Virus record (IMG/VR): IMGVR_UViG_3300025102_000072
Location: 1 to 43,269 of that record
DNA length: 43,269 nt
Reading direction: 5' to 3' (one strand)
From: a virus
The stretch's first letter is position 1; each line of letters opens with the position of its first letter. The position numbers and the translations under genes were made by a program. The notes beneath the pieces were generated by a model that was not told the DNA's origin, searched no databases, and saw only the letters and a program-made list of their open reading frames with translations. Shown here one piece after another: positions 1-43,269 of this stretch.

Positions 1-14
1 ATCTTCTTTGGCAT
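1..14 (-). CDS. 5' end of a minus-strand gene leaving the window
   Basis: An ATG at 14-12 begins Met-Pro-Lys-Lys and runs off the left edge. It is preceded on the minus strand by AAGGA at a normal spacing of about 7 bases, and it follows the zinc-motif gene (17-172) with almost no gap, as is usual in this genome. Only four codons are visible, so the product is unknown. Confidence 0.35.
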
Positions 15-16
15 AT

Positions 17-172
17 CTATTCCTTGCACTTATGCGTCTTAATATCTTGTATCGCAATATACTTTCCACATTTCTCACACTTTGCTTTAACTTTCTTACG
101 TTTAAATATTCTATCCCACTCACGATTGTAAACCGTTTCGTTAGTAGTTCGTCTTCTTGAACCTTTACCCAT
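17..172 (-). CDS. Small basic protein with a CCHC zinc-binding motif
   Basis: A 51-residue product if started at the ATG at 172. It opens with a basic stretch (MGKGSRRRT) and ends in a Cys-x2-Cys-x10-His-x-Cys cluster, which could bind one zinc ion. An in-frame ATG at 205 adds 11 residues and has an AGG five bases upstream. I prefer 172 because the protein then begins with the basic MGKGSRR segment that I recall from small marine phage proteins, but the ribosome-site evidence favours 205. It lies at the end of the replication block, downstream of the primase-helicase on the same strand. A nucleic-acid-binding role is plausible from charge and zinc motif only; no specific function can be assigned. 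Confidence 0.55.
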   Translation of the reverse strand: MGKGSRRRTTNETVYNREWDRIFKRKKVKAKCEKCGKYIAIQDIKTHKCKE

Positions 173-274
173 AAGTGCACAGTGTAGAGTGCATAGCACT
201 TTCATTATACCTGTTATGTAACCCGTAAGAATGTAATCTTACGCTAGTTAAGTAATATATATATATATAATACA

Positions 275-361
275 CTATACCCTTATATAGTATAAACCCA
301 GTATTAGTAAGGCTTTCAGCAAGGGTACAGCTTTTTTTACTATACCCTTTGCTATACCCTT
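275..361. repeat. Iteron-like CTATACCCTT repeats in AT-rich stretch
   Basis: The decamer CTATACCCTT occurs exactly three times: 275-284, 340-349 and 352-361. An inverted copy with one mismatch, AAGGGTACAG, lies at 321-330, so 321-349 can form a hairpin. An alternating AT tract lies just to the left (about 256-270). The block lies immediately downstream of the primase-helicase gene. The layout (short direct repeats, AT-rich tract, adjacent replication gene) is like a phage replication origin or a regulator-binding array; that role is inferred. Otherwise 206-369 holds only a weak open frame that I do not accept as a gene. Confidence 0.45.
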
Positions 362-369
362 TTAACGCC

Positions 370-495
370 TTATTTGCCATTTATGTTCCTATCCGCAACC
401 AAGATTGCCAACCCGACTAATATTATTGATGCGGCCAGCACCGAGAGAAAGGTAACAGCTGATATGCAAATTATCTCTTTTATCAGCTCAATCAT
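370..495 (-). CDS. Small single-pass membrane protein
   Basis: A 41-residue frame that starts two bases after the stop codon of the primase-helicase. It consists of a short polar start (MIELIKEII), one long hydrophobic segment (about residues 10-34, rich in Ala, Val, Leu and Ile) and a short charged tail (DRNINGK). The tight spacing after the upstream gene and the clean membrane-helix pattern argue for a real gene. There is no strong ribosome-binding site, so translation would be by coupling. Function is unknown; a small membrane protein at this place could affect host membrane or replication-complex placement, but nothing in the sequence shows this. Confidence 0.4.
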   Translation of the reverse strand: MIELIKEIICISAVTFLSVLAASIILVGLAILVADRNINGK

Positions 496-497
496 GT

Positions 498-2654
498 CTA
501 AAACTTGCTGCTGTAATCACTAAATTCATCGTCTATCGCCGAATAATCTAAGTCAAATATCTTCTTGCCATTACTTCTGCGCGGCATGATGCCCTTTTCG
601 TGTAAAACACGACTTGCTTCTTTGAAATCAGGCATCCTAGGGGATTTAATCCCCAAATCGCGCAACAATTTGGTCATTTGCACTGGCTTAGCGTTCTCAC
701 TGTCAAAATTAACGTGTTCTAATATCAAATCTTCAACACTAGACTGCGTTCTGTACAATTCATTACTGTCATGCAGTAATTCACGCTCATCTGGTGATAA
801 AAACCAGTTCTTTTGTCCCTGCACATACATAGTTTCTTTTACCTGGGCCCAAAGCTGTTGCATATTGATGCCATGATTGACATTGATGTCTTTAACCGCG
901 AGTACCCAGAATCTACGATTCCCAGACGTGTCCGTCAAGAACTCGCGTGCATTGACCGATGCATAAAACGCCGTACGGCGCTGATAAGTCGTAAAAGCAC
1001 GGTCATAGGGTAGCCTTAGCTCATCCGTGCGTGATGTTACAAAAGCTTTCAGCTGGTCTATGTCTGATTTTTTAAAGGTAGACTCGATTTCGCCTAATTC
1101 TACAATCCAATGACTAACGGCTCTCTTTACAGAGTCCTTGTCAGAAGGGTTAAGCGTTGCACCCTCTAAGAGCCAACCATTATTGTAATCACATAGTCGT
1201 TTGAACCATAAGGTCTTACCGAGTCCTTGTGCTCCTTGTAATACCAGTATGCCTTCTAGTTCAACACCCTTAACTTCGTAAGCAGCGGCCACACAACTGA
1301 TTAACCACTTCTTAAGAAGCATATCTCTAAGCTGCGCGGACTCCTCTGTAGTCAGCGAATTGAGAAAGTCTGGCAATCGGTCCTGTCCATCCCACGGCTC
1401 ACTATCTATCCATTCTTTTACAGGATTATATTCGCGCGCCAATACTTTGAGATAGTCGCGTACCTTTGAATGGGGTATGCCCATATTGATACAACGATGC
1501 TCTATTTCAATTAGACTGGCTTCCTCATGCATGTCTGCAATAAAAGTCATGTTGGGTATATCTATCTCCATCTTCTTCTTAATCACGTTGTAGCGCACAT
1601 CAACATTGTGCGTCTTTAATACACCGTCAATATTGTCTTTAGTATTCAAGAAGCGTCCGCTTGCTGAACGCACAAAATCGTATTCCACAGGCACATCTAT
1701 CTTCTGCAAGACCACTTCGCCTTCGGCTATTGCAACTTCGTTCTTATGGTCGTTGTAATCGCCTGTCGTTTCTGGCATTTGTACTTCGGCGTAACCGCCT
1801 GCTTTATTGACCCAAGCTGCCGCTTTTTTTGCCTCTTTTTCGCCTGTCTGACTCTCGTCATTATCGGCGACAAAGACATGCTTATGACTTGGGAAGTATT
1901 GATACATAACCTCTGCTACTTTAATTAGATTGTAAGCATCGAACGCGACGACAACTGGCTGGGAGCGGTCAGCGTATATAGAAGCAGCTGTTGCATATCC
2001 CTCTGCGTAATTAAGGGTATCTGAGCTATTAAATATTTCTCTGCCGAGAAGAAAAAAACTACCGCTTTTTTTAGAACCAGTGAGAAAACGCTTGGTGCCA
2101 TCGGGACCGATATACTGTAGGCCAACGATAGTGCCTTGACCATCTTTCATAGAGATAACCAAATTATTATTGTTATCTTTTTTTAATCCATAGGATAAAA
2201 CCTGTTTCTTTTCTAAATATTCATGCTTTACACAATCCTCACACCTATCCCAAATGGACTGTGCTCGCTGTGCGGCCTGCGTATATTTTTCTGCTGTCTT
2301 GACCTCTGCCTGGCGTCGTAGTTCTTCAATCTCCGCCTTCTGCTCTTTAGTCATGCGGTATCTTTTACTATTCTCAGGTTTCCAGGTTGCTGTAGGTTGG
2401 TCCGTGCTGACACGATAATCGCCAATACGACCATAGGGGGAGGATTGGTCTAGCCAGGCTTGATACCAACCTACCAGCTTCCTTTGATTACCAATATTGA
2501 TGTAGGCCCGACCTATTGAGCCATCGGCAATCAAACCCTTCTTAGGGTCTGGTTCATAGCCATTGTTGGCTAAGAAATCTTGAAATTGTGAAACGTAATC
2601 TTTGGTAAAGGGTGTGTTAAAATTCTTGTTAGGTCGTTTTATTTTTAATGACAT
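498..2654 (-). CDS. Toprim primase fused to VirE/SF3-like helicase
   Basis: A 718-residue bifunctional replication protein (numbers below count from an upstream in-frame TTG, one codon earlier). Residues about 135-320 form a Toprim-type primase module, preceded by a Cys-x2-Cys pair, with the acidic residues E219, D240 and the DxD pair D265/D267. Residues about 400-640 form a VirE/D5-like ATPase with Walker A GAQGLGKT (475-482), the Walker B region WIVELGE (517-523), and the family signature SGNRRFW (578-584). Such proteins make primers and unwind DNA at phage origins. The ATG at 2654 is preferred to the TTG at 2657; GGA precedes it. It diverges from the SSB-like operon and lies beside iteron-like repeats. 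No phage DNA polymerase is in the window, so host polymerase is presumably recruited. Confidence 0.88.
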   Translation of the reverse strand: MSLKIKRPNKNFNTPFTKDYVSQFQDFLANNGYEPDPKKGLIADGSIGRAYINIGNQRKLVGWYQAWLDQSSPYGRIGDYRVSTDQPTATWKPENSKRYRMTKEQKAEIEELRRQAEVKTAEKYTQAAQRAQSIWDRCEDCVKHEYLEKKQVLSYGLKKDNNNNLVISMKDGQGTIVGLQYIGPDGTKRFLTGSKKSGSFFLLGREIFNSSDTLNYAEGYATAASIYADRSQPVVVAFDAYNLIKVAEVMYQYFPSHKHVFVADNDESQTGEKEAKKAAAWVNKAGGYAEVQMPETTGDYNDHKNEVAIAEGEVVLQKIDVPVEYDFVRSASGRFLNTKDNIDGVLKTHNVDVRYNVIKKKMEIDIPNMTFIADMHEEASLIEIEHRCINMGIPHSKVRDYLKVLAREYNPVKEWIDSEPWDGQDRLPDFLNSLTTEESAQLRDMLLKKWLISCVAAAYEVKGVELEGILVLQGAQGLGKTLWFKRLCDYNNGWLLEGATLNPSDKDSVKRAVSHWIVELGEIESTFKKSDIDQLKAFVTSRTDELRLPYDRAFTTYQRRTAFYASVNAREFLTDTSGNRRFWVLAVKDINVNHGINMQQLWAQVKETMYVQGQKNWFLSPDERELLHDSNELYRTQSSVEDLILEHVNFDSENAKPVQMTKLLRDLGIKSPRMPDFKEASRVLHEKGIMPRRSNGKKIFDLDYSAIDDEFSDYSSKF

Positions 2655-2720
2655 CAATCCATCGCTTTTTTATGTGTTTACTTCTTTTGTAAAAGGTTAT
2701 AGAATAATACCCAAGTTTAT

Positions 2721-2746
2721 TATAATTTGCAAACACATTAGAGGAG
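2721..2746 (+). promoter_or_regulatory. Putative promoter -10 and strong RBS of the SSB operon
   Basis: In the 98-base divergent gap a perfect TATAAT lies at 2721-2726, but no convincing -35 hexamer is present 16-18 bases upstream. AGAGGAG at 2740-2746 is a strong ribosome-binding site six bases before the ATG at 2753. If TATAAT is the -10, transcription would start around 2733 with a very short leader. An activator or a phage-modified polymerase might make up for the missing -35. Confidence 0.4.
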
Positions 2747-2752
2747 ATATTT

Positions 2753-3508
2753 ATGAGCTTAACAATTAGTAGCGACGGTAGCGGCGAAAGTCTACCAAAA
2801 TTACAGAAGGGAATCTATCTTGGAACTTGCTTTCGTATTATTGACTTGGGCACAACAGACCAAGAATATAAAGGCGTGAAAAGTAAAAAGACCAGAGTCC
2901 ACATAACCTTTGAAGTAACAGAGGCGTTGGACCCAGATAGTAATACTTCCAAAATGGAAGACGGTAGACCTTTCGCAGTTTCCAAAACGTACACTGCATC
3001 TTTATTTGAGGCTGCGGCATTGCGTAAAGACTTAGAGAGCTGGCGTGGTAAAAGTTTTACCGAAGAAGAACTTGGCGGCTTTGACATTAGTAAATTACTA
3101 GGTTGCACCGCAAGAATAGAAGTGGGTCATACTGCACCAACAGAAAATTCTTTGGGCGGAAATCCAAAGATACTAAATCTGCAAAGACCAGATGGCGGCA
3201 TCCAAGTTGTAGAAACACACAACGAAAAACAATCGTTTGATTTAGATGTTTACCTAGATGATTTTAGGGGTAAGCAATCAGCCGATAGCAAAGCTATGTG
3301 TGATATTTTTGACTCACTACCACCTTGGCAACAAGAAGATATTGAATCAAGTTATGAATACAAAACAGCTGTAGGTGAATCAGATGGACCATCTGAATCT
3401 GAAAATCTTGCTGCTCTAAATGAACAAGCAGCTGCGGAAATGAACACACCTGGGTTTGACGACGACGAAAATAAAAAAGGTTTAACGGACGACGACATCC
3501 CTTTTTAG
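2753..3508 (+). CDS. Putative single-stranded DNA-binding protein
   Basis: A 251-residue acidic protein. The first ~150 residues are beta-rich with alternating hydrophobic strands, as expected of an OB-type fold, and include a conserved-looking ALRKDLESWRGKSFT segment (90-104). The C-terminal half is increasingly acidic and ends in DDDIPF, the hallmark tail by which bacterial and phage SSBs recruit partner proteins. It is the first gene of a plus-strand operon followed by a DUF6378 protein, an oxygenase-like protein and an exonuclease, and lies opposite the primase-helicase, which fits a role coating single-stranded DNA during replication and recombination. Start is set by a strong AGAGGAG site. 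The fold assignment is from pattern only; the tail is the firmest evidence. Confidence 0.7.
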   Translation: MSLTISSDGSGESLPKLQKGIYLGTCFRIIDLGTTDQEYKGVKSKKTRVHITFEVTEALDPDSNTSKMEDGRPFAVSKTYTASLFEAAALRKDLESWRGKSFTEEELGGFDISKLLGCTARIEVGHTAPTENSLGGNPKILNLQRPDGGIQVVETHNEKQSFDLDVYLDDFRGKQSADSKAMCDIFDSLPPWQQEDIESSYEYKTAVGESDGPSESENLAALNEQAAAEMNTPGFDDDENKKGLTDDDIPF

Positions 3509-3515
3509 GTTTACA

Positions 3516-3577
3516 GGTAGGCGACGACCCTCCACACAAATTCTCTTCTTACTCCAAGAGAACAGCCGTCGCTTACC
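3516..3577 (+). ncRNA. Intercistronic two-stem RNA hairpin
   Basis: The 80-base gap between the SSB-like gene and the next gene can fold into one long hairpin. An outer 11-bp stem pairs 3516-3526 (GGTAGGCGACG) with 3567-3577 (CGTCGCTTACC), including one G-U pair. An inner 7-bp stem pairs 3541-3547 (TTCTCTT) with 3556-3562 (AAGAGAA) around an 8-base loop. There is no U-run after it, so it is not a standard terminator. It ends 11 bases before the ATG at 3589, which lacks a Shine-Dalgarno site, so a role in translation control, RNA processing or stability is possible (inference). Confidence 0.5.
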
Positions 3578-3588
3578 AACCCAATACT

Positions 3589-3858
3589 ATGTATAGAGAT
3601 AAAGCAATAGAAATAGCAGATTTGTTAGAAATTAAAGGGGAAGCTTATGCTAGTCCAGATGTTTTCTTTGAACAATTAGCAAACACCTGGAACAGCATGC
3701 TTGGTGCTAATTTAACACCGAGTCAGTGTTGCGCCATGATGCTGGCTTTTAAAGCTTGCCGGATGGTGAACAATCCAAACCATAAAGATACAGCAGACGA
3801 CATGGTAGGATATAGTTTGATACTTACTGAACTTGTTAAAGCACAAAAGAATGACTAA
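3589..3858 (+). CDS. DUF6378 family phage protein
   Basis: An 89-residue, mostly helical protein. The order of features matches a widespread phage family that I know as DUF6378: an N-terminal helix, a segment ending FFEQLANTWNSMLG (about 26-39), LTPSQCCAMMLAFKACRM (about 42-59), then a short NPNHKDTADDMVGYS motif (62-76). Members are small phage proteins often near replication or nucleotide genes; their biochemical role is not known to me. The gene follows the hairpin at 3516-3577, has no visible Shine-Dalgarno site, and overlaps the next gene by 8 bases, so the two are probably translated together. Confidence 0.65.
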   Translation: MYRDKAIEIADLLEIKGEAYASPDVFFEQLANTWNSMLGANLTPSQCCAMMLAFKACRMVNNPNHKDTADDMVGYSLILTELVKAQKND

Positions 3859-4573
3859 CGAAATAGAATACGAACTACAGGTTTTGCCAGCTGCATTAAT
3901 GATGCAACATTTTCTTGATGATGATACTGTATTGCGTCTAAATAACTACTTAGATGTATTAAAAAATGATACAGCTAAAACATCAGCTGGTCCTGACTTA
4001 GTGGGTCAAATACATCAAGGCGAACAAATAATAATGGATTACAACGCCGCAATACTAAAACCTTTTGTTAGTATAGTAGAAAGCTTGGGCCTTGCTTATC
4101 TACGACATTTCGTGGAACAAACTAAAACTCCTCTAGTCTCCAAGAAAATCGACGTTGATAAGCTATGGTCCGTCCATAGTTATGCGGGTGACTATAATCC
4201 AATTCACGACCATTTAACGACATCACCAATGGGTATATCTTTTACTTGTTGGACCAAAGTACCACCACAAATCAGCGAGCTGAATGATGATACAAATATC
4301 AGCTTATACGACAGCTCTGGAGCCATAGACGGCTTTATAAACTTTACCTATGGTTTGAACCAAAGCAAAGACCCAGAGCGCTTAAGACCACCTCAACAAG
4401 TTATGATTAAACCAGAGGTAGGCAAACTATTATTATTTCCCTCTTGGATGCAACATTGCGTCTATCCGTTTAAGGGTGAGGGAGAAAGAAGAACCGTTGC
4501 TGGCAATCTTAATTGTCACAGCATAACCAAAAATGAATTTGAGGAAATACAAAATGAAACCAGGAATATATGA
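3851..4573 (+). CDS. 2OG-Fe(II) oxygenase-like protein (paralogue 1)
   Basis: A 240-residue protein with the double-stranded beta-helix pattern of 2-oxoglutarate/iron oxygenases. WSVHSY (106-111) precedes GDYNPIHDH, whose H119-D120-H121 would supply metal ligands; a distal H202 lies in PSWMQHCVYPF and R213/R214 in GEGERRT would hold 2-oxoglutarate. Members hydroxylate proteins, nucleic acids or small molecules; the substrate is unknown. The ATG at 3851 overlaps the end of the preceding gene and is preferred to an upstream in-frame TTG at 3833. Its closest visible relative is the gene at 42455-43162, which has nearly the same core motifs. Oxygenases of this type are frequent auxiliary genes in marine phages. 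Confidence 0.75.
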   Translation: MTNEIEYELQVLPAALMMQHFLDDDTVLRLNNYLDVLKNDTAKTSAGPDLVGQIHQGEQIIMDYNAAILKPFVSIVESLGLAYLRHFVEQTKTPLVSKKIDVDKLWSVHSYAGDYNPIHDHLTTSPMGISFTCWTKVPPQISELNDDTNISLYDSSGAIDGFINFTYGLNQSKDPERLRPPQQVMIKPEVGKLLLFPSWMQHCVYPFKGEGERRTVAGNLNCHSITKNEFEEIQNETRNI

Positions 4574-5321
4574 AGACATACCTTATGAAGAATATGCAGA
4601 GATACCAGCCTTTAGGTCTCACGACCTAACTGCGGTCATTAAATGCCCATACAGCTGGAAGCATCAAAAAGCAATGGTCCAGACTCCAGCTCTGCTGGAA
4701 GGGCGGGTGCAACACACTGTTTTTTTAGAGCTGCATAAGTTTGATGATGAGTTTGTAATACAACCAAAAATTGACCGCAGAACAAAAGTAGGCAAAGAAG
4801 AGTATGAAGATTTTATGGCTAGCATAGGTAATAGAACAGCCGTCACACAAGATATGTTTGATACCTGTATTGAAAGACGTGATGTTGTAAAAAACTATGT
4901 GCCAAAAGCAGATGACCGAGCAGAACTAACGCTTGTGTTTGAGTGGCATGGCCATCCGTTTAAATGTAGATTGGACTGGTATGACAATGAAAGAGTTTGG
5001 GACCTTAAAACATGTCGTGACGCTTCACCTAGAGGCTTTAGAGGCGCTATTAATAGCTTCAACTATCACATGCAAGCAGCACTATATGTTGAAGGCTGTA
5101 GAGCCTCTGGATTAAGAGCAGATGGTTTTAATTTCTTAGCACAAGAAAAAGCTCATCCATATCCGTTTGGTGTTTACACTTTATCTGATGAGGCATTGGA
5201 ATATGCCAGAGCAAGAAACGAACAAGCACTAGAGCTGTTGTTAAAATGTAAAGAACAAGATGATTTTAAACCCTACAACCTAGAGGGTGTCCAGGTTGTA
5301 GAATTATCAGATTTGTATTAG
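4554..5321 (+). CDS. PD-(D/E)XK exonuclease, RecE/YqaJ-like
   Basis: A 255-residue nuclease of the PD-(D/E)XK superfamily, resembling phage proteins annotated as DUF3799 or exodeoxyribonuclease VIII-like. Visible motifs in order: LLEGRVQH (47-54) with E49 and H54, the acidic E124 strand, the core D141 and WDLKT (149-153) with D150 and K152, and QAALY (174-178), the Q-motif of this clade. It probably resects double-stranded ends for single-strand annealing recombination during phage replication, working with the SSB-like protein of the same operon. GAGGA at 4541-4545, eight bases upstream, selects the ATG at 4554 rather than 4533. It overlaps the oxygenase gene by 20 bases and is the last gene of the plus-strand operon, meeting a minus-strand gene at 5318. 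Confidence 0.82.
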   Translation: MKPGIYEDIPYEEYAEIPAFRSHDLTAVIKCPYSWKHQKAMVQTPALLEGRVQHTVFLELHKFDDEFVIQPKIDRRTKVGKEEYEDFMASIGNRTAVTQDMFDTCIERRDVVKNYVPKADDRAELTLVFEWHGHPFKCRLDWYDNERVWDLKTCRDASPRGFRGAINSFNYHMQAALYVEGCRASGLRADGFNFLAQEKAHPYPFGVYTLSDEALEYARARNEQALELLLKCKEQDDFKPYNLEGVQVVELSDLY

Positions 5322-5596
5322 TTGGCTGTCTGCAACCAATCGTTGTAGGTTTTTTGTAGTTCAGCATTTAAACCGTGAAAGTTTGAATCTTCAAGAGCTT
5401 CAAATGCTATCTTCATAATTGCATTGCCATCCCAACCTAAAAACCTTGATACCACAGTACCAATACATTCCTCAGTTGTAGCATCATAGCCATCTACAAA
5501 GCAACAATCTCTAACCTCATCAACAAGTTTATTTAGTTCTGTATTAATAGACTTATCCATGTTTTCAATTTTTTGCAATTTGTCTTTAATATTCAT
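5318..5596 (-). CDS. Hypothetical acidic phage protein
   Basis: A 92-residue protein that I do not recognise. It is predicted to be helical, with an N-terminal charged helix (MNIKDKLQKIENM) and a Cys-Cys pair in VRDCCFVDG. The start at 5596 is chosen because GGAGG lies just upstream inside the preceding gene and the ATG overlaps that gene's TGA stop (ATGA), a normal translational coupling. It is the last gene of the five-gene minus-strand operon that begins at 6555, and its end overlaps the exonuclease end by four bases (convergent). Confidence 0.65.
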   Translation of the reverse strand: MNIKDKLQKIENMDKSINTELNKLVDEVRDCCFVDGYDATTEECIGTVVSRFLGWDGNAIMKIAFEALEDSNFHGLNAELQKTYNDWLQTAN

Positions 5597-5829
5597 GTTA
5601 CCCTCCAGTAATTTGAAAATGGTATGGCCTGTTCGTCTACACCCCAATAAACACCAATACCGTCGTTAATATTACCAACTTGTATGTTGGCAGGGTTATG
5701 TTTCACTCTTGTGCCGTCATTCCACTTGATAGTGATATATCCGTCAGCATGTGTCGCATCTACTTTGCCAAAGCTTAATGGGATGCCAGCACCCCAATAG
5801 CCTGTAACTTTTTTGTTCAAGTATCTCAC
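5593..5829 (-). CDS. Hypothetical small beta-rich protein, GTG start
   Basis: A 78-residue protein starting with GTG at 5829. It is rich in Gly, Tyr and Trp with short alternating strands (for example WNDGTRVKHNPANIQV, 36-51), so a small beta-barrel is likely. The GTG shares its last-codon G with the upstream gene's TAG stop, and GGAGGTGG lies eight bases upstream. The same 17-base junction starts the next gene upstream. No family is recognised; the operon position gives no functional hint beyond early or middle expression. Confidence 0.6.
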   Translation of the reverse strand: MRYLNKKVTGYWGAGIPLSFGKVDATHADGYITIKWNDGTRVKHNPANIQVGNINDGIGVYWGVDEQAIPFSNYWRVT

Positions 5830-6185
5830 TACGCCACCTCCTTTGGGTATCTATTTAAAAATCTTGCAACTCTTTCCATGGCAGCACCCTCAATCTCCCA
5901 CTTGGGCACACCACCATCAAGACAAAGACCTTGACCATTACCTATTGAATCACCAAATTCGTCACCCATGAGAGTTGACATGTAGTATCTGCTAACAAAT
6001 TGTCCTAGTTTTATACCTTTTGGACCATCGTTGAAACAAGCATCTGCATCATAAAACTCAACAAGAGGGTCTGCCTCATTATGAATTAAACACATATTGT
6101 TACCATAACAATCTCCCTTTTCAACAATTCTTACATTCCACTCTTGATTTCTCTCGACATCAAGCAAGTTGTATAATTTTTCCAC
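5829..6185 (-). CDS. Hypothetical protein, GTG start
   Basis: A 118-residue protein if begun at the GTG at 6185, which overlaps the TAG stop of the gene before it and is preceded by GGAGGTGG. A longer in-frame ATG at 6209 is less likely, because it lies within the upstream gene and would lack a good ribosome site. The protein is acidic, with aromatic-rich segments and several Cys residues (CYGNNMC, CFNDG). No family recognised. Confidence 0.6.
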   Translation of the reverse strand: MEKLYNLLDVERNQEWNVRIVEKGDCYGNNMCLIHNEADPLVEFYDADACFNDGPKGIKLGQFVSRYYMSTLMGDEFGDSIGNGQGLCLDGGVPKWEIEGAAMERVARFLNRYPKEVA

Positions 6186-6394
6186 TACGCCACCTCCTTG
6201 CAGTTGCATTTTAAATAAACAGTTTTCTCTGGCATTGGATTACCAAAGCAATCTTCAAAAGTAATCTTTCTTTTGCCAGTACCTAGACAATCTTTGCACA
6301 TGTTGTCATACACTTTTGCAAATCCGTCTTTGAGTTTCTTTGCCATGGCTTTATCTTCGTTGCCATGCTCGTCATAACTAATTACATCAAACAT
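6185..6394 (-). CDS. Small zinc-finger-like protein (DnaJ-type CxxCxGxG)
   Basis: A 69-residue protein containing CKDCLGTGKRK (about 33-43), a DnaJ-type Cys-x2-Cys-x-Gly-x-Gly half-site, and a second pair CNC near the C terminus (64-66), together able to hold one zinc. AAGGAGAG precedes the ATG, which overlaps the previous gene's TAA by one base. Such half-zinc-finger proteins are common among small phage proteins; the partner is unknown. Confidence 0.6.
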   Translation of the reverse strand: MFDVISYDEHGNEDKAMAKKLKDGFAKVYDNMCKDCLGTGKRKITFEDCFGNPMPEKTVYLKCNCKEVA

Positions 6395-6555
6395 TATTTA
6401 CTCTCCTTGATGAATTTTTTTGCACCCTTATCATTGGCTTTCATATAATTTTCTCCAAAAGCAAAAGCCATAACTTGTTCTTTTTCTGATTTATTACATT
6501 CAGATATTCTTTTTTCTTTAATAATTGCTATCATTTGTTTTTCAGTAAGTTTCAT
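6394..6555 (-). CDS. 53-residue charged helical protein, first gene of operon
   Basis: A 53-residue Lys/Glu-rich helical protein (starts MKLTEKQMIAIIKEKR, ends KKFIKESK). A strong GGAGGG site lies seven bases before the ATG at 6555, and its TAA overlaps the next ATG. It sits about 50 bases downstream of the promoter at 6603-6631 and is the first gene of a tightly coupled five-gene operon. No family recognised. Confidence 0.6.
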   Translation of the reverse strand: MKLTEKQMIAIIKEKRISECNKSEKEQVMAFAFGENYMKANDKGAKKFIKESK

Positions 6556-6602
6556 TATTTACCCTCCTTTTTTTTGTTATTAATTAAAATTCCCACATAG
6601 AT

Positions 6603-6631
6603 ATAATGCCATAAGTTGCAACTAATTGCAA
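6603..6631 (-). promoter_or_regulatory. Promoter with tandem TTGCAA elements (copy A)
   Basis: On the minus strand a -35 TTGCAA (6626-6631) is separated by 17 bases from a -10-like CATTAT (6603-6608). A second TTGCAA lies in the spacer, and TGTAAATAG precedes the -35. The same arrangement, with the same 17-base spacer and flanking TGTAAATAG and CTATGTG, occurs at 26287-26315, where the -10 is TATATT. Two matching copies each upstream of a minus-strand operon make a real promoter likely; the paired TTGCAA boxes could also be an operator. Confidence 0.6.
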
Positions 6632-6660
6632 CTATTTACACACAATAATAACAAGTTTTT

Positions 6661-7374
6661 TTAGTCTAAGGAATGGTATAAATCTACAGTTTTTTGCTTA
6701 TCGCATAGCCAGAAAACCAATAAGTATCTGTCTCCACTTTCTACTGGTAGGCCTTTATGTAGATTATTAAAGCTAGGAAACATGAGCGCATGTCCTGTAG
6801 GTAAAGGCGGGACCTCGCCGTAATTATGAAATGCAGTGCCACCACCTTCATACTTACCAGTATTCAATGGGACTACCACAGATATATCTGCTGATTCATC
6901 GTGATGCCAGGCACCTTGTTTTTTATCTTTAAGATTATAGTTTGCTATTTGTATAGATGCAGGGTCTCTACAATCTCTTTGCCATATTGCATTAAAGATA
7001 GGATTTAAAACAGATTGAACTACAAACCACATGGTCCTATATAGTTCAGGTACTTGTTCTTTTAAAACAATTTCTGGTATTTGTCTTAAAGTGTCCTCAT
7101 CATCATTGCCAGCAAACTTTATTTCTTTTTTCATTTGTTCTATTTCTCTTAACAACATCGTACAGAAATGTCTGCGAAACAAAGGTACTTTATAAATATC
7201 TGGATATATTTTTTTTACTATATCGTGCGCTGGTGTTTGTTCCATATCTTTCAAACCCATAGCTGCTTTGTATTTAACTATATGCGGCAAGGTATCTTGA
7301 ACCGCTTGATAAGTTGTATGGTTAATCATCCAATGTGATTGCATACTTAATAGATAGTTTTTCAGTTTATACAT
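6661..7374 (-). CDS. 2OG-Fe(II) oxygenase, prolyl-4-hydroxylase-like
   Basis: A 237-residue protein whose C-terminal half carries the classic 2OG/iron oxygenase signature: H157 and D159 of the HxD motif in WHHDESADIS, followed by GGGTAF (177-182), the distal H206 in NNLHKG and R216 in GDRYLLVFW. The N-terminal 130 residues are helical and unassigned. It is a different family branch from the two other oxygenase-like proteins in this window. It would hydroxylate an unknown protein, nucleic acid or small molecule. It is transcribed alone, away from the ribbon-helix-helix gene; a TTGGAC-N17-TTTATA promoter candidate lies in the divergent gap. Confidence 0.8.
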   Translation of the reverse strand: MYKLKNYLLSMQSHWMINHTTYQAVQDTLPHIVKYKAAMGLKDMEQTPAHDIVKKIYPDIYKVPLFRRHFCTMLLREIEQMKKEIKFAGNDDEDTLRQIPEIVLKEQVPELYRTMWFVVQSVLNPIFNAIWQRDCRDPASIQIANYNLKDKKQGAWHHDESADISVVVPLNTGKYEGGGTAFHNYGEVPPLPTGHALMFPSFNNLHKGLPVESGDRYLLVFWLCDKQKTVDLYHSLD

Positions 7375-7405
7375 AAAAATAGTATATCAGATAAATATAA
7401 ATAAT

Positions 7406-7448
7406 TAGTTGTATATTTGTCCAAATTTTTATAGAATATACCAAACTA
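7406..7448. promoter_or_regulatory. Inverted repeat in divergent gap; candidate operator
   Basis: TAGTT-GTATATT (7406-7417) is repeated in inverted form as AATATAC-CA-AACTA (7435-7448): a 7-bp exact arm, a two-base bulge and a further 5-bp exact arm. It overlaps the candidate promoter of the oxygenase on the minus strand (TTGGAC at about 7418-7423) and lies 30 bases before the ribbon-helix-helix gene. Dimeric regulators of that family bind such sites next to their own genes, so autoregulation is a reasonable inference. Confidence 0.4.
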
Positions 7449-7475
7449 AAAATATATTTATTATATGGAACCAAT

Positions 7476-7649
7476 ATGAATGAAGGCAAAGAGATAAGAA
7501 AAAGTTTAGCAGTAGACCCAGCTACATACAATTTATTGGATGAAATATGTCAAATGGAACACCGTTCTAAAATTGACCAACTGAAAGTTTTAATCCAAAA
7601 AGAACATAAAAGATTAGCTACGGCCAATGCAGATGAAGCAGTTGTTTAA
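7476..7649 (+). CDS. Ribbon-helix-helix (CopG/Arc-like) regulator
   Basis: A 57-residue protein with the ribbon-helix-helix pattern: a short beta-strand IRKSLAVD (7-14), helix 1 PATYNLLDEICQMEH (15-29), the turn RSK, and helix 2 IDQLKVLIQKEHKRL (33-47), then a short tail. Such proteins dimerise and insert the paired strand into the major groove. It faces the oxygenase gene across a short gap with an inverted repeat and is followed closely by a second small plus-strand gene. The ATG at 7476 has only a weak GGA upstream. Likely a transcription repressor; its targets are inferred. Confidence 0.65.
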   Translation: MNEGKEIRKSLAVDPATYNLLDEICQMEHRSKIDQLKVLIQKEHKRLATANADEAVV

Positions 7650-7656
7650 AAATATT

Positions 7657-7881
7657 ATGTCAAAAAATAATAAGCCAATACCACAATCCTACAAACCTGT
7701 TATGGAAGCACAAGAAGTTATTGATGTGTTTAGTAGATTAACCATGCACCAGCAAGCAGCTCTAATACGCCTTATATCAAGAAACTTAGAATTTGATATA
7801 AACGGGGAAACCGTTATGGGTTATGAACTAGATTACGAAGTGGTTGGTGCCGTTATCAAAGCTTTCAATTCTTTAGACTAA
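7657..7881 (+). CDS. Hypothetical small helical protein
   Basis: A 74-residue protein if started at the ATG at 7657; an ATG at 7627 would add ten residues but lies inside the upstream gene. Neither has a clear ribosome site. The central part (EAQEVIDVFSRLTMHQQAAL) is helical and the protein is close to neutral. It follows the ribbon-helix-helix gene by seven bases and its end overlaps the minus-strand virion gene by nine bases, so the two transcripts converge with no room for a terminator. No family recognised. Confidence 0.55.
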   Translation: MSKNNKPIPQSYKPVMEAQEVIDVFSRLTMHQQAALIRLISRNLEFDINGETVMGYELDYEVVGAVIKAFNSLD

Positions 7882-10227
7882 AGAACCTAAACCGCCAACT
7901 CGGCGCATTGCAATCTCTCTATCTTTCTCGTCTGGCAATATAGTCGGAGATAACATTTGTGGTGGACTTAAATCTGTTGGCGCACTTGGAGCTGGTATAT
8001 TCATAGCTCCGCTGTCAGGTGATATATTTTCAATTTCTTGTAAATACTGGTCAAAGTCTGTAGGTTCTTGATTTCTAACATCTTCGCTTTGAAACTCTTG
8101 AACCGGCTCCTCTGTAATACTTTGATAGCCTTCAACAACGCCTCTTAGACCAGTCTGACCTGCAATAAAATCATTGGTGGAGAAAAATCTATAAACCTCA
8201 TCCAACGTATTTCCTGCATCTGGGTCTGTAAGCAATATATCTGTAAGAACTTCTTGATACTTGTATTGTTGTTCTTTTGATATTCTATTAATCATATCAT
8301 CACCAAGCCTACCGCTTACTATTTTTCCTGGAGTGTTTAAAATAATTTGTCCTAATTGTACCGCTTTGATATTGTTGCTTTTAGCTTCATTTAACATTTT
8401 GCCTGCCATTTCTGTCAATGGCTGCGTTTGCGAACCACCAGGTGATATGCTAAAGGCCATTCCCATAAGCTCATTCATTTTGTAAAAGTTTTTAAACTCC
8501 TCTGGCTCTAACATAACTTGTAACATTTTTCTGTTTTTTTCTTGCATAAAAAACTTTTGCAGTTGTGGCATGCCTTTTTGTAAATCTTGGGCCCTGTAAT
8601 ACCTATCGTAGACATCAATCATGTATTGTTTTTTAATATCTTTAAACAACTCTGGGTCTGCTGTTTGCAATATTCTTTTAGAGTTTTGCAATGACTTTAC
8701 AGAAACATTTGGGTTAAACAGCTCTTTCATTGCTTTGGCTGTGTCTTTATCTGTCATAATTTTGCCGAATCTACCAATAGCACTTTTTTCGACAAGCTGT
8801 AATGCAGGTTTGTTTGGGTCATAAACTCTTCTTGCTAACGCATAATCTGGGTGCGCTTCATCCATTAAAGCAGTCATGTTATCCATGATGCCGTAAAGTT
8901 GTCCTGCGTCGCCAGTGCCTTTACCTTGCAACTTAAAAGCAAGTGCTTTCATTTCGCTAGTACGTCTAGCATCTAACTCCATTAAATCAGTTACAAGAGT
9001 TCCATCTTCTTTATAGAATATTTTTTTAAACTTTTCTAAATTTTTAACTGTGCTTGGAGAAGGCTCAATAACTCTTATAAGATTGCCAGAACCATCCAAT
9101 ACCTCGCCGGCAATTTTGCTATCAATTAAATCTATAACACCCTGAATACCGCCAACTTCGATACCGTCTGGTGTATTTTTTAATGAATTGTAAACTTGAG
9201 TAGCTCTTGCTTTTCTTCTTCTTGTAAGCTCCTCCATAACTTTCTCACTTGTGTCAACAATTCTTTGGTTTACATCACCAACTCTTCCTGTCTGTGAGCC
9301 AATAGAATCTGCAAAAACGTTTATAGCCTCAGCTACTTGTGATGCTTGACTATCATAAAACTCCATAATCGCTCTGTTATCAGGCTGTTGGCTTAAATAA
9401 TATTGTATGTTTGCTGCTCTTTTATTTATATTTTTTGCTTGCGCTGGTGTTAAATCAAAACCAAACTTTTTTGCTTCTCGCATAACTGTGTCTGCATCTT
9501 TTCTTAAATTCAATAAATATGTTAAAGTATCTGGGTCTTTGCGAAACAGGTTTATCACGCTCCCTGTACCAACACTACCTTGCCCAAAGGGTATCAATGA
9601 AAACGAAGAAGAAATCATTAGGTCTCTTGATGCGGCCGCTATTTCTTCTGCGGGCAAACTATAAAACTGGTTAATAGCAATTTCTCTAGCTGTTCTTGGA
9701 ACAGCTCCAGCAGCTACGTTACCGCTAAATCCACCGATAGCAGTGGTGCCCAATAAATAAGCTCCAGCAGCATAAGGATTTTTTTGAGCTCCTTTTGCAA
9801 GAGGGTTTGCACCAGTCGCCAAATCTACTAAACCTTTTTTAAAACCAAATCTAGCTCCTGCCATACCACCACCAACATCTGCTGCAAAAGTTGCTGCGGG
9901 CGCTAAGTTAGGTACTATCTTATCTGCAAAAAAACCAACCGATTCGTTGTTTGGAAACTCTCTCGTATATTTTTTACCACCAAATTCTTTTTCACCGCGT
10001 GAATCTTCGTAGTAAAGTTCTCCATCTATATTGACATATTTTTCTGAACCGCGTGGGTCATTAGGAAAACGCTCTGATGCTAAAAAGTCAATCCTAACAT
10101 CATCATCAAAAAACAAATATGATTTTGCTTTTCGCATAGTGTAATTGTCTTGTTCTTGTTCATACTGTAATCCAACTTTGTTAATATTATCTATGTCTGT
10201 AAGATAGTCGTTGTAATCTTTGCTCAT
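7873..10227 (-). CDS. Large putative internal virion/ejection protein
   Basis: A 784-residue protein. The N terminus is charged and aromatic; about residues 95-180 form a Gly/Ala-rich hydrophobic stretch (IVPNLAPAATFAADVGGGM and following) that could cross or disturb membranes; the rest is largely helical with long charged helices; the last ~70 residues are Pro/Asp-rich and flexible. Its place as the last gene of the block containing connector and tail genes, together with three other very large proteins, resembles the ejection-protein set of short-tailed phages. No enzymatic motif is visible. It overlaps the upstream gene by ATGA. Confidence 0.55.
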   Translation of the reverse strand: MSKDYNDYLTDIDNINKVGLQYEQEQDNYTMRKAKSYLFFDDDVRIDFLASERFPNDPRGSEKYVNIDGELYYEDSRGEKEFGGKKYTREFPNNESVGFFADKIVPNLAPAATFAADVGGGMAGARFGFKKGLVDLATGANPLAKGAQKNPYAAGAYLLGTTAIGGFSGNVAAGAVPRTAREIAINQFYSLPAEEIAAASRDLMISSSFSLIPFGQGSVGTGSVINLFRKDPDTLTYLLNLRKDADTVMREAKKFGFDLTPAQAKNINKRAANIQYYLSQQPDNRAIMEFYDSQASQVAEAINVFADSIGSQTGRVGDVNQRIVDTSEKVMEELTRRRKARATQVYNSLKNTPDGIEVGGIQGVIDLIDSKIAGEVLDGSGNLIRVIEPSPSTVKNLEKFKKIFYKEDGTLVTDLMELDARRTSEMKALAFKLQGKGTGDAGQLYGIMDNMTALMDEAHPDYALARRVYDPNKPALQLVEKSAIGRFGKIMTDKDTAKAMKELFNPNVSVKSLQNSKRILQTADPELFKDIKKQYMIDVYDRYYRAQDLQKGMPQLQKFFMQEKNRKMLQVMLEPEEFKNFYKMNELMGMAFSISPGGSQTQPLTEMAGKMLNEAKSNNIKAVQLGQIILNTPGKIVSGRLGDDMINRISKEQQYKYQEVLTDILLTDPDAGNTLDEVYRFFSTNDFIAGQTGLRGVVEGYQSITEEPVQEFQSEDVRNQEPTDFDQYLQEIENISPDSGAMNIPAPSAPTDLSPPQMLSPTILPDEKDREIAMRRVGGLGSLV

Positions 10228-11669
10228 GATGTAGCATCTTTTATTTTTTGATTAATTATTGCAATTAATTCTGCTTTTTTGTCATCAGGTAAGTTTGCAT
10301 CATTTTCTATTTCTTGTATTTTTCTTTCGAATACAGCCACTATCGGTGGTTTACCTGTTGTATAAGTAGACTTTAAGTTGTTGCCTTTTTCTTGTCCTTC
10401 ACGATAAGATTTACGCCACTTATCTGTATTAAAGTCCTCTGGTGTCTCATATCTATTTCCTGCTGCATCGGTATAATCTCCCTTAGCTATTGCTTCTAAT
10501 TCATCAAACTCTTCATCACTAAAAAGTAAGTTTTTGTCATACCAATCGCCTTCAAACTTTGCTAGCTCTCTATTTACTTTGCTTGCTGTAATTTCACCCT
10601 TCAACTCTTTATCCTCAAGCTCATCAGCCTTTGCTGTGTAAGCATTAAAAAAATCTACGTCTCTTTGCGCCACTCTTTTTAAATACTCGACCTGTTTTAT
10701 AAAACCATTATAGTTTGAGCCAAGTCCAGGTGAAGCTCTTTCAAACATTTCCATTTCTTTATTAGATATAGCACCCTTTGTTCTACTAACAATATCCATA
10801 GTAAAGCCGAGAGATATTTGACTTAAAAGTATTTGGTCACCTATAACATCTGATTCGTTTTGACTATTTATTCCAAGTCCATCCATAATTTGCCTTGGAA
10901 ACAAAGTAAATTTTGCTACAGTACCAAAATTTTGTGGGCCTAATCTATTTGCAATAGCCTCTGCCTCATTTAAGTTTGCAACAGAACTAACACCAGCTCT
11001 ATATTTTTCTAATACTTCGCTCATTGCTTCTTGCTGTGCCTTTATTGCTACTTCATCCCTTTTAGTATACTGGGGTCCTGTGTTTACAGATATTTTTGAG
11101 CCAGAACCTCTTTCAAAATATCCATCTGCTAGTAAAGCATTTATAGCCGCATCATTAGCATAATTATCTCTAATAGTTTTTGTTTCAATCTTTCCATCTG
11201 GCAGCTCTTTTTGAAACGTTAATAAATCGCCACGTTTGTTTCTGTTTTTTGCAACTTCGGTTTCATATTCACGCAAAAAATCTAACGCTTTTTCTTCACT
11301 TTGCATAGCCATCTGTGCGGCTTGAAAACCAATTTGTTGTCGCATTTTTGCATCCTCTTCTTTTGCAGCGCGCAATCTATCAGACACTCTTGTAAAACCA
11401 GCTCCAAGACCTGTGTAAGCCGAACCTACACCTGTGTTTGGTGTAGACAACAAACCTGCACCTAATTCAGATGCAACTTCATATATGTTCATTTTTTTTC
11501 TAGGTGGAGTTACCTGTGAAAGTCTGTCGTAGTATTTTTGATAGCTTTCTTCGTAGGTTGGCGTGTCTCTAAGTTGTTGAGATAAAGTATTCATAGTGCT
11601 AGTGCTTGCAGCACCGCCCCCATTAAATATATCTATCTGTTCTGGTATTTGAGCTCTTGATATTGCCAT
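10224..11669 (-). CDS. Putative internal virion protein
   Basis: A 481-residue, mainly helical protein with a Gly/Ala-rich segment at about 66-95 and long charged helices. Residues 275-309 (VIGDQ, 19 residues, then KGAISNKEMEMF) match a segment with identical spacing in the neighbouring 697-residue protein (57-91), so the two share a small domain. The C-terminal third is acidic and ends with a helix. Position among other large proteins of the virion block points to an internal or ejection protein; nothing enzymatic is visible. Confidence 0.55.
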   Translation of the reverse strand: MAISRAQIPEQIDIFNGGGAASTSTMNTLSQQLRDTPTYEESYQKYYDRLSQVTPPRKKMNIYEVASELGAGLLSTPNTGVGSAYTGLGAGFTRVSDRLRAAKEEDAKMRQQIGFQAAQMAMQSEEKALDFLREYETEVAKNRNKRGDLLTFQKELPDGKIETKTIRDNYANDAAINALLADGYFERGSGSKISVNTGPQYTKRDEVAIKAQQEAMSEVLEKYRAGVSSVANLNEAEAIANRLGPQNFGTVAKFTLFPRQIMDGLGINSQNESDVIGDQILLSQISLGFTMDIVSRTKGAISNKEMEMFERASPGLGSNYNGFIKQVEYLKRVAQRDVDFFNAYTAKADELEDKELKGEITASKVNRELAKFEGDWYDKNLLFSDEEFDELEAIAKGDYTDAAGNRYETPEDFNTDKWRKSYREGQEKGNNLKSTYTTGKPPIVAVFERKIQEIENDANLPDDKKAELIAIINQKIKDATS

Positions 11670-11671
11670 GA

Positions 11672-14356
11672 TTAGTTTTTACCACCGTAAAGTTGTCCTA
11701 GAGCACCAAAGGCTGATAACCCTACACCCATGCCAGCTTGAACCGGACTAGGCGCTGGAACAAACGATGTATCTGTTTGGAACTGTCCAGCTGGAGCCAT
11801 GCTTACAAATGGTTGTAATGCTTGATACTGTAACAACGGTGTCATTTGTCTTTGTTGTAAGTTTCTACGTTGTGCATCTAACATTTGCTGGGTTTGTCCT
11901 TGTTGTTGTGCGCCCATGCCATAAAGTGCAGCTATGTCAGATGCGGATGCGCCTGCTGCTTGCGCTCCTAGGCCTTGTAAACTGCTTCCAAGACCAAATT
12001 GCCCACTATATCTTTGTTGTCCTATGTTTTGTTCTGTTTGACCTAAGCCACTTAAAGCACCAGCTAAAGCTTGTTGTCCTGTAAATCCTTGGCCAGCTAA
12101 TCCAGCTAAACCACTGCTTGCAGCTCTTTCTGCTGCTTTTTGTCTAGCAAACTCACCTAAACCAGTTTGTTGTGCCTGTCTAAAGCCTTGAGAGCGAATA
12201 CCTCCTATTGCCTCAGCCAAACCTCTACCGATAGCTCTTTGACGCTCAGAAGCGCCGAGACGAGCTCTGGAACCAAAAGCAGACTCACCACCTCTTGCAA
12301 TGTCACCAGCTCTTGCTCCTATATCTGACTTTGCTCCTTGTTCCATAATGTCAGAAATAGTTTGCTGTACTACTCTGTCTTCGTATGGGTCATAAAATCT
12401 TTCAGTCATGCTAGGGTCATAACCACCCACAGTTCCACGTAAAATATCGGCCGACTCACCTAGTCCTTGACGTAACGAGCCTAGACCGCCTCTAGTGGCC
12501 GCTAACGAGCCTATTGCAGCTGTACGACCTCTTTGTAAGCCTTCTTCTAAAGCTTGAGTACCAGCGCCATAAGCGTCTGCTGCTGTTCCTAGGTATGGGT
12601 CTTGTTGTCCTACTGATTGTCTTTGCATTTGCATTGCTGCAAGCTGGTCAGGACTAAATCCTGCTACTTGTTCATCTATAACTATAGGATTGCCTTGGTC
12701 ATCGTAAAAAGTTTTTTCAGCAGCTCTCATAGCACCAGGTATAAAACCGCCTTGTCCATCAAGACCAAATAATAATTGTTGTGTAATTGGGTCTAACGTA
12801 GTTTGTCTTTGTGTTACTGATGCAGCAAAAGGATTATTTACCGCTTGTCCTGCGTTTGTAGTAGTAGTTGTAGCAGCTGGCTCTACAGGAGGTTCTACCA
12901 CAACAGGGTCGTCAGTGGTGGTAGGCTCTACTACTGGAGCTGGAGCTGGTTGATTAGCCGCAACAGTTGTAGATGCTGGTGGAGTTACTGGCTCTGGTGG
13001 TGTAACTGGAGCAGGGGTTGTAACTGGCTCTGGTGTTACATTTGGTTCTCCAAGTGGCTCTTGAACAGTAGGTGGTGGAATAGGAGTATCTCCTAATATT
13101 GAAGAAAGTGGTGGTTGATTTCTAAGTTCTGCTGCTTCTGGTTCTCCACTTGGAACTTCTATTCTATCGCCATCTGGACCATAGGCATACACAAAACCTG
13201 GTCTTGCAGCAACCATTGTTCGTATGTTTCCGCTTGTATCTTGAAAAGAATAACCCTCTGGTAAGTTTACGGGGTCAAACATTTTACCAGTTCCATATCT
13301 TTCTTCTGGAAGAGGAGGTGGTTGTATAGAGTCTAATGGCGGTAGTATATTAGTTCTGTTCACAGGACTAAACGTTCTATTGTCTGTAAACCCACCACCT
13401 GGCCCACCTATTGACATAAAATCATCACGTCTTAAATCTGGTCCAGCATCTATAACAGGTGTATAAGGTTGACCTGTTTCTGGATTTATTGCCTGTCTTG
13501 TGTCTGTAAATCCGCCACCAGGACCACCTATTGACATGAAATCATCACGCTTGGGTGGTAAAGGCATTTTTTCTAATGGTTGTGGTACTTGTGGTATTGG
13601 TTGTGGCACAGCACTTATGACTCCAGGGGCATCTGTTGTTATAAGTCTGCCTCTATCTGTTGGTGTTATTCCAGAACCTGCTGTTACTTGTGCTAATGGT
13701 GGGCCATCGGGTGTTATTATTTTAGGCATAGAGAGGTCTGCTAAAGAAGGCATCGGAACAGGTCCACCTACGACTCTATTAGCTGGGTCAATAGGCTCAT
13801 CTGTAGTAAATATAGGTTGAACTGGTGACGGTAATTTAGCTCGCTTGTCGTCTGCAATTTTAGCTATTAATTTTTTTGTGGCATCTCTAAAACTGCCACC
13901 TGCTCTCATTCTGTCAGAATCTTCTTGAGAAAGGGTAGTTCCCATAAATGTAATAGGTCCTGTATTTACAGGTGCCATAGGTAGTTGCCCTTCTTGACCA
14001 GGAGGTATAGGTACTGGTTGTAATGGTTGATTTATGGGTTGATTTATGCCACCTATGCCACCTATTGATGGTGGTCTAATTGGCATAATCGGTTGTTTTA
14101 ACATTGGTGCACCAGGCACATTTGTTGGAGGTGGTGCTATTGTAGGAGGTAATCCATTTAATGAAGGTATTAATCTGTTTATATCACCAATAGAACGAGG
14201 TGGCACCAATGGACTTGATGGAACAATAGGCATAGGCGCAGGCATTGGCATACGTCTTATAGGTGGAAAATTTATATTTCTTATCGGTTGCCTTAAACCA
14301 CGACTGGGTGGCTTTATGTCGTTTACACCTCTGATTAAATTTTTCAAAAAACCCAT
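11672..14356 (-). CDS. Large Pro/Gln/Gly-rich virion protein
   Basis: An 894-residue protein of strongly biased composition. The first ~500 residues are Pro-rich and disordered, including many PP, PVTP and Thr runs and two copies of RDDFMSIGGPGGGFTD. The C-terminal ~390 residues are Gly/Ala/Gln-rich and helical (for example around ARAGDIARGGESAFGSRARL and a QQ-rich end). A start with AAGGA upstream and TAATG coupling to the preceding gene is clear. Long, low-complexity proteins of this kind occur in the internal-protein region of marine podovirus-like phages. It probably occupies the virion or is ejected with DNA; evidence is positional. Confidence 0.5.
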   Translation of the reverse strand: MGFLKNLIRGVNDIKPPSRGLRQPIRNINFPPIRRMPMPAPMPIVPSSPLVPPRSIGDINRLIPSLNGLPPTIAPPPTNVPGAPMLKQPIMPIRPPSIGGIGGINQPINQPLQPVPIPPGQEGQLPMAPVNTGPITFMGTTLSQEDSDRMRAGGSFRDATKKLIAKIADDKRAKLPSPVQPIFTTDEPIDPANRVVGGPVPMPSLADLSMPKIITPDGPPLAQVTAGSGITPTDRGRLITTDAPGVISAVPQPIPQVPQPLEKMPLPPKRDDFMSIGGPGGGFTDTRQAINPETGQPYTPVIDAGPDLRRDDFMSIGGPGGGFTDNRTFSPVNRTNILPPLDSIQPPPLPEERYGTGKMFDPVNLPEGYSFQDTSGNIRTMVAARPGFVYAYGPDGDRIEVPSGEPEAAELRNQPPLSSILGDTPIPPPTVQEPLGEPNVTPEPVTTPAPVTPPEPVTPPASTTVAANQPAPAPVVEPTTTDDPVVVEPPVEPAATTTTTNAGQAVNNPFAASVTQRQTTLDPITQQLLFGLDGQGGFIPGAMRAAEKTFYDDQGNPIVIDEQVAGFSPDQLAAMQMQRQSVGQQDPYLGTAADAYGAGTQALEEGLQRGRTAAIGSLAATRGGLGSLRQGLGESADILRGTVGGYDPSMTERFYDPYEDRVVQQTISDIMEQGAKSDIGARAGDIARGGESAFGSRARLGASERQRAIGRGLAEAIGGIRSQGFRQAQQTGLGEFARQKAAERAASSGLAGLAGQGFTGQQALAGALSGLGQTEQNIGQQRYSGQFGLGSSLQGLGAQAAGASASDIAALYGMGAQQQGQTQQMLDAQRRNLQQRQMTPLLQYQALQPFVSMAPAGQFQTDTSFVPAPSPVQAGMGVGLSAFGALGQLYGGKN
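13382..13549. repeat. Imperfect 48-bp direct repeat within the 894-residue gene
   Basis: Two copies, 13382-13429 and 13502-13549, exactly 120 bases apart, differ at only a few mostly synonymous positions and encode the same peptide, DDFMSIGGPGGGFTD. The silent differences indicate selection on the peptide rather than a fresh duplication. Confidence 0.6.
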
Positions 14357-16449
14357 TACGATTCCTTAGCTTTGCTTGCAAAGACATCCATCATTGCATA
14401 CATATTATCCATACCTCTTTCTCTGTTTTCATCCATAGTTGGCATTAAACTAATAATACCGCTAGGGTCTGATTGCATTTCGTATGAGCCAGCGCCTCTT
14501 ACAGCTTGTCCTGTCATTACAAACTCACCATCGCTTAACATAGCTGGTATGTCATCACTGGTTTCTGTACCTGGACCATTTATATCGCCATCCATTCTTG
14601 GAAATTGGCTTGGGTCCATACCACCGCCTTCTTGCATTTGCACTGCTCCACCTTGCGCGTAAGCCATTACAGGCCCGCCATACATCATGCCCGAAGCCAT
14701 GCCGCCTGTTAAATCTTCTACAGCACCACCGTACATCATCATTTGCATAGAACCAATGCCTTTTTGACTTGGTTCATTTTGAGCTTGTATTTGTATTTTC
14801 TGTTGTTGTAATTGGTCGATTTGGTCAGCTATCATTTGCGCTCTTTGTAATTCGTTATTACGAACTACCATATCGTATTCAGTCATAAGATTTTGTATTT
14901 CAGCATCAATAGAAAACATCATCATTTCTGGTGTTCTACTGCTAGGCATATTTTGTATGCCGCTCTGTAAACCTTGAACAGCACCTCCATCCATCATACC
15001 TGCTGGCTTGCCACCAGATAATTCTGGGAAAGTATTTGCAGGCAGTAAACCAAACTCAACTGGGTTTGGTGTCTCTTGTCCCATTCTTCTAGCTATTTCA
15101 GCTTCAATATTGTATCTACCTGTTGGACTCATGGTTGTTAATGGGGTTAAAGGAACGCCCGTTTGTTTTTTAGCGTCTTCGTAAGCTAGTTTACCTAAAC
15201 CAGCAGCTAAAGCTCCGATACCAGCTGTCTTTGCAAAATTACCAAGACCTCCTAAAAAGCCTCCGCCTCCACCGCTACCGCCAGCGCCACCAATTCCGCC
15301 GCTACCGCCTGTTAAACGACCTAAGATACCGCTACCGCCTCCAGCGGCAAGTTGTTGTAATTGTTGAAGCTGTCCTGCTGGCATTGCAGCTAATTGTTGT
15401 GGAGTCAAGCTATTTAAAGCATTTTGTGCGTTTGTTTGTAAGTTTGCAGTAGTTACTTGGCTTTGTGTACCACTACCCAAACCAAATCTGTTTGCTAAAC
15501 CTTGTCCTGATGAGGGACCGCCTGCAAAGGTAGAGCCTGTTTGACCAAATATACCACCTGCAAGAGGATTTTGTATGCCAGAACCAATGCCTCCAAAACC
15601 TTGTCCAACACCACCTGCAATAGGTGATAGGCCTGGTATGCCTGCTTTAGCTAAAGGGTCTATAATTGTGCTAGATAAAAAAGTACCTGCTTTTCCTAGT
15701 AAACCGCCAATTCCAGGTATTTTAGTGGTTAGTCCGCCAATACCACCAAGAACGCCACCAAGAGCTGTACCAACCCCAGGTATAAAGGCTGCAATGGGAG
15801 CAACTTTTTTAACTACTTTTTTTAGTTTTTTGCCTATCTTTTTGAAGAATCCAAATTGTTCTAATCCTGTGATTGGGTTTAGTGTAGCTATACCTGTACC
15901 AACAACAGCCTCTTCTGGGTTTACTCCAATTTCTTTAAATTTACTCTCAACCATCGCCTCAAATCTATCATCTTCAAAAAACTCTGGTGGTAAAACTACT
16001 TCACCTGGTTTCAAATGAGCAAGTTGTGTATCTTCACCTTCGCCTTGAGCAGCAATTTCTTGTGCAATACCTCTCATTGGAGCTTGTTCTTGCATTTGAC
16101 CACGTTGCATAAGTATTTGCATAGATTCTTGTTCTTCTCGACTCATGTCCGGCATTTCTGTAGGCATAGTGCTTTTAAATATTTCCATTTCTCTATCTGA
16201 TATAGCACCTTTTCCTGCTTGGTCTCGCATTATTCTTTTGTACATTTCTATTTGTTCTTGAAGTTGCTGGTCACCCACCACCTGAGCCGTATCAGGATTT
16301 ATGCCTAATTGCTCTGCTATTGCTTTGTCTTGGTTAGACAAGACACCAGGCCCAAAAGCGTCGCCATCACCTTCTAAACGCTCTGGAGGCAACATAGAAG
16401 CGTCGCCTGTTAGTCCTAGTATTCTTTTTCTCAATAATTCATTTATCAT
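14356..16449 (-). CDS. Putative internal virion protein with amphipathic membrane segment
   Basis: A 697-residue protein. Residues 57-91 share a small domain (VVGDQ, 19 residues, KGAISDREMEIF) with the 481-residue protein. Residues about 199-240 begin with a strongly cationic amphipathic stretch (FFKKIGKKLKKVVKKVAP) and run into a hydrophobic Gly-rich segment, like membrane-active peptides. A Gly/Gln-rich middle follows, and near the C terminus GPGTETSDDIPAMLSDGEFV is a motif I recall from other marine phage virion proteins. It may be an ejected protein that helps DNA cross the envelope; this is inferred from composition and position. Confidence 0.6.
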   Translation of the reverse strand: MINELLRKRILGLTGDASMLPPERLEGDGDAFGPGVLSNQDKAIAEQLGINPDTAQVVGDQQLQEQIEMYKRIMRDQAGKGAISDREMEIFKSTMPTEMPDMSREEQESMQILMQRGQMQEQAPMRGIAQEIAAQGEGEDTQLAHLKPGEVVLPPEFFEDDRFEAMVESKFKEIGVNPEEAVVGTGIATLNPITGLEQFGFFKKIGKKLKKVVKKVAPIAAFIPGVGTALGGVLGGIGGLTTKIPGIGGLLGKAGTFLSSTIIDPLAKAGIPGLSPIAGGVGQGFGGIGSGIQNPLAGGIFGQTGSTFAGGPSSGQGLANRFGLGSGTQSQVTTANLQTNAQNALNSLTPQQLAAMPAGQLQQLQQLAAGGGSGILGRLTGGSGGIGGAGGSGGGGGFLGGLGNFAKTAGIGALAAGLGKLAYEDAKKQTGVPLTPLTTMSPTGRYNIEAEIARRMGQETPNPVEFGLLPANTFPELSGGKPAGMMDGGAVQGLQSGIQNMPSSRTPEMMMFSIDAEIQNLMTEYDMVVRNNELQRAQMIADQIDQLQQQKIQIQAQNEPSQKGIGSMQMMMYGGAVEDLTGGMASGMMYGGPVMAYAQGGAVQMQEGGGMDPSQFPRMDGDINGPGTETSDDIPAMLSDGEFVMTGQAVRGAGSYEMQSDPSGIISLMPTMDENRERGMDNMYAMMDVFASKAKES

Positions 16450-16760
16450 TATGGCGTACTCACTGTTACTGTTCCTAAACTCATTGTAGCAGAAAGTCCA
16501 GTCAAATAAGTTTGATGTTCATACAGGTTTCTAAACTGTGTGCCATCAAAAGCTTGATGAACCTCTGTCGTTGAGTTAAATATAATAGCACCTGTGGCAA
16601 ATTGCAACTCGCTAATGTCTGTGGAGTTATATGATTTTATAGCGTCTGGGTCTACAGAACTGAGGTTTATTTCTAATATTCTAATTAATCTGTTAAAAGT
16701 ATCTGCTGAAACTGTTTCACCTTGAGCAAAAGGCAACTGAGTTGGTAGTAATTTACTCAT
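16449..16760 (-). CDS. Small putative virion protein
   Basis: A 103-residue protein with a helical middle (AQGETVSADTFNRLIRILEI) and a beta-rich C-terminal half rich in Thr, Ser and Leu. AGGA lies upstream and the start overlaps the preceding gene (TAATG). It lies between the tail/DNA-stabilisation protein and the large internal-protein gene, so a tail or plug component is likely. No family is recognised. Confidence 0.5.
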   Translation of the reverse strand: MSKLLPTQLPFAQGETVSADTFNRLIRILEINLSSVDPDAIKSYNSTDISELQFATGAIIFNSTTEVHQAFDGTQFRNLYEHQTYLTGLSATMSLGTVTVSTP

Positions 16761-18652
16761 TATCTACGTCCTGACGGTTGAACTTCTACTCTTGTGCTTC
16801 CTAGCCTCCACTTATAATTTTTTCTATCTGTTTCAGAGGTGTCATCATCGGACTCAAACCTTAAAACAAATTGTCTAGCGCGCGAACGTAATGAACCAAA
16901 TGTAGAGCTTGATGTAATCTGTGTTGTAGAATCAGTGGTTAAGGTTTGATTTGCAAAATCACGTCTTTTAACAACCACATTTATAGCTGGATTTTGACTT
17001 GTGCCAACTTGATTTACAAACAATATATCTGGAAGTATTTTTTTAAGAAATACAAAATTTTCTCCATCTGCAATATCTATGTCAGCTGACTCTATAAAAA
17101 CACCGTCCATTGAATCGCTATCATTGTTAAAACCTTTTTCATGCTCATAAACGTATTTGGTTGAACTTGCTTCACCAGCTGCTAAAGGTTTATTTAGTAC
17201 GCCAGCTGCTAACCAGCTATATCTTTCTAATGAGCCTATGCTCCAAGAGTTTTCTTCATAGTTGTAAATTACATACCTAGATATTTCTGTTTCATTATCA
17301 GTAGTTGAAGGGTAAAAAAACCAAACTTCGCTAAACTCTTCGTTCAGACCTGCAAAACATTTAAACGCTTGGCTTTCATCTAAATCAGAAAAAACATAGT
17401 CTTGCACTGAGCATGGTAACTTTTGCACAGCGCCATTGTAAAAATAAAAACCTTTCTTAGACATATAAAAAACACCTTTTGGTGAATTTGCAGCAGCTTT
17501 AGGGCCAATAAGTCCTGCACCTTCATTAATTAGGTTTACAGCAAATGTGAGAGGTGGTCCAATAAAATTCATTGAATACAAAGATGTATCTGTCCATATT
17601 AAAACTTCTTGTCTAGCTTTTAAGCCGCCTACAATAGAAGAACCAGAAGATAATCTTAGAGAACCTGCGGTATTTGTTGCAAGTGGTTCAAACTCTAAGG
17701 GATTTTCTTGGTCACTAAATGCAATTAACATAGGGTCTAAAGTTCCTGTCCTAGAACCACTACTTATTGGGTCTGCGCCTAAAACTATTAAATGCCTATC
17801 GGTTTCTGACGTTAATACTTGCAAGCTTTGTGTTGGCACTAAGTTTGCGCCAGATACGGCAGAAAGCTTTACTGCTCTCGTTGTAAGACCATCGTTTTCA
17901 ACCCATCTATAAATACTTCCGCCGCGAGGATTTATTATTAAATCTTCGCCATAATTATCATGTGTCCATAATCTAAGTTGGTTAGTGTCGCTCAATGCAG
18001 TAGATGAACCCCAAGCTCCAGCTCCCCAAGTACCAACACCCCAACCTGTTGATTCAACATAAAACTCTAAGCCAGAATTTACTTGATATGCTGCATCGGT
18101 ACCAGAACCTCCATTGCCACTATCACTTGCATTTGCTGTGACTGTTGCACCACTTGTATCTTTGGCTGAAATTTCATAAGTGTTTGTGCCAGTAACTAAA
18201 CTAATTTGGTATTCTTGGTTTATAACAGCAGCGGTAACATTACCACCTAAACTGACAGCGCTTGAAAAAGTAACAAAATCTCCACTTACAGCACCATGAC
18301 TACTATCGGTTACAGTAAGCGTAGCAGAACCATTAGTTGCAGCAAAAGTAGCGGCATTTGTGGTGTTTTTTCTTATAGGTGTTATATCGTTATAAGTGTT
18401 GCCCTCTTCTATGTAATATTTATTAGTTGTGCCTACACCTAAATATTTATTACCACCTAATGAAATCCATGAGTGCAAAGCTCTAGCAGAGCCTATAATT
18501 GAATTTGAGTTAAGCTTTTCCCAGCCGCCAATTTTTTCTACGCGACCTTTTCTAAAACGAATTTTATCGCCGTCAACCCAACCACCTTCATTTGAATAGT
18601 CGGTTTCCTCTTTGTTTATTCCAGGCTTAAAATTAAGTTTTGATAGCGGCAT
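16760..18652 (-). CDS. Tail/packaged-DNA stabilisation protein, P22 gp10-like
   Basis: A 630-residue beta-rich protein. The opening (KLNFKPGINKEETDYSNEGG) and the segment WVDGDKIRFRKGRVEKIGGW (26-45) are typical of phage tail proteins related to P22 gp10, a plug/needle-base protein of the short tail. Repeated Gly/Trp-ending blades (around 190-470) suggest a beta-propeller; a Ser/Thr-rich insert lies at about 95-190. It would close the portal vertex after packaging and attach the tail tip. Placed downstream of the adaptor genes, as expected. The family assignment rests on motif resemblance. Confidence 0.65.
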   Translation of the reverse strand: MPLSKLNFKPGINKEETDYSNEGGWVDGDKIRFRKGRVEKIGGWEKLNSNSIIGSARALHSWISLGGNKYLGVGTTNKYYIEEGNTYNDITPIRKNTTNAATFAATNGSATLTVTDSSHGAVSGDFVTFSSAVSLGGNVTAAVINQEYQISLVTGTNTYEISAKDTSGATVTANASDSGNGGSGTDAAYQVNSGLEFYVESTGWGVGTWGAGAWGSSTALSDTNQLRLWTHDNYGEDLIINPRGGSIYRWVENDGLTTRAVKLSAVSGANLVPTQSLQVLTSETDRHLIVLGADPISSGSRTGTLDPMLIAFSDQENPLEFEPLATNTAGSLRLSSGSSIVGGLKARQEVLIWTDTSLYSMNFIGPPLTFAVNLINEGAGLIGPKAAANSPKGVFYMSKKGFYFYNGAVQKLPCSVQDYVFSDLDESQAFKCFAGLNEEFSEVWFFYPSTTDNETEISRYVIYNYEENSWSIGSLERYSWLAAGVLNKPLAAGEASSTKYVYEHEKGFNNDSDSMDGVFIESADIDIADGENFVFLKKILPDILFVNQVGTSQNPAINVVVKRRDFANQTLTTDSTTQITSSSTFGSLRSRARQFVLRFESDDDTSETDRKNYKWRLGSTRVEVQPSGRR

Positions 18653-18662
18653 AACACGACAT

Positions 18663-19091
18663 TTACGCTAACCTAATTATCGCGCCTGTTGCAGTAGCGC
18701 TTGGAAAAACAATAGTAAAATCTCCAGCAGTAGAAGTTTTGTCTCCACCAAAATCTATTGCAGCAACAGCCTTGTCAGATTGTGTGTCATTGTAAATTAA
18801 ACAACCTCTAGCTGTTACCGTAGCATTACTAAATGTTAAGTCTGCAAAATCACAAATAGCAGTAGTGCCAGATGTTGTTGGCGTTACTGACGTAAGTGCA
18901 GAGCCAGCAGCAGTATAGTTTGTGCCTGTAGCCTCACCTGTAGTTACGTAAGCAGTTGTGCCAGCTCCTAGTGTTGCAGAACTGCTATACAAGGCTAATT
19001 TAAAACTGTTACCACTTGTTGCTGTAAAATTATGTGTGCCAACAAGCAACTCTTGCTTGAAACTCGTACATATCGCTGATGTTATTGCCAT
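18663..19091 (-). CDS. Putative virion surface protein, Thr/Ala/Gly-rich
   Basis: A 142-residue protein, nearly all short beta-strands, rich in Thr, Ser, Ala and Gly, with few charges. It starts MAITSAICTSFKQELLVGTHNF, which I recall from a widespread uncharacterised phage family near tail genes. GAAGGAGC precedes the start. Most likely a virion component such as a decoration or tail protein; no specific job can be assigned. Confidence 0.5.
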   Translation of the reverse strand: MAITSAICTSFKQELLVGTHNFTATSGNSFKLALYSSSATLGAGTTAYVTTGEATGTNYTAAGSALTSVTPTTSGTTAICDFADLTFSNATVTARGCLIYNDTQSDKAVAAIDFGGDKTSTAGDFTIVFPSATATGAIIRLA

Positions 19092-19378
19092 TATAGCTCC
19101 TTCAATATTTTAGCCATGTCGCTGTGGCCCTGTTTTTCTAATAAATTTGCATAAGTCGTGTTCTGTGACTTAATTGCATTTTTCATACTATGTAAGATTA
19201 CAGTATAAACTTGATTTTGAAAAGCCAAAGCCTGCTGTTTTATATGCTCAGGTGCATCGTTAGAAATGTCGCAAATTTTCTTAGTTGCTTGTGCTGCCCA
19301 AAATTCTGGGTCATGTCCTTTGCCATCTGTTGTTGTAATACCAACTTGACCTAAAACAAAATCGCTTTCTACGCTCAT
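19091..19378 (-). CDS. Hypothetical protein of the connector region
   Basis: A 95-residue protein with a polar N terminus and a long helical C-terminal half (FQNQVYTVILHSMKNAIKSQ). It overlaps both neighbours (ATGA and TAATG) in the tail/connector block. I recall similar small proteins in uncultured marine phages, where they are uncharacterised. Confidence 0.5.
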   Translation of the reverse strand: MSVESDFVLGQVGITTTDGKGHDPEFWAAQATKKICDISNDAPEHIKQQALAFQNQVYTVILHSMKNAIKSQNTTYANLLEKQGHSDMAKILKEL

Positions 19379-20094
19379 CCTTTATATGGTTCTGGCGGAA
19401 CTACATTCTCATCTATTTTCAAACCATGCTGTTCTAATTGTTTATTTATATCTTGATAAGGTCCGATAATAAACTTACCCTCATGTGGAACTGCTACTAA
19501 TGGTTTGTTTAATCTGTGAAAACCATAAAGTTTTTCTGTAGCTGGCACATTGGAATCTAAAACTGTTGACCTGCCGCTTATACCAATTAATATATCTTCA
19601 CTCATACATTTGCTTATCCAAAACTCAACACAGGCTCTACCTGCCTCTGCAAAGTGCATATTTTCTTTGTATGAAAAATCTATGCCGAATAAATCTAGTC
19701 TACCAACCTTGTTCCACAAAGCAAAAGCTATAGCGTAAGCAACAGTATTGTTAAGATAGGCACATTTTGTTGCGTTACAAACTTCTTCTATTGGGTACAT
19801 AACAGGATTTTTAATTCTAGGGTCTAACTCACAAGTATAAACAGGTGTTTCTGTTTCTTCTAAAACACGACACATAACAGATGTTTGTTTACCTGCATCG
19901 TCAGTATCAAAAAACCTACTTGCAGGGTCTAGCATAAATATACGGTCGCATGGATAAGTAGAGGCAGTTGAGTTTATACACCAAACCTCATCCCACTCTC
20001 TGCCGTTTTGTAATCCTATTGCAAAATCAACTTGTGATATACCAAGTCCTACTAGGGCAATTTTTTTGCCTTCTAAATTTTCTATTCTGTTCAT
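19375..20094 (-). CDS. Conserved phage protein, Rossmann-like/DUF115-like
   Basis: A 239-residue alpha/beta protein. It begins with a nucleotide-binding-like strand-loop (KKIALVGLGISQVDF, 10-24), then CINSTAST, DRIFMLDP, a YPIEEV stretch, NNTVAYAIAFAL (about 115-126) and LDLFGIDFSY. This order resembles DUF115/sialyltransferase-type folds and a phage family found near head-tail genes, whose function is not known to me. It could modify a virion or host glycan, but catalytic residues cannot be confirmed from sequence alone. Confidence 0.5.
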   Translation of the reverse strand: MNRIENLEGKKIALVGLGISQVDFAIGLQNGREWDEVWCINSTASTYPCDRIFMLDPASRFFDTDDAGKQTSVMCRVLEETETPVYTCELDPRIKNPVMYPIEEVCNATKCAYLNNTVAYAIAFALWNKVGRLDLFGIDFSYKENMHFAEAGRACVEFWISKCMSEDILIGISGRSTVLDSNVPATEKLYGFHRLNKPLVAVPHEGKFIIGPYQDINKQLEQHGLKIDENVVPPEPYKG

Positions 20095-20738
20095 CAGCTC
20101 ACGCTAGAGCGGACTGAATCATACCTGTATTCGTCGCGTGTTCCACGACCTTCTGATGTGTTTTTCATTCTGGCTACCGCCTCCTTGAAACGTCCCTCTA
20201 ATTGAGTGATAACGTCAGGCGGTTCTTTTAAAAATATTGCTCCTTCTATTAAAGAGCCATACAACAAAGCATCTGAATAATCAGTTGACAAAAATGTTGT
20301 GCCAGAGTCGCTACCAGCAGTCAAAGAGACTGGTTTATGTAAATAATGAAGCTCAACCGTATAATCCGAATCGGGTATAGGCGATACTTCAAATGCCGCA
20401 TCATCAAACAAAGAGTAATATTTCGGTTTAGAGCGAGTAGTTCCAGATGAATATTCCTTTATGAATGATGGATGTTTAAAATCTAAATAGTCGTATGTGC
20501 TTGAACTTATTACAGCCAAACTCATAGGTGCATAAAAATCTGTAGGTGTTGCTAAAAATCTATTGCCTGTTGTTACAGTACCTTGAACGTTTTTACGTTG
20601 TTCTGGCAACTGCACGAAAGAAAATATACGGTCTTCTGCTTCTGTTATAAATGTTGGAAGTTGTGTTGTAAATGTAGATTCAGAGACCTGTAGGTAATCT
20701 TGTATAGCTGTTTTTAATGTACTGTATGTAAAACTCAT
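20094..20738 (-). CDS. Head-tail adaptor, SU10-type
   Basis: A 214-residue protein. Helical N terminus (YSTLKTAIQDYLQVSE), a ITEAEDRIFSFVQLPEQRK helix, then a strand-rich part with FLATPTDFYAP, a PKYYSL strand and SPIPDSDYTVELHYL, and a final helix-rich end with DYSDALLYGSLIEGAIF. This layout matches the SU10-type adaptor family that attaches below the portal and receives the tail. It lies among other connector candidates downstream of capsid genes. Confidence 0.65.
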   Translation of the reverse strand: MSFTYSTLKTAIQDYLQVSESTFTTQLPTFITEAEDRIFSFVQLPEQRKNVQGTVTTGNRFLATPTDFYAPMSLAVISSSTYDYLDFKHPSFIKEYSSGTTRSKPKYYSLFDDAAFEVSPIPDSDYTVELHYLHKPVSLTAGSDSGTTFLSTDYSDALLYGSLIEGAIFLKEPPDVITQLEGRFKEAVARMKNTSEGRGTRDEYRYDSVRSSVS

Positions 20739-21046
20739 GTTGTCACCGTTACCTCACCAACATTTGATGAAACCTCAAATGTAGATAATACACTACCCAA
20801 TTTACCATCACCAACATTAGTATAGACTAAAAATTTTCTATTATCGTCTGCTTTATCTGGTCTTGCATTTCTAATAGCTTGTGGGTCTTCTGGAGCTGGC
20901 TTTGGTTCTAGTTGTGGATGTTTTGCATCCCACATATCTGGTCCAACCAATAAGCCATCCCAAGTTTTACGCATATCATGCAATTTATATCTAAAACCAG
21001 ATATATCGCAGATGCCGTATGAGCGTTTACCTGATGCAAAAGACAT
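20735..21046 (-). CDS. Small connector-region protein
   Basis: A 103-residue polar protein with a conserved-looking middle (YKLHDMRKTWDGLLVGPDMW, 21-40) and a Pro-rich loop (about 47-56). It overlaps both adaptor-like neighbours. Similar small proteins occur beside adaptors in uncultured marine phages; its role is unknown, possibly head completion. Confidence 0.5.
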   Translation of the reverse strand: MSFASGKRSYGICDISGFRYKLHDMRKTWDGLLVGPDMWDAKHPQLEPKPAPEDPQAIRNARPDKADDNRKFLVYTNVGDGKLGSVLSTFEVSSNVGEVTVTT

Positions 21047-21741
21047 TATGCGTTACTGTAGCTCCTTAAATTTGGTGAAATTTTAAAAGATGCTCGGTCT
21101 TCATCTGTAGATAAAGCTCTTTGGAACTCTTCCTCATACAAAGCTTTCAACATTTGTGTTCTATCTGGTGCTCTTTTAAGTGACATATAATAAGCTAGTC
21201 CTGCTGCTAAACATGGGTAAAATCTAAAAGGCATATCTAAAGTATTTGCTCCAGCGTCAGCATCATCCATTCTTGTTAAAACATTCATGTAAACAGTGTA
21301 AGTGCTAGACTTATCCGGAACTGGCCAAACAGTAATTGTTGGAGTTGATTGTTTATCAATAAAAAATTGATTAGGTTTGCCTGTGCTTGATTTAGTTGTT
21401 ATATGTGAATATTCAGCTCTACTTAATCTTGTCATAGGCAAATCAGTAGTTTCTGTGCCTTCTGTTTCTCTAATATAGACATCAAGAACATCTATGGGTG
21501 CTGTAGCGTTAGTGCTATCAATGTTATATGCTCCTGTATCTTTAACCATAGCAACAGTTTTTTCTTTTACTGTCCATTGGTTTAAACCTCTGTTGGCCCA
21601 CTCTGCAAGCATTAAATTAAGGCTTCTAGTAGCACTTTTTAAATCGTAACCAGTGCGAAGCTCTAAGCCACAACGCTCAAACGCTTCTTCAACGTAGTCT
21701 GCTACATCTAATTCAAAGTCTTTGCTTCCAGATAATGCCAT
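21046..21741 (-). CDS. Adaptor/tail accessory protein, P22 gp4-like
   Basis: A 231-residue protein with a helical N terminus (YVEEAFERCGLELRTGYDL and SATRSLNLMLAEWANRGLNQ), a strand-rich middle with TITVWPVPDKSSTYTVYMN, and a helical C terminus (FYPCLAAGLAYYMSLKRAPD). This pattern is typical of phage adaptor or tail accessory factors that ring the portal. A second adaptor-like gene lies at 20094-20738, so the two may be successive connector rings. GAGAG precedes the start. Confidence 0.55.
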   Translation of the reverse strand: MALSGSKDFELDVADYVEEAFERCGLELRTGYDLKSATRSLNLMLAEWANRGLNQWTVKEKTVAMVKDTGAYNIDSTNATAPIDVLDVYIRETEGTETTDLPMTRLSRAEYSHITTKSSTGKPNQFFIDKQSTPTITVWPVPDKSSTYTVYMNVLTRMDDADAGANTLDMPFRFYPCLAAGLAYYMSLKRAPDRTQMLKALYEEEFQRALSTDEDRASFKISPNLRSYSNA

Positions 21742-21743
21742 AA

Positions 21744-22433
21744 TTACTCTCTATCTTCGTCTGAGGCATACAAATTGTCAAATGTAGCCACTGGGTCTGT
21801 GTAGCTTTCATGTGCCTCGGCTGAATGTACCCATTGTGACGGTGCAAAATCTGGAGCACCCTCACCTGTTCTCCACAAAGCTGGGTTAGTTGCTCTTACT
21901 CTGTTATTGGGCAAAGCAACAAAGTTACCAGTATAGTCACCAGCATCGGTTAAGTATAACACGTGTGATTGTTTGTGTTGAGCTGAGTCGTCAGCTATTG
22001 AATGTTCAGTATAATCTACAGTAAACATATATTTACCTAAATAAAACTCACCATCAATTTTACAATACCAAGGACTTGAACTAACCCTATCTAATGTAAC
22101 CACACTATGATGATGACTTAGACAATCCCAGGGTTGAGCTAAATGGTCTTGCATTGGGTTTGGCCACTCTTGTAAAGGAACATCTGCTACTAAAGCTTGA
22201 ATAGGCATACGGGCCCACATAGCGCCACCATGTACGTTTTCATCTGGATAATTTTCAAAGTCGGTCTCGCAGCCTGTAAAGACCACTTGAAAGGAAAGAG
22301 ACCTATCTGGAATTGTATTTACTGCAAACGCTAAAGCATGCAGATATTCACCGTGTCCGTGTTGATGATTAGTTGTAAACTCTTTTCTTACCCAGCATTT
22401 AAACTGCGGGATATTTGATATTAAATACGCCAC
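21744..22433 (-). CDS. Conserved virion-cluster protein, GTG start
   Basis: A 229-residue protein rich in His, Trp, Asp and aromatic residues (for example NHQHGHGEYLHALAF and DCLSHHHSVVTLD) and short beta-strands. The start is a GTG at 22433, preceded closely by AAGG; no upstream ATG is available in frame. I recall uncharacterised homologues in marine phages. The many His and Asp residues could bind metal. It lies between the basic-protein cluster and the adaptor genes, so a structural role is likely. Confidence 0.5.
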   Translation of the reverse strand: MAYLISNIPQFKCWVRKEFTTNHQHGHGEYLHALAFAVNTIPDRSLSFQVVFTGCETDFENYPDENVHGGAMWARMPIQALVADVPLQEWPNPMQDHLAQPWDCLSHHHSVVTLDRVSSSPWYCKIDGEFYLGKYMFTVDYTEHSIADDSAQHKQSHVLYLTDAGDYTGNFVALPNNRVRATNPALWRTGEGAPDFAPSQWVHSAEAHESYTDPVATFDNLYASDEDRE

Positions 22434-22452
22434 CTTATTTAATTAAAAAGTT

Positions 22453-22866
22453 TTACCTTTTTCCGCCTTTTGCTCTGTACTTAGTACCTTTCATACCACC
22501 ACCGCCAGCTCTGTACTTAGTACCTTTCATACCACCACCGCCAGCTCTGTACTTAGTACCTTTCATAGCACCACCGCCAGCTCTACCGCTTACTGGTCCT
22601 TTTGGCTTGCCTTTGGCTCTTATAGACGCGGCTCTTGCTGCCACACCTATGGGTCCGCTTGCAAGCGTCAAAGCAACTTTACCTGTTCTCTCAAGCGCAT
22701 TAACGACTGATTTAGGCATTTTACCCATACCTGGATTAGCTTTCATTTCTGATTTTGCTGCTCCACCCAGGGACATATATTTAGTGCCTTTCATAGCACC
22801 ACCTTTAGCCATGTACTTGGTGCCTTTCATGCCGCCACCTTTAGCCATGTATTTAGTTCCTTTCAT
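22453..22866 (-). CDS. Basic repeat protein with MKGTKY repeats
   Basis: A 137-residue strongly basic protein. Three MKGTKY repeats lie in the first ~30 residues, three more in the last ~40, each in a 12-residue Gly-rich unit, flanking a helical middle (about 35-90) with a hydrophobic segment. GGAAGGAGA selects the ATG at 22866. It is the last of four consecutive small basic genes; such proteins in marine phages may bind packaged DNA, or bind membranes through the Gly-rich repeats. Function unknown. Confidence 0.6.
   Translation of the reverse strand: MKGTKYMAKGGGMKGTKYMAKGGAMKGTKYMSLGGAAKSEMKANPGMGKMPKSVVNALERTGKVALTLASGPIGVAARAASIRAKGKPKGPVSGRAGGGAMKGTKYRAGGGGMKGTKYRAGGGGMKGTKYRAKGGKR
22472..22579. 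repeat. Three tandem 36-bp coding repeats
   Basis: Units starting GCTCTGTACTTAGTACC begin at 22472, 22508 and 22544, exactly 36 bases apart and nearly identical in sequence, with a partial fourth start at 22580. They encode the C-terminal MKGTKY repeats of the basic protein. Near-identity at silent positions points to recent expansion or gene conversion. Three diverged units encode the N-terminal copies at about 22760-22866. Confidence 0.7.
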
Positions 22867-22867
22867 A

Positions 22868-23167
22868 TTATCTCCTTCCAAATAATCCCATATTTGAATT
22901 TTTAGTTATTTTACCACCTTTTGCGGCAAAAGTTTTTACATTTGTTGGCTTACCACCAACGCCTTGTTTTTTAGCTCGTTTACGACTTACTGCTGATTTT
23001 TTTTCTGATTTAGTCATGCGTGCAGCTTTGGCAGCTGGCACACACTTTGGGTATTTTCTTTTAGCGTCTTTTTTTTGTTTTGACCTGCCACATTTATCAA
23101 AGCCACCACCTTTTTTTGGCGAGCCAATATCAACCCAATCTTCTTTAAACCACTTGGTTAAACTCAT
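22868..23167 (-). CDS. Small basic protein, DUF5872-like
   Basis: A 99-residue protein very rich in Lys and Arg. It begins MSLTKWFKEDWVDIG and contains KKGGGFDKCGRSK and RKYPKCVPAAKAARMT, a combination that I believe belongs to DUF5872, found in aquatic viruses. Two Cys residues (about 26 and 42) may pair or bind metal. It sits within a row of four basic genes; a DNA-condensing or virion-associated role is plausible but not shown. Confidence 0.6.
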   Translation of the reverse strand: MSLTKWFKEDWVDIGSPKKGGGFDKCGRSKQKKDAKRKYPKCVPAAKAARMTKSEKKSAVSRKRAKKQGVGGKPTNVKTFAAKGGKITKNSNMGLFGRR

Positions 23168-23169
23168 TT

Positions 23170-23646
23170 TTAACTGCTAGGCACTCTAGTTTTTTTACGT
23201 TTGCTTTGCATCATAGCTCCGCAACCTCTGCCTTGTACCATTTTTACAGCACCACCAGCTTGCATAAAACCCATTTTGTTTCTTACTTTTTTTGGTAGTT
23301 TGGGTAAGCCTTTGTTTGCAGATGGGATAGGTTTCAAACTCATTTCACCACCAGCTGCTTTTTTCTTAGCACCTTTGTATTTACCACCCATTTTTTTGTA
23401 TTCAGAAACCATGTAGGCATTTGCATAAGCCGACGGATATACGTCAAACTTCGCTTTTGCTTTAGCTTTGGCTCTAGCATAAATAGATGGATTAGCTACA
23501 TTAGCTGGTGTTTTAGATTTAGCACCACCACCTTTTTTTAATTTTAAGGCGCCTAAAGTTTTTGCTTGTTTTGCATGTAAATTACTTGCTTTTTTCAAAC
23601 CTTTTATAACTTTGTTTATTTTTTTCTTTTGTGTTTTATTAGCCAT
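23170..23646 (-). CDS. Small basic Lys/Ala-rich protein
   Basis: A 158-residue protein with high Lys and Ala content, reminiscent of histone-like tails, a middle motif YARAKAKAKAKFDVYPSAYA (about 56-75), AYMVSEYKKMGGKYKG, and a basic C terminus. No enzymatic features. It is adjacent to two other highly basic genes, suggesting a common role with packaged DNA or the virion interior (inference). Confidence 0.55.
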   Translation of the reverse strand: MANKTQKKKINKVIKGLKKASNLHAKQAKTLGALKLKKGGGAKSKTPANVANPSIYARAKAKAKAKFDVYPSAYANAYMVSEYKKMGGKYKGAKKKAAGGEMSLKPIPSANKGLPKLPKKVRNKMGFMQAGGAVKMVQGRGCGAMMQSKRKKTRVPSS

Positions 23647-23955
23647 TTAACATTTCCACCTTCTTCTTGCTTGCCTAATTCTTGAATTAGGATTATTTCT
23701 AGTTTTAGCAGAGCTTTTCTTTAATTGTCCAAGTGACCTTGCACAATAAGACTTTCGTCTTTTTGCCGCTTTGCTACCTTTTTTTACTTTACCTGTTACT
23801 GCTGTTTTTAATTTTGAGCCAGGATTTTTCTTACGATAAGCAGCAACACCTTTTTTGGTCATGCCCGCTCCACTTTTGGTGGAGCGGTAATTACCGCCTT
23901 TGCCTACTGTCTTTGCTATTGGTTTAGCTTTTCTTTTAGGCTTTTTAACCGCCAT
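23647..23955 (-). CDS. Small basic protein with C-terminal ARRRWKC motif
   Basis: A 102-residue protein with more than a third Lys/Arg. The C-terminal CARSLGQLKKSS and NNPNSRIRQARRRWKC segments match a family of small phage proteins that I believe is DUF6321, abundant in marine phages and of unknown function. It is the first of the row of basic genes. A nucleic-acid-binding virion role is plausible. Confidence 0.6.
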   Translation of the reverse strand: MAVKKPKRKAKPIAKTVGKGGNYRSTKSGAGMTKKGVAAYRKKNPGSKLKTAVTGKVKKGSKAAKRRKSYCARSLGQLKKSSAKTRNNPNSRIRQARRRWKC

Positions 23956-23960
23956 CAGTC

Positions 23961-24362
23961 TTAATAATTTTTAGTTAGAACTAAAATTATTGTATAAGCG
24001 TCACCGCTGCTATGCCCAACTGTGGTTAAGTCAATATCACCTGTAACACCGCTACCTGCGTTGTTTGGAATACCTGTAAATAAATCGTAATACTCATCGC
24101 CTGTGCTGTCTGCTGGTAAATGAACCAAAAGTACATTTGAACTTGCATCAAACTCAAGTTTAACGCTCATACCAAATGTTGCCCAATAAATTCTTGAAAC
24201 AGAAACAGAGGTACAAGTTTGTCCTGCGCTATTTTTAGATAGCGCAGAAACATCTACTTTTTTTACAGCTGACTCACCAGTGCCATCTGACACGTTGGTA
24301 AATTTTAAAATTGCGGTTTTTTCACCATCTTGGATGGTTTGTGAAGTTACTGCATCAGCCAT
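23961..24362 (-). CDS. Putative virion structural protein
   Basis: A 133-residue Ser/Thr/Gly-rich beta-type protein (for example SVSVSRIYWATFGMSVKLEF, 53-72). AAGGAG precedes the ATG. It is next to a jelly-roll-like protein and the basic proteins; size and composition fit a decoration or tail component. No family is recognised with confidence. Confidence 0.5.
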   Translation of the reverse strand: MADAVTSQTIQDGEKTAILKFTNVSDGTGESAVKKVDVSALSKNSAGQTCTSVSVSRIYWATFGMSVKLEFDASSNVLLVHLPADSTGDEYYDLFTGIPNNAGSGVTGDIDLTTVGHSSGDAYTIILVLTKNY

Positions 24363-24372
24363 GTTTTACTCC

Positions 24373-25083
24373 TTAAAGTTCAGTGTTTGCTGTACGTTCT
24401 TTATGAGCACCAATGTAATCAACACTTAAGGTCTTTGCAGCAGCAGCTCCATTTTGAATACCGAAAGAAACTGTAAGTTCTTCGTTATCTGGAACATTTG
24501 TGCTAACCACTGTGCCTGCTAATACATTATTTTGAAACACATGAAACTTTTGGTCTTTAGGGTCATAAATAAATCCTAAAGTCATAAAAGTATCATCTGC
24601 CAATGAATTAGGCAAAGTCAATGTAGATTGTGTGCTATCTTTTTCAACGATAAAACTGATTGTTGCAGCTCCATCTGATTTTAAAAAGAAAATACCATCT
24701 GTTACATCTAATGGTGAAGTATCAGTTAGCTGTAAACCAGCAACAATATCAGTTTGTGTTGCATCATTAGTTTTAAATCTAATTTGAAACGCTAACTGTT
24801 TGCCGCTTTCATATTTAAAGCCTTCTTTTACTAACTGAAAAAAGTCATTGTCGTTATCGCCAGCAGCATTTGTTACTAACAAAATACCACCATCGCCATC
24901 GGCCAAAGCCTCTGTTGCGGAACCAGTGCCGTCCTCAGTTGTAGTTATTGTCCAATCGGACGCTAAATAAGTATCAAAATCATTAAAGTATGAATGATAC
25001 TTGTGTGGTGCAGGTGCTTTTAATTTACCTAATGAACCGTCTCCAGAAACATTGGTAACACCCGAAGTAAAATGCGTAGTCAT
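24373..25083 (-). CDS. Jelly-roll/lectin-like putative virion protein
   Basis: A 236-residue protein with long alternating strands (LAFQIRFKTND, GIFFLKSDGAATISFIVE, FMTLGFIYDPKDQKFHVFQN), typical of a concanavalin-like beta-sandwich. AGGAGG upstream selects the ATG at 25083 over an upstream in-frame ATG at 25131. Such folds bind glycans or form virion decorations. It is followed by other putative structural proteins. The fold assignment comes from strand pattern only. The 74-base gap upstream holds no clear gene or terminator. Confidence 0.55.
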   Translation of the reverse strand: MTTHFTSGVTNVSGDGSLGKLKAPAPHKYHSYFNDFDTYLASDWTITTTEDGTGSATEALADGDGGILLVTNAAGDNDNDFFQLVKEGFKYESGKQLAFQIRFKTNDATQTDIVAGLQLTDTSPLDVTDGIFFLKSDGAATISFIVEKDSTQSTLTLPNSLADDTFMTLGFIYDPKDQKFHVFQNNVLAGTVVSTNVPDNEELTVSFGIQNGAAAAKTLSVDYIGAHKERTANTEL

Positions 25084-25157
25084 AATCAGCCTCCTATAAA
25101 TTAGCCATTGCAAGCACCATGCCCGCAACAATTAGTTCTACAATATTGATAATACTA

Positions 25158-25667
25158 CTAGGCTGTATTTTGTGCAACCAAAGTGTCTTGGTAATTTCTA
25201 AGCTGTTTTATCGTATCAGCCGCACTGGTATGCAACACTCCTATGCCACCTGCATTGGTCCAGGCTTCTATGTTATCTTTTCTATCATCAATCAACACAT
25301 AATCAGGTCTTGCATAAACAGCTTTATGCTTGCCTTTTAATGTTGCCGTAATAAAAACATCTTTATCTACATACTTTCTAATCCAATAAATTTTATCTTG
25401 CACTACTTTGGTTCTGTTAAGTACACCAGATGCGGTAAGTATTTCCCAATCCACTCCAAAGTTTTTTACATATTCAATTAAATAGTGCATATCTGGCATA
25501 AGTGGTAAATCTGCAAAAAGACCTTTATTAGATAGCTCAACTTTTCTATCATCATAAGTATTCTCGTTAACTAAAGGACCATTTAAGTATTTAGGTCCTT
25601 GCACTCCTCTCACAAAGTCAGCGAGAACACCGTCCATGTCTACAAATATTTTAGTTATCGGTGTCAT
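25158..25667 (-). CDS. HAD-superfamily 5'(3')-deoxyribonucleotidase-like
   Basis: A 169-residue phosphatase of the HAD superfamily. Motif I is FVDMDGVLADF with the nucleophile D10 and the acid/base D12; motif II is LTAS (77-80); motif IV is LIDDRKDNI with D127/D128. Length and DGVLADF fit the family that removes phosphate from deoxynucleoside monophosphates. It could recycle or skew the nucleotide pool during infection. The ATG at 25667 overlaps the upstream stop (TAATG) and GGGGA lies before it. Second gene of the short operon driven by the promoter at 26287-26315. Confidence 0.75.
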   Translation of the reverse strand: MTPITKIFVDMDGVLADFVRGVQGPKYLNGPLVNENTYDDRKVELSNKGLFADLPLMPDMHYLIEYVKNFGVDWEILTASGVLNRTKVVQDKIYWIRKYVDKDVFITATLKGKHKAVYARPDYVLIDDRKDNIEAWTNAGGIGVLHTSAADTIKQLRNYQDTLVAQNTA

Positions 25668-26245
25668 TAGCGTCCCCAACCATAAGCAGTTTGATATTTA
25701 GGTTTTCCATCCCAAAGACTAGCATCTTCAAAAGAAGAAATAGAAACCCCATAAGGTCCAACTTTCTTTCTCATTTCTTTACCAATAAAAGCGTTTTTTA
25801 CAGGCTTCACTAAATCCTCACTTGCGCCCTTAGTATCTAAGTATTCTTTACCAATTTCTTCTATAGTAATCATACTTTTAGTTTTCTTCACTATTTGGTA
25901 AAAGTTGATGTTGGTTTGGTCATAACCCCAAGAGCTATAAAGTATTTCTCCCACTTTGTACTTGTCTTGGTTTTCAGCAGCCATGGCTTTTTTCTTTTCA
26001 GCATATTTCTTTTTGCTTTCGTAGCTGTCCGCTATGTCCTCAAAGTATTGTTTAACATACTCGTCTCTTCTCTCTGCTGTTTTGAAACTATAGTATTTGT
26101 CATACTTGCTTCTTTTGCCAGCAAACACCATTGCTGTATATTTTGTGCCATCATCGTAGTCATTGATGTAAGCAACTGCATCTGTATTAGAATCTTCAAT
26201 TTTTATTGAAGCCTTTGGTATGTAAAAATCTCTAGTTAAAGCCAT
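25667..26245 (-). CDS. Hypothetical protein with KVGEILYSSWGYDQTN motif
   Basis: A 192-residue protein with a charged helical middle (about 70-95, Lys/Glu/Ala-rich) followed by KVGEILYSSWGYDQTNINFY (about 96-115), a motif I recall from uncharacterised phage and plasmid proteins. The C-terminal half is polar. AAAGGAGG gives a strong ribosome site. It is the first gene after the promoter at 26287-26315, so probably expressed early or independently of the capsid block. Function unknown. Confidence 0.55.
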   Translation of the reverse strand: MALTRDFYIPKASIKIEDSNTDAVAYINDYDDGTKYTAMVFAGKRSKYDKYYSFKTAERRDEYVKQYFEDIADSYESKKKYAEKKKAMAAENQDKYKVGEILYSSWGYDQTNINFYQIVKKTKSMITIEEIGKEYLDTKGASEDLVKPVKNAFIGKEMRKKVGPYGVSISSFEDASLWDGKPKYQTAYGWGR

Positions 26246-26286
26246 TTTTCCTCCTTTTGGTTTTTAATTAAATATCTCACATAGTT

Positions 26287-26315
26287 AATATACTAAATAT
26301 TGCAACTTTATGCAA
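26287..26315 (-). promoter_or_regulatory. Promoter with tandem TGCAA elements (copy B)
   Basis: Minus-strand -35 TTGCAT (26310-26315), 17-base spacer containing a second TTGCAA, and -10 TATATT (26287-26292). TGTAAATAG lies upstream of the -35 and CTATGTGAG follows the -10, as in copy A at 6603-6631. It stands between the capsid terminator and the 192-residue gene, so it would restart transcription of the 25.1-26.2 kb genes and perhaps the tail block beyond. Confidence 0.6.
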
Positions 26316-26350
26316 CTATTTACATACATTATTTTTAATTAATTTAGACC

Positions 26351-26378
26351 AAAAAAAAGGGCCTAAACTGGCCCTTTT
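26351..26378 (-). terminator. Rho-independent terminator after the capsid gene
   Basis: On the minus strand AAAAGGGCC-AGTTTA-GGCCCTTTT forms a 5-bp G/C stem (26359-26363 with 26370-26374) extended by A-T pairs, followed by a run of eight T (plus-strand A, 26351-26358). It lies about 40 bases beyond the major capsid stop and before promoter copy B, ending the capsid transcript. It could also work weakly in the other direction. Confidence 0.8.
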
Positions 26379-26417
26379 ATTGTAATACTGAGTAATAAAG
26401 TGTATTACGACTTCTAA

Positions 26418-27335
26418 CTATGCACCTTGTGAGCCGTAGATTCCTCTCCAATCAGAGAAACCGAAGCTATATCTTTCCCTTGCTTTATATCTGATATTGC
26501 CAGTAGAAAAGTCTGGTTCCATAGAGGTTTCCATTGGAGACCTTTGGAACATTTTTAGACCTTCGCCTGAGCTATTAACAGATGTAAGGATGAAGTAAGC
26601 ATCTGGGTCAGAAAGATAATGATTAACTGCATAACCACCAGGTAATACACCTGTGTTTTTAATTGCGTTAATGTCATTATCAGCTGTTCCAGTTCTGCCT
26701 TGAGAGTTAAGTATTCTGTCAGCCACAAAAACTAATTGTGGTGGGACAATAAGTTTGTCCGCTTGCACAGAAATAATTAAGCCTCTGTCATCTGTAAAGG
26801 TTGATATATCAATAAGATTATCTTCCAATGATGCTTCATTTAAGTCAGCCATAGTAGTAGCTCTGTTCGCAGCTGTACCACCACCTGAAAGTGGGTGTGC
26901 AGTGTTAATAAGTGATACACCATCGCCTCCTGTGAAGCTAGATGAGAAAGCATTATTTAAAACATCAGCACCTTTGACTTCCTTAGTGTTAGCCATTGAT
27001 TTTGCTAATGCTTTAACATATCTTTTTCCGAGTGAGTCATAGAGGTTATCTTCAACACTTTCTTCTGTTAAAGCAAACGCTAACGCCACTGTATCGTGTG
27101 TATAACGTGCACTGTAACTTTCAGATGCGTTGTCAAATTGAACCCCTTGTCCTTCGGACTTAAGTGGTGCGGAACCAAACCCTGTTACCAAGACTTCTTC
27201 TTCAAATGCTCTATTAGAATCTTCAATAACGAAAATATCTTTATATTCCTCGTTATATTCATCATAGGACATCCCAAAAAGTGCGTTTAGACCAGGCTCT
27301 AGCTCTTTCGCTAATTGTGCTCTTGAAATTGCCAT
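26418..27335 (-). CDS. Major capsid protein, HK97-fold, Mu gpT-like
   Basis: A 305-residue protein with the order expected for a HK97-type capsid subunit: a helical N-arm (ISRAQLAKELEPGLNALFGMSYDEY, in two parts), an E-loop region (about 55-75, GSAPLKSEGQGVQFD), the spine-helix region (about 90-115), then a P-domain/A-domain alternation with LIVPPQLVFVADRIL (about 194-208), and a C-terminal RERYSFGFSDWRGIYG strand. It resembles the Mu gpT-like group. AAGGAGATAAATA precedes the ATG. It is directly downstream of a decoration-like gene and a scaffold gene and ends at a terminator. Confidence 0.8.
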   Translation of the reverse strand: MAISRAQLAKELEPGLNALFGMSYDEYNEEYKDIFVIEDSNRAFEEEVLVTGFGSAPLKSEGQGVQFDNASESYSARYTHDTVALAFALTEESVEDNLYDSLGKRYVKALAKSMANTKEVKGADVLNNAFSSSFTGGDGVSLINTAHPLSGGGTAANRATTMADLNEASLEDNLIDISTFTDDRGLIISVQADKLIVPPQLVFVADRILNSQGRTGTADNDINAIKNTGVLPGGYAVNHYLSDPDAYFILTSVNSSGEGLKMFQRSPMETSMEPDFSTGNIRYKARERYSFGFSDWRGIYGSQGA

Positions 27336-27346
27336 TATTTATCTCC

Positions 27347-27934
27347 TTATGCTAAACCAGCACCTTTTTGTCCACAGATATGATTCTGTATGACACAAAG
27401 GACATTAGTATTTGATGATGAAACATCATCGTTATCAGGGTCCTGAGATATATCTAACGCTTTCAAAGGCAGAGTAGCAGTGGTATTACCAGTGCTGACT
27501 GCAATTTCCATGTTAGAAATCCCAGATGAAGTATCGCCAACTGGTGAACCATCAACAATGTCGAAATTTCCAAACAAGTCGGCCACAGGCATTGCTGCGT
27601 CTCCTTGTATTTCAAAAACAACATTAGGGTCATCAACGACGCTTGCTATTATATCAGAAGCAGCGATGCTTCCAGGATAATAGTTTTTAAACACTTGTTC
27701 GCCTGTGGTTGGGTCAGTGTACTGAACACCATTGAACACTCCAACAATCGGAACGGTTCCAGTTGCGGTGTGTCTACCTATAACCCCAGCTGTAAGCTGA
27801 GTTACCAAGTCGCCTTGGAAGATAGGTGTTGTAGCCCCACTAGCAATCCTATATCGGCTTTGACCGCCAGAAAAGGGTGCTCCGCCCATCATACGAACAG
27901 GTTTACATCCAAATGCGCTATCTTTATTAGCCAT
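27347..27934 (-). CDS. Putative head decoration protein
   Basis: A 195-residue beta-rich protein that begins with an N-terminal arm (MANKDSAFGCKPVRMMGGAP) followed by RYRIASGATTPIFQGDLV, a pattern found in phage head-associated proteins coded just upstream of the capsid gene. Probably a cement or decoration subunit. TAGGAG lies upstream. The short gap to the capsid gene suggests cotranscription and high expression. Confidence 0.6.
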   Translation of the reverse strand: MANKDSAFGCKPVRMMGGAPFSGGQSRYRIASGATTPIFQGDLVTQLTAGVIGRHTATGTVPIVGVFNGVQYTDPTTGEQVFKNYYPGSIAASDIIASVVDDPNVVFEIQGDAAMPVADLFGNFDIVDGSPVGDTSSGISNMEIAVSTGNTTATLPLKALDISQDPDNDDVSSSNTNVLCVIQNHICGQKGAGLA

Positions 27935-27959
27935 TTTTATATTCTCCTAAATATGATTA

Positions 27960-28442
27960 TTACTTTTTCCCAAAAGTAACATTAGACCTTCTATCAGCAT
28001 CATACTTAACATATCTACCGTCTTTTTTGGCATCAGAAAACATATTGTTATCTAAAGCTTCTTTTTTAAGACGGGTTTGGTCTTCGTAATATTCATTACG
28101 TTGTTCCTTTGTTTCGATAGGTATTTTTGCTAATAAAAGTCCTTCACTATAAACAAGACCAGCATGTGCACCTTCATCAGCAGTAGGATAAGCATACTCA
28201 CTAGGTAAGTCTGTTCCTCTTACGAGTTCCCATCCTTCTCTAATTCTTCTACTTACATTTGCTTTGTCCTCTTGCCCTAGCATGGATTCTCTTATCCAAC
28301 GATATTCGTACCCTTCTGGTGGCGCAGGAGTTTCAAGTTTTCTTACTGGTCGCCATGGTTGTCTACGAGTATTTTTAGCGTGCTGCTCGGATTCACGGGA
28401 ATTTCTGGAATGTGTCATTTCATTATTTTCTTCTGTTGTCAT
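27960..28442 (-). CDS. Conserved capsid-cluster protein
   Basis: A 160-residue charged protein with a basic, disordered N terminus (NTRRQPWRPVRKLETP, ~24-39) and a conserved-looking core EGYEYRWIRESMLGQED (43-59) and ANVSRRIREGWELVR. GGGAGG precedes the ATG, which overlaps the scaffold stop. I recall similar proteins beside scaffold genes in marine phages. Its role in head assembly is inferred from position. Confidence 0.55.
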   Translation of the reverse strand: MTTEENNEMTHSRNSRESEQHAKNTRRQPWRPVRKLETPAPPEGYEYRWIRESMLGQEDKANVSRRIREGWELVRGTDLPSEYAYPTADEGAHAGLVYSEGLLLAKIPIETKEQRNEYYEDQTRLKKEALDNNMFSDAKKDGRYVKYDADRRSNVTFGKK

Positions 28443-29359
28443 TTTGCCTCCCTAGATGCAATGCGTTGTTTTTCTTTAGCAACGGATTTTAACCAAACGT
28501 CTTCCGTCATGCCGTATGGCTTTAATCCACGGAGTCTGTCAACTTCTGTTTTTGAAAATTGCACACCGTTCTTTTTGCCTTGTGTTTTTTGCCGACCTCC
28601 TACGGAGGCTGAGGCGACTCTTTGCACAGCGGGTCTGCCCTCACTTTGTTCAGCATTATCCGATTTTAAATCGGGATAAACTTTACCAATTCTTTGGTTT
28701 AATTCATTGTAATACTCATTTGAATCTGGTTCAAATCCTTCATTAACTAAATTTACATGCGTAAATTGAGCATATTGTGTTGCTTCTGGATTTTCACCAA
28801 ACCATTTGTTTTCAGATGCCCAATCTAAAGCTTCTTGTGTTGGTACTACTTGTTGTTGTTGCGCTTGTTGTTGTGGCTGCACTTGAGTTTGAGCTTGTGC
28901 TTGACTATAAGAATCTGTTTGTCTTTGTTTTGCTATTCTTACTTTTTCTTTTTGTATAGAAACTTCATTTTTAAGACTATCTGCCTTAGAAATCATTTCA
29001 GCATCACCAGACTCATGCGCTTTTTTAAACAATTCGTTTGCTTCACGTTCTTTTATAGACATCAATTCTTCATCTTTTGCAAGAGAAGTTTGTTGTGCTT
29101 GAACTGCATGCTGATAATAATTATGTACCTCAGCCTCTTTTTGTTGTAATGCTTGTTCTAAAGCTTGTGCTTTTTCCTCAGCAGCTCTTTTTCTAGCATT
29201 TAATTTATTAATTCTTTTTGATACACCTTTTGTGTAATTTTCTAGTTCATCTTCACTAGAAGCATTTTGAGACACCTCCTGTGATTCAGAATCAGTAACC
29301 TCTACCTGTATTTCTTCAACTTCTGGTTGAATTTGTTTGTTTTCATTTTCTATCGTCAT
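28439..29359 (-). CDS. Scaffolding protein
   Basis: A 306-residue acidic, largely coiled-coil protein. The N terminus is very acidic (about 1-45), followed by a long charged helix (AEEKAQALEQALQQKEAEVH and on, about 60-150), a Gln-rich linker (about 155-172) and a C-terminal basic region (about 262-306) that would bind the capsid subunit. Composition, length and position between the portal and capsid genes match phage scaffolds. Confidence 0.75.
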   Translation of the reverse strand: MTIENENKQIQPEVEEIQVEVTDSESQEVSQNASSEDELENYTKGVSKRINKLNARKRAAEEKAQALEQALQQKEAEVHNYYQHAVQAQQTSLAKDEELMSIKEREANELFKKAHESGDAEMISKADSLKNEVSIQKEKVRIAKQRQTDSYSQAQAQTQVQPQQQAQQQQVVPTQEALDWASENKWFGENPEATQYAQFTHVNLVNEGFEPDSNEYYNELNQRIGKVYPDLKSDNAEQSEGRPAVQRVASASVGGRQKTQGKKNGVQFSKTEVDRLRGLKPYGMTEDVWLKSVAKEKQRIASREAK

Positions 29360-29796
29360 AAGCTCACTATATCATCTGGATTGAGAATGGTGGCTATAAC
29401 CTCATCATCATTAATGATTCTGACCTCTGCACCATCTTCAAGTTTAAACCTAGAGCCAGAGTAACGCCCTATTAAAACCCATTGTTTTTCTTCACACCAC
29501 GGAGTATCGCCATAACGTTTTTTATCGTTATAGCAAAGTGGTCCTTTTTTTACCACATAAGCTACTACTGTAGCTAAAGATTCGCGGTCTGTTGTTTGTT
29601 TTGTAAGTATGATACCACCGTCTGTTTTTGCTTTACCAGCATAAGGTAAAACTAACATTCTCCATCCTGTCGGTTGTGGCATCCTGTCTAAAATTGTTTT
29701 ATCTAATTTTTCTGGGTCTAAAACTATCGCATCTGGCTCAACATAAGCTTCTGCTAATTTTTTTGCCATTACGTTATTTTTTTGTACATCTGTCAT
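29356..29796 (-). CDS. GroES-like co-chaperonin
   Basis: A 146-residue protein whose residues about 38-146 match the 10-kDa co-chaperonin fold: MPQPTGWRMLVLPY, then KTDGGIILTKQTTDRESLATV (57-77), which corresponds to the mobile-loop region and the GGI(V/I)L motif of GroES, then GDTPWCEEKQWVLIGRYSG and the C-terminal strand RIINDDEVIATI. A 37-residue extension precedes it. No GroEL is coded, so it would cap the host GroEL, as T4 gp31 does, to fold capsid proteins. It is adjacent to the scaffold gene and overlaps it, which fits such a role. Confidence 0.8.
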   Translation of the reverse strand: MTDVQKNNVMAKKLAEAYVEPDAIVLDPEKLDKTILDRMPQPTGWRMLVLPYAGKAKTDGGIILTKQTTDRESLATVVAYVVKKGPLCYNDKKRYGDTPWCEEKQWVLIGRYSGSRFKLEDGAEVRIINDDEVIATILNPDDIVSL

Positions 29797-29975
29797 ATAT
29801 CTTTGCCTATGTCACTAATTGCATTTGCAATATAGTATAAAGCAGAAAGCTCTCCTTGCAAATATTTATAATGTTCAATATCTTTTAGTCCACCAGACAT
29901 TAGTGTTTCTTGTATTTGCAGTTCTCTTTCAGATATGGTCTTTTTAATTTTTTCTATTAATTCTATATCGTCCAT
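29793..29975 (-). CDS. Small helical protein of the head cluster
   Basis: A 60-residue helical protein (MDDIELIEKIKKTISERELQ, then GGLKDIEHYKYLQGELSALY). It overlaps the co-chaperonin gene by ATGA. I recall such short proteins between portal and scaffold genes in marine phages; function unknown. Confidence 0.55.
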   Translation of the reverse strand: MDDIELIEKIKKTISERELQIQETLMSGGLKDIEHYKYLQGELSALYYIANAISDIGKDI

Positions 29976-30254
29976 TTATTTACTATTTTTTGGTCTGCCT
30001 CTTTTTTTTGCGACTGTTTTTTTTGCAGCTACTTTTTTTGGCTGTGTTTTTTTTACTTGTTTTTTAGGTTTTTTTTCAACAACCTGTTCACCATTTATTA
30101 TAGCCATCTTTTTTTCAATTCTAGCCATATTTTCTTGATGCGCCTTATCTTCGGCTTCTTGTTGTTGTTTTAATTCTATAGCTTCTTGCTGTCGCATTTG
30201 TTTTTTTTCAGCTTTTAATTTTGCTATAGCTTCTAATTTATATGATGTTGTCAT
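29976..30254 (-). CDS. Basic protein with AT-hook motif
   Basis: A 92-residue protein. An N-terminal Glu/Lys/Gln-rich helix (about 7-50) is followed by a Lys-rich tail that ends in KKRGRPKNSK, a canonical RGRP AT-hook that binds the minor groove of AT-rich DNA. GGGGAAT lies before the ATG. It lies between the portal and the head-assembly genes, and could bind DNA during packaging or take part in transcription control. The motif is short, so function is tentative. Confidence 0.6.
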   Translation of the reverse strand: MTTSYKLEAIAKLKAEKKQMRQQEAIELKQQQEAEDKAHQENMARIEKKMAIINGEQVVEKKPKKQVKKTQPKKVAAKKTVAKKRGRPKNSK

Positions 30255-32740
30255 TGTATTCCCCGTATTTTATTTTCTAACTCTAATAATTTTAAATCAG
30301 CGTTTTGTTTTAGTCTATTTATAGCTACATCAAGTTTATCATCTGCTATTTGTTTTTGCACATCTAATCTTTGTTGTTGATATTGACTATCCATCATTTT
30401 TTCTTGTTGTCTTTGATTTTGTTTTAAACCAAATTGTTCAGATTCCATATCTAATTCTTTATCTTTTAAGTCAAGCTCCCTTTTTCTTATATCTACAAGT
30501 GGGTCTTCGCTACCACCGACACCTATTGATTGTAAAAATTCGCTAGTTAATTGTGCCATTATAGAAGAACTATATTGCTCAATAATCATTTGTATTTGTT
30601 GCTGTATTTGTGCAGCCTCTTCTGGACTAACTTGTTGCATTTGTGCTTGTATCTCTTGTATTCTTTGTTGAACTTCTGGAGGCATCTGTTCTTGTGCCAT
30701 TTGTCCTGCTAAAAATTGTAAATGTTGCATGCAGTGACTAATTATCAAAGCTTGAACTTGTGGACTTTGTTTTACAATTTCTGTTAAAAACAAACTTTTA
30801 TGTGCTTCTAAGTGAGCTTCATGGTTTTGTTCAGGAAAAGCCTGTGCAGGCTGTCCTAAAAGTAACCCAGCGTTTTCTTGTCCAGCATTTACAGGTTTAG
30901 GTGTCATGTCAGGCGGTGGTTGTAGTAAAGAATCTACGTTGTCAACACCTAAAGCTGCATACATTCTTTTATATGCTTCATAAATACCCATAGGCCCATG
31001 TATTTCAGGGTTAGATTGCACCATTTGTAATAATTCTTGTGCTAGTGTGACTCTTTGACTTTGTGAAAATATATTAGGGTCAGATATAGGTATGATGTCA
31101 ACTCTATCATCAAAGTCCATTTGTTTTACTTCTTGTGAACCAGAGCCAATTTGATAATTGTAAACCGGCGGTAAATACTCACTAAATACTTTTGCTAGTA
31201 ATCCAAACTCAATTCTTTGAGCGTAATGCAATCTTTTGTGTATTGCACTCATAACTTTTGTGCCACGCTCCAATAAAGCAACAGTTGTTCCAACTGGCAT
31301 GGCTTGATTCATGTCACCAACATTCATGTCAGCTATAGCAGCAAATCTTTTACCAGAATCTACTAAAATACCAAGTAATTGCATTAAAACACTGCTAGGT
31401 TCTTTAATAGGTAACGGTATGAGGTTTTCTCTTAATGAGCCTCCAGTAGTATCTATATCTCTAAACTCACCTGGTTGTAATGGGTCGTCCTCGTCTCTGA
31501 TTCTCATACCTCTAGCTTTAAAACCAGCAGGAAGATTTGCTAAAGTACCAGCGTCAATAAGTTGTCTAAGGATAGATGTTGAAGCTTTTGATAGTCCACC
31601 AATCATGTGTGATAAACCAAGGCCGTAAAATCCTAATCCAGGTAAAAATTTGTACTGAACAAAATAATTTATTTTATTTTTAAGCGGGTCATTTTGACGG
31701 TAATTTCTTCTAATTGATAATATTTGTTGAGAATCTTCTTCAATAGTAACAATATATGGTAGTTTGAGACCTGTTTCCATGCCTTCTTGATTGATGTCTT
31801 CAAAACCCTCTAAATCTAAAACTGTATGTACTTCATATACGGTTCTATTTCTATTTTCTTTATAAGATGAAGATATACCTTGTATTTCATCTATAGCTTC
31901 TGATATATCAGACATATCTTCACTATAACTACCAGAGCCAATATCTACATTGGCATAAAAACCAGATACTTGTTGTTTTTTAATTTCATTAGCCGACATG
32001 CTTATTACATGTGTAATCCTTTCAGCAGAACTAATGTCCGGTGCTTCGTATGGCACGATTAAATCTTCTGGTGCAATAAATTTAGCAACTGCTCTATTTA
32101 AAACAAAATCAAAATATATTTTCTTAAAACAAGAGCCAGCTAAAGGAAGATAAAAAAGCATTTGGTCAAGTTCAGGGTCATACTCGTCCATTTTATTAAG
32201 AATATAATAATTCATAAATTCTTGGACTCTTTCAGCTTGATTTTCTGTTTCTATCGTTCTAGCACCTATTATTTCAGTTTTGACTGGTCCTTTCGCAGGT
32301 AACATTTCTTTATAAGCCTGTGCTTGGAACTGAGTAACGGCTTCTGCTAAAATTGGATGCACTACACCAGAACTGCCCTCAAACGGTTGTGACCTAGTTT
32401 CATCAAACTTCATGCCTAGATATTTAAGACCATCTGTGTATGTTTTTTCCCATTCACTTCTTGATTCTTTATCGCCACTTATAGAATCTAATAAATCACT
32501 AGATATTTTTTCTAAGGTGTTTTCATCTATAAAGTCTACAAGGTTTGCATCAAAACTCATTTCTGGTTGTGCTTGTGGTGTTATTTCTTCGTCTATTAAA
32601 ACTTGTTCTTCATCAACCAATATTTGTGCAGCAGCAGCAATTTGTTCGTCTCTAGTTGTGTCTGGTACTATTTCAACAGCAGACCCAGTTCTTCTAATAT
32701 CTGGGTCGTCTTGTGTTCCTAATTGTTTATCTATAGCCAT
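30251..32740 (-). CDS. Portal protein, P22-like
   Basis: An 829-residue portal. The acidic N terminus (1-75) leads to the conserved core, with QPFEGSSGVVHPILAEAVTQ (about 118-137) and LPAGFKARGMRIRDEDDPLQ (about 416-435), PVGTTVALLERG (about 484-495) and a long C-terminal Gln-rich helix (about 660-829), the barrel-type extension of P22-type portals. It forms the dodecameric DNA channel at one capsid vertex and docks the terminase. It lies downstream of TerL with one small gene between, the usual order. Confidence 0.85.
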   Translation of the reverse strand: MAIDKQLGTQDDPDIRRTGSAVEIVPDTTRDEQIAAAAQILVDEEQVLIDEEITPQAQPEMSFDANLVDFIDENTLEKISSDLLDSISGDKESRSEWEKTYTDGLKYLGMKFDETRSQPFEGSSGVVHPILAEAVTQFQAQAYKEMLPAKGPVKTEIIGARTIETENQAERVQEFMNYYILNKMDEYDPELDQMLFYLPLAGSCFKKIYFDFVLNRAVAKFIAPEDLIVPYEAPDISSAERITHVISMSANEIKKQQVSGFYANVDIGSGSYSEDMSDISEAIDEIQGISSSYKENRNRTVYEVHTVLDLEGFEDINQEGMETGLKLPYIVTIEEDSQQILSIRRNYRQNDPLKNKINYFVQYKFLPGLGFYGLGLSHMIGGLSKASTSILRQLIDAGTLANLPAGFKARGMRIRDEDDPLQPGEFRDIDTTGGSLRENLIPLPIKEPSSVLMQLLGILVDSGKRFAAIADMNVGDMNQAMPVGTTVALLERGTKVMSAIHKRLHYAQRIEFGLLAKVFSEYLPPVYNYQIGSGSQEVKQMDFDDRVDIIPISDPNIFSQSQRVTLAQELLQMVQSNPEIHGPMGIYEAYKRMYAALGVDNVDSLLQPPPDMTPKPVNAGQENAGLLLGQPAQAFPEQNHEAHLEAHKSLFLTEIVKQSPQVQALIISHCMQHLQFLAGQMAQEQMPPEVQQRIQEIQAQMQQVSPEEAAQIQQQIQMIIEQYSSSIMAQLTSEFLQSIGVGGSEDPLVDIRKRELDLKDKELDMESEQFGLKQNQRQQEKMMDSQYQQQRLDVQKQIADDKLDVAINRLKQNADLKLLELENKIRGIQ

Positions 32741-32742
32741 AA

Positions 32743-32934
32743 TTAATGTATTACCCTTTTGGTTGTACTTGATTCCAACCCTATTTCACTTCCTATGATA
32801 GCCTCTAATTCACCATCAATCAAAAGGCCATGATACTCTGCTATTAATTTTGCTTGCTCAAAATTTTTTGCATGTATTAGTGGGCCTGCATGTAGGTCGC
32901 CATCCCATTCAAAAGTAGTTGCAAAAGTTTTCAA
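32743..32934 (-). CDS. Small protein between terminase and portal, TTG start
   Basis: A 63-residue protein with a TTG start that overlaps the terminase TGA stop (TTGA). It has an N-terminal strand (KTFATTFEWDG) and a helix-rich middle (AKNFEQAKLIAEYHGLLI). I recall similar short proteins in the same place in uncultured marine phages. The TTG start suggests low, coupled translation. Function unknown. Confidence 0.55.
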   Translation of the reverse strand: MKTFATTFEWDGDLHAGPLIHAKNFEQAKLIAEYHGLLIDGELEAIIGSEIGLESSTTKRVIH

Positions 32935-34415
32935 TAGTAAACCGTCCTATTTTTACTAAGTAGTTTTACTTCATCTTGATAATCTTCATATAGAGATATA
33001 AAACCACCTTGACGAAATCTCATTAAAGCCATTGTAGCACTATCGCAGAAATCATCATAATCACCAAATGGGAAAGAAGCCATTTCTTCTATTACATCCT
33101 CTGCAAAATCATCTTCGGGCGCCCAAACCATTCCAGACTCAAATATAGGTGCAACACTGTTCATACGTGCTATTTTATCTTGTCCTCTACTAGGTGAGTA
33201 AGATGTAACTGGTATGCCCATGCGCCTTAGTTCATGCGTAAGAGGTGTTCCAGAGGCTTTAGCCTCAATTAAAACACAATCTGGTTCCCAATACCTGTAT
33301 TCTTCTAAAGCAAGTTTTTTTAGTTCAGGAAAATCACACCTAAGTCTTTTTGCATCTAATAAAATTATTTCATCATTGTTTTCATCGCCACGATTAAAAA
33401 TTGCCCAAGTCGTAATAGCTGAGTAGTCCGCAGTTTCTTTTTTAGAAAAAGCGGTATCATAACTTTGTATTACATAACTATATGGTGGTACATCTTCATC
33501 TTCCCATCTATTCCACCACTCCCTTTTAACTATAGAGCCTTCTTCTGCTGTGGGATTTTGCATCCATTGGCTATTCCATTTAGATATAGGTAATGATGCT
33601 TTCACTCCTAACAATTCTTCTTTTTTCCAAAACTCTGGCCAAAGAGGTTTATCTGATTCTGGCATAATTGCAGGAAACTCTACTACTTCCCATTTGTCTG
33701 CATTTTCATCGCCTTGTTTTTTTAAAACTTTTCCAACCAAATCTTTTGTACTCCATCTAGTCATAACTATAACTATGATGCCTCCAGGCTGTAAACGCTG
33801 TCTAGGACCAGATGTGTACCATTCATAAGCTGATTCCAAAGATTTAGGTGATAAAGCATCTTGTTCACTATGAGGGTCATCAATTATTAATAAATCAGCA
33901 CCACGACCTGTTATAGCACCACCAACACCAGCTGCGAAAAACTCACCCTCTTGGTTGCTTGTCCAACGACCAGCTGATTTGTTATCTGCTTGTAGTTTTA
34001 AATCTGGAAATATATGTTGATACTCTGTGCTATCTATAATATTTCTTACCTTACGACCAAACCTAACAGCTAATTCAGCTGTGTGAGTTGTTTGTATTAT
34101 TTTTAAGTTGCCGCGTCTTCCCATCATCCATGCAGGAAAAAATGTTGATGCAAATTCAGATTTAGAGTGTCTTGGTGGTAAACATACAATTAAACGTTTT
34201 AGCTTGCCTTCTGCTATACGATTAAATTTGTCTGCAATTATTTTATGATGTCTGCCTTCAATAAAATCAGGCCACATGTGATTAAGAAAACTTATAAAAT
34301 CATTTTGACAGTCATCTTGTTTTTCAAGCTGGTCGTATCTTTGTAATAAAGCTACGGCTTCTGATTTATCCTGTTCAGAAAGAATATCAAAATCTTTAAA
34401 TGATACATCTTTCAT
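32931..34415 (-). CDS. terL: Terminase large subunit
   Basis: A 494-residue packaging motor. Residues 79-86 (LPPRHSKS) are the deviant Walker A of this terminase class, LLIIDDPHSE (175-184) the Walker B, and TRWS (219-222) the coupling motif. The C-terminal RNase H-like nuclease has D320 (SYDTAFS), E384 (LIEAKASGTPL) and D454/D455/D458 (YDDFCDSAT). It cuts concatemers and pumps DNA into the head through the portal encoded downstream. No small terminase gene is recognised nearby. A nested inverted repeat lies directly upstream (34440-34501). Confidence 0.93.
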   Translation of the reverse strand: MKDVSFKDFDILSEQDKSEAVALLQRYDQLEKQDDCQNDFISFLNHMWPDFIEGRHHKIIADKFNRIAEGKLKRLIVCLPPRHSKSEFASTFFPAWMMGRRGNLKIIQTTHTAELAVRFGRKVRNIIDSTEYQHIFPDLKLQADNKSAGRWTSNQEGEFFAAGVGGAITGRGADLLIIDDPHSEQDALSPKSLESAYEWYTSGPRQRLQPGGIIVIVMTRWSTKDLVGKVLKKQGDENADKWEVVEFPAIMPESDKPLWPEFWKKEELLGVKASLPISKWNSQWMQNPTAEEGSIVKREWWNRWEDEDVPPYSYVIQSYDTAFSKKETADYSAITTWAIFNRGDENNDEIILLDAKRLRCDFPELKKLALEEYRYWEPDCVLIEAKASGTPLTHELRRMGIPVTSYSPSRGQDKIARMNSVAPIFESGMVWAPEDDFAEDVIEEMASFPFGDYDDFCDSATMALMRFRQGGFISLYEDYQDEVKLLSKNRTVYY

Positions 34416-34439
34416 AAACGAGCTAAGTCACAAGGTAGC

Positions 34440-34501
34440 GACGATAACTTTTGCAACCTAGCTCTAAGCGTAAACGCCTGATGCTAGTATTACATATCGT
34501 C
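34440..34501. other. Nested inverted repeat between lysozyme and terL
   Basis: GACGATA (34440-34446) pairs with TATCGTC (34495-34501); inside it CTAGC (34458-34462) pairs with GCTAG (34483-34487), and inside that GCG (34468-34470) pairs with CGC (34475-34477) around TAAA. The 5-base internal loops are symmetric. It fills most of the only real gap in the late block and overlaps the end of the lysozyme gene. No T-run follows, so it is not a standard terminator. It could be a terminase recognition (pac/cos) site or an RNA processing structure (inference). Confidence 0.45.
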
Positions 34502-34949
34502 AAACTTCGTGCCATTCTTTACCTTCAAATAATAAAGCCTCTGCCTCTCTTCTTCTAATAAGTCCCTGTAAAACTTTGCCTCCAGCTTTATTCCATCTTT
34601 TTATTTGTGCAGGAATATCATTCCAATCTGGATGTGAACTATTTAAAACTTTTAATAAAGTTGAACTTTTTAAATTAGCTGGGCCTAGATTAAAAACCCA
34701 CGAAACTAAAGCATCAAATTCGTTTTGTTTTAATTTATTCTCAACCATGTCGTTTATATAACCTTCATACTCTTCCATTTCATGCAGTAATAAGTTGTCT
34801 GCTTCTTCTTGTGTAATGCTGTCACCATCTTTGACTCCTTTGGTTGAGCCGTAGCCTATTGTCCAAACGCCAGCAGCGCATTTATAAGCTTCAAGTTCAC
34901 AGCCTTCAAATTTTTTAATTAGTGCTAATCCTTCTTGTGAAATATTCAT
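34500..34949 (-). CDS. Endolysin, phage lysozyme GH24
   Basis: A 149-residue muramidase. The catalytic pattern E-x8-C/D-x5-T is E15, C24, T30 in KKFEGCELEAYKCAAGVWTIGYGS, as in phage lysozymes with Cys at the middle position; LVSWVFNLG and LLKVLN and the C-terminal RRREAEALLF helix are typical. It cuts the glycan strand of peptidoglycan. GGGGAGAAT selects the ATG at 34949; a 35-residue upstream extension is not used. There is no signal or SAR segment, so it needs a holin to leave the cytoplasm, and holin candidates lie at 40.8-41.9 kb. Confidence 0.9.
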   Translation of the reverse strand: MNISQEGLALIKKFEGCELEAYKCAAGVWTIGYGSTKGVKDGDSITQEEADNLLLHEMEEYEGYINDMVENKLKQNEFDALVSWVFNLGPANLKSSTLLKVLNSSHPDWNDIPAQIKRWNKAGGKVLQGLIRRREAEALLFEGKEWHEV

Positions 34950-34950
34950 A

Positions 34951-35346
34951 TTATTCTCCCCATTTTTTTGTTTTTGTCCCACCGAAATAAGGTACGGCAA
35001 GATTTTCTTTTTCAAGCAATTCAGCAATATTTCCTTTATCGCAGAATATGTCACCTAAAACTCTTCCATATTTATCTGTTCCATAAGATTTAAGTGTTAT
35101 ATCACCTACTAGCCATTCTTTCAATTTTTGTTTAGCTAATAAACCTAATTCTTTTTCTTTTGTTCTTTCTGGGTATTTTTTTATATTTATACGGCTTTCT
35201 GGTGTATCAATGCCGTTTATTCTGACAGCTTTGTTGTGTAGTTGAACAGAAAAGCCTAAATCAATAGTTTCCAATCTTACTGTATCACCATCAGTTACAG
35301 ATTTTAGTTTACATTTATATACAAATGCTTCTGGTGAATTACTCAT
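34951..35346 (-). CDS. Staphylococcal-nuclease (thermonuclease) homologue
   Basis: A 131-residue SNase-type nuclease. The active-site residues align as D21 (TDGDT), R42 (VRINGIDTPE), D47, E50 and R95 (GTDKYGRVLGDIF). It lacks a signal peptide in the chosen frame. Phages of marine bacteria often carry one in the lysis or late region, where it may degrade host DNA or process DNA. It begins inside the outer spanin gene (ATGA overlap) with GAGGAG eight bases upstream. Confidence 0.85.
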   Translation of the reverse strand: MSNSPEAFVYKCKLKSVTDGDTVRLETIDLGFSVQLHNKAVRINGIDTPESRINIKKYPERTKEKELGLLAKQKLKEWLVGDITLKSYGTDKYGRVLGDIFCDKGNIAELLEKENLAVPYFGGTKTKKWGE

Positions 35347-35728
35347 TTTCTTGCTCCTCAGTTGTAGTTACTTTTCTATAATACACCACTACATCTTTAA
35401 GTTCAGTGATATACCTTTTGATTTCTTGCATGTTGTATGCCATAACTTCGTAGTCAGGAATAGTCATAGCAAGAAATACTAACTCTCCCTCTTGTTCTTC
35501 TATAAAGGCTAGTTGTTGTTCGTAGTTTTCAGGTGTAACCACAATCCATAAAGGCTCTTGCAAGTCTATTTCTCTAGGCATAATAGGTTGTACTATTTTC
35601 CTATCTATAGGTTTTGCTGATACTTCTATTTTTTTAGTCGGTATCAGGCTGCAACTGTAAACCATCATCAAGGCCATCAACATCACTGCTGATTTGCTCA
35701 ATGTTTTCCATAATATGTTTTGTTCCAT
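35339..35728 (-). CDS. Outer-membrane spanin-like lipoprotein
   Basis: A 129-residue secreted protein. A signal peptide with hydrophobic core (VMLMALMMV, 15-23) ends in a lipobox-like VYSC with C26, so the mature form would be tethered to the outer membrane. The rest (IVQPIMPREIDLQEPLWIVV and ITELKDVVVYYRKVT) is a pattern I recall from spanin outer subunits in marine phages. It begins inside the inner-spanin gene in another frame (95 bases overlap), as Rz1 lies in Rz. Together they would fuse the two membranes at the last step of lysis. Confidence 0.7.
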   Translation of the reverse strand: MEQNILWKTLSKSAVMLMALMMVYSCSLIPTKKIEVSAKPIDRKIVQPIMPREIDLQEPLWIVVTPENYEQQLAFIEEQEGELVFLAMTIPDYEVMAYNMQEIKRYITELKDVVVYYRKVTTTEEQENE

Positions 35729-36032
35729 TATTTATTTTCCTCTGCATTTCTACTGGGTCTGCTAGTATCTTTTCAGCTAATTCATAGTTTTGTATAAATT
35801 TTGTGTATCTGGAAAGTTCTTTTTGTGCTTCTTGGCTTTTTACAACAAGATTATTCATTTGTTTTGTTTGTAATTCATAGTCGGCTTGTATAGATTTAAT
35901 TGTTGCTTCTTGTGTGGCTATAGCACCTTCTAAAACTACATTATTAGCTTTCAGAGTTGAGTTTTCTTGATATAGCCAATAACAACCCATGCCTAAAACT
36001 AAAATTATACCTATGAATATTTGTTGCATCAT
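35634..36032 (-). CDS. Inner-membrane spanin-like protein
   Basis: A 132-residue protein with an N-terminal membrane helix (IFIGIILVLGMGCYWL, 5-20) and a long periplasmic coiled coil (about 24-95) with Gln/Lys/Glu heptads. This is the topology of Rz-type inner spanins. Its 3' part overlaps the lipoprotein gene. It comes right after the cyclase gene (one base gap). Known Rz proteins bind Rz1 via their C termini to link the envelope after lysozyme action. Confidence 0.7.
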   Translation of the reverse strand: MMQQIFIGIILVLGMGCYWLYQENSTLKANNVVLEGAIATQEATIKSIQADYELQTKQMNNLVVKSQEAQKELSRYTKFIQNYELAEKILADPVEMQRKINNGTKHIMENIEQISSDVDGLDDGLQLQPDTD

Positions 36033-36033
36033 T

Positions 36034-37785
36034 TTAAACTGTCCATATTTGTAAAGCCTTTGTTTTACCTTTAACTTTTATAGGTTTTGGTAATTTTAAT
36101 ACATTTTTACAATTTTTTGCAGTATTTTTACCAATTAAGATGTCAACACCAGCTTCTTTTGTTGCAGACTCTAATCTTGCGGCTACATTTACCGCATCAC
36201 CAATAGCAGAAAAATCAAACCTTGTATCAGAACCCATATTACCTATTACTGCTTCACCAGAATTTACACCTATGCCAATAGCTATCGGTTCTGGTAAATC
36301 TTTTTGTAGCTGTATGATTGCAGTACGCATATCTTGAGCACAAGCTACTGCTTTTTTTTCGTGTTCATCTAAATCTAATGGTGCTCCAAATATTGCCATA
36401 CAAGCATCACCTATAAATTTATCCACCATACCACCATGTGCCTGTATGCAAGTAACTTGTGCAGTTAATACTTTATTCATTATGTCTGTTACTTGTTCAG
36501 GCTCTAATTTTTCAGACAAATTTGTAAATCCCCTGACGTCGGTGAACAAGAACGAGCAATATTTTTTTTCGCCTCCAAGTTTTAACAAATTAGGATTATC
36601 TTGTAATTTTTTGACTTGTCGTGGGTCAAGATAGTGTTCAAACTGTTTTTTAATTTGCAGTCTTAACTTGAACTGCTCTCTAAATCTTATATAAAATGCT
36701 GTGGTGCCAGTAATAAACTGTGATATTAAAGACCAGGTAACATCAACAAGTAAGTTTGTTTTTATAAGGTAATATCCAAGAGAGCCAGTAGAAACCATAA
36801 TACTTAAGCCTAATATAATTCCCCATGTAATGCCAAAACGTATTAAAACAAGCCATATAAGGCTAACTGTGACTAAAAATATAACAAGTTCTACTGCTAT
36901 TGCCCAATCAGGTATAAAAGGACTGTCTTGTATAAGTATGGACTCAGCGAGTGCTGCTTGAATCTTGTGTGGTTCTAGTAATCCAACTGGCGTGGCTACT
37001 TGTGGCATTACTCCATTAGCAGTAACACCTACAAAAACAAACTTACCATTTACGTCCATTTCTTGTAAATCTGTTTGTGGTGTATCAACCCAACTAATCC
37101 ATTTGCGACCAAAACTATCAGTTTTAACAGGTGGTATTCCTCTTATTGATATTTCTGATATTCCATTATCATTAGTTTTTATAATATAAGTTTTAACATT
37201 AAATAAAGCTTTATATATTTGTGTGCCAAAACTAGGAATCCACTCGTTTTCAGGGGTTTTTACTAAAAGAGGTATTCTTCTAACAAGTTGGTCTATGTCA
37301 GTGGGAGCAATGGCTAAACCCTGTAATGTATTATTTTTTAGAGTGTTCAGGTTTTCCTTAACTCCCAAAGATACTATACCACCATTATCATCACCCATGA
37401 CAACTGTGCCAGTTGATTTTGGATATTTACCCTGACCGTCCTCAAACATAGCTATTACGGATGGAGCGTAGCCTAAAGACCTTGCAAAATCTTCATCACC
37501 TCCCATCCTATCTGCTTGTGGAAAACTAATAACCCAGCCAACGCCAACAGCACCTTTACCTAATATTTCTAGCTGTATTTCAGCTAATCTTTGTCTGGGT
37601 AAAGGCCAACCACCTTCACGTTCCACATCTTCTTCGGTAATATTCAGTATAACAAAGTTGCCTGACTGTTCTGGTGTTTTTACCAATGCATCAAAAGTTT
37701 TAAGTTTTAGTATTTCTGTTGGCGTGCTTTGAAATAATAATGGTAAAGACAGTGTTATAAGTAGAGGTAATAATAATCGTTTCAT
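36034..37785 (-). CDS. CHASE2-domain class III adenylate cyclase
   Basis: A 583-residue membrane enzyme. A signal-anchor (5-19) leads to a periplasmic CHASE2 sensor (about 28-290, with FDALVKTPEQSGNFVILNI and WPLPRQRLAEI), then three membrane helices (about 294-315, 319-340, 346-365), a linker, and the cyclase domain (about 405-583). D416 (FTDVRGF) and D460 (FIGDACMAIFG) are the metal ligands; K456 (VDKFIGD) and D524 (FDFSAIGD) form the adenine-recognising pair; N533 and R537 are the transition-state residues. It should make cAMP in the cytoplasm on a periplasmic signal. In bacteria CHASE2 cyclases and FecR-domain proteins are, to my knowledge, frequently neighbours, as here. Unusual in a phage. 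Confidence 0.88.
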   Translation of the reverse strand: MKRLLLPLLITLSLPLLFQSTPTEILKLKTFDALVKTPEQSGNFVILNITEEDVEREGGWPLPRQRLAEIQLEILGKGAVGVGWVISFPQADRMGGDEDFARSLGYAPSVIAMFEDGQGKYPKSTGTVVMGDDNGGIVSLGVKENLNTLKNNTLQGLAIAPTDIDQLVRRIPLLVKTPENEWIPSFGTQIYKALFNVKTYIIKTNDNGISEISIRGIPPVKTDSFGRKWISWVDTPQTDLQEMDVNGKFVFVGVTANGVMPQVATPVGLLEPHKIQAALAESILIQDSPFIPDWAIAVELVIFLVTVSLIWLVLIRFGITWGIILGLSIMVSTGSLGYYLIKTNLLVDVTWSLISQFITGTTAFYIRFREQFKLRLQIKKQFEHYLDPRQVKKLQDNPNLLKLGGEKKYCSFLFTDVRGFTNLSEKLEPEQVTDIMNKVLTAQVTCIQAHGGMVDKFIGDACMAIFGAPLDLDEHEKKAVACAQDMRTAIIQLQKDLPEPIAIGIGVNSGEAVIGNMGSDTRFDFSAIGDAVNVAARLESATKEAGVDILIGKNTAKNCKNVLKLPKPIKVKGKTKALQIWTV

Positions 37786-38904
37786 TTAATCACTTTGAGT
37801 GATAGTAATAACACTATCGCTGCCTCCATTTATTTTGACAACGTTAGATATACCATCTTGTATTAATATTACTGTATAAGCGTTAGAGCCGTTTAAGTCA
37901 ACTCTTACACTTTCATTTACCTCTCTTCGCATACTTATTAAATTACCTGAAATTAGAGTTGTTATTTGTGTTTCGGGGTCTTTGCCTAATAAAGTGCCAG
38001 ATATTTGTGTGCTAGTTGCTTGTGCTAAAGCATCCTCATCTTCATCAATAGCTAAAGCATCTAGTACATTAAGTAAGTCTTCAAGATAATTAACGTCAAG
38101 ATAATTAATATCTAATTCTGTAAATTCTAAACTATCTTCTTTCAAATAATCTTCTGCAAGATAGTCTATGTCTAGGTCATTAAAATCTAAAACGCTATCA
38201 GTTTGAGTGTTAGTAACTTCTTCTTCTGCGATAATTTGTTCTTTAGGCGGCGTTACAATTAACATATTATCAATAACATCTAAAGTTAAATCTAAAATCA
38301 CAGGTTTTGTAGGAGCTGATTCAAATACACTTACTGTAGTAGCTTCATAAGGTTTGTTCAATATTACTGTCCCCATTGCTGTAACCACTTCTATTTCGCC
38401 ACTAGACAAACCAAAAGCATCTGGCAAAAGAATAATTAGACTACGCCCAAGTTCGTCAACTGTAGCCGTAAAATCAGTGCCACGAATAGCTATGTTGGCT
38501 GTAGGTGTTTTTAAAGTAATGTTTTGTTTGTCTATGCGATTTAGATTGCCTGTTATAAATCTAGCCGTGCCAAGTCCAAAGGTAAGAGCCATCTTTGATT
38601 TGCTTGGGTCAGGGTCATAGATATATTCATCAATTAAAAGCTGTGAATGTTCTGTAAGCTTTACAGTAGAATCATCAAGAAATGTAATGGCCATACGACC
38701 ATTTGTTGTTATGGCTTCATCGTTGCTTTGTATCGCAAACTTTAAATCTGCATCGTATGGCTTATCTCTAACAATTTGTGCCGAGCCATTTAGTTCAGAT
38801 ATGTCACCTATATCAACAGCCTGTGCTTGTACCTTGGTCGTTTTGAATGACACAAACAGTAGAAGCAGAAGTGCCAGAAATGGATATAATTTTAAGCCAG
38901 TCAT
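37786..38904 (-). CDS. Secreted FecR-domain protein with curlin-like C-terminal repeats
   Basis: A 372-residue secreted protein. A signal peptide (1-29, hydrophobic core LALLLLLFVSF, cleavage near AQA) is followed by a FecR domain (about 45-180) with SNDEAITTNGRMAITFLDDS (60-79) and the family signature TPTANIAIRGTDF (133-145). An acidic Leu/Asp/Tyr repeat segment (about 239-293) follows. The last ~34 residues (338-371) carry alternating Asn/Ile/Gln and Asn/Gly spacing like curlin repeats (GSNAYTVILIQDGISN and on). It may sense or anchor the curlin-like product and signal through the cyclase next door. The start at 38904 lies inside the upstream gene but supplies the only signal peptide. Confidence 0.8.
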   Translation of the reverse strand: MTGLKLYPFLALLLLLFVSFKTTKVQAQAVDIGDISELNGSAQIVRDKPYDADLKFAIQSNDEAITTNGRMAITFLDDSTVKLTEHSQLLIDEYIYDPDPSKSKMALTFGLGTARFITGNLNRIDKQNITLKTPTANIAIRGTDFTATVDELGRSLIILLPDAFGLSSGEIEVVTAMGTVILNKPYEATTVSVFESAPTKPVILDLTLDVIDNMLIVTPPKEQIIAEEEVTNTQTDSVLDFNDLDIDYLAEDYLKEDSLEFTELDINYLDVNYLEDLLNVLDALAIDEDEDALAQATSTQISGTLLGKDPETQITTLISGNLISMRREVNESVRVDLNGSNAYTVILIQDGISNVVKINGGSDSVITITQSD

Positions 38905-39547
38905 TGTCTTGGGTACTCAGTTGTTGAATATTAAATGTTCTTGAACCTCCGGTATGGTCTAACCAAAAATATCCGCCTGCTGATGCTGTGGCTCCTGTAC
39001 CTGTATAAGTAATTGTATTGTCAGAACCATCTATGTCCATGTAGTTGGTTGCTCCATCAATATTAATATTTGATGTCACTGTGTTGTTAGAACCTTGAAT
39101 AATCCAATCTAAATTTAGATTTGTAGCTAACGCGCTTGTACCTTGATTTAAAGTAAACGTGTTTCCACTGCCTGTGACATCTACATTTTGGTCTGAGCCA
39201 TCAGAACTATAAGTATTACTAGGGTCAACTTGAATAGTAAAACTATTTGTTCCACCATCAAACTCATAAAACCCTGTGAAATTGTCTGCCCAAATATCAC
39301 CTAAAAATTTATTAGTTGCACCAATCATATTAATATCTAGTGTCATACTATTTCCGTCTAAATCAAAAGCATTAACACTGCCAGCAGTTGAGTTTAACCC
39401 ACCAATAATATTAGATATACCTAGTTGCTCTAGGTCTATATTTGCACCAGTACCAGACTGGTCTACATATATTTCGTTATCAGCCGCGTACATTGTCGAT
39501 GCAGTCAGCATCACAATCAGGCTCATCAATTTTAGTTTCTTCATCAT
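38813..39547 (-). CDS. Curlin-like secreted repeat protein
   Basis: A 244-residue secreted protein (signal peptide 1-21, cleavage near MYAAD). The mature part consists of repeated strand motifs rich in Asn, Gly, Ser, Thr, Ile and Gln (IYVDQSGTGANIDLEQLG, NMIGATNKFLG, VTGSGNTFTLNQG, IIQGSNNTVTSNINIDG), the amyloid-type spacing of CsgA/CsgB curlin repeats. It ends with C232 and C244, perhaps a disulfide. AAGGAG nine bases upstream and in the end of csgG chooses the start. Immediately after csgG, it is the likely cargo of the CsgG/CsgF pore; the repeats are not identical to E. coli curli, so fibre formation is inferred. Confidence 0.7.
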   Translation of the reverse strand: MMKKLKLMSLIVMLTASTMYAADNEIYVDQSGTGANIDLEQLGISNIIGGLNSTAGSVNAFDLDGNSMTLDINMIGATNKFLGDIWADNFTGFYEFDGGTNSFTIQVDPSNTYSSDGSDQNVDVTGSGNTFTLNQGTSALATNLNLDWIIQGSNNTVTSNINIDGATNYMDIDGSDNTITYTGTGATASAGGYFWLDHTGGSRTFNIQQLSTQDNDWLKIISISGTSASTVCVIQNDQGTSTGC

Positions 39548-40385
39548 TTAATTCTACTCCTTGGTTATTATTTTGTAAAATCCAGAAACCCTTTTCATAA
39601 CCATCATTTACGATTTCTAGCACACCTCCTTCTATAGCTTTCATTAAAGCTATGGTTGATGACTCATTTCTTGCGTTACCCATTTCTACTTCCACTAGCT
39701 CGGTTCCAGCCTCAATAAACTTAAATATGTCCTCAGATTTGCCGTAACTAAATATGGTCTTTTGACTTAATACTTCTAGTAAAACCTCGCCTGTAGCAAC
39801 AGAAACCATACGTAAACTTACAGTTATGTTGTCTTCTCTGTATTGAACACTTTTACCAACACCTAAATACCTAGCACCAGAACCACCACTTTCTAAGTTA
39901 GATTCATAAGAAATAACAGCTCCCTCAATTAAAATGCCAGCAAATAAAAGCGGTCTAAGAGCTTTGTTTTTTTCTTCTTCGTCTGTTGATTGTTCTCTAG
40001 CACTACGTATTAGCTGTCTTTCCTTGGTTAGGTTGTCTAGTCCTACTCGTTCAACTACCCTAAAAAATTGACCATTACCAGCGTGTTTCAAAGCTCTAAT
40101 AAGTAAAGCGTTTGGTTGTTGTGTTATAGCTGTACTAAATAAAGCAAATTCGCTGTTGCTTTTTCTTTGTCCTGTTTGGTCTGTAAAGGACGCAGGATAG
40201 ACAGCAACTACAGGACTTATTTTTGGTATAGGCACATTTTTAAGCTCTGTAGATTGTAAGTCTTGAATATTTACAACATTATAAGCAGAAAACCTATGCT
40301 CATAAGTGTCTTCAAGTTGGTCAAATGTAGAACAACTAGAAAGTAAAAGTACCAATAGGTATAGTAATTTCGGTAACTGTGCCAT
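39480..40385 (-). CDS. csgG: CsgG, curli secretion pore lipoprotein
   Basis: A 301-residue CsgG homologue. A signal peptide with lipobox LLSSC makes C18 the lipidated residue. The core aligns closely with E. coli CsgG: AVYPASFTDQTGQ (61-73), FSTAITQQPNALLIRALK (83-100), RVVERVGLDNLTKERQLIR (109-127), ILIEGAVISYESNLESGGSG (151-170), ARYLGVGKSVQY (171-182), LRMVSVATGEVL (191-202) and ALMKAIEGGVLEIVNDGYEKGFW (246-268). CsgG is a nine-subunit outer-membrane channel that exports curli subunits. A C-terminal acidic tail has two Cys (C291, C295). It overlaps csgF (50 bases) and the curlin-like gene. Confidence 0.93.
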   Translation of the reverse strand: MAQLPKLLYLLVLLLSSCSTFDQLEDTYEHRFSAYNVVNIQDLQSTELKNVPIPKISPVVAVYPASFTDQTGQRKSNSEFALFSTAITQQPNALLIRALKHAGNGQFFRVVERVGLDNLTKERQLIRSAREQSTDEEEKNKALRPLLFAGILIEGAVISYESNLESGGSGARYLGVGKSVQYREDNITVSLRMVSVATGEVLLEVLSQKTIFSYGKSEDIFKFIEAGTELVEVEMGNARNESSTIALMKAIEGGVLEIVNDGYEKGFWILQNNNQGVELNDEETKIDEPDCDADCIDNVRG

Positions 40386-40848
40386 CTGCTTCGGTTATTT
40401 TTAGGGTTAGTGTCACACCGTCGCTTGTGTACTCTATTGTATTACCTTCTAAAGTGATGGTGCCAGAGCTTTGTGGTGTTTCACCAAAAAGATTATTAAC
40501 TAACTGTCTTGATAGCTCTGCATATACTCTTGATTCAAGGTTACGCATAAATCTTGCAAGTGTAGAGTTTTCTTTTTCTCTTTCTATCTCATCTTGTAAG
40601 GCTTTTATTTCTTCTTTAAGTGTAAGTTTACGAGTGTATTGTTGGTTTTCTATTGTAAGATAATGACTTGATGTTCCTATGCCATTAAAACTAGGAGACT
40701 TGAATTTATGTACTATTTGGTCAGCTGCTAAATTCATTCCAATTACAGTTAAAAACATGATAACTCCAATAAGAAACAGCCATGTTGCTATTTTAGTTTT
40801 TACTATTTCTTCTTGGATTTTTTCTTGTTTTGTCATTCTCTTTTTCAT
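40336..40848 (-). CDS. csgF: CsgF-like curli assembly factor
   Basis: A 170-residue protein homologous to CsgF. Residues 47-56 (HKFKSPSFNG) match the N-terminal CsgG-plugging peptide of mature E. coli CsgF (FRNPNFGG); ELSRQLVNNLFGETPQSSG (111-129) and TLTLKITEADGTVTEITIPI (146-165) match its C-terminal helix and strands. In place of an ordinary signal peptide there is a charged ~20-residue leader and a hydrophobic segment (21-40), with a possible signal cleavage near LAAD. A helix with heptads (about 75-95) is extra. CsgF caps CsgG and helps place curli subunits. It precedes csgG and overlaps it. An internal ATG at 40836 is an alternative start. Confidence 0.85.
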   Translation of the reverse strand: MKKRMTKQEKIQEEIVKTKIATWLFLIGVIMFLTVIGMNLAADQIVHKFKSPSFNGIGTSSHYLTIENQQYTRKLTLKEEIKALQDEIEREKENSTLARFMRNLESRVYAELSRQLVNNLFGETPQSSGTITLEGNTIEYTSDGVTLTLKITEADGTVTEITIPIGTFTF

Positions 40849-41068
40849 TTAACTCTAATACAGTGTTAACTTTCTGTTGTAATCGTATCATATCTTGGTC
40901 TAACAGGCGAAGTTGGTCAGTGAGTCTTATAATTGTTTTTTGCATTTCACTTACAGCAGGTTCTACTGTTTTAGTTACTGTCACCCAAACATAATAAACA
41001 AAATATCCCAAGCCAATTACCATAACAGTAGCAAAACCAAACTTTTCAATTAACGCCACTACATCCAT
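40793..41068 (-). CDS. Single-pass coiled-coil membrane protein (holin-like, paralogue 2)
   Basis: A 91-residue protein. It starts MDVVALIEKFGFATVMVIGL, has one membrane helix (about 12-33) and a cytoplasmic or periplasmic coiled coil (about 36-75) with a basic C-terminal tail (KTRKNPRRNSKN). It is a paralogue of the protein just upstream (MDAFDLIEKVGLP). The architecture resembles BhlA-type small holins and phage XhlA-like proteins. TAATG couples it to the previous gene, and its end overlaps csgF. Confidence 0.55.
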   Translation of the reverse strand: MDVVALIEKFGFATVMVIGLGYFVYYVWVTVTKTVEPAVSEMQKTIIRLTDQLRLLDQDMIRLQQKVNTVLELNEKENDKTRKNPRRNSKN

Positions 41069-41361
41069 TAGTCTCTTCTAGCGTCTATTTTTCCATCTTC
41101 TACAAAGTTTTCTGCTCTCGCAATTCTATCTAAGTCAGGTGCTAAATTTAAAGCACTAGAAACACTTGTATCAATACGTATCATATCGTTATTCATTATT
41201 GATGCTCTGGTAATAAGCATCTTAGCTATTCCTTCTACTGTTTTGATTTTGTTGACTAGACCAGTCATCATTTGTTTCATAATCAGGAATATAAAATATC
41301 CCATAATTAAACCGCTTGCTATTGGCAATCCGACCTTTTCAATAAGGTCAAAAGCGTCCAT
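41068..41361 (-). CDS. Single-pass coiled-coil membrane protein (holin-like, paralogue 1)
   Basis: A 97-residue protein with an N-terminal helix, one membrane segment (about 11-28, SGLIMGYFIFLIM), and a long polar helix. It shares the start (MDxxxLIEKxG) and the layout with the next gene, so the two are probably tandem duplicates. Candidates for holin or antiholin with the neighbouring small membrane proteins. Confidence 0.55.
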   Translation of the reverse strand: MDAFDLIEKVGLPIASGLIMGYFIFLIMKQMMTGLVNKIKTVEGIAKMLITRASIMNNDMIRIDTSVSSALNLAPDLDRIARAENFVEDGKIDARRD

Positions 41362-41747
41362 TAGTTATCTTCGCCTTTAAATCCTTTTGATGAATTTGTT
41401 GTACCTGCATATAAACCAAACCAAGCAGCGCCAGCACCTACGACTATTGATATAAGTCCTGATTGTTCAAAACTTGGCTCTGGTAAGGCCATAAACCATA
41501 TTGTGCATTTGTAAAGAAGAACTATGTAAACAGTTAAAAACATTCTTGGAAATATTCTCCAGGAATCTACTGCTTTTGCTAAGTGAATCCATCTTTGGTG
41601 AGGATTAACTTTGTCATCTGCTTCTAAATCTCTAATTTTATCTTTGAGTTCTGATATTTCTTGAATCATAGCCATAAACTTATTTAAGTCCATTTCTACT
41701 TCATTTCTATCCATGTCGCCACCAAATCTGCCGCTACTATCGTTCAT
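41361..41747 (-). CDS. Putative holin, two membrane helices
   Basis: A 128-residue protein with an N-terminal polar helix (about 14-48), RWIHLAKAVDSWRIFPRMFL, then two membrane helices (about 68-90 and 97-115, with SIVVGAGAAWFGLYAGT). I recall this family in marine phages annotated as holin or membrane protein. It could form the cytoplasmic-membrane hole for the lysozyme. It is TAATG-coupled to its neighbours. Confidence 0.6.
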   Translation of the reverse strand: MNDSSGRFGGDMDRNEVEMDLNKFMAMIQEISELKDKIRDLEADDKVNPHQRWIHLAKAVDSWRIFPRMFLTVYIVLLYKCTIWFMALPEPSFEQSGLISIVVGAGAAWFGLYAGTTNSSKGFKGEDN

Positions 41748-41929
41748 TATATAAATCTCGCTAAAACTATACTAGCCACTATAAAAGGATAAACGGCCCA
41801 AAGCATATTTTCTAGTTTGTCAAATCTTTTTGAGCCATCCTCAAGACGCTTATCTATACTTCTGTATAAAGCTCTGCACTCTCTTTCGTGAGCTTCTATT
41901 TTGTTTAAAGCGTCTTTTACTGTAGCCAT
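41747..41929 (-). CDS. XhlA-like small membrane protein
   Basis: A 60-residue protein with an N-terminal amphipathic helix (ALNKIEAHERECRALYRSID) and a C-terminal membrane helix (LWAVYPFIVASIVLARFI). This order is typical of XhlA/hemolysin-like proteins of phage lysis cassettes. It precedes the putative holin and overlaps the previous gene (TAATG). Confidence 0.6.
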   Translation of the reverse strand: MATVKDALNKIEAHERECRALYRSIDKRLEDGSKRFDKLENMLWAVYPFIVASIVLARFI

Positions 41930-42084
41930 TATTTATCGTTTTTTACTCTTTTGGTTGTGTAAGCTTCATTAACATCTGGTGTTGATTTGTCATCTGCAAC
42001 ATAATGCCCTTTTTTATTTCTAGCTCTTACTTCAACTCTTTTTGTTCCAGTAACTTTGTCCCAAATATTACTTAACCAGCTCAC
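41929..42084 (-). CDS. Conserved 51-residue phage protein, GTG start
   Basis: A 51-residue protein that starts with GTG overlapping the upstream TGA (GTGA). It begins MSWLSNIWDKVTGTKRVEVR and contains YVADDKSTPDVNEAYTT, a motif I recall from short proteins of marine phages. AAGGAT lies upstream. Polar and basic, without membrane helix. Together with the next gene upstream it fills the stretch 41930-42238. Confidence 0.6.
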   Translation of the reverse strand: MSWLSNIWDKVTGTKRVEVRARNKKGHYVADDKSTPDVNEAYTTKRVKNDK

Positions 42085-42242
42085 GATTTATCCTTAGCTT
42101 TTCCTATATTCAAAGCTAACATATCAATAAATTTGTATAATTTACCAATCCAAACGTCGTCCTTTGGCGTTGGTGTACTAGCAGCTACTAAACTGCTTAT
42201 TGTAACAATGGCTGTTACCCACATAATTATTTCTACAATCAT
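42081..42242 (-). CDS. Small membrane protein of the lysis-proximal cluster
   Basis: A 53-residue protein: membrane helix (about 3-21, EIIMWVTAIVTISSLVAAS), then TPTPKDDVWIGKLYKFIDML and a polar end. It is preceded by GGAGG and overlaps the upstream TGA (ATGA). I recall similar short proteins in marine phages. Could be a holin-family regulator; function unknown. Confidence 0.6.
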   Translation of the reverse strand: MIVEIIMWVTAIVTISSLVAASTPTPKDDVWIGKLYKFIDMLALNIGKAKDKS

Positions 42243-42454
42243 TTTTCATCCTCCTTTGGATTATTGCTGGCACTATTTTGCAAACTATTAGCCAGTGTTT
42301 GTTCATAAGTTCGCAAACTTGGTACAAGTTCTTCAATTTCAAATTGATGTGCTTGTATTTTTTTTGTCAAGCTGTTGATATGAGCTTGCATATTCTGCTG
42401 TTCAATCGTTAATTCAATTTCTACAGGCTTTGTTTTTTTATTTTTCGTCGCCAT
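42239..42454 (-). CDS. Small helical protein
   Basis: A 71-residue Gln/Glu/Lys-rich helical protein (IEQQNMQAHINSLTKKIQAH), with a basic start and an acidic end. GAGG lies upstream. It links the oxygenase-like gene and the small membrane proteins by short overlaps. No family recognised. Confidence 0.55.
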   Translation of the reverse strand: MATKNKKTKPVEIELTIEQQNMQAHINSLTKKIQAHQFEIEELVPSLRTYEQTLANSLQNSASNNPKEDEK

Positions 42455-43162
42455 TTAATTTACCTCGCTACTAGCATTTTCATTTATTATATCAAAACAA
42501 TTAAGGTTTGACGCTATGGTTCGTCTTTCTCCTTCACCTTTGAAGGGATAGACCATGTGTTGTAACCAAGAAGGGAAAATTAATAACTTTCCTACTTCTG
42601 GGGTCATAACAAATGATTGAGCTGGTTTTAATCTTTCACCGTCTATAACTGATACTTGTCCGTATTGAAAAGCTATACAGCCGTCTGAGTGTCCGCTTTC
42701 ATTATATAAAGAATAAGTTGGTGATTGAGCATTAACATTACCTATTTGTGGTGGTACTTTAGTCCAGGCTGTAGTTGATATGCCCATAAGTGTTTTAGTG
42801 CCGTGGTCATGTATTGGGTTGTAATCACCATCGTAACTATGCACTGACCAGGTTTCGTCTATCTGGACTTGTTTATTACCTTTAATACTATTACCCGAAG
42901 CAGCAAAATGATTAATATACTCAGCACCAAGGTTACAGATAAAATTATTATACTCAACCATTCTTTTATCATTGTGGTCTAAAAGTAATTGTTCTCCTTT
43001 ATCTATTTGTCCTACTAAAGTATTAGCTAATGATTGTTTGTTTTTATCATGCCTATACTCATCCATATAATCATTAACATCATCAATCATATCTTGTGGC
43101 ATTTGTGTTTCTAACACATATACCGCAGGCATAGTATGAATCTGAAACTCGCCTTGAGTCAT
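42455..43162 (-). CDS. 2OG-Fe(II) oxygenase-like protein (paralogue 2)
   Basis: A 235-residue protein closely related to the one at 3851-4573. It shares WSVHSY-x-GDYNPIHDH (105-120; H118, D119, H120), TKVPPQI, PEVGKLL-x-FPSW (188-199), QHMVYPFKGEGERRT (201-215; H202, R213, R214) and NLNC (219-222). Same class of 2-oxoglutarate-dependent enzyme; substrate unknown. It is upstream of the lysis/envelope block and cotranscribed with it. Confidence 0.75.
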   Translation of the reverse strand: MTQGEFQIHTMPAVYVLETQMPQDMIDDVNDYMDEYRHDKNKQSLANTLVGQIDKGEQLLLDHNDKRMVEYNNFICNLGAEYINHFAASGNSIKGNKQVQIDETWSVHSYDGDYNPIHDHGTKTLMGISTTAWTKVPPQIGNVNAQSPTYSLYNESGHSDGCIAFQYGQVSVIDGERLKPAQSFVMTPEVGKLLIFPSWLQHMVYPFKGEGERRTIASNLNCFDIINENASSEVN

Positions 43163-43164
43163 AC

Positions 43165-43269
43165 TTAACTAGGTACGTTAAATGCTTGGTCTGGTGTGCT
43201 TTGTACAGGTGGGTTAGTTATAACGCTATCTACTTGACTAGCAAATACTGCATCCCATTGTGATACAGG
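43165..43269 (-). CDS. C-terminal end of a gene entering from the right edge
   Basis: An open frame continues from the right edge for 34 residues (ends SDxV-like Pro/Val-rich VITNPPVQSTPDQAFNVPS) and stops at 43165-43167, three bases before the oxygenase-like start. It is in the same direction as the late genes and probably belongs to a virion gene lying outside. Too short to identify. Confidence 0.5.
   Translation of the reverse strand, partial: PVSQWDAVFASQVDSVITNPPVQSTPDQAFNVPS

Follow-up and report, generated by a model that had tools for sequence, protein, structure and literature searches.

A CHASE2-containing class III adenylate cyclase encoded in a marine virus record appears to be the active inner-membrane output enzyme of a phage-borne relay from the outer membrane to the cytoplasm, a reading to which we give a probability of roughly 55%. 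The window, by which we mean the whole stretch of DNA analysed, is a 43-kb IMG/VR virus record taken at its full length of 43,269 nucleotides. Seen in sequence are all parts of the relay, the catalytic set, the membrane topology, a fixed linkage, purifying selection, and, in bacteria, the pairing of FecR with CHASE2. A curli module of phages that includes FecR and an adenylate cyclase was already published in 2022 (PMC9599517), so the window is a further member; what is added here to the published gene and module is the CHASE2 type of the cyclase, its pairing with FecR, and the apparent lack of a receptor.

The large terminase of the window is 58-62% identical to those of HTVC023P, HTVC027P, and 023Pt_psg01, and by this sequence measure the window belongs to an HTVC023P-type pelagiphage, marine and related to the viruses of SAR11. 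Both HTVC023P and HTVC027P have SAR11 HTCC1062 as their isolation host; the records matching the window cyclase or CsgG include neither of them, so the module is accessory within the group. HTVC008M and Melnitz carry annotated cyclases 33-34% identical to that of the window. The phage cyclases form one clade, with support of 0.999, against an alphaproteobacterial sample, in agreement with PMC9599517. The search for a close bacterial source, a scan of GTDB, returned three contigs only, all in MAG bins and all with the phage-type cassette; one of them also has spanins, endolysin, and terminase.

Elsewhere in the window, the structural region encodes a protein with repeated MKGTKYMAKGGG-like motifs (22453-22881), around which lie small Lys/Gly-rich proteins (22453-23955). 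Three genes resemble 2OG-Fe(II) oxygenases (3833-4573, 6661-7374, and 42455-43162), with a Pfam basis for 42455-43162 alone; 3833-4573, near the opposite end of the record, resembles it by eye.

A probable receptor-type adenylate cyclase

The cyclase gene is an uninterrupted open reading frame of 583 codons with an ATG start (Table 1). Its product matches the Pfam families CHASE2 over residues 14-306 (E 3e-27) and Guanylate_cyc over residues 408-578 (E 1e-20), both far over cut-off, and a score of 74.6 bits against a curated cut-off of 21.9 makes it a member of PF00211. The topology comprises a transmembrane (TM) segment at residues 2-18, a periplasmic CHASE2 domain at about 14-306, further TM segments at 295-316, 318-342, and 350-382, and the cyclase domain at 408-578, so that CHASE2 lies between the first TM segment and a three-TM bundle, as in CHASE2 receptor cyclases. 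An AlphaFold2 model built on 56 phage sequences (mean pLDDT 86) shows an N-terminal helix, an alpha/beta periplasmic CHASE2 domain, three membrane helices, and a cyclase fold. The cyclase domain can be aligned to 52 distinct PDB sequences, and as modelled it superposes on Pseudomonas aeruginosa CyaB (3r5g) at 1.7 Å and on Spirulina CyaC (1wc1) at 1.6 Å. The reading frame, the two Pfam matches, and the superposition bear out the original prediction of an intact membrane cyclase at this locus, and the CHASE2 domain and TM topology, on a phage contig, support its description as phage-borne and receptor-type. Disruption of the frame in related phages, named beforehand as an observation that would count against the prediction, was not seen: the frame is open in all 83 phage homologues examined. 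Judged from sequence, the gene product is an intact, conserved CHASE2 adenylate cyclase and very probably an active one.

The gene is under purifying selection. In the closest, unsaturated pairs dN/dS is about 0.06-0.26 (median 0.20 over 232 pairs), and between the window cyclase and one relative (L002) it is 0.075. By region, pN/pS is lowest in CHASE2 (0.27), followed by the cyclase domain (0.35) and the TM part (0.43). A CHASE2 domain more constrained than either the catalytic domain or the membrane part indicates that the sensor itself is under selection, which is what binding of a conserved partner would predict.

Catalytic residues and predicted substrate

Six residues had been listed as catalytic, D416, D460, K456, D524, N533, and R537, and each is present at its named position. 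The metal-binding Asp pair (D416, D460) and the transition-state residues (N533, R537) are those of a class III cyclase. In an alignment of the phage homologues, D416, K456, D460, and R537 are invariant (83/83), and N533 is found in 82 of 83. In class III cyclases, the residue that specifies the substrate lies seven positions before the transition-state Asn. Here that residue is Ser526, which aligns with a Thr of CyaB (3r5g) and is Ser or Thr in 82 of the 83 homologues. The choice of D524 as the specificity residue was therefore mistaken; D524 is conserved, yet Ser526 occupies the substrate-specifying site. With the substrate position so placed, the cyclase is by sequence of the Lys plus Ser/Thr type, class IIIb-like, and K456 together with S526 is the combination predicted for an adenylate rather than a guanylate cyclase. 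That Lys with Asp, Thr, or Ser goes with ATP is established knowledge of the family. A preference for ATP probably still stands as the best prediction from the Lys plus Ser/Thr pair, and the claim of an active, ATP-preferring enzyme is supported as probable.

In the Melnitz cyclase (L083:7917-9968), Ser replaces the transition-state Asn, and the specificity position is occupied by Asp. The activity of this enzyme may be different, and, given the Ser at the position of Asn533, catalysis may be altered in at least one relative.

The curli secretion cassette

In order of transcription, the cassette encodes membrane proteins of 128, 97, and 91 residues, then CsgF, CsgG, a curlin-like protein, a FecR-domain protein, and the cyclase, with overlaps of up to about 90 bases between adjacent genes (Table 1). 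CsgF, CsgG, a curlin-like gene, and FecR thus stand together in fixed order, as in a phage type VIII secretion system.

Table 1. Coordinates, in the window, of the cyclase gene, its cassette neighbours, and the adjoining spanins.
Feature	Coordinates	Strand	Length (aa)	Evidence
Rz/Rz1-like spanin pair, overlapping	35339..36032 (35634-36032, 35339-35728)	-		PHROGs, E 2e-11 and 1e-11
CHASE2 class III adenylate cyclase	36034..37785	-	583	ORF, Pfam, AlphaFold2, catalytic residues
FecR-domain secreted protein	37786..38904	-	372	Pfam FecR, E 2e-9, domain 66-151; N-terminal signal-like helix
Curlin-like secreted protein	38813..39547	-	244	Synteny; overlaps both neighbours
CsgG curli outer-membrane secretion pore	39480..40385	-	301	Pfam CsgG, E 6e-46; lipoprotein signal
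CsgF	40336..40848	-	170	Pfam CsgF, E 4e-16; TM by hydropathy
Small membrane-anchored protein	40793..41068	-	91	phrog_18771; one TM
Small membrane-anchored protein, paralogous to the 91-aa one	41068..41361	-	97	phrog_18771; one TM

The linkage was counted over the closest relatives among the matches listed, so that the following figures describe this lineage. For loci found through the cyclase, FecR lies upstream in all 74 relatives with room for it, directly in 61 and further up in 13, and CsgF, CsgG, and FecR occur together in 37 of 37 loci with room. For loci found through CsgG, with the cyclase not used in the search, curlin, FecR, and cyclase follow CsgG in 61 of 61 with room. The module of HTVC008M and Melnitz keeps this gene order and has a further curlin ahead of the cyclase, and the 91-residue protein is also found in the myophage modules. 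It had been suggested that fibre assembly could be the signal for the cyclase, and this is plausible because the cyclase is fixed in a curli secretion cassette.

The FecR profile matches 46 of 46 family members. By hydropathy, the window protein has a signal-like N-terminus and no further TM segment; its AlphaFold2 model is poor (mean pLDDT 48) and was left out of fold comparison. The window curlin-like protein has no Pfam match, including to the curlin repeat PF07012 (Curlin_rpt), which does match the syntenic Melnitz proteins (E 9e-6 for the counterpart of the window protein) and, in HTVC008M, the second curlin. Unlike plain secreted CsgF, that of the phage begins with a TM segment, at about residues 15-46.

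Three other assignments for cassette proteins were considered and set aside. The C-terminus of FecR contains QDGISN, which resembles QLGISN of the curlin-like protein, but Curlin_rpt matched none of the 46 FecR members even at E 10, profile scoring gave no better values against curlins than against shuffled ones, and the hhalign probability was 1.5%. The histidine kinase described upstream corresponds in the window to three proteins of 91-128 residues (40793-41747), each with one TM segment and no kinase family match. Judged from their sequences, the genes that precede CsgF in this lineage may not fit that description. A role for FecR as a ferric-citrate anti-sigma regulator fares no better, as Pfam finds neither the FecI nor the FecA family in the ten cassette proteins that were scanned, and FecR itself has the signal-like N-terminus with no other TM segment.

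On the 3' side of the cyclase lie the overlapping Rz/Rz1-like spanins, a short thermonuclease-like frame recognised by eye, an endolysin, and the terminase. The spanin pair is a lysis cassette, probably outside the signalling module. This neighbourhood could instead mean that the cyclase is a sensor of lysis timing or of the envelope, and the curli pore a modified lysis or pinholin-like device; the spanins and endolysin are directly 3' of the cyclase, 60 of the 67 relatives that have room carry a lysis-type gene on that side, and it has been proposed that the CsgGF pore of phages serves in lysis (PMC9004378). However, late genes cluster in any case, and tail and baseplate genes, with no lysis genes, come after the module in HTVC008M and Melnitz, so the lysis neighbourhood is specific to podophages. 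We regard a lysis sensor as unlikely, if the best placed of the alternatives to a secretion relay.

FecR and CHASE2 genes in bacteria

The pairing of FecR with a CHASE2 cyclase is a bacterial receptor pair. Across 240 alphaproteobacterial genomes, for which 149 FecR and 150 CHASE2 places were listed, 20 of the 149 listed FecR genes lie less than 5 kb from a listed CHASE2 gene, against about 0.5 expected by a rough estimate that assumes 4-Mb genomes, an excess of about 40-fold over chance. Twelve of these 20 are directly upstream of the CHASE2 gene on the same strand, and annotated examples of FecR adjoining a CHASE2 cyclase occur in Ensifer, Shinella, and Paracoccus. Next to the pair in Shinella (L157:1927-13851), and likewise in Ensifer (L156), are NHLP-type bacteriocin export genes, another link of the pair to a secretion system.

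A studied precedent is in Sinorhizobium meliloti, where the outer-membrane receptor NsrA is required for CyaK signalling (PMC7529298). The nsrA gene lies directly upstream of cyaK, the start of which it overlaps by a single base. Its product combines a FecR domain (66-160) with TPRs and a C-terminal barrel region; CyaK consists of CHASE2 and a cyclase domain. Removal of CHASE2 from CyaD1 gives constitutive cAMP (PMC5498481). In the phage pair, too, a FecR-domain gene immediately precedes that of a CHASE2 cyclase, and the phage cyclase domain shares about 42% identity and the same Lys, Ser, Asn, and Arg set with CyaK. NsrA brings its own TPRs and outer-membrane barrel. Both are missing from the phage FecR, which adjoins a separate CsgG pore; no barrel family was matched in a Pfam scan of the window FecR and its family members. 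With no FecR-fused barrel and CsgG as a separate pore, we liken the window to NsrA-CyaK and do not class it as one. The NsrA-CyaK pair also differs from the phage cassette in having no curli genes alongside.

In Campylobacterota, too, CHASE2 cyclases cluster with a FecR gene, together with phosphodiesterase and TPR genes (PMC9239204); the phage cassette resembles that cluster in its FecR and CHASE2 genes but has no recognised phosphodiesterase or TPR protein and adds the curli secretion genes. The pelagiphage type VIII secretion module (PMC9599517; PMC7029224; HTVC008M, Melnitz) has the same genes and order and occurs in the HTVC023P-type group. In PMC9599517, FecR is presented as an iron-dependent regulator, the cluster is said to include a histidine kinase, and CHASE2 goes unmentioned. 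In the window, by contrast, the cyclase is recognised as a CHASE2 receptor, the small upstream genes are single-TM without a kinase match, and there is one curlin-like gene where the myophages HTVC008M and Melnitz have two.

Alphaproteobacterial curli operons share CsgF-CsgG with the phage cassette, and two of the five inspected loci (L098-L102) also have curlin-like genes, but within about 9 kb none of the five has a FecR or CHASE2 cyclase gene. An ancestral curli operon of bacteria that already included FecR and a CHASE2 cyclase was thus not seen, and in this sample the coupling to curli has no precedent among bacteria. Read most parsimoniously, curli secretion and the FecR/CHASE2 relay are two bacterial modules that were joined in phages; it seems to have been a phage that joined the relay to the curli pore.

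A proposed relay from pore to cyclase

In the relay that we favour, the infecting phage would make its own type VIII pore (CsgG/CsgF) and a curlin-like substrate. The secreted FecR protein, periplasmic or at the pore, would sense the state of the pore or the substrate. By analogy with NsrA-CyaK of S. meliloti, FecR would then engage the periplasmic CHASE2 domain and switch the cytoplasmic cyclase homodimer. The resulting conversion of ATP to cAMP could feed back on the cassette, on the host, or on the timing of late events.

Candidate cAMP targets in the presumed hosts

The original prediction also held that the cyclase would rewire the existing cAMP circuitry of the host, and this part is unsupported, the sampled genomes of the presumed SAR11 order having neither a class III cyclase of their own nor a CRP-like receptor. 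As a host sample we took 117 genomes, which may be incomplete, from the order of the MAG (titled Candidatus Pelagibacter) that holds one of the phage contigs (L084); most are 1.2-1.5 Mb, and the loci examined have a GC content of 0.28-0.29. The sample has one class III cyclase, that of the phage contig itself, the other 116 genomes having none. No CRP-like cAMP receptor was found in the sampled order, PF00027 matching weakly in eight genomes, in frames unlike CRP. The case for receptor absence in host-order genomes is strong, and applies to CRP-like receptors only. No phage-encoded cyclic nucleotide receptor, sought as a PF00027 protein, turned up in the 21 phage records scanned, of which many are fragments. 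In the Pelagibacter-titled MAG, large ABC exporter-like proteins (L088, L090) carry at their N-terminus a domain resembling cNMP-binding domains.

The missing receptor could mean that the cyclase is a passenger from an ancestral bacterial FecR-CHASE2 cassette, with a structural role only or with inconsequential cAMP. The lack of a class III cyclase or CRP-like receptor in the presumed host order, the lack of a PF00027 protein in the phage records, and the Ser of Melnitz at the Asn533 position would all fit. Yet the catalytic residues are invariant across divergent podophages and HTVC008M, the gene is held by purifying selection in small, compact genomes, and the cassette linkage is without exception in our sample; a passenger gene is distinctly unlikely. 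That the product counters a defence, or acts on a non-CRP-like host target such as a cAMP binder of the GAF or Usp type or a defence effector that senses nucleotides, would permit function despite the absence of CRP, but this is pure inference and very improbable, as no cassette feature suggests defence and a decoy nucleotide needs neither a CHASE2 sensor nor secretion partners.

For the secretion relay itself, we put forward tentatively, and with more doubt than confidence, that the phage, a lytic one, imports into bacteria without a class III cyclase or CRP-like receptor a complete and self-contained path from pore or substrate through FecR to the CHASE2 cyclase, in which cAMP would report the phage's own secretion state to a non-CRP receptor.

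Significance

Viewed as a receptor pair, with NsrA-CyaK as precedent, FecR and the CHASE2 cyclase turn from the loosely associated regulators of the published description into a testable secretion-pore sensor, and, given that pair, the missing recognisable cAMP receptor in the presumed hosts becomes a sharp question.
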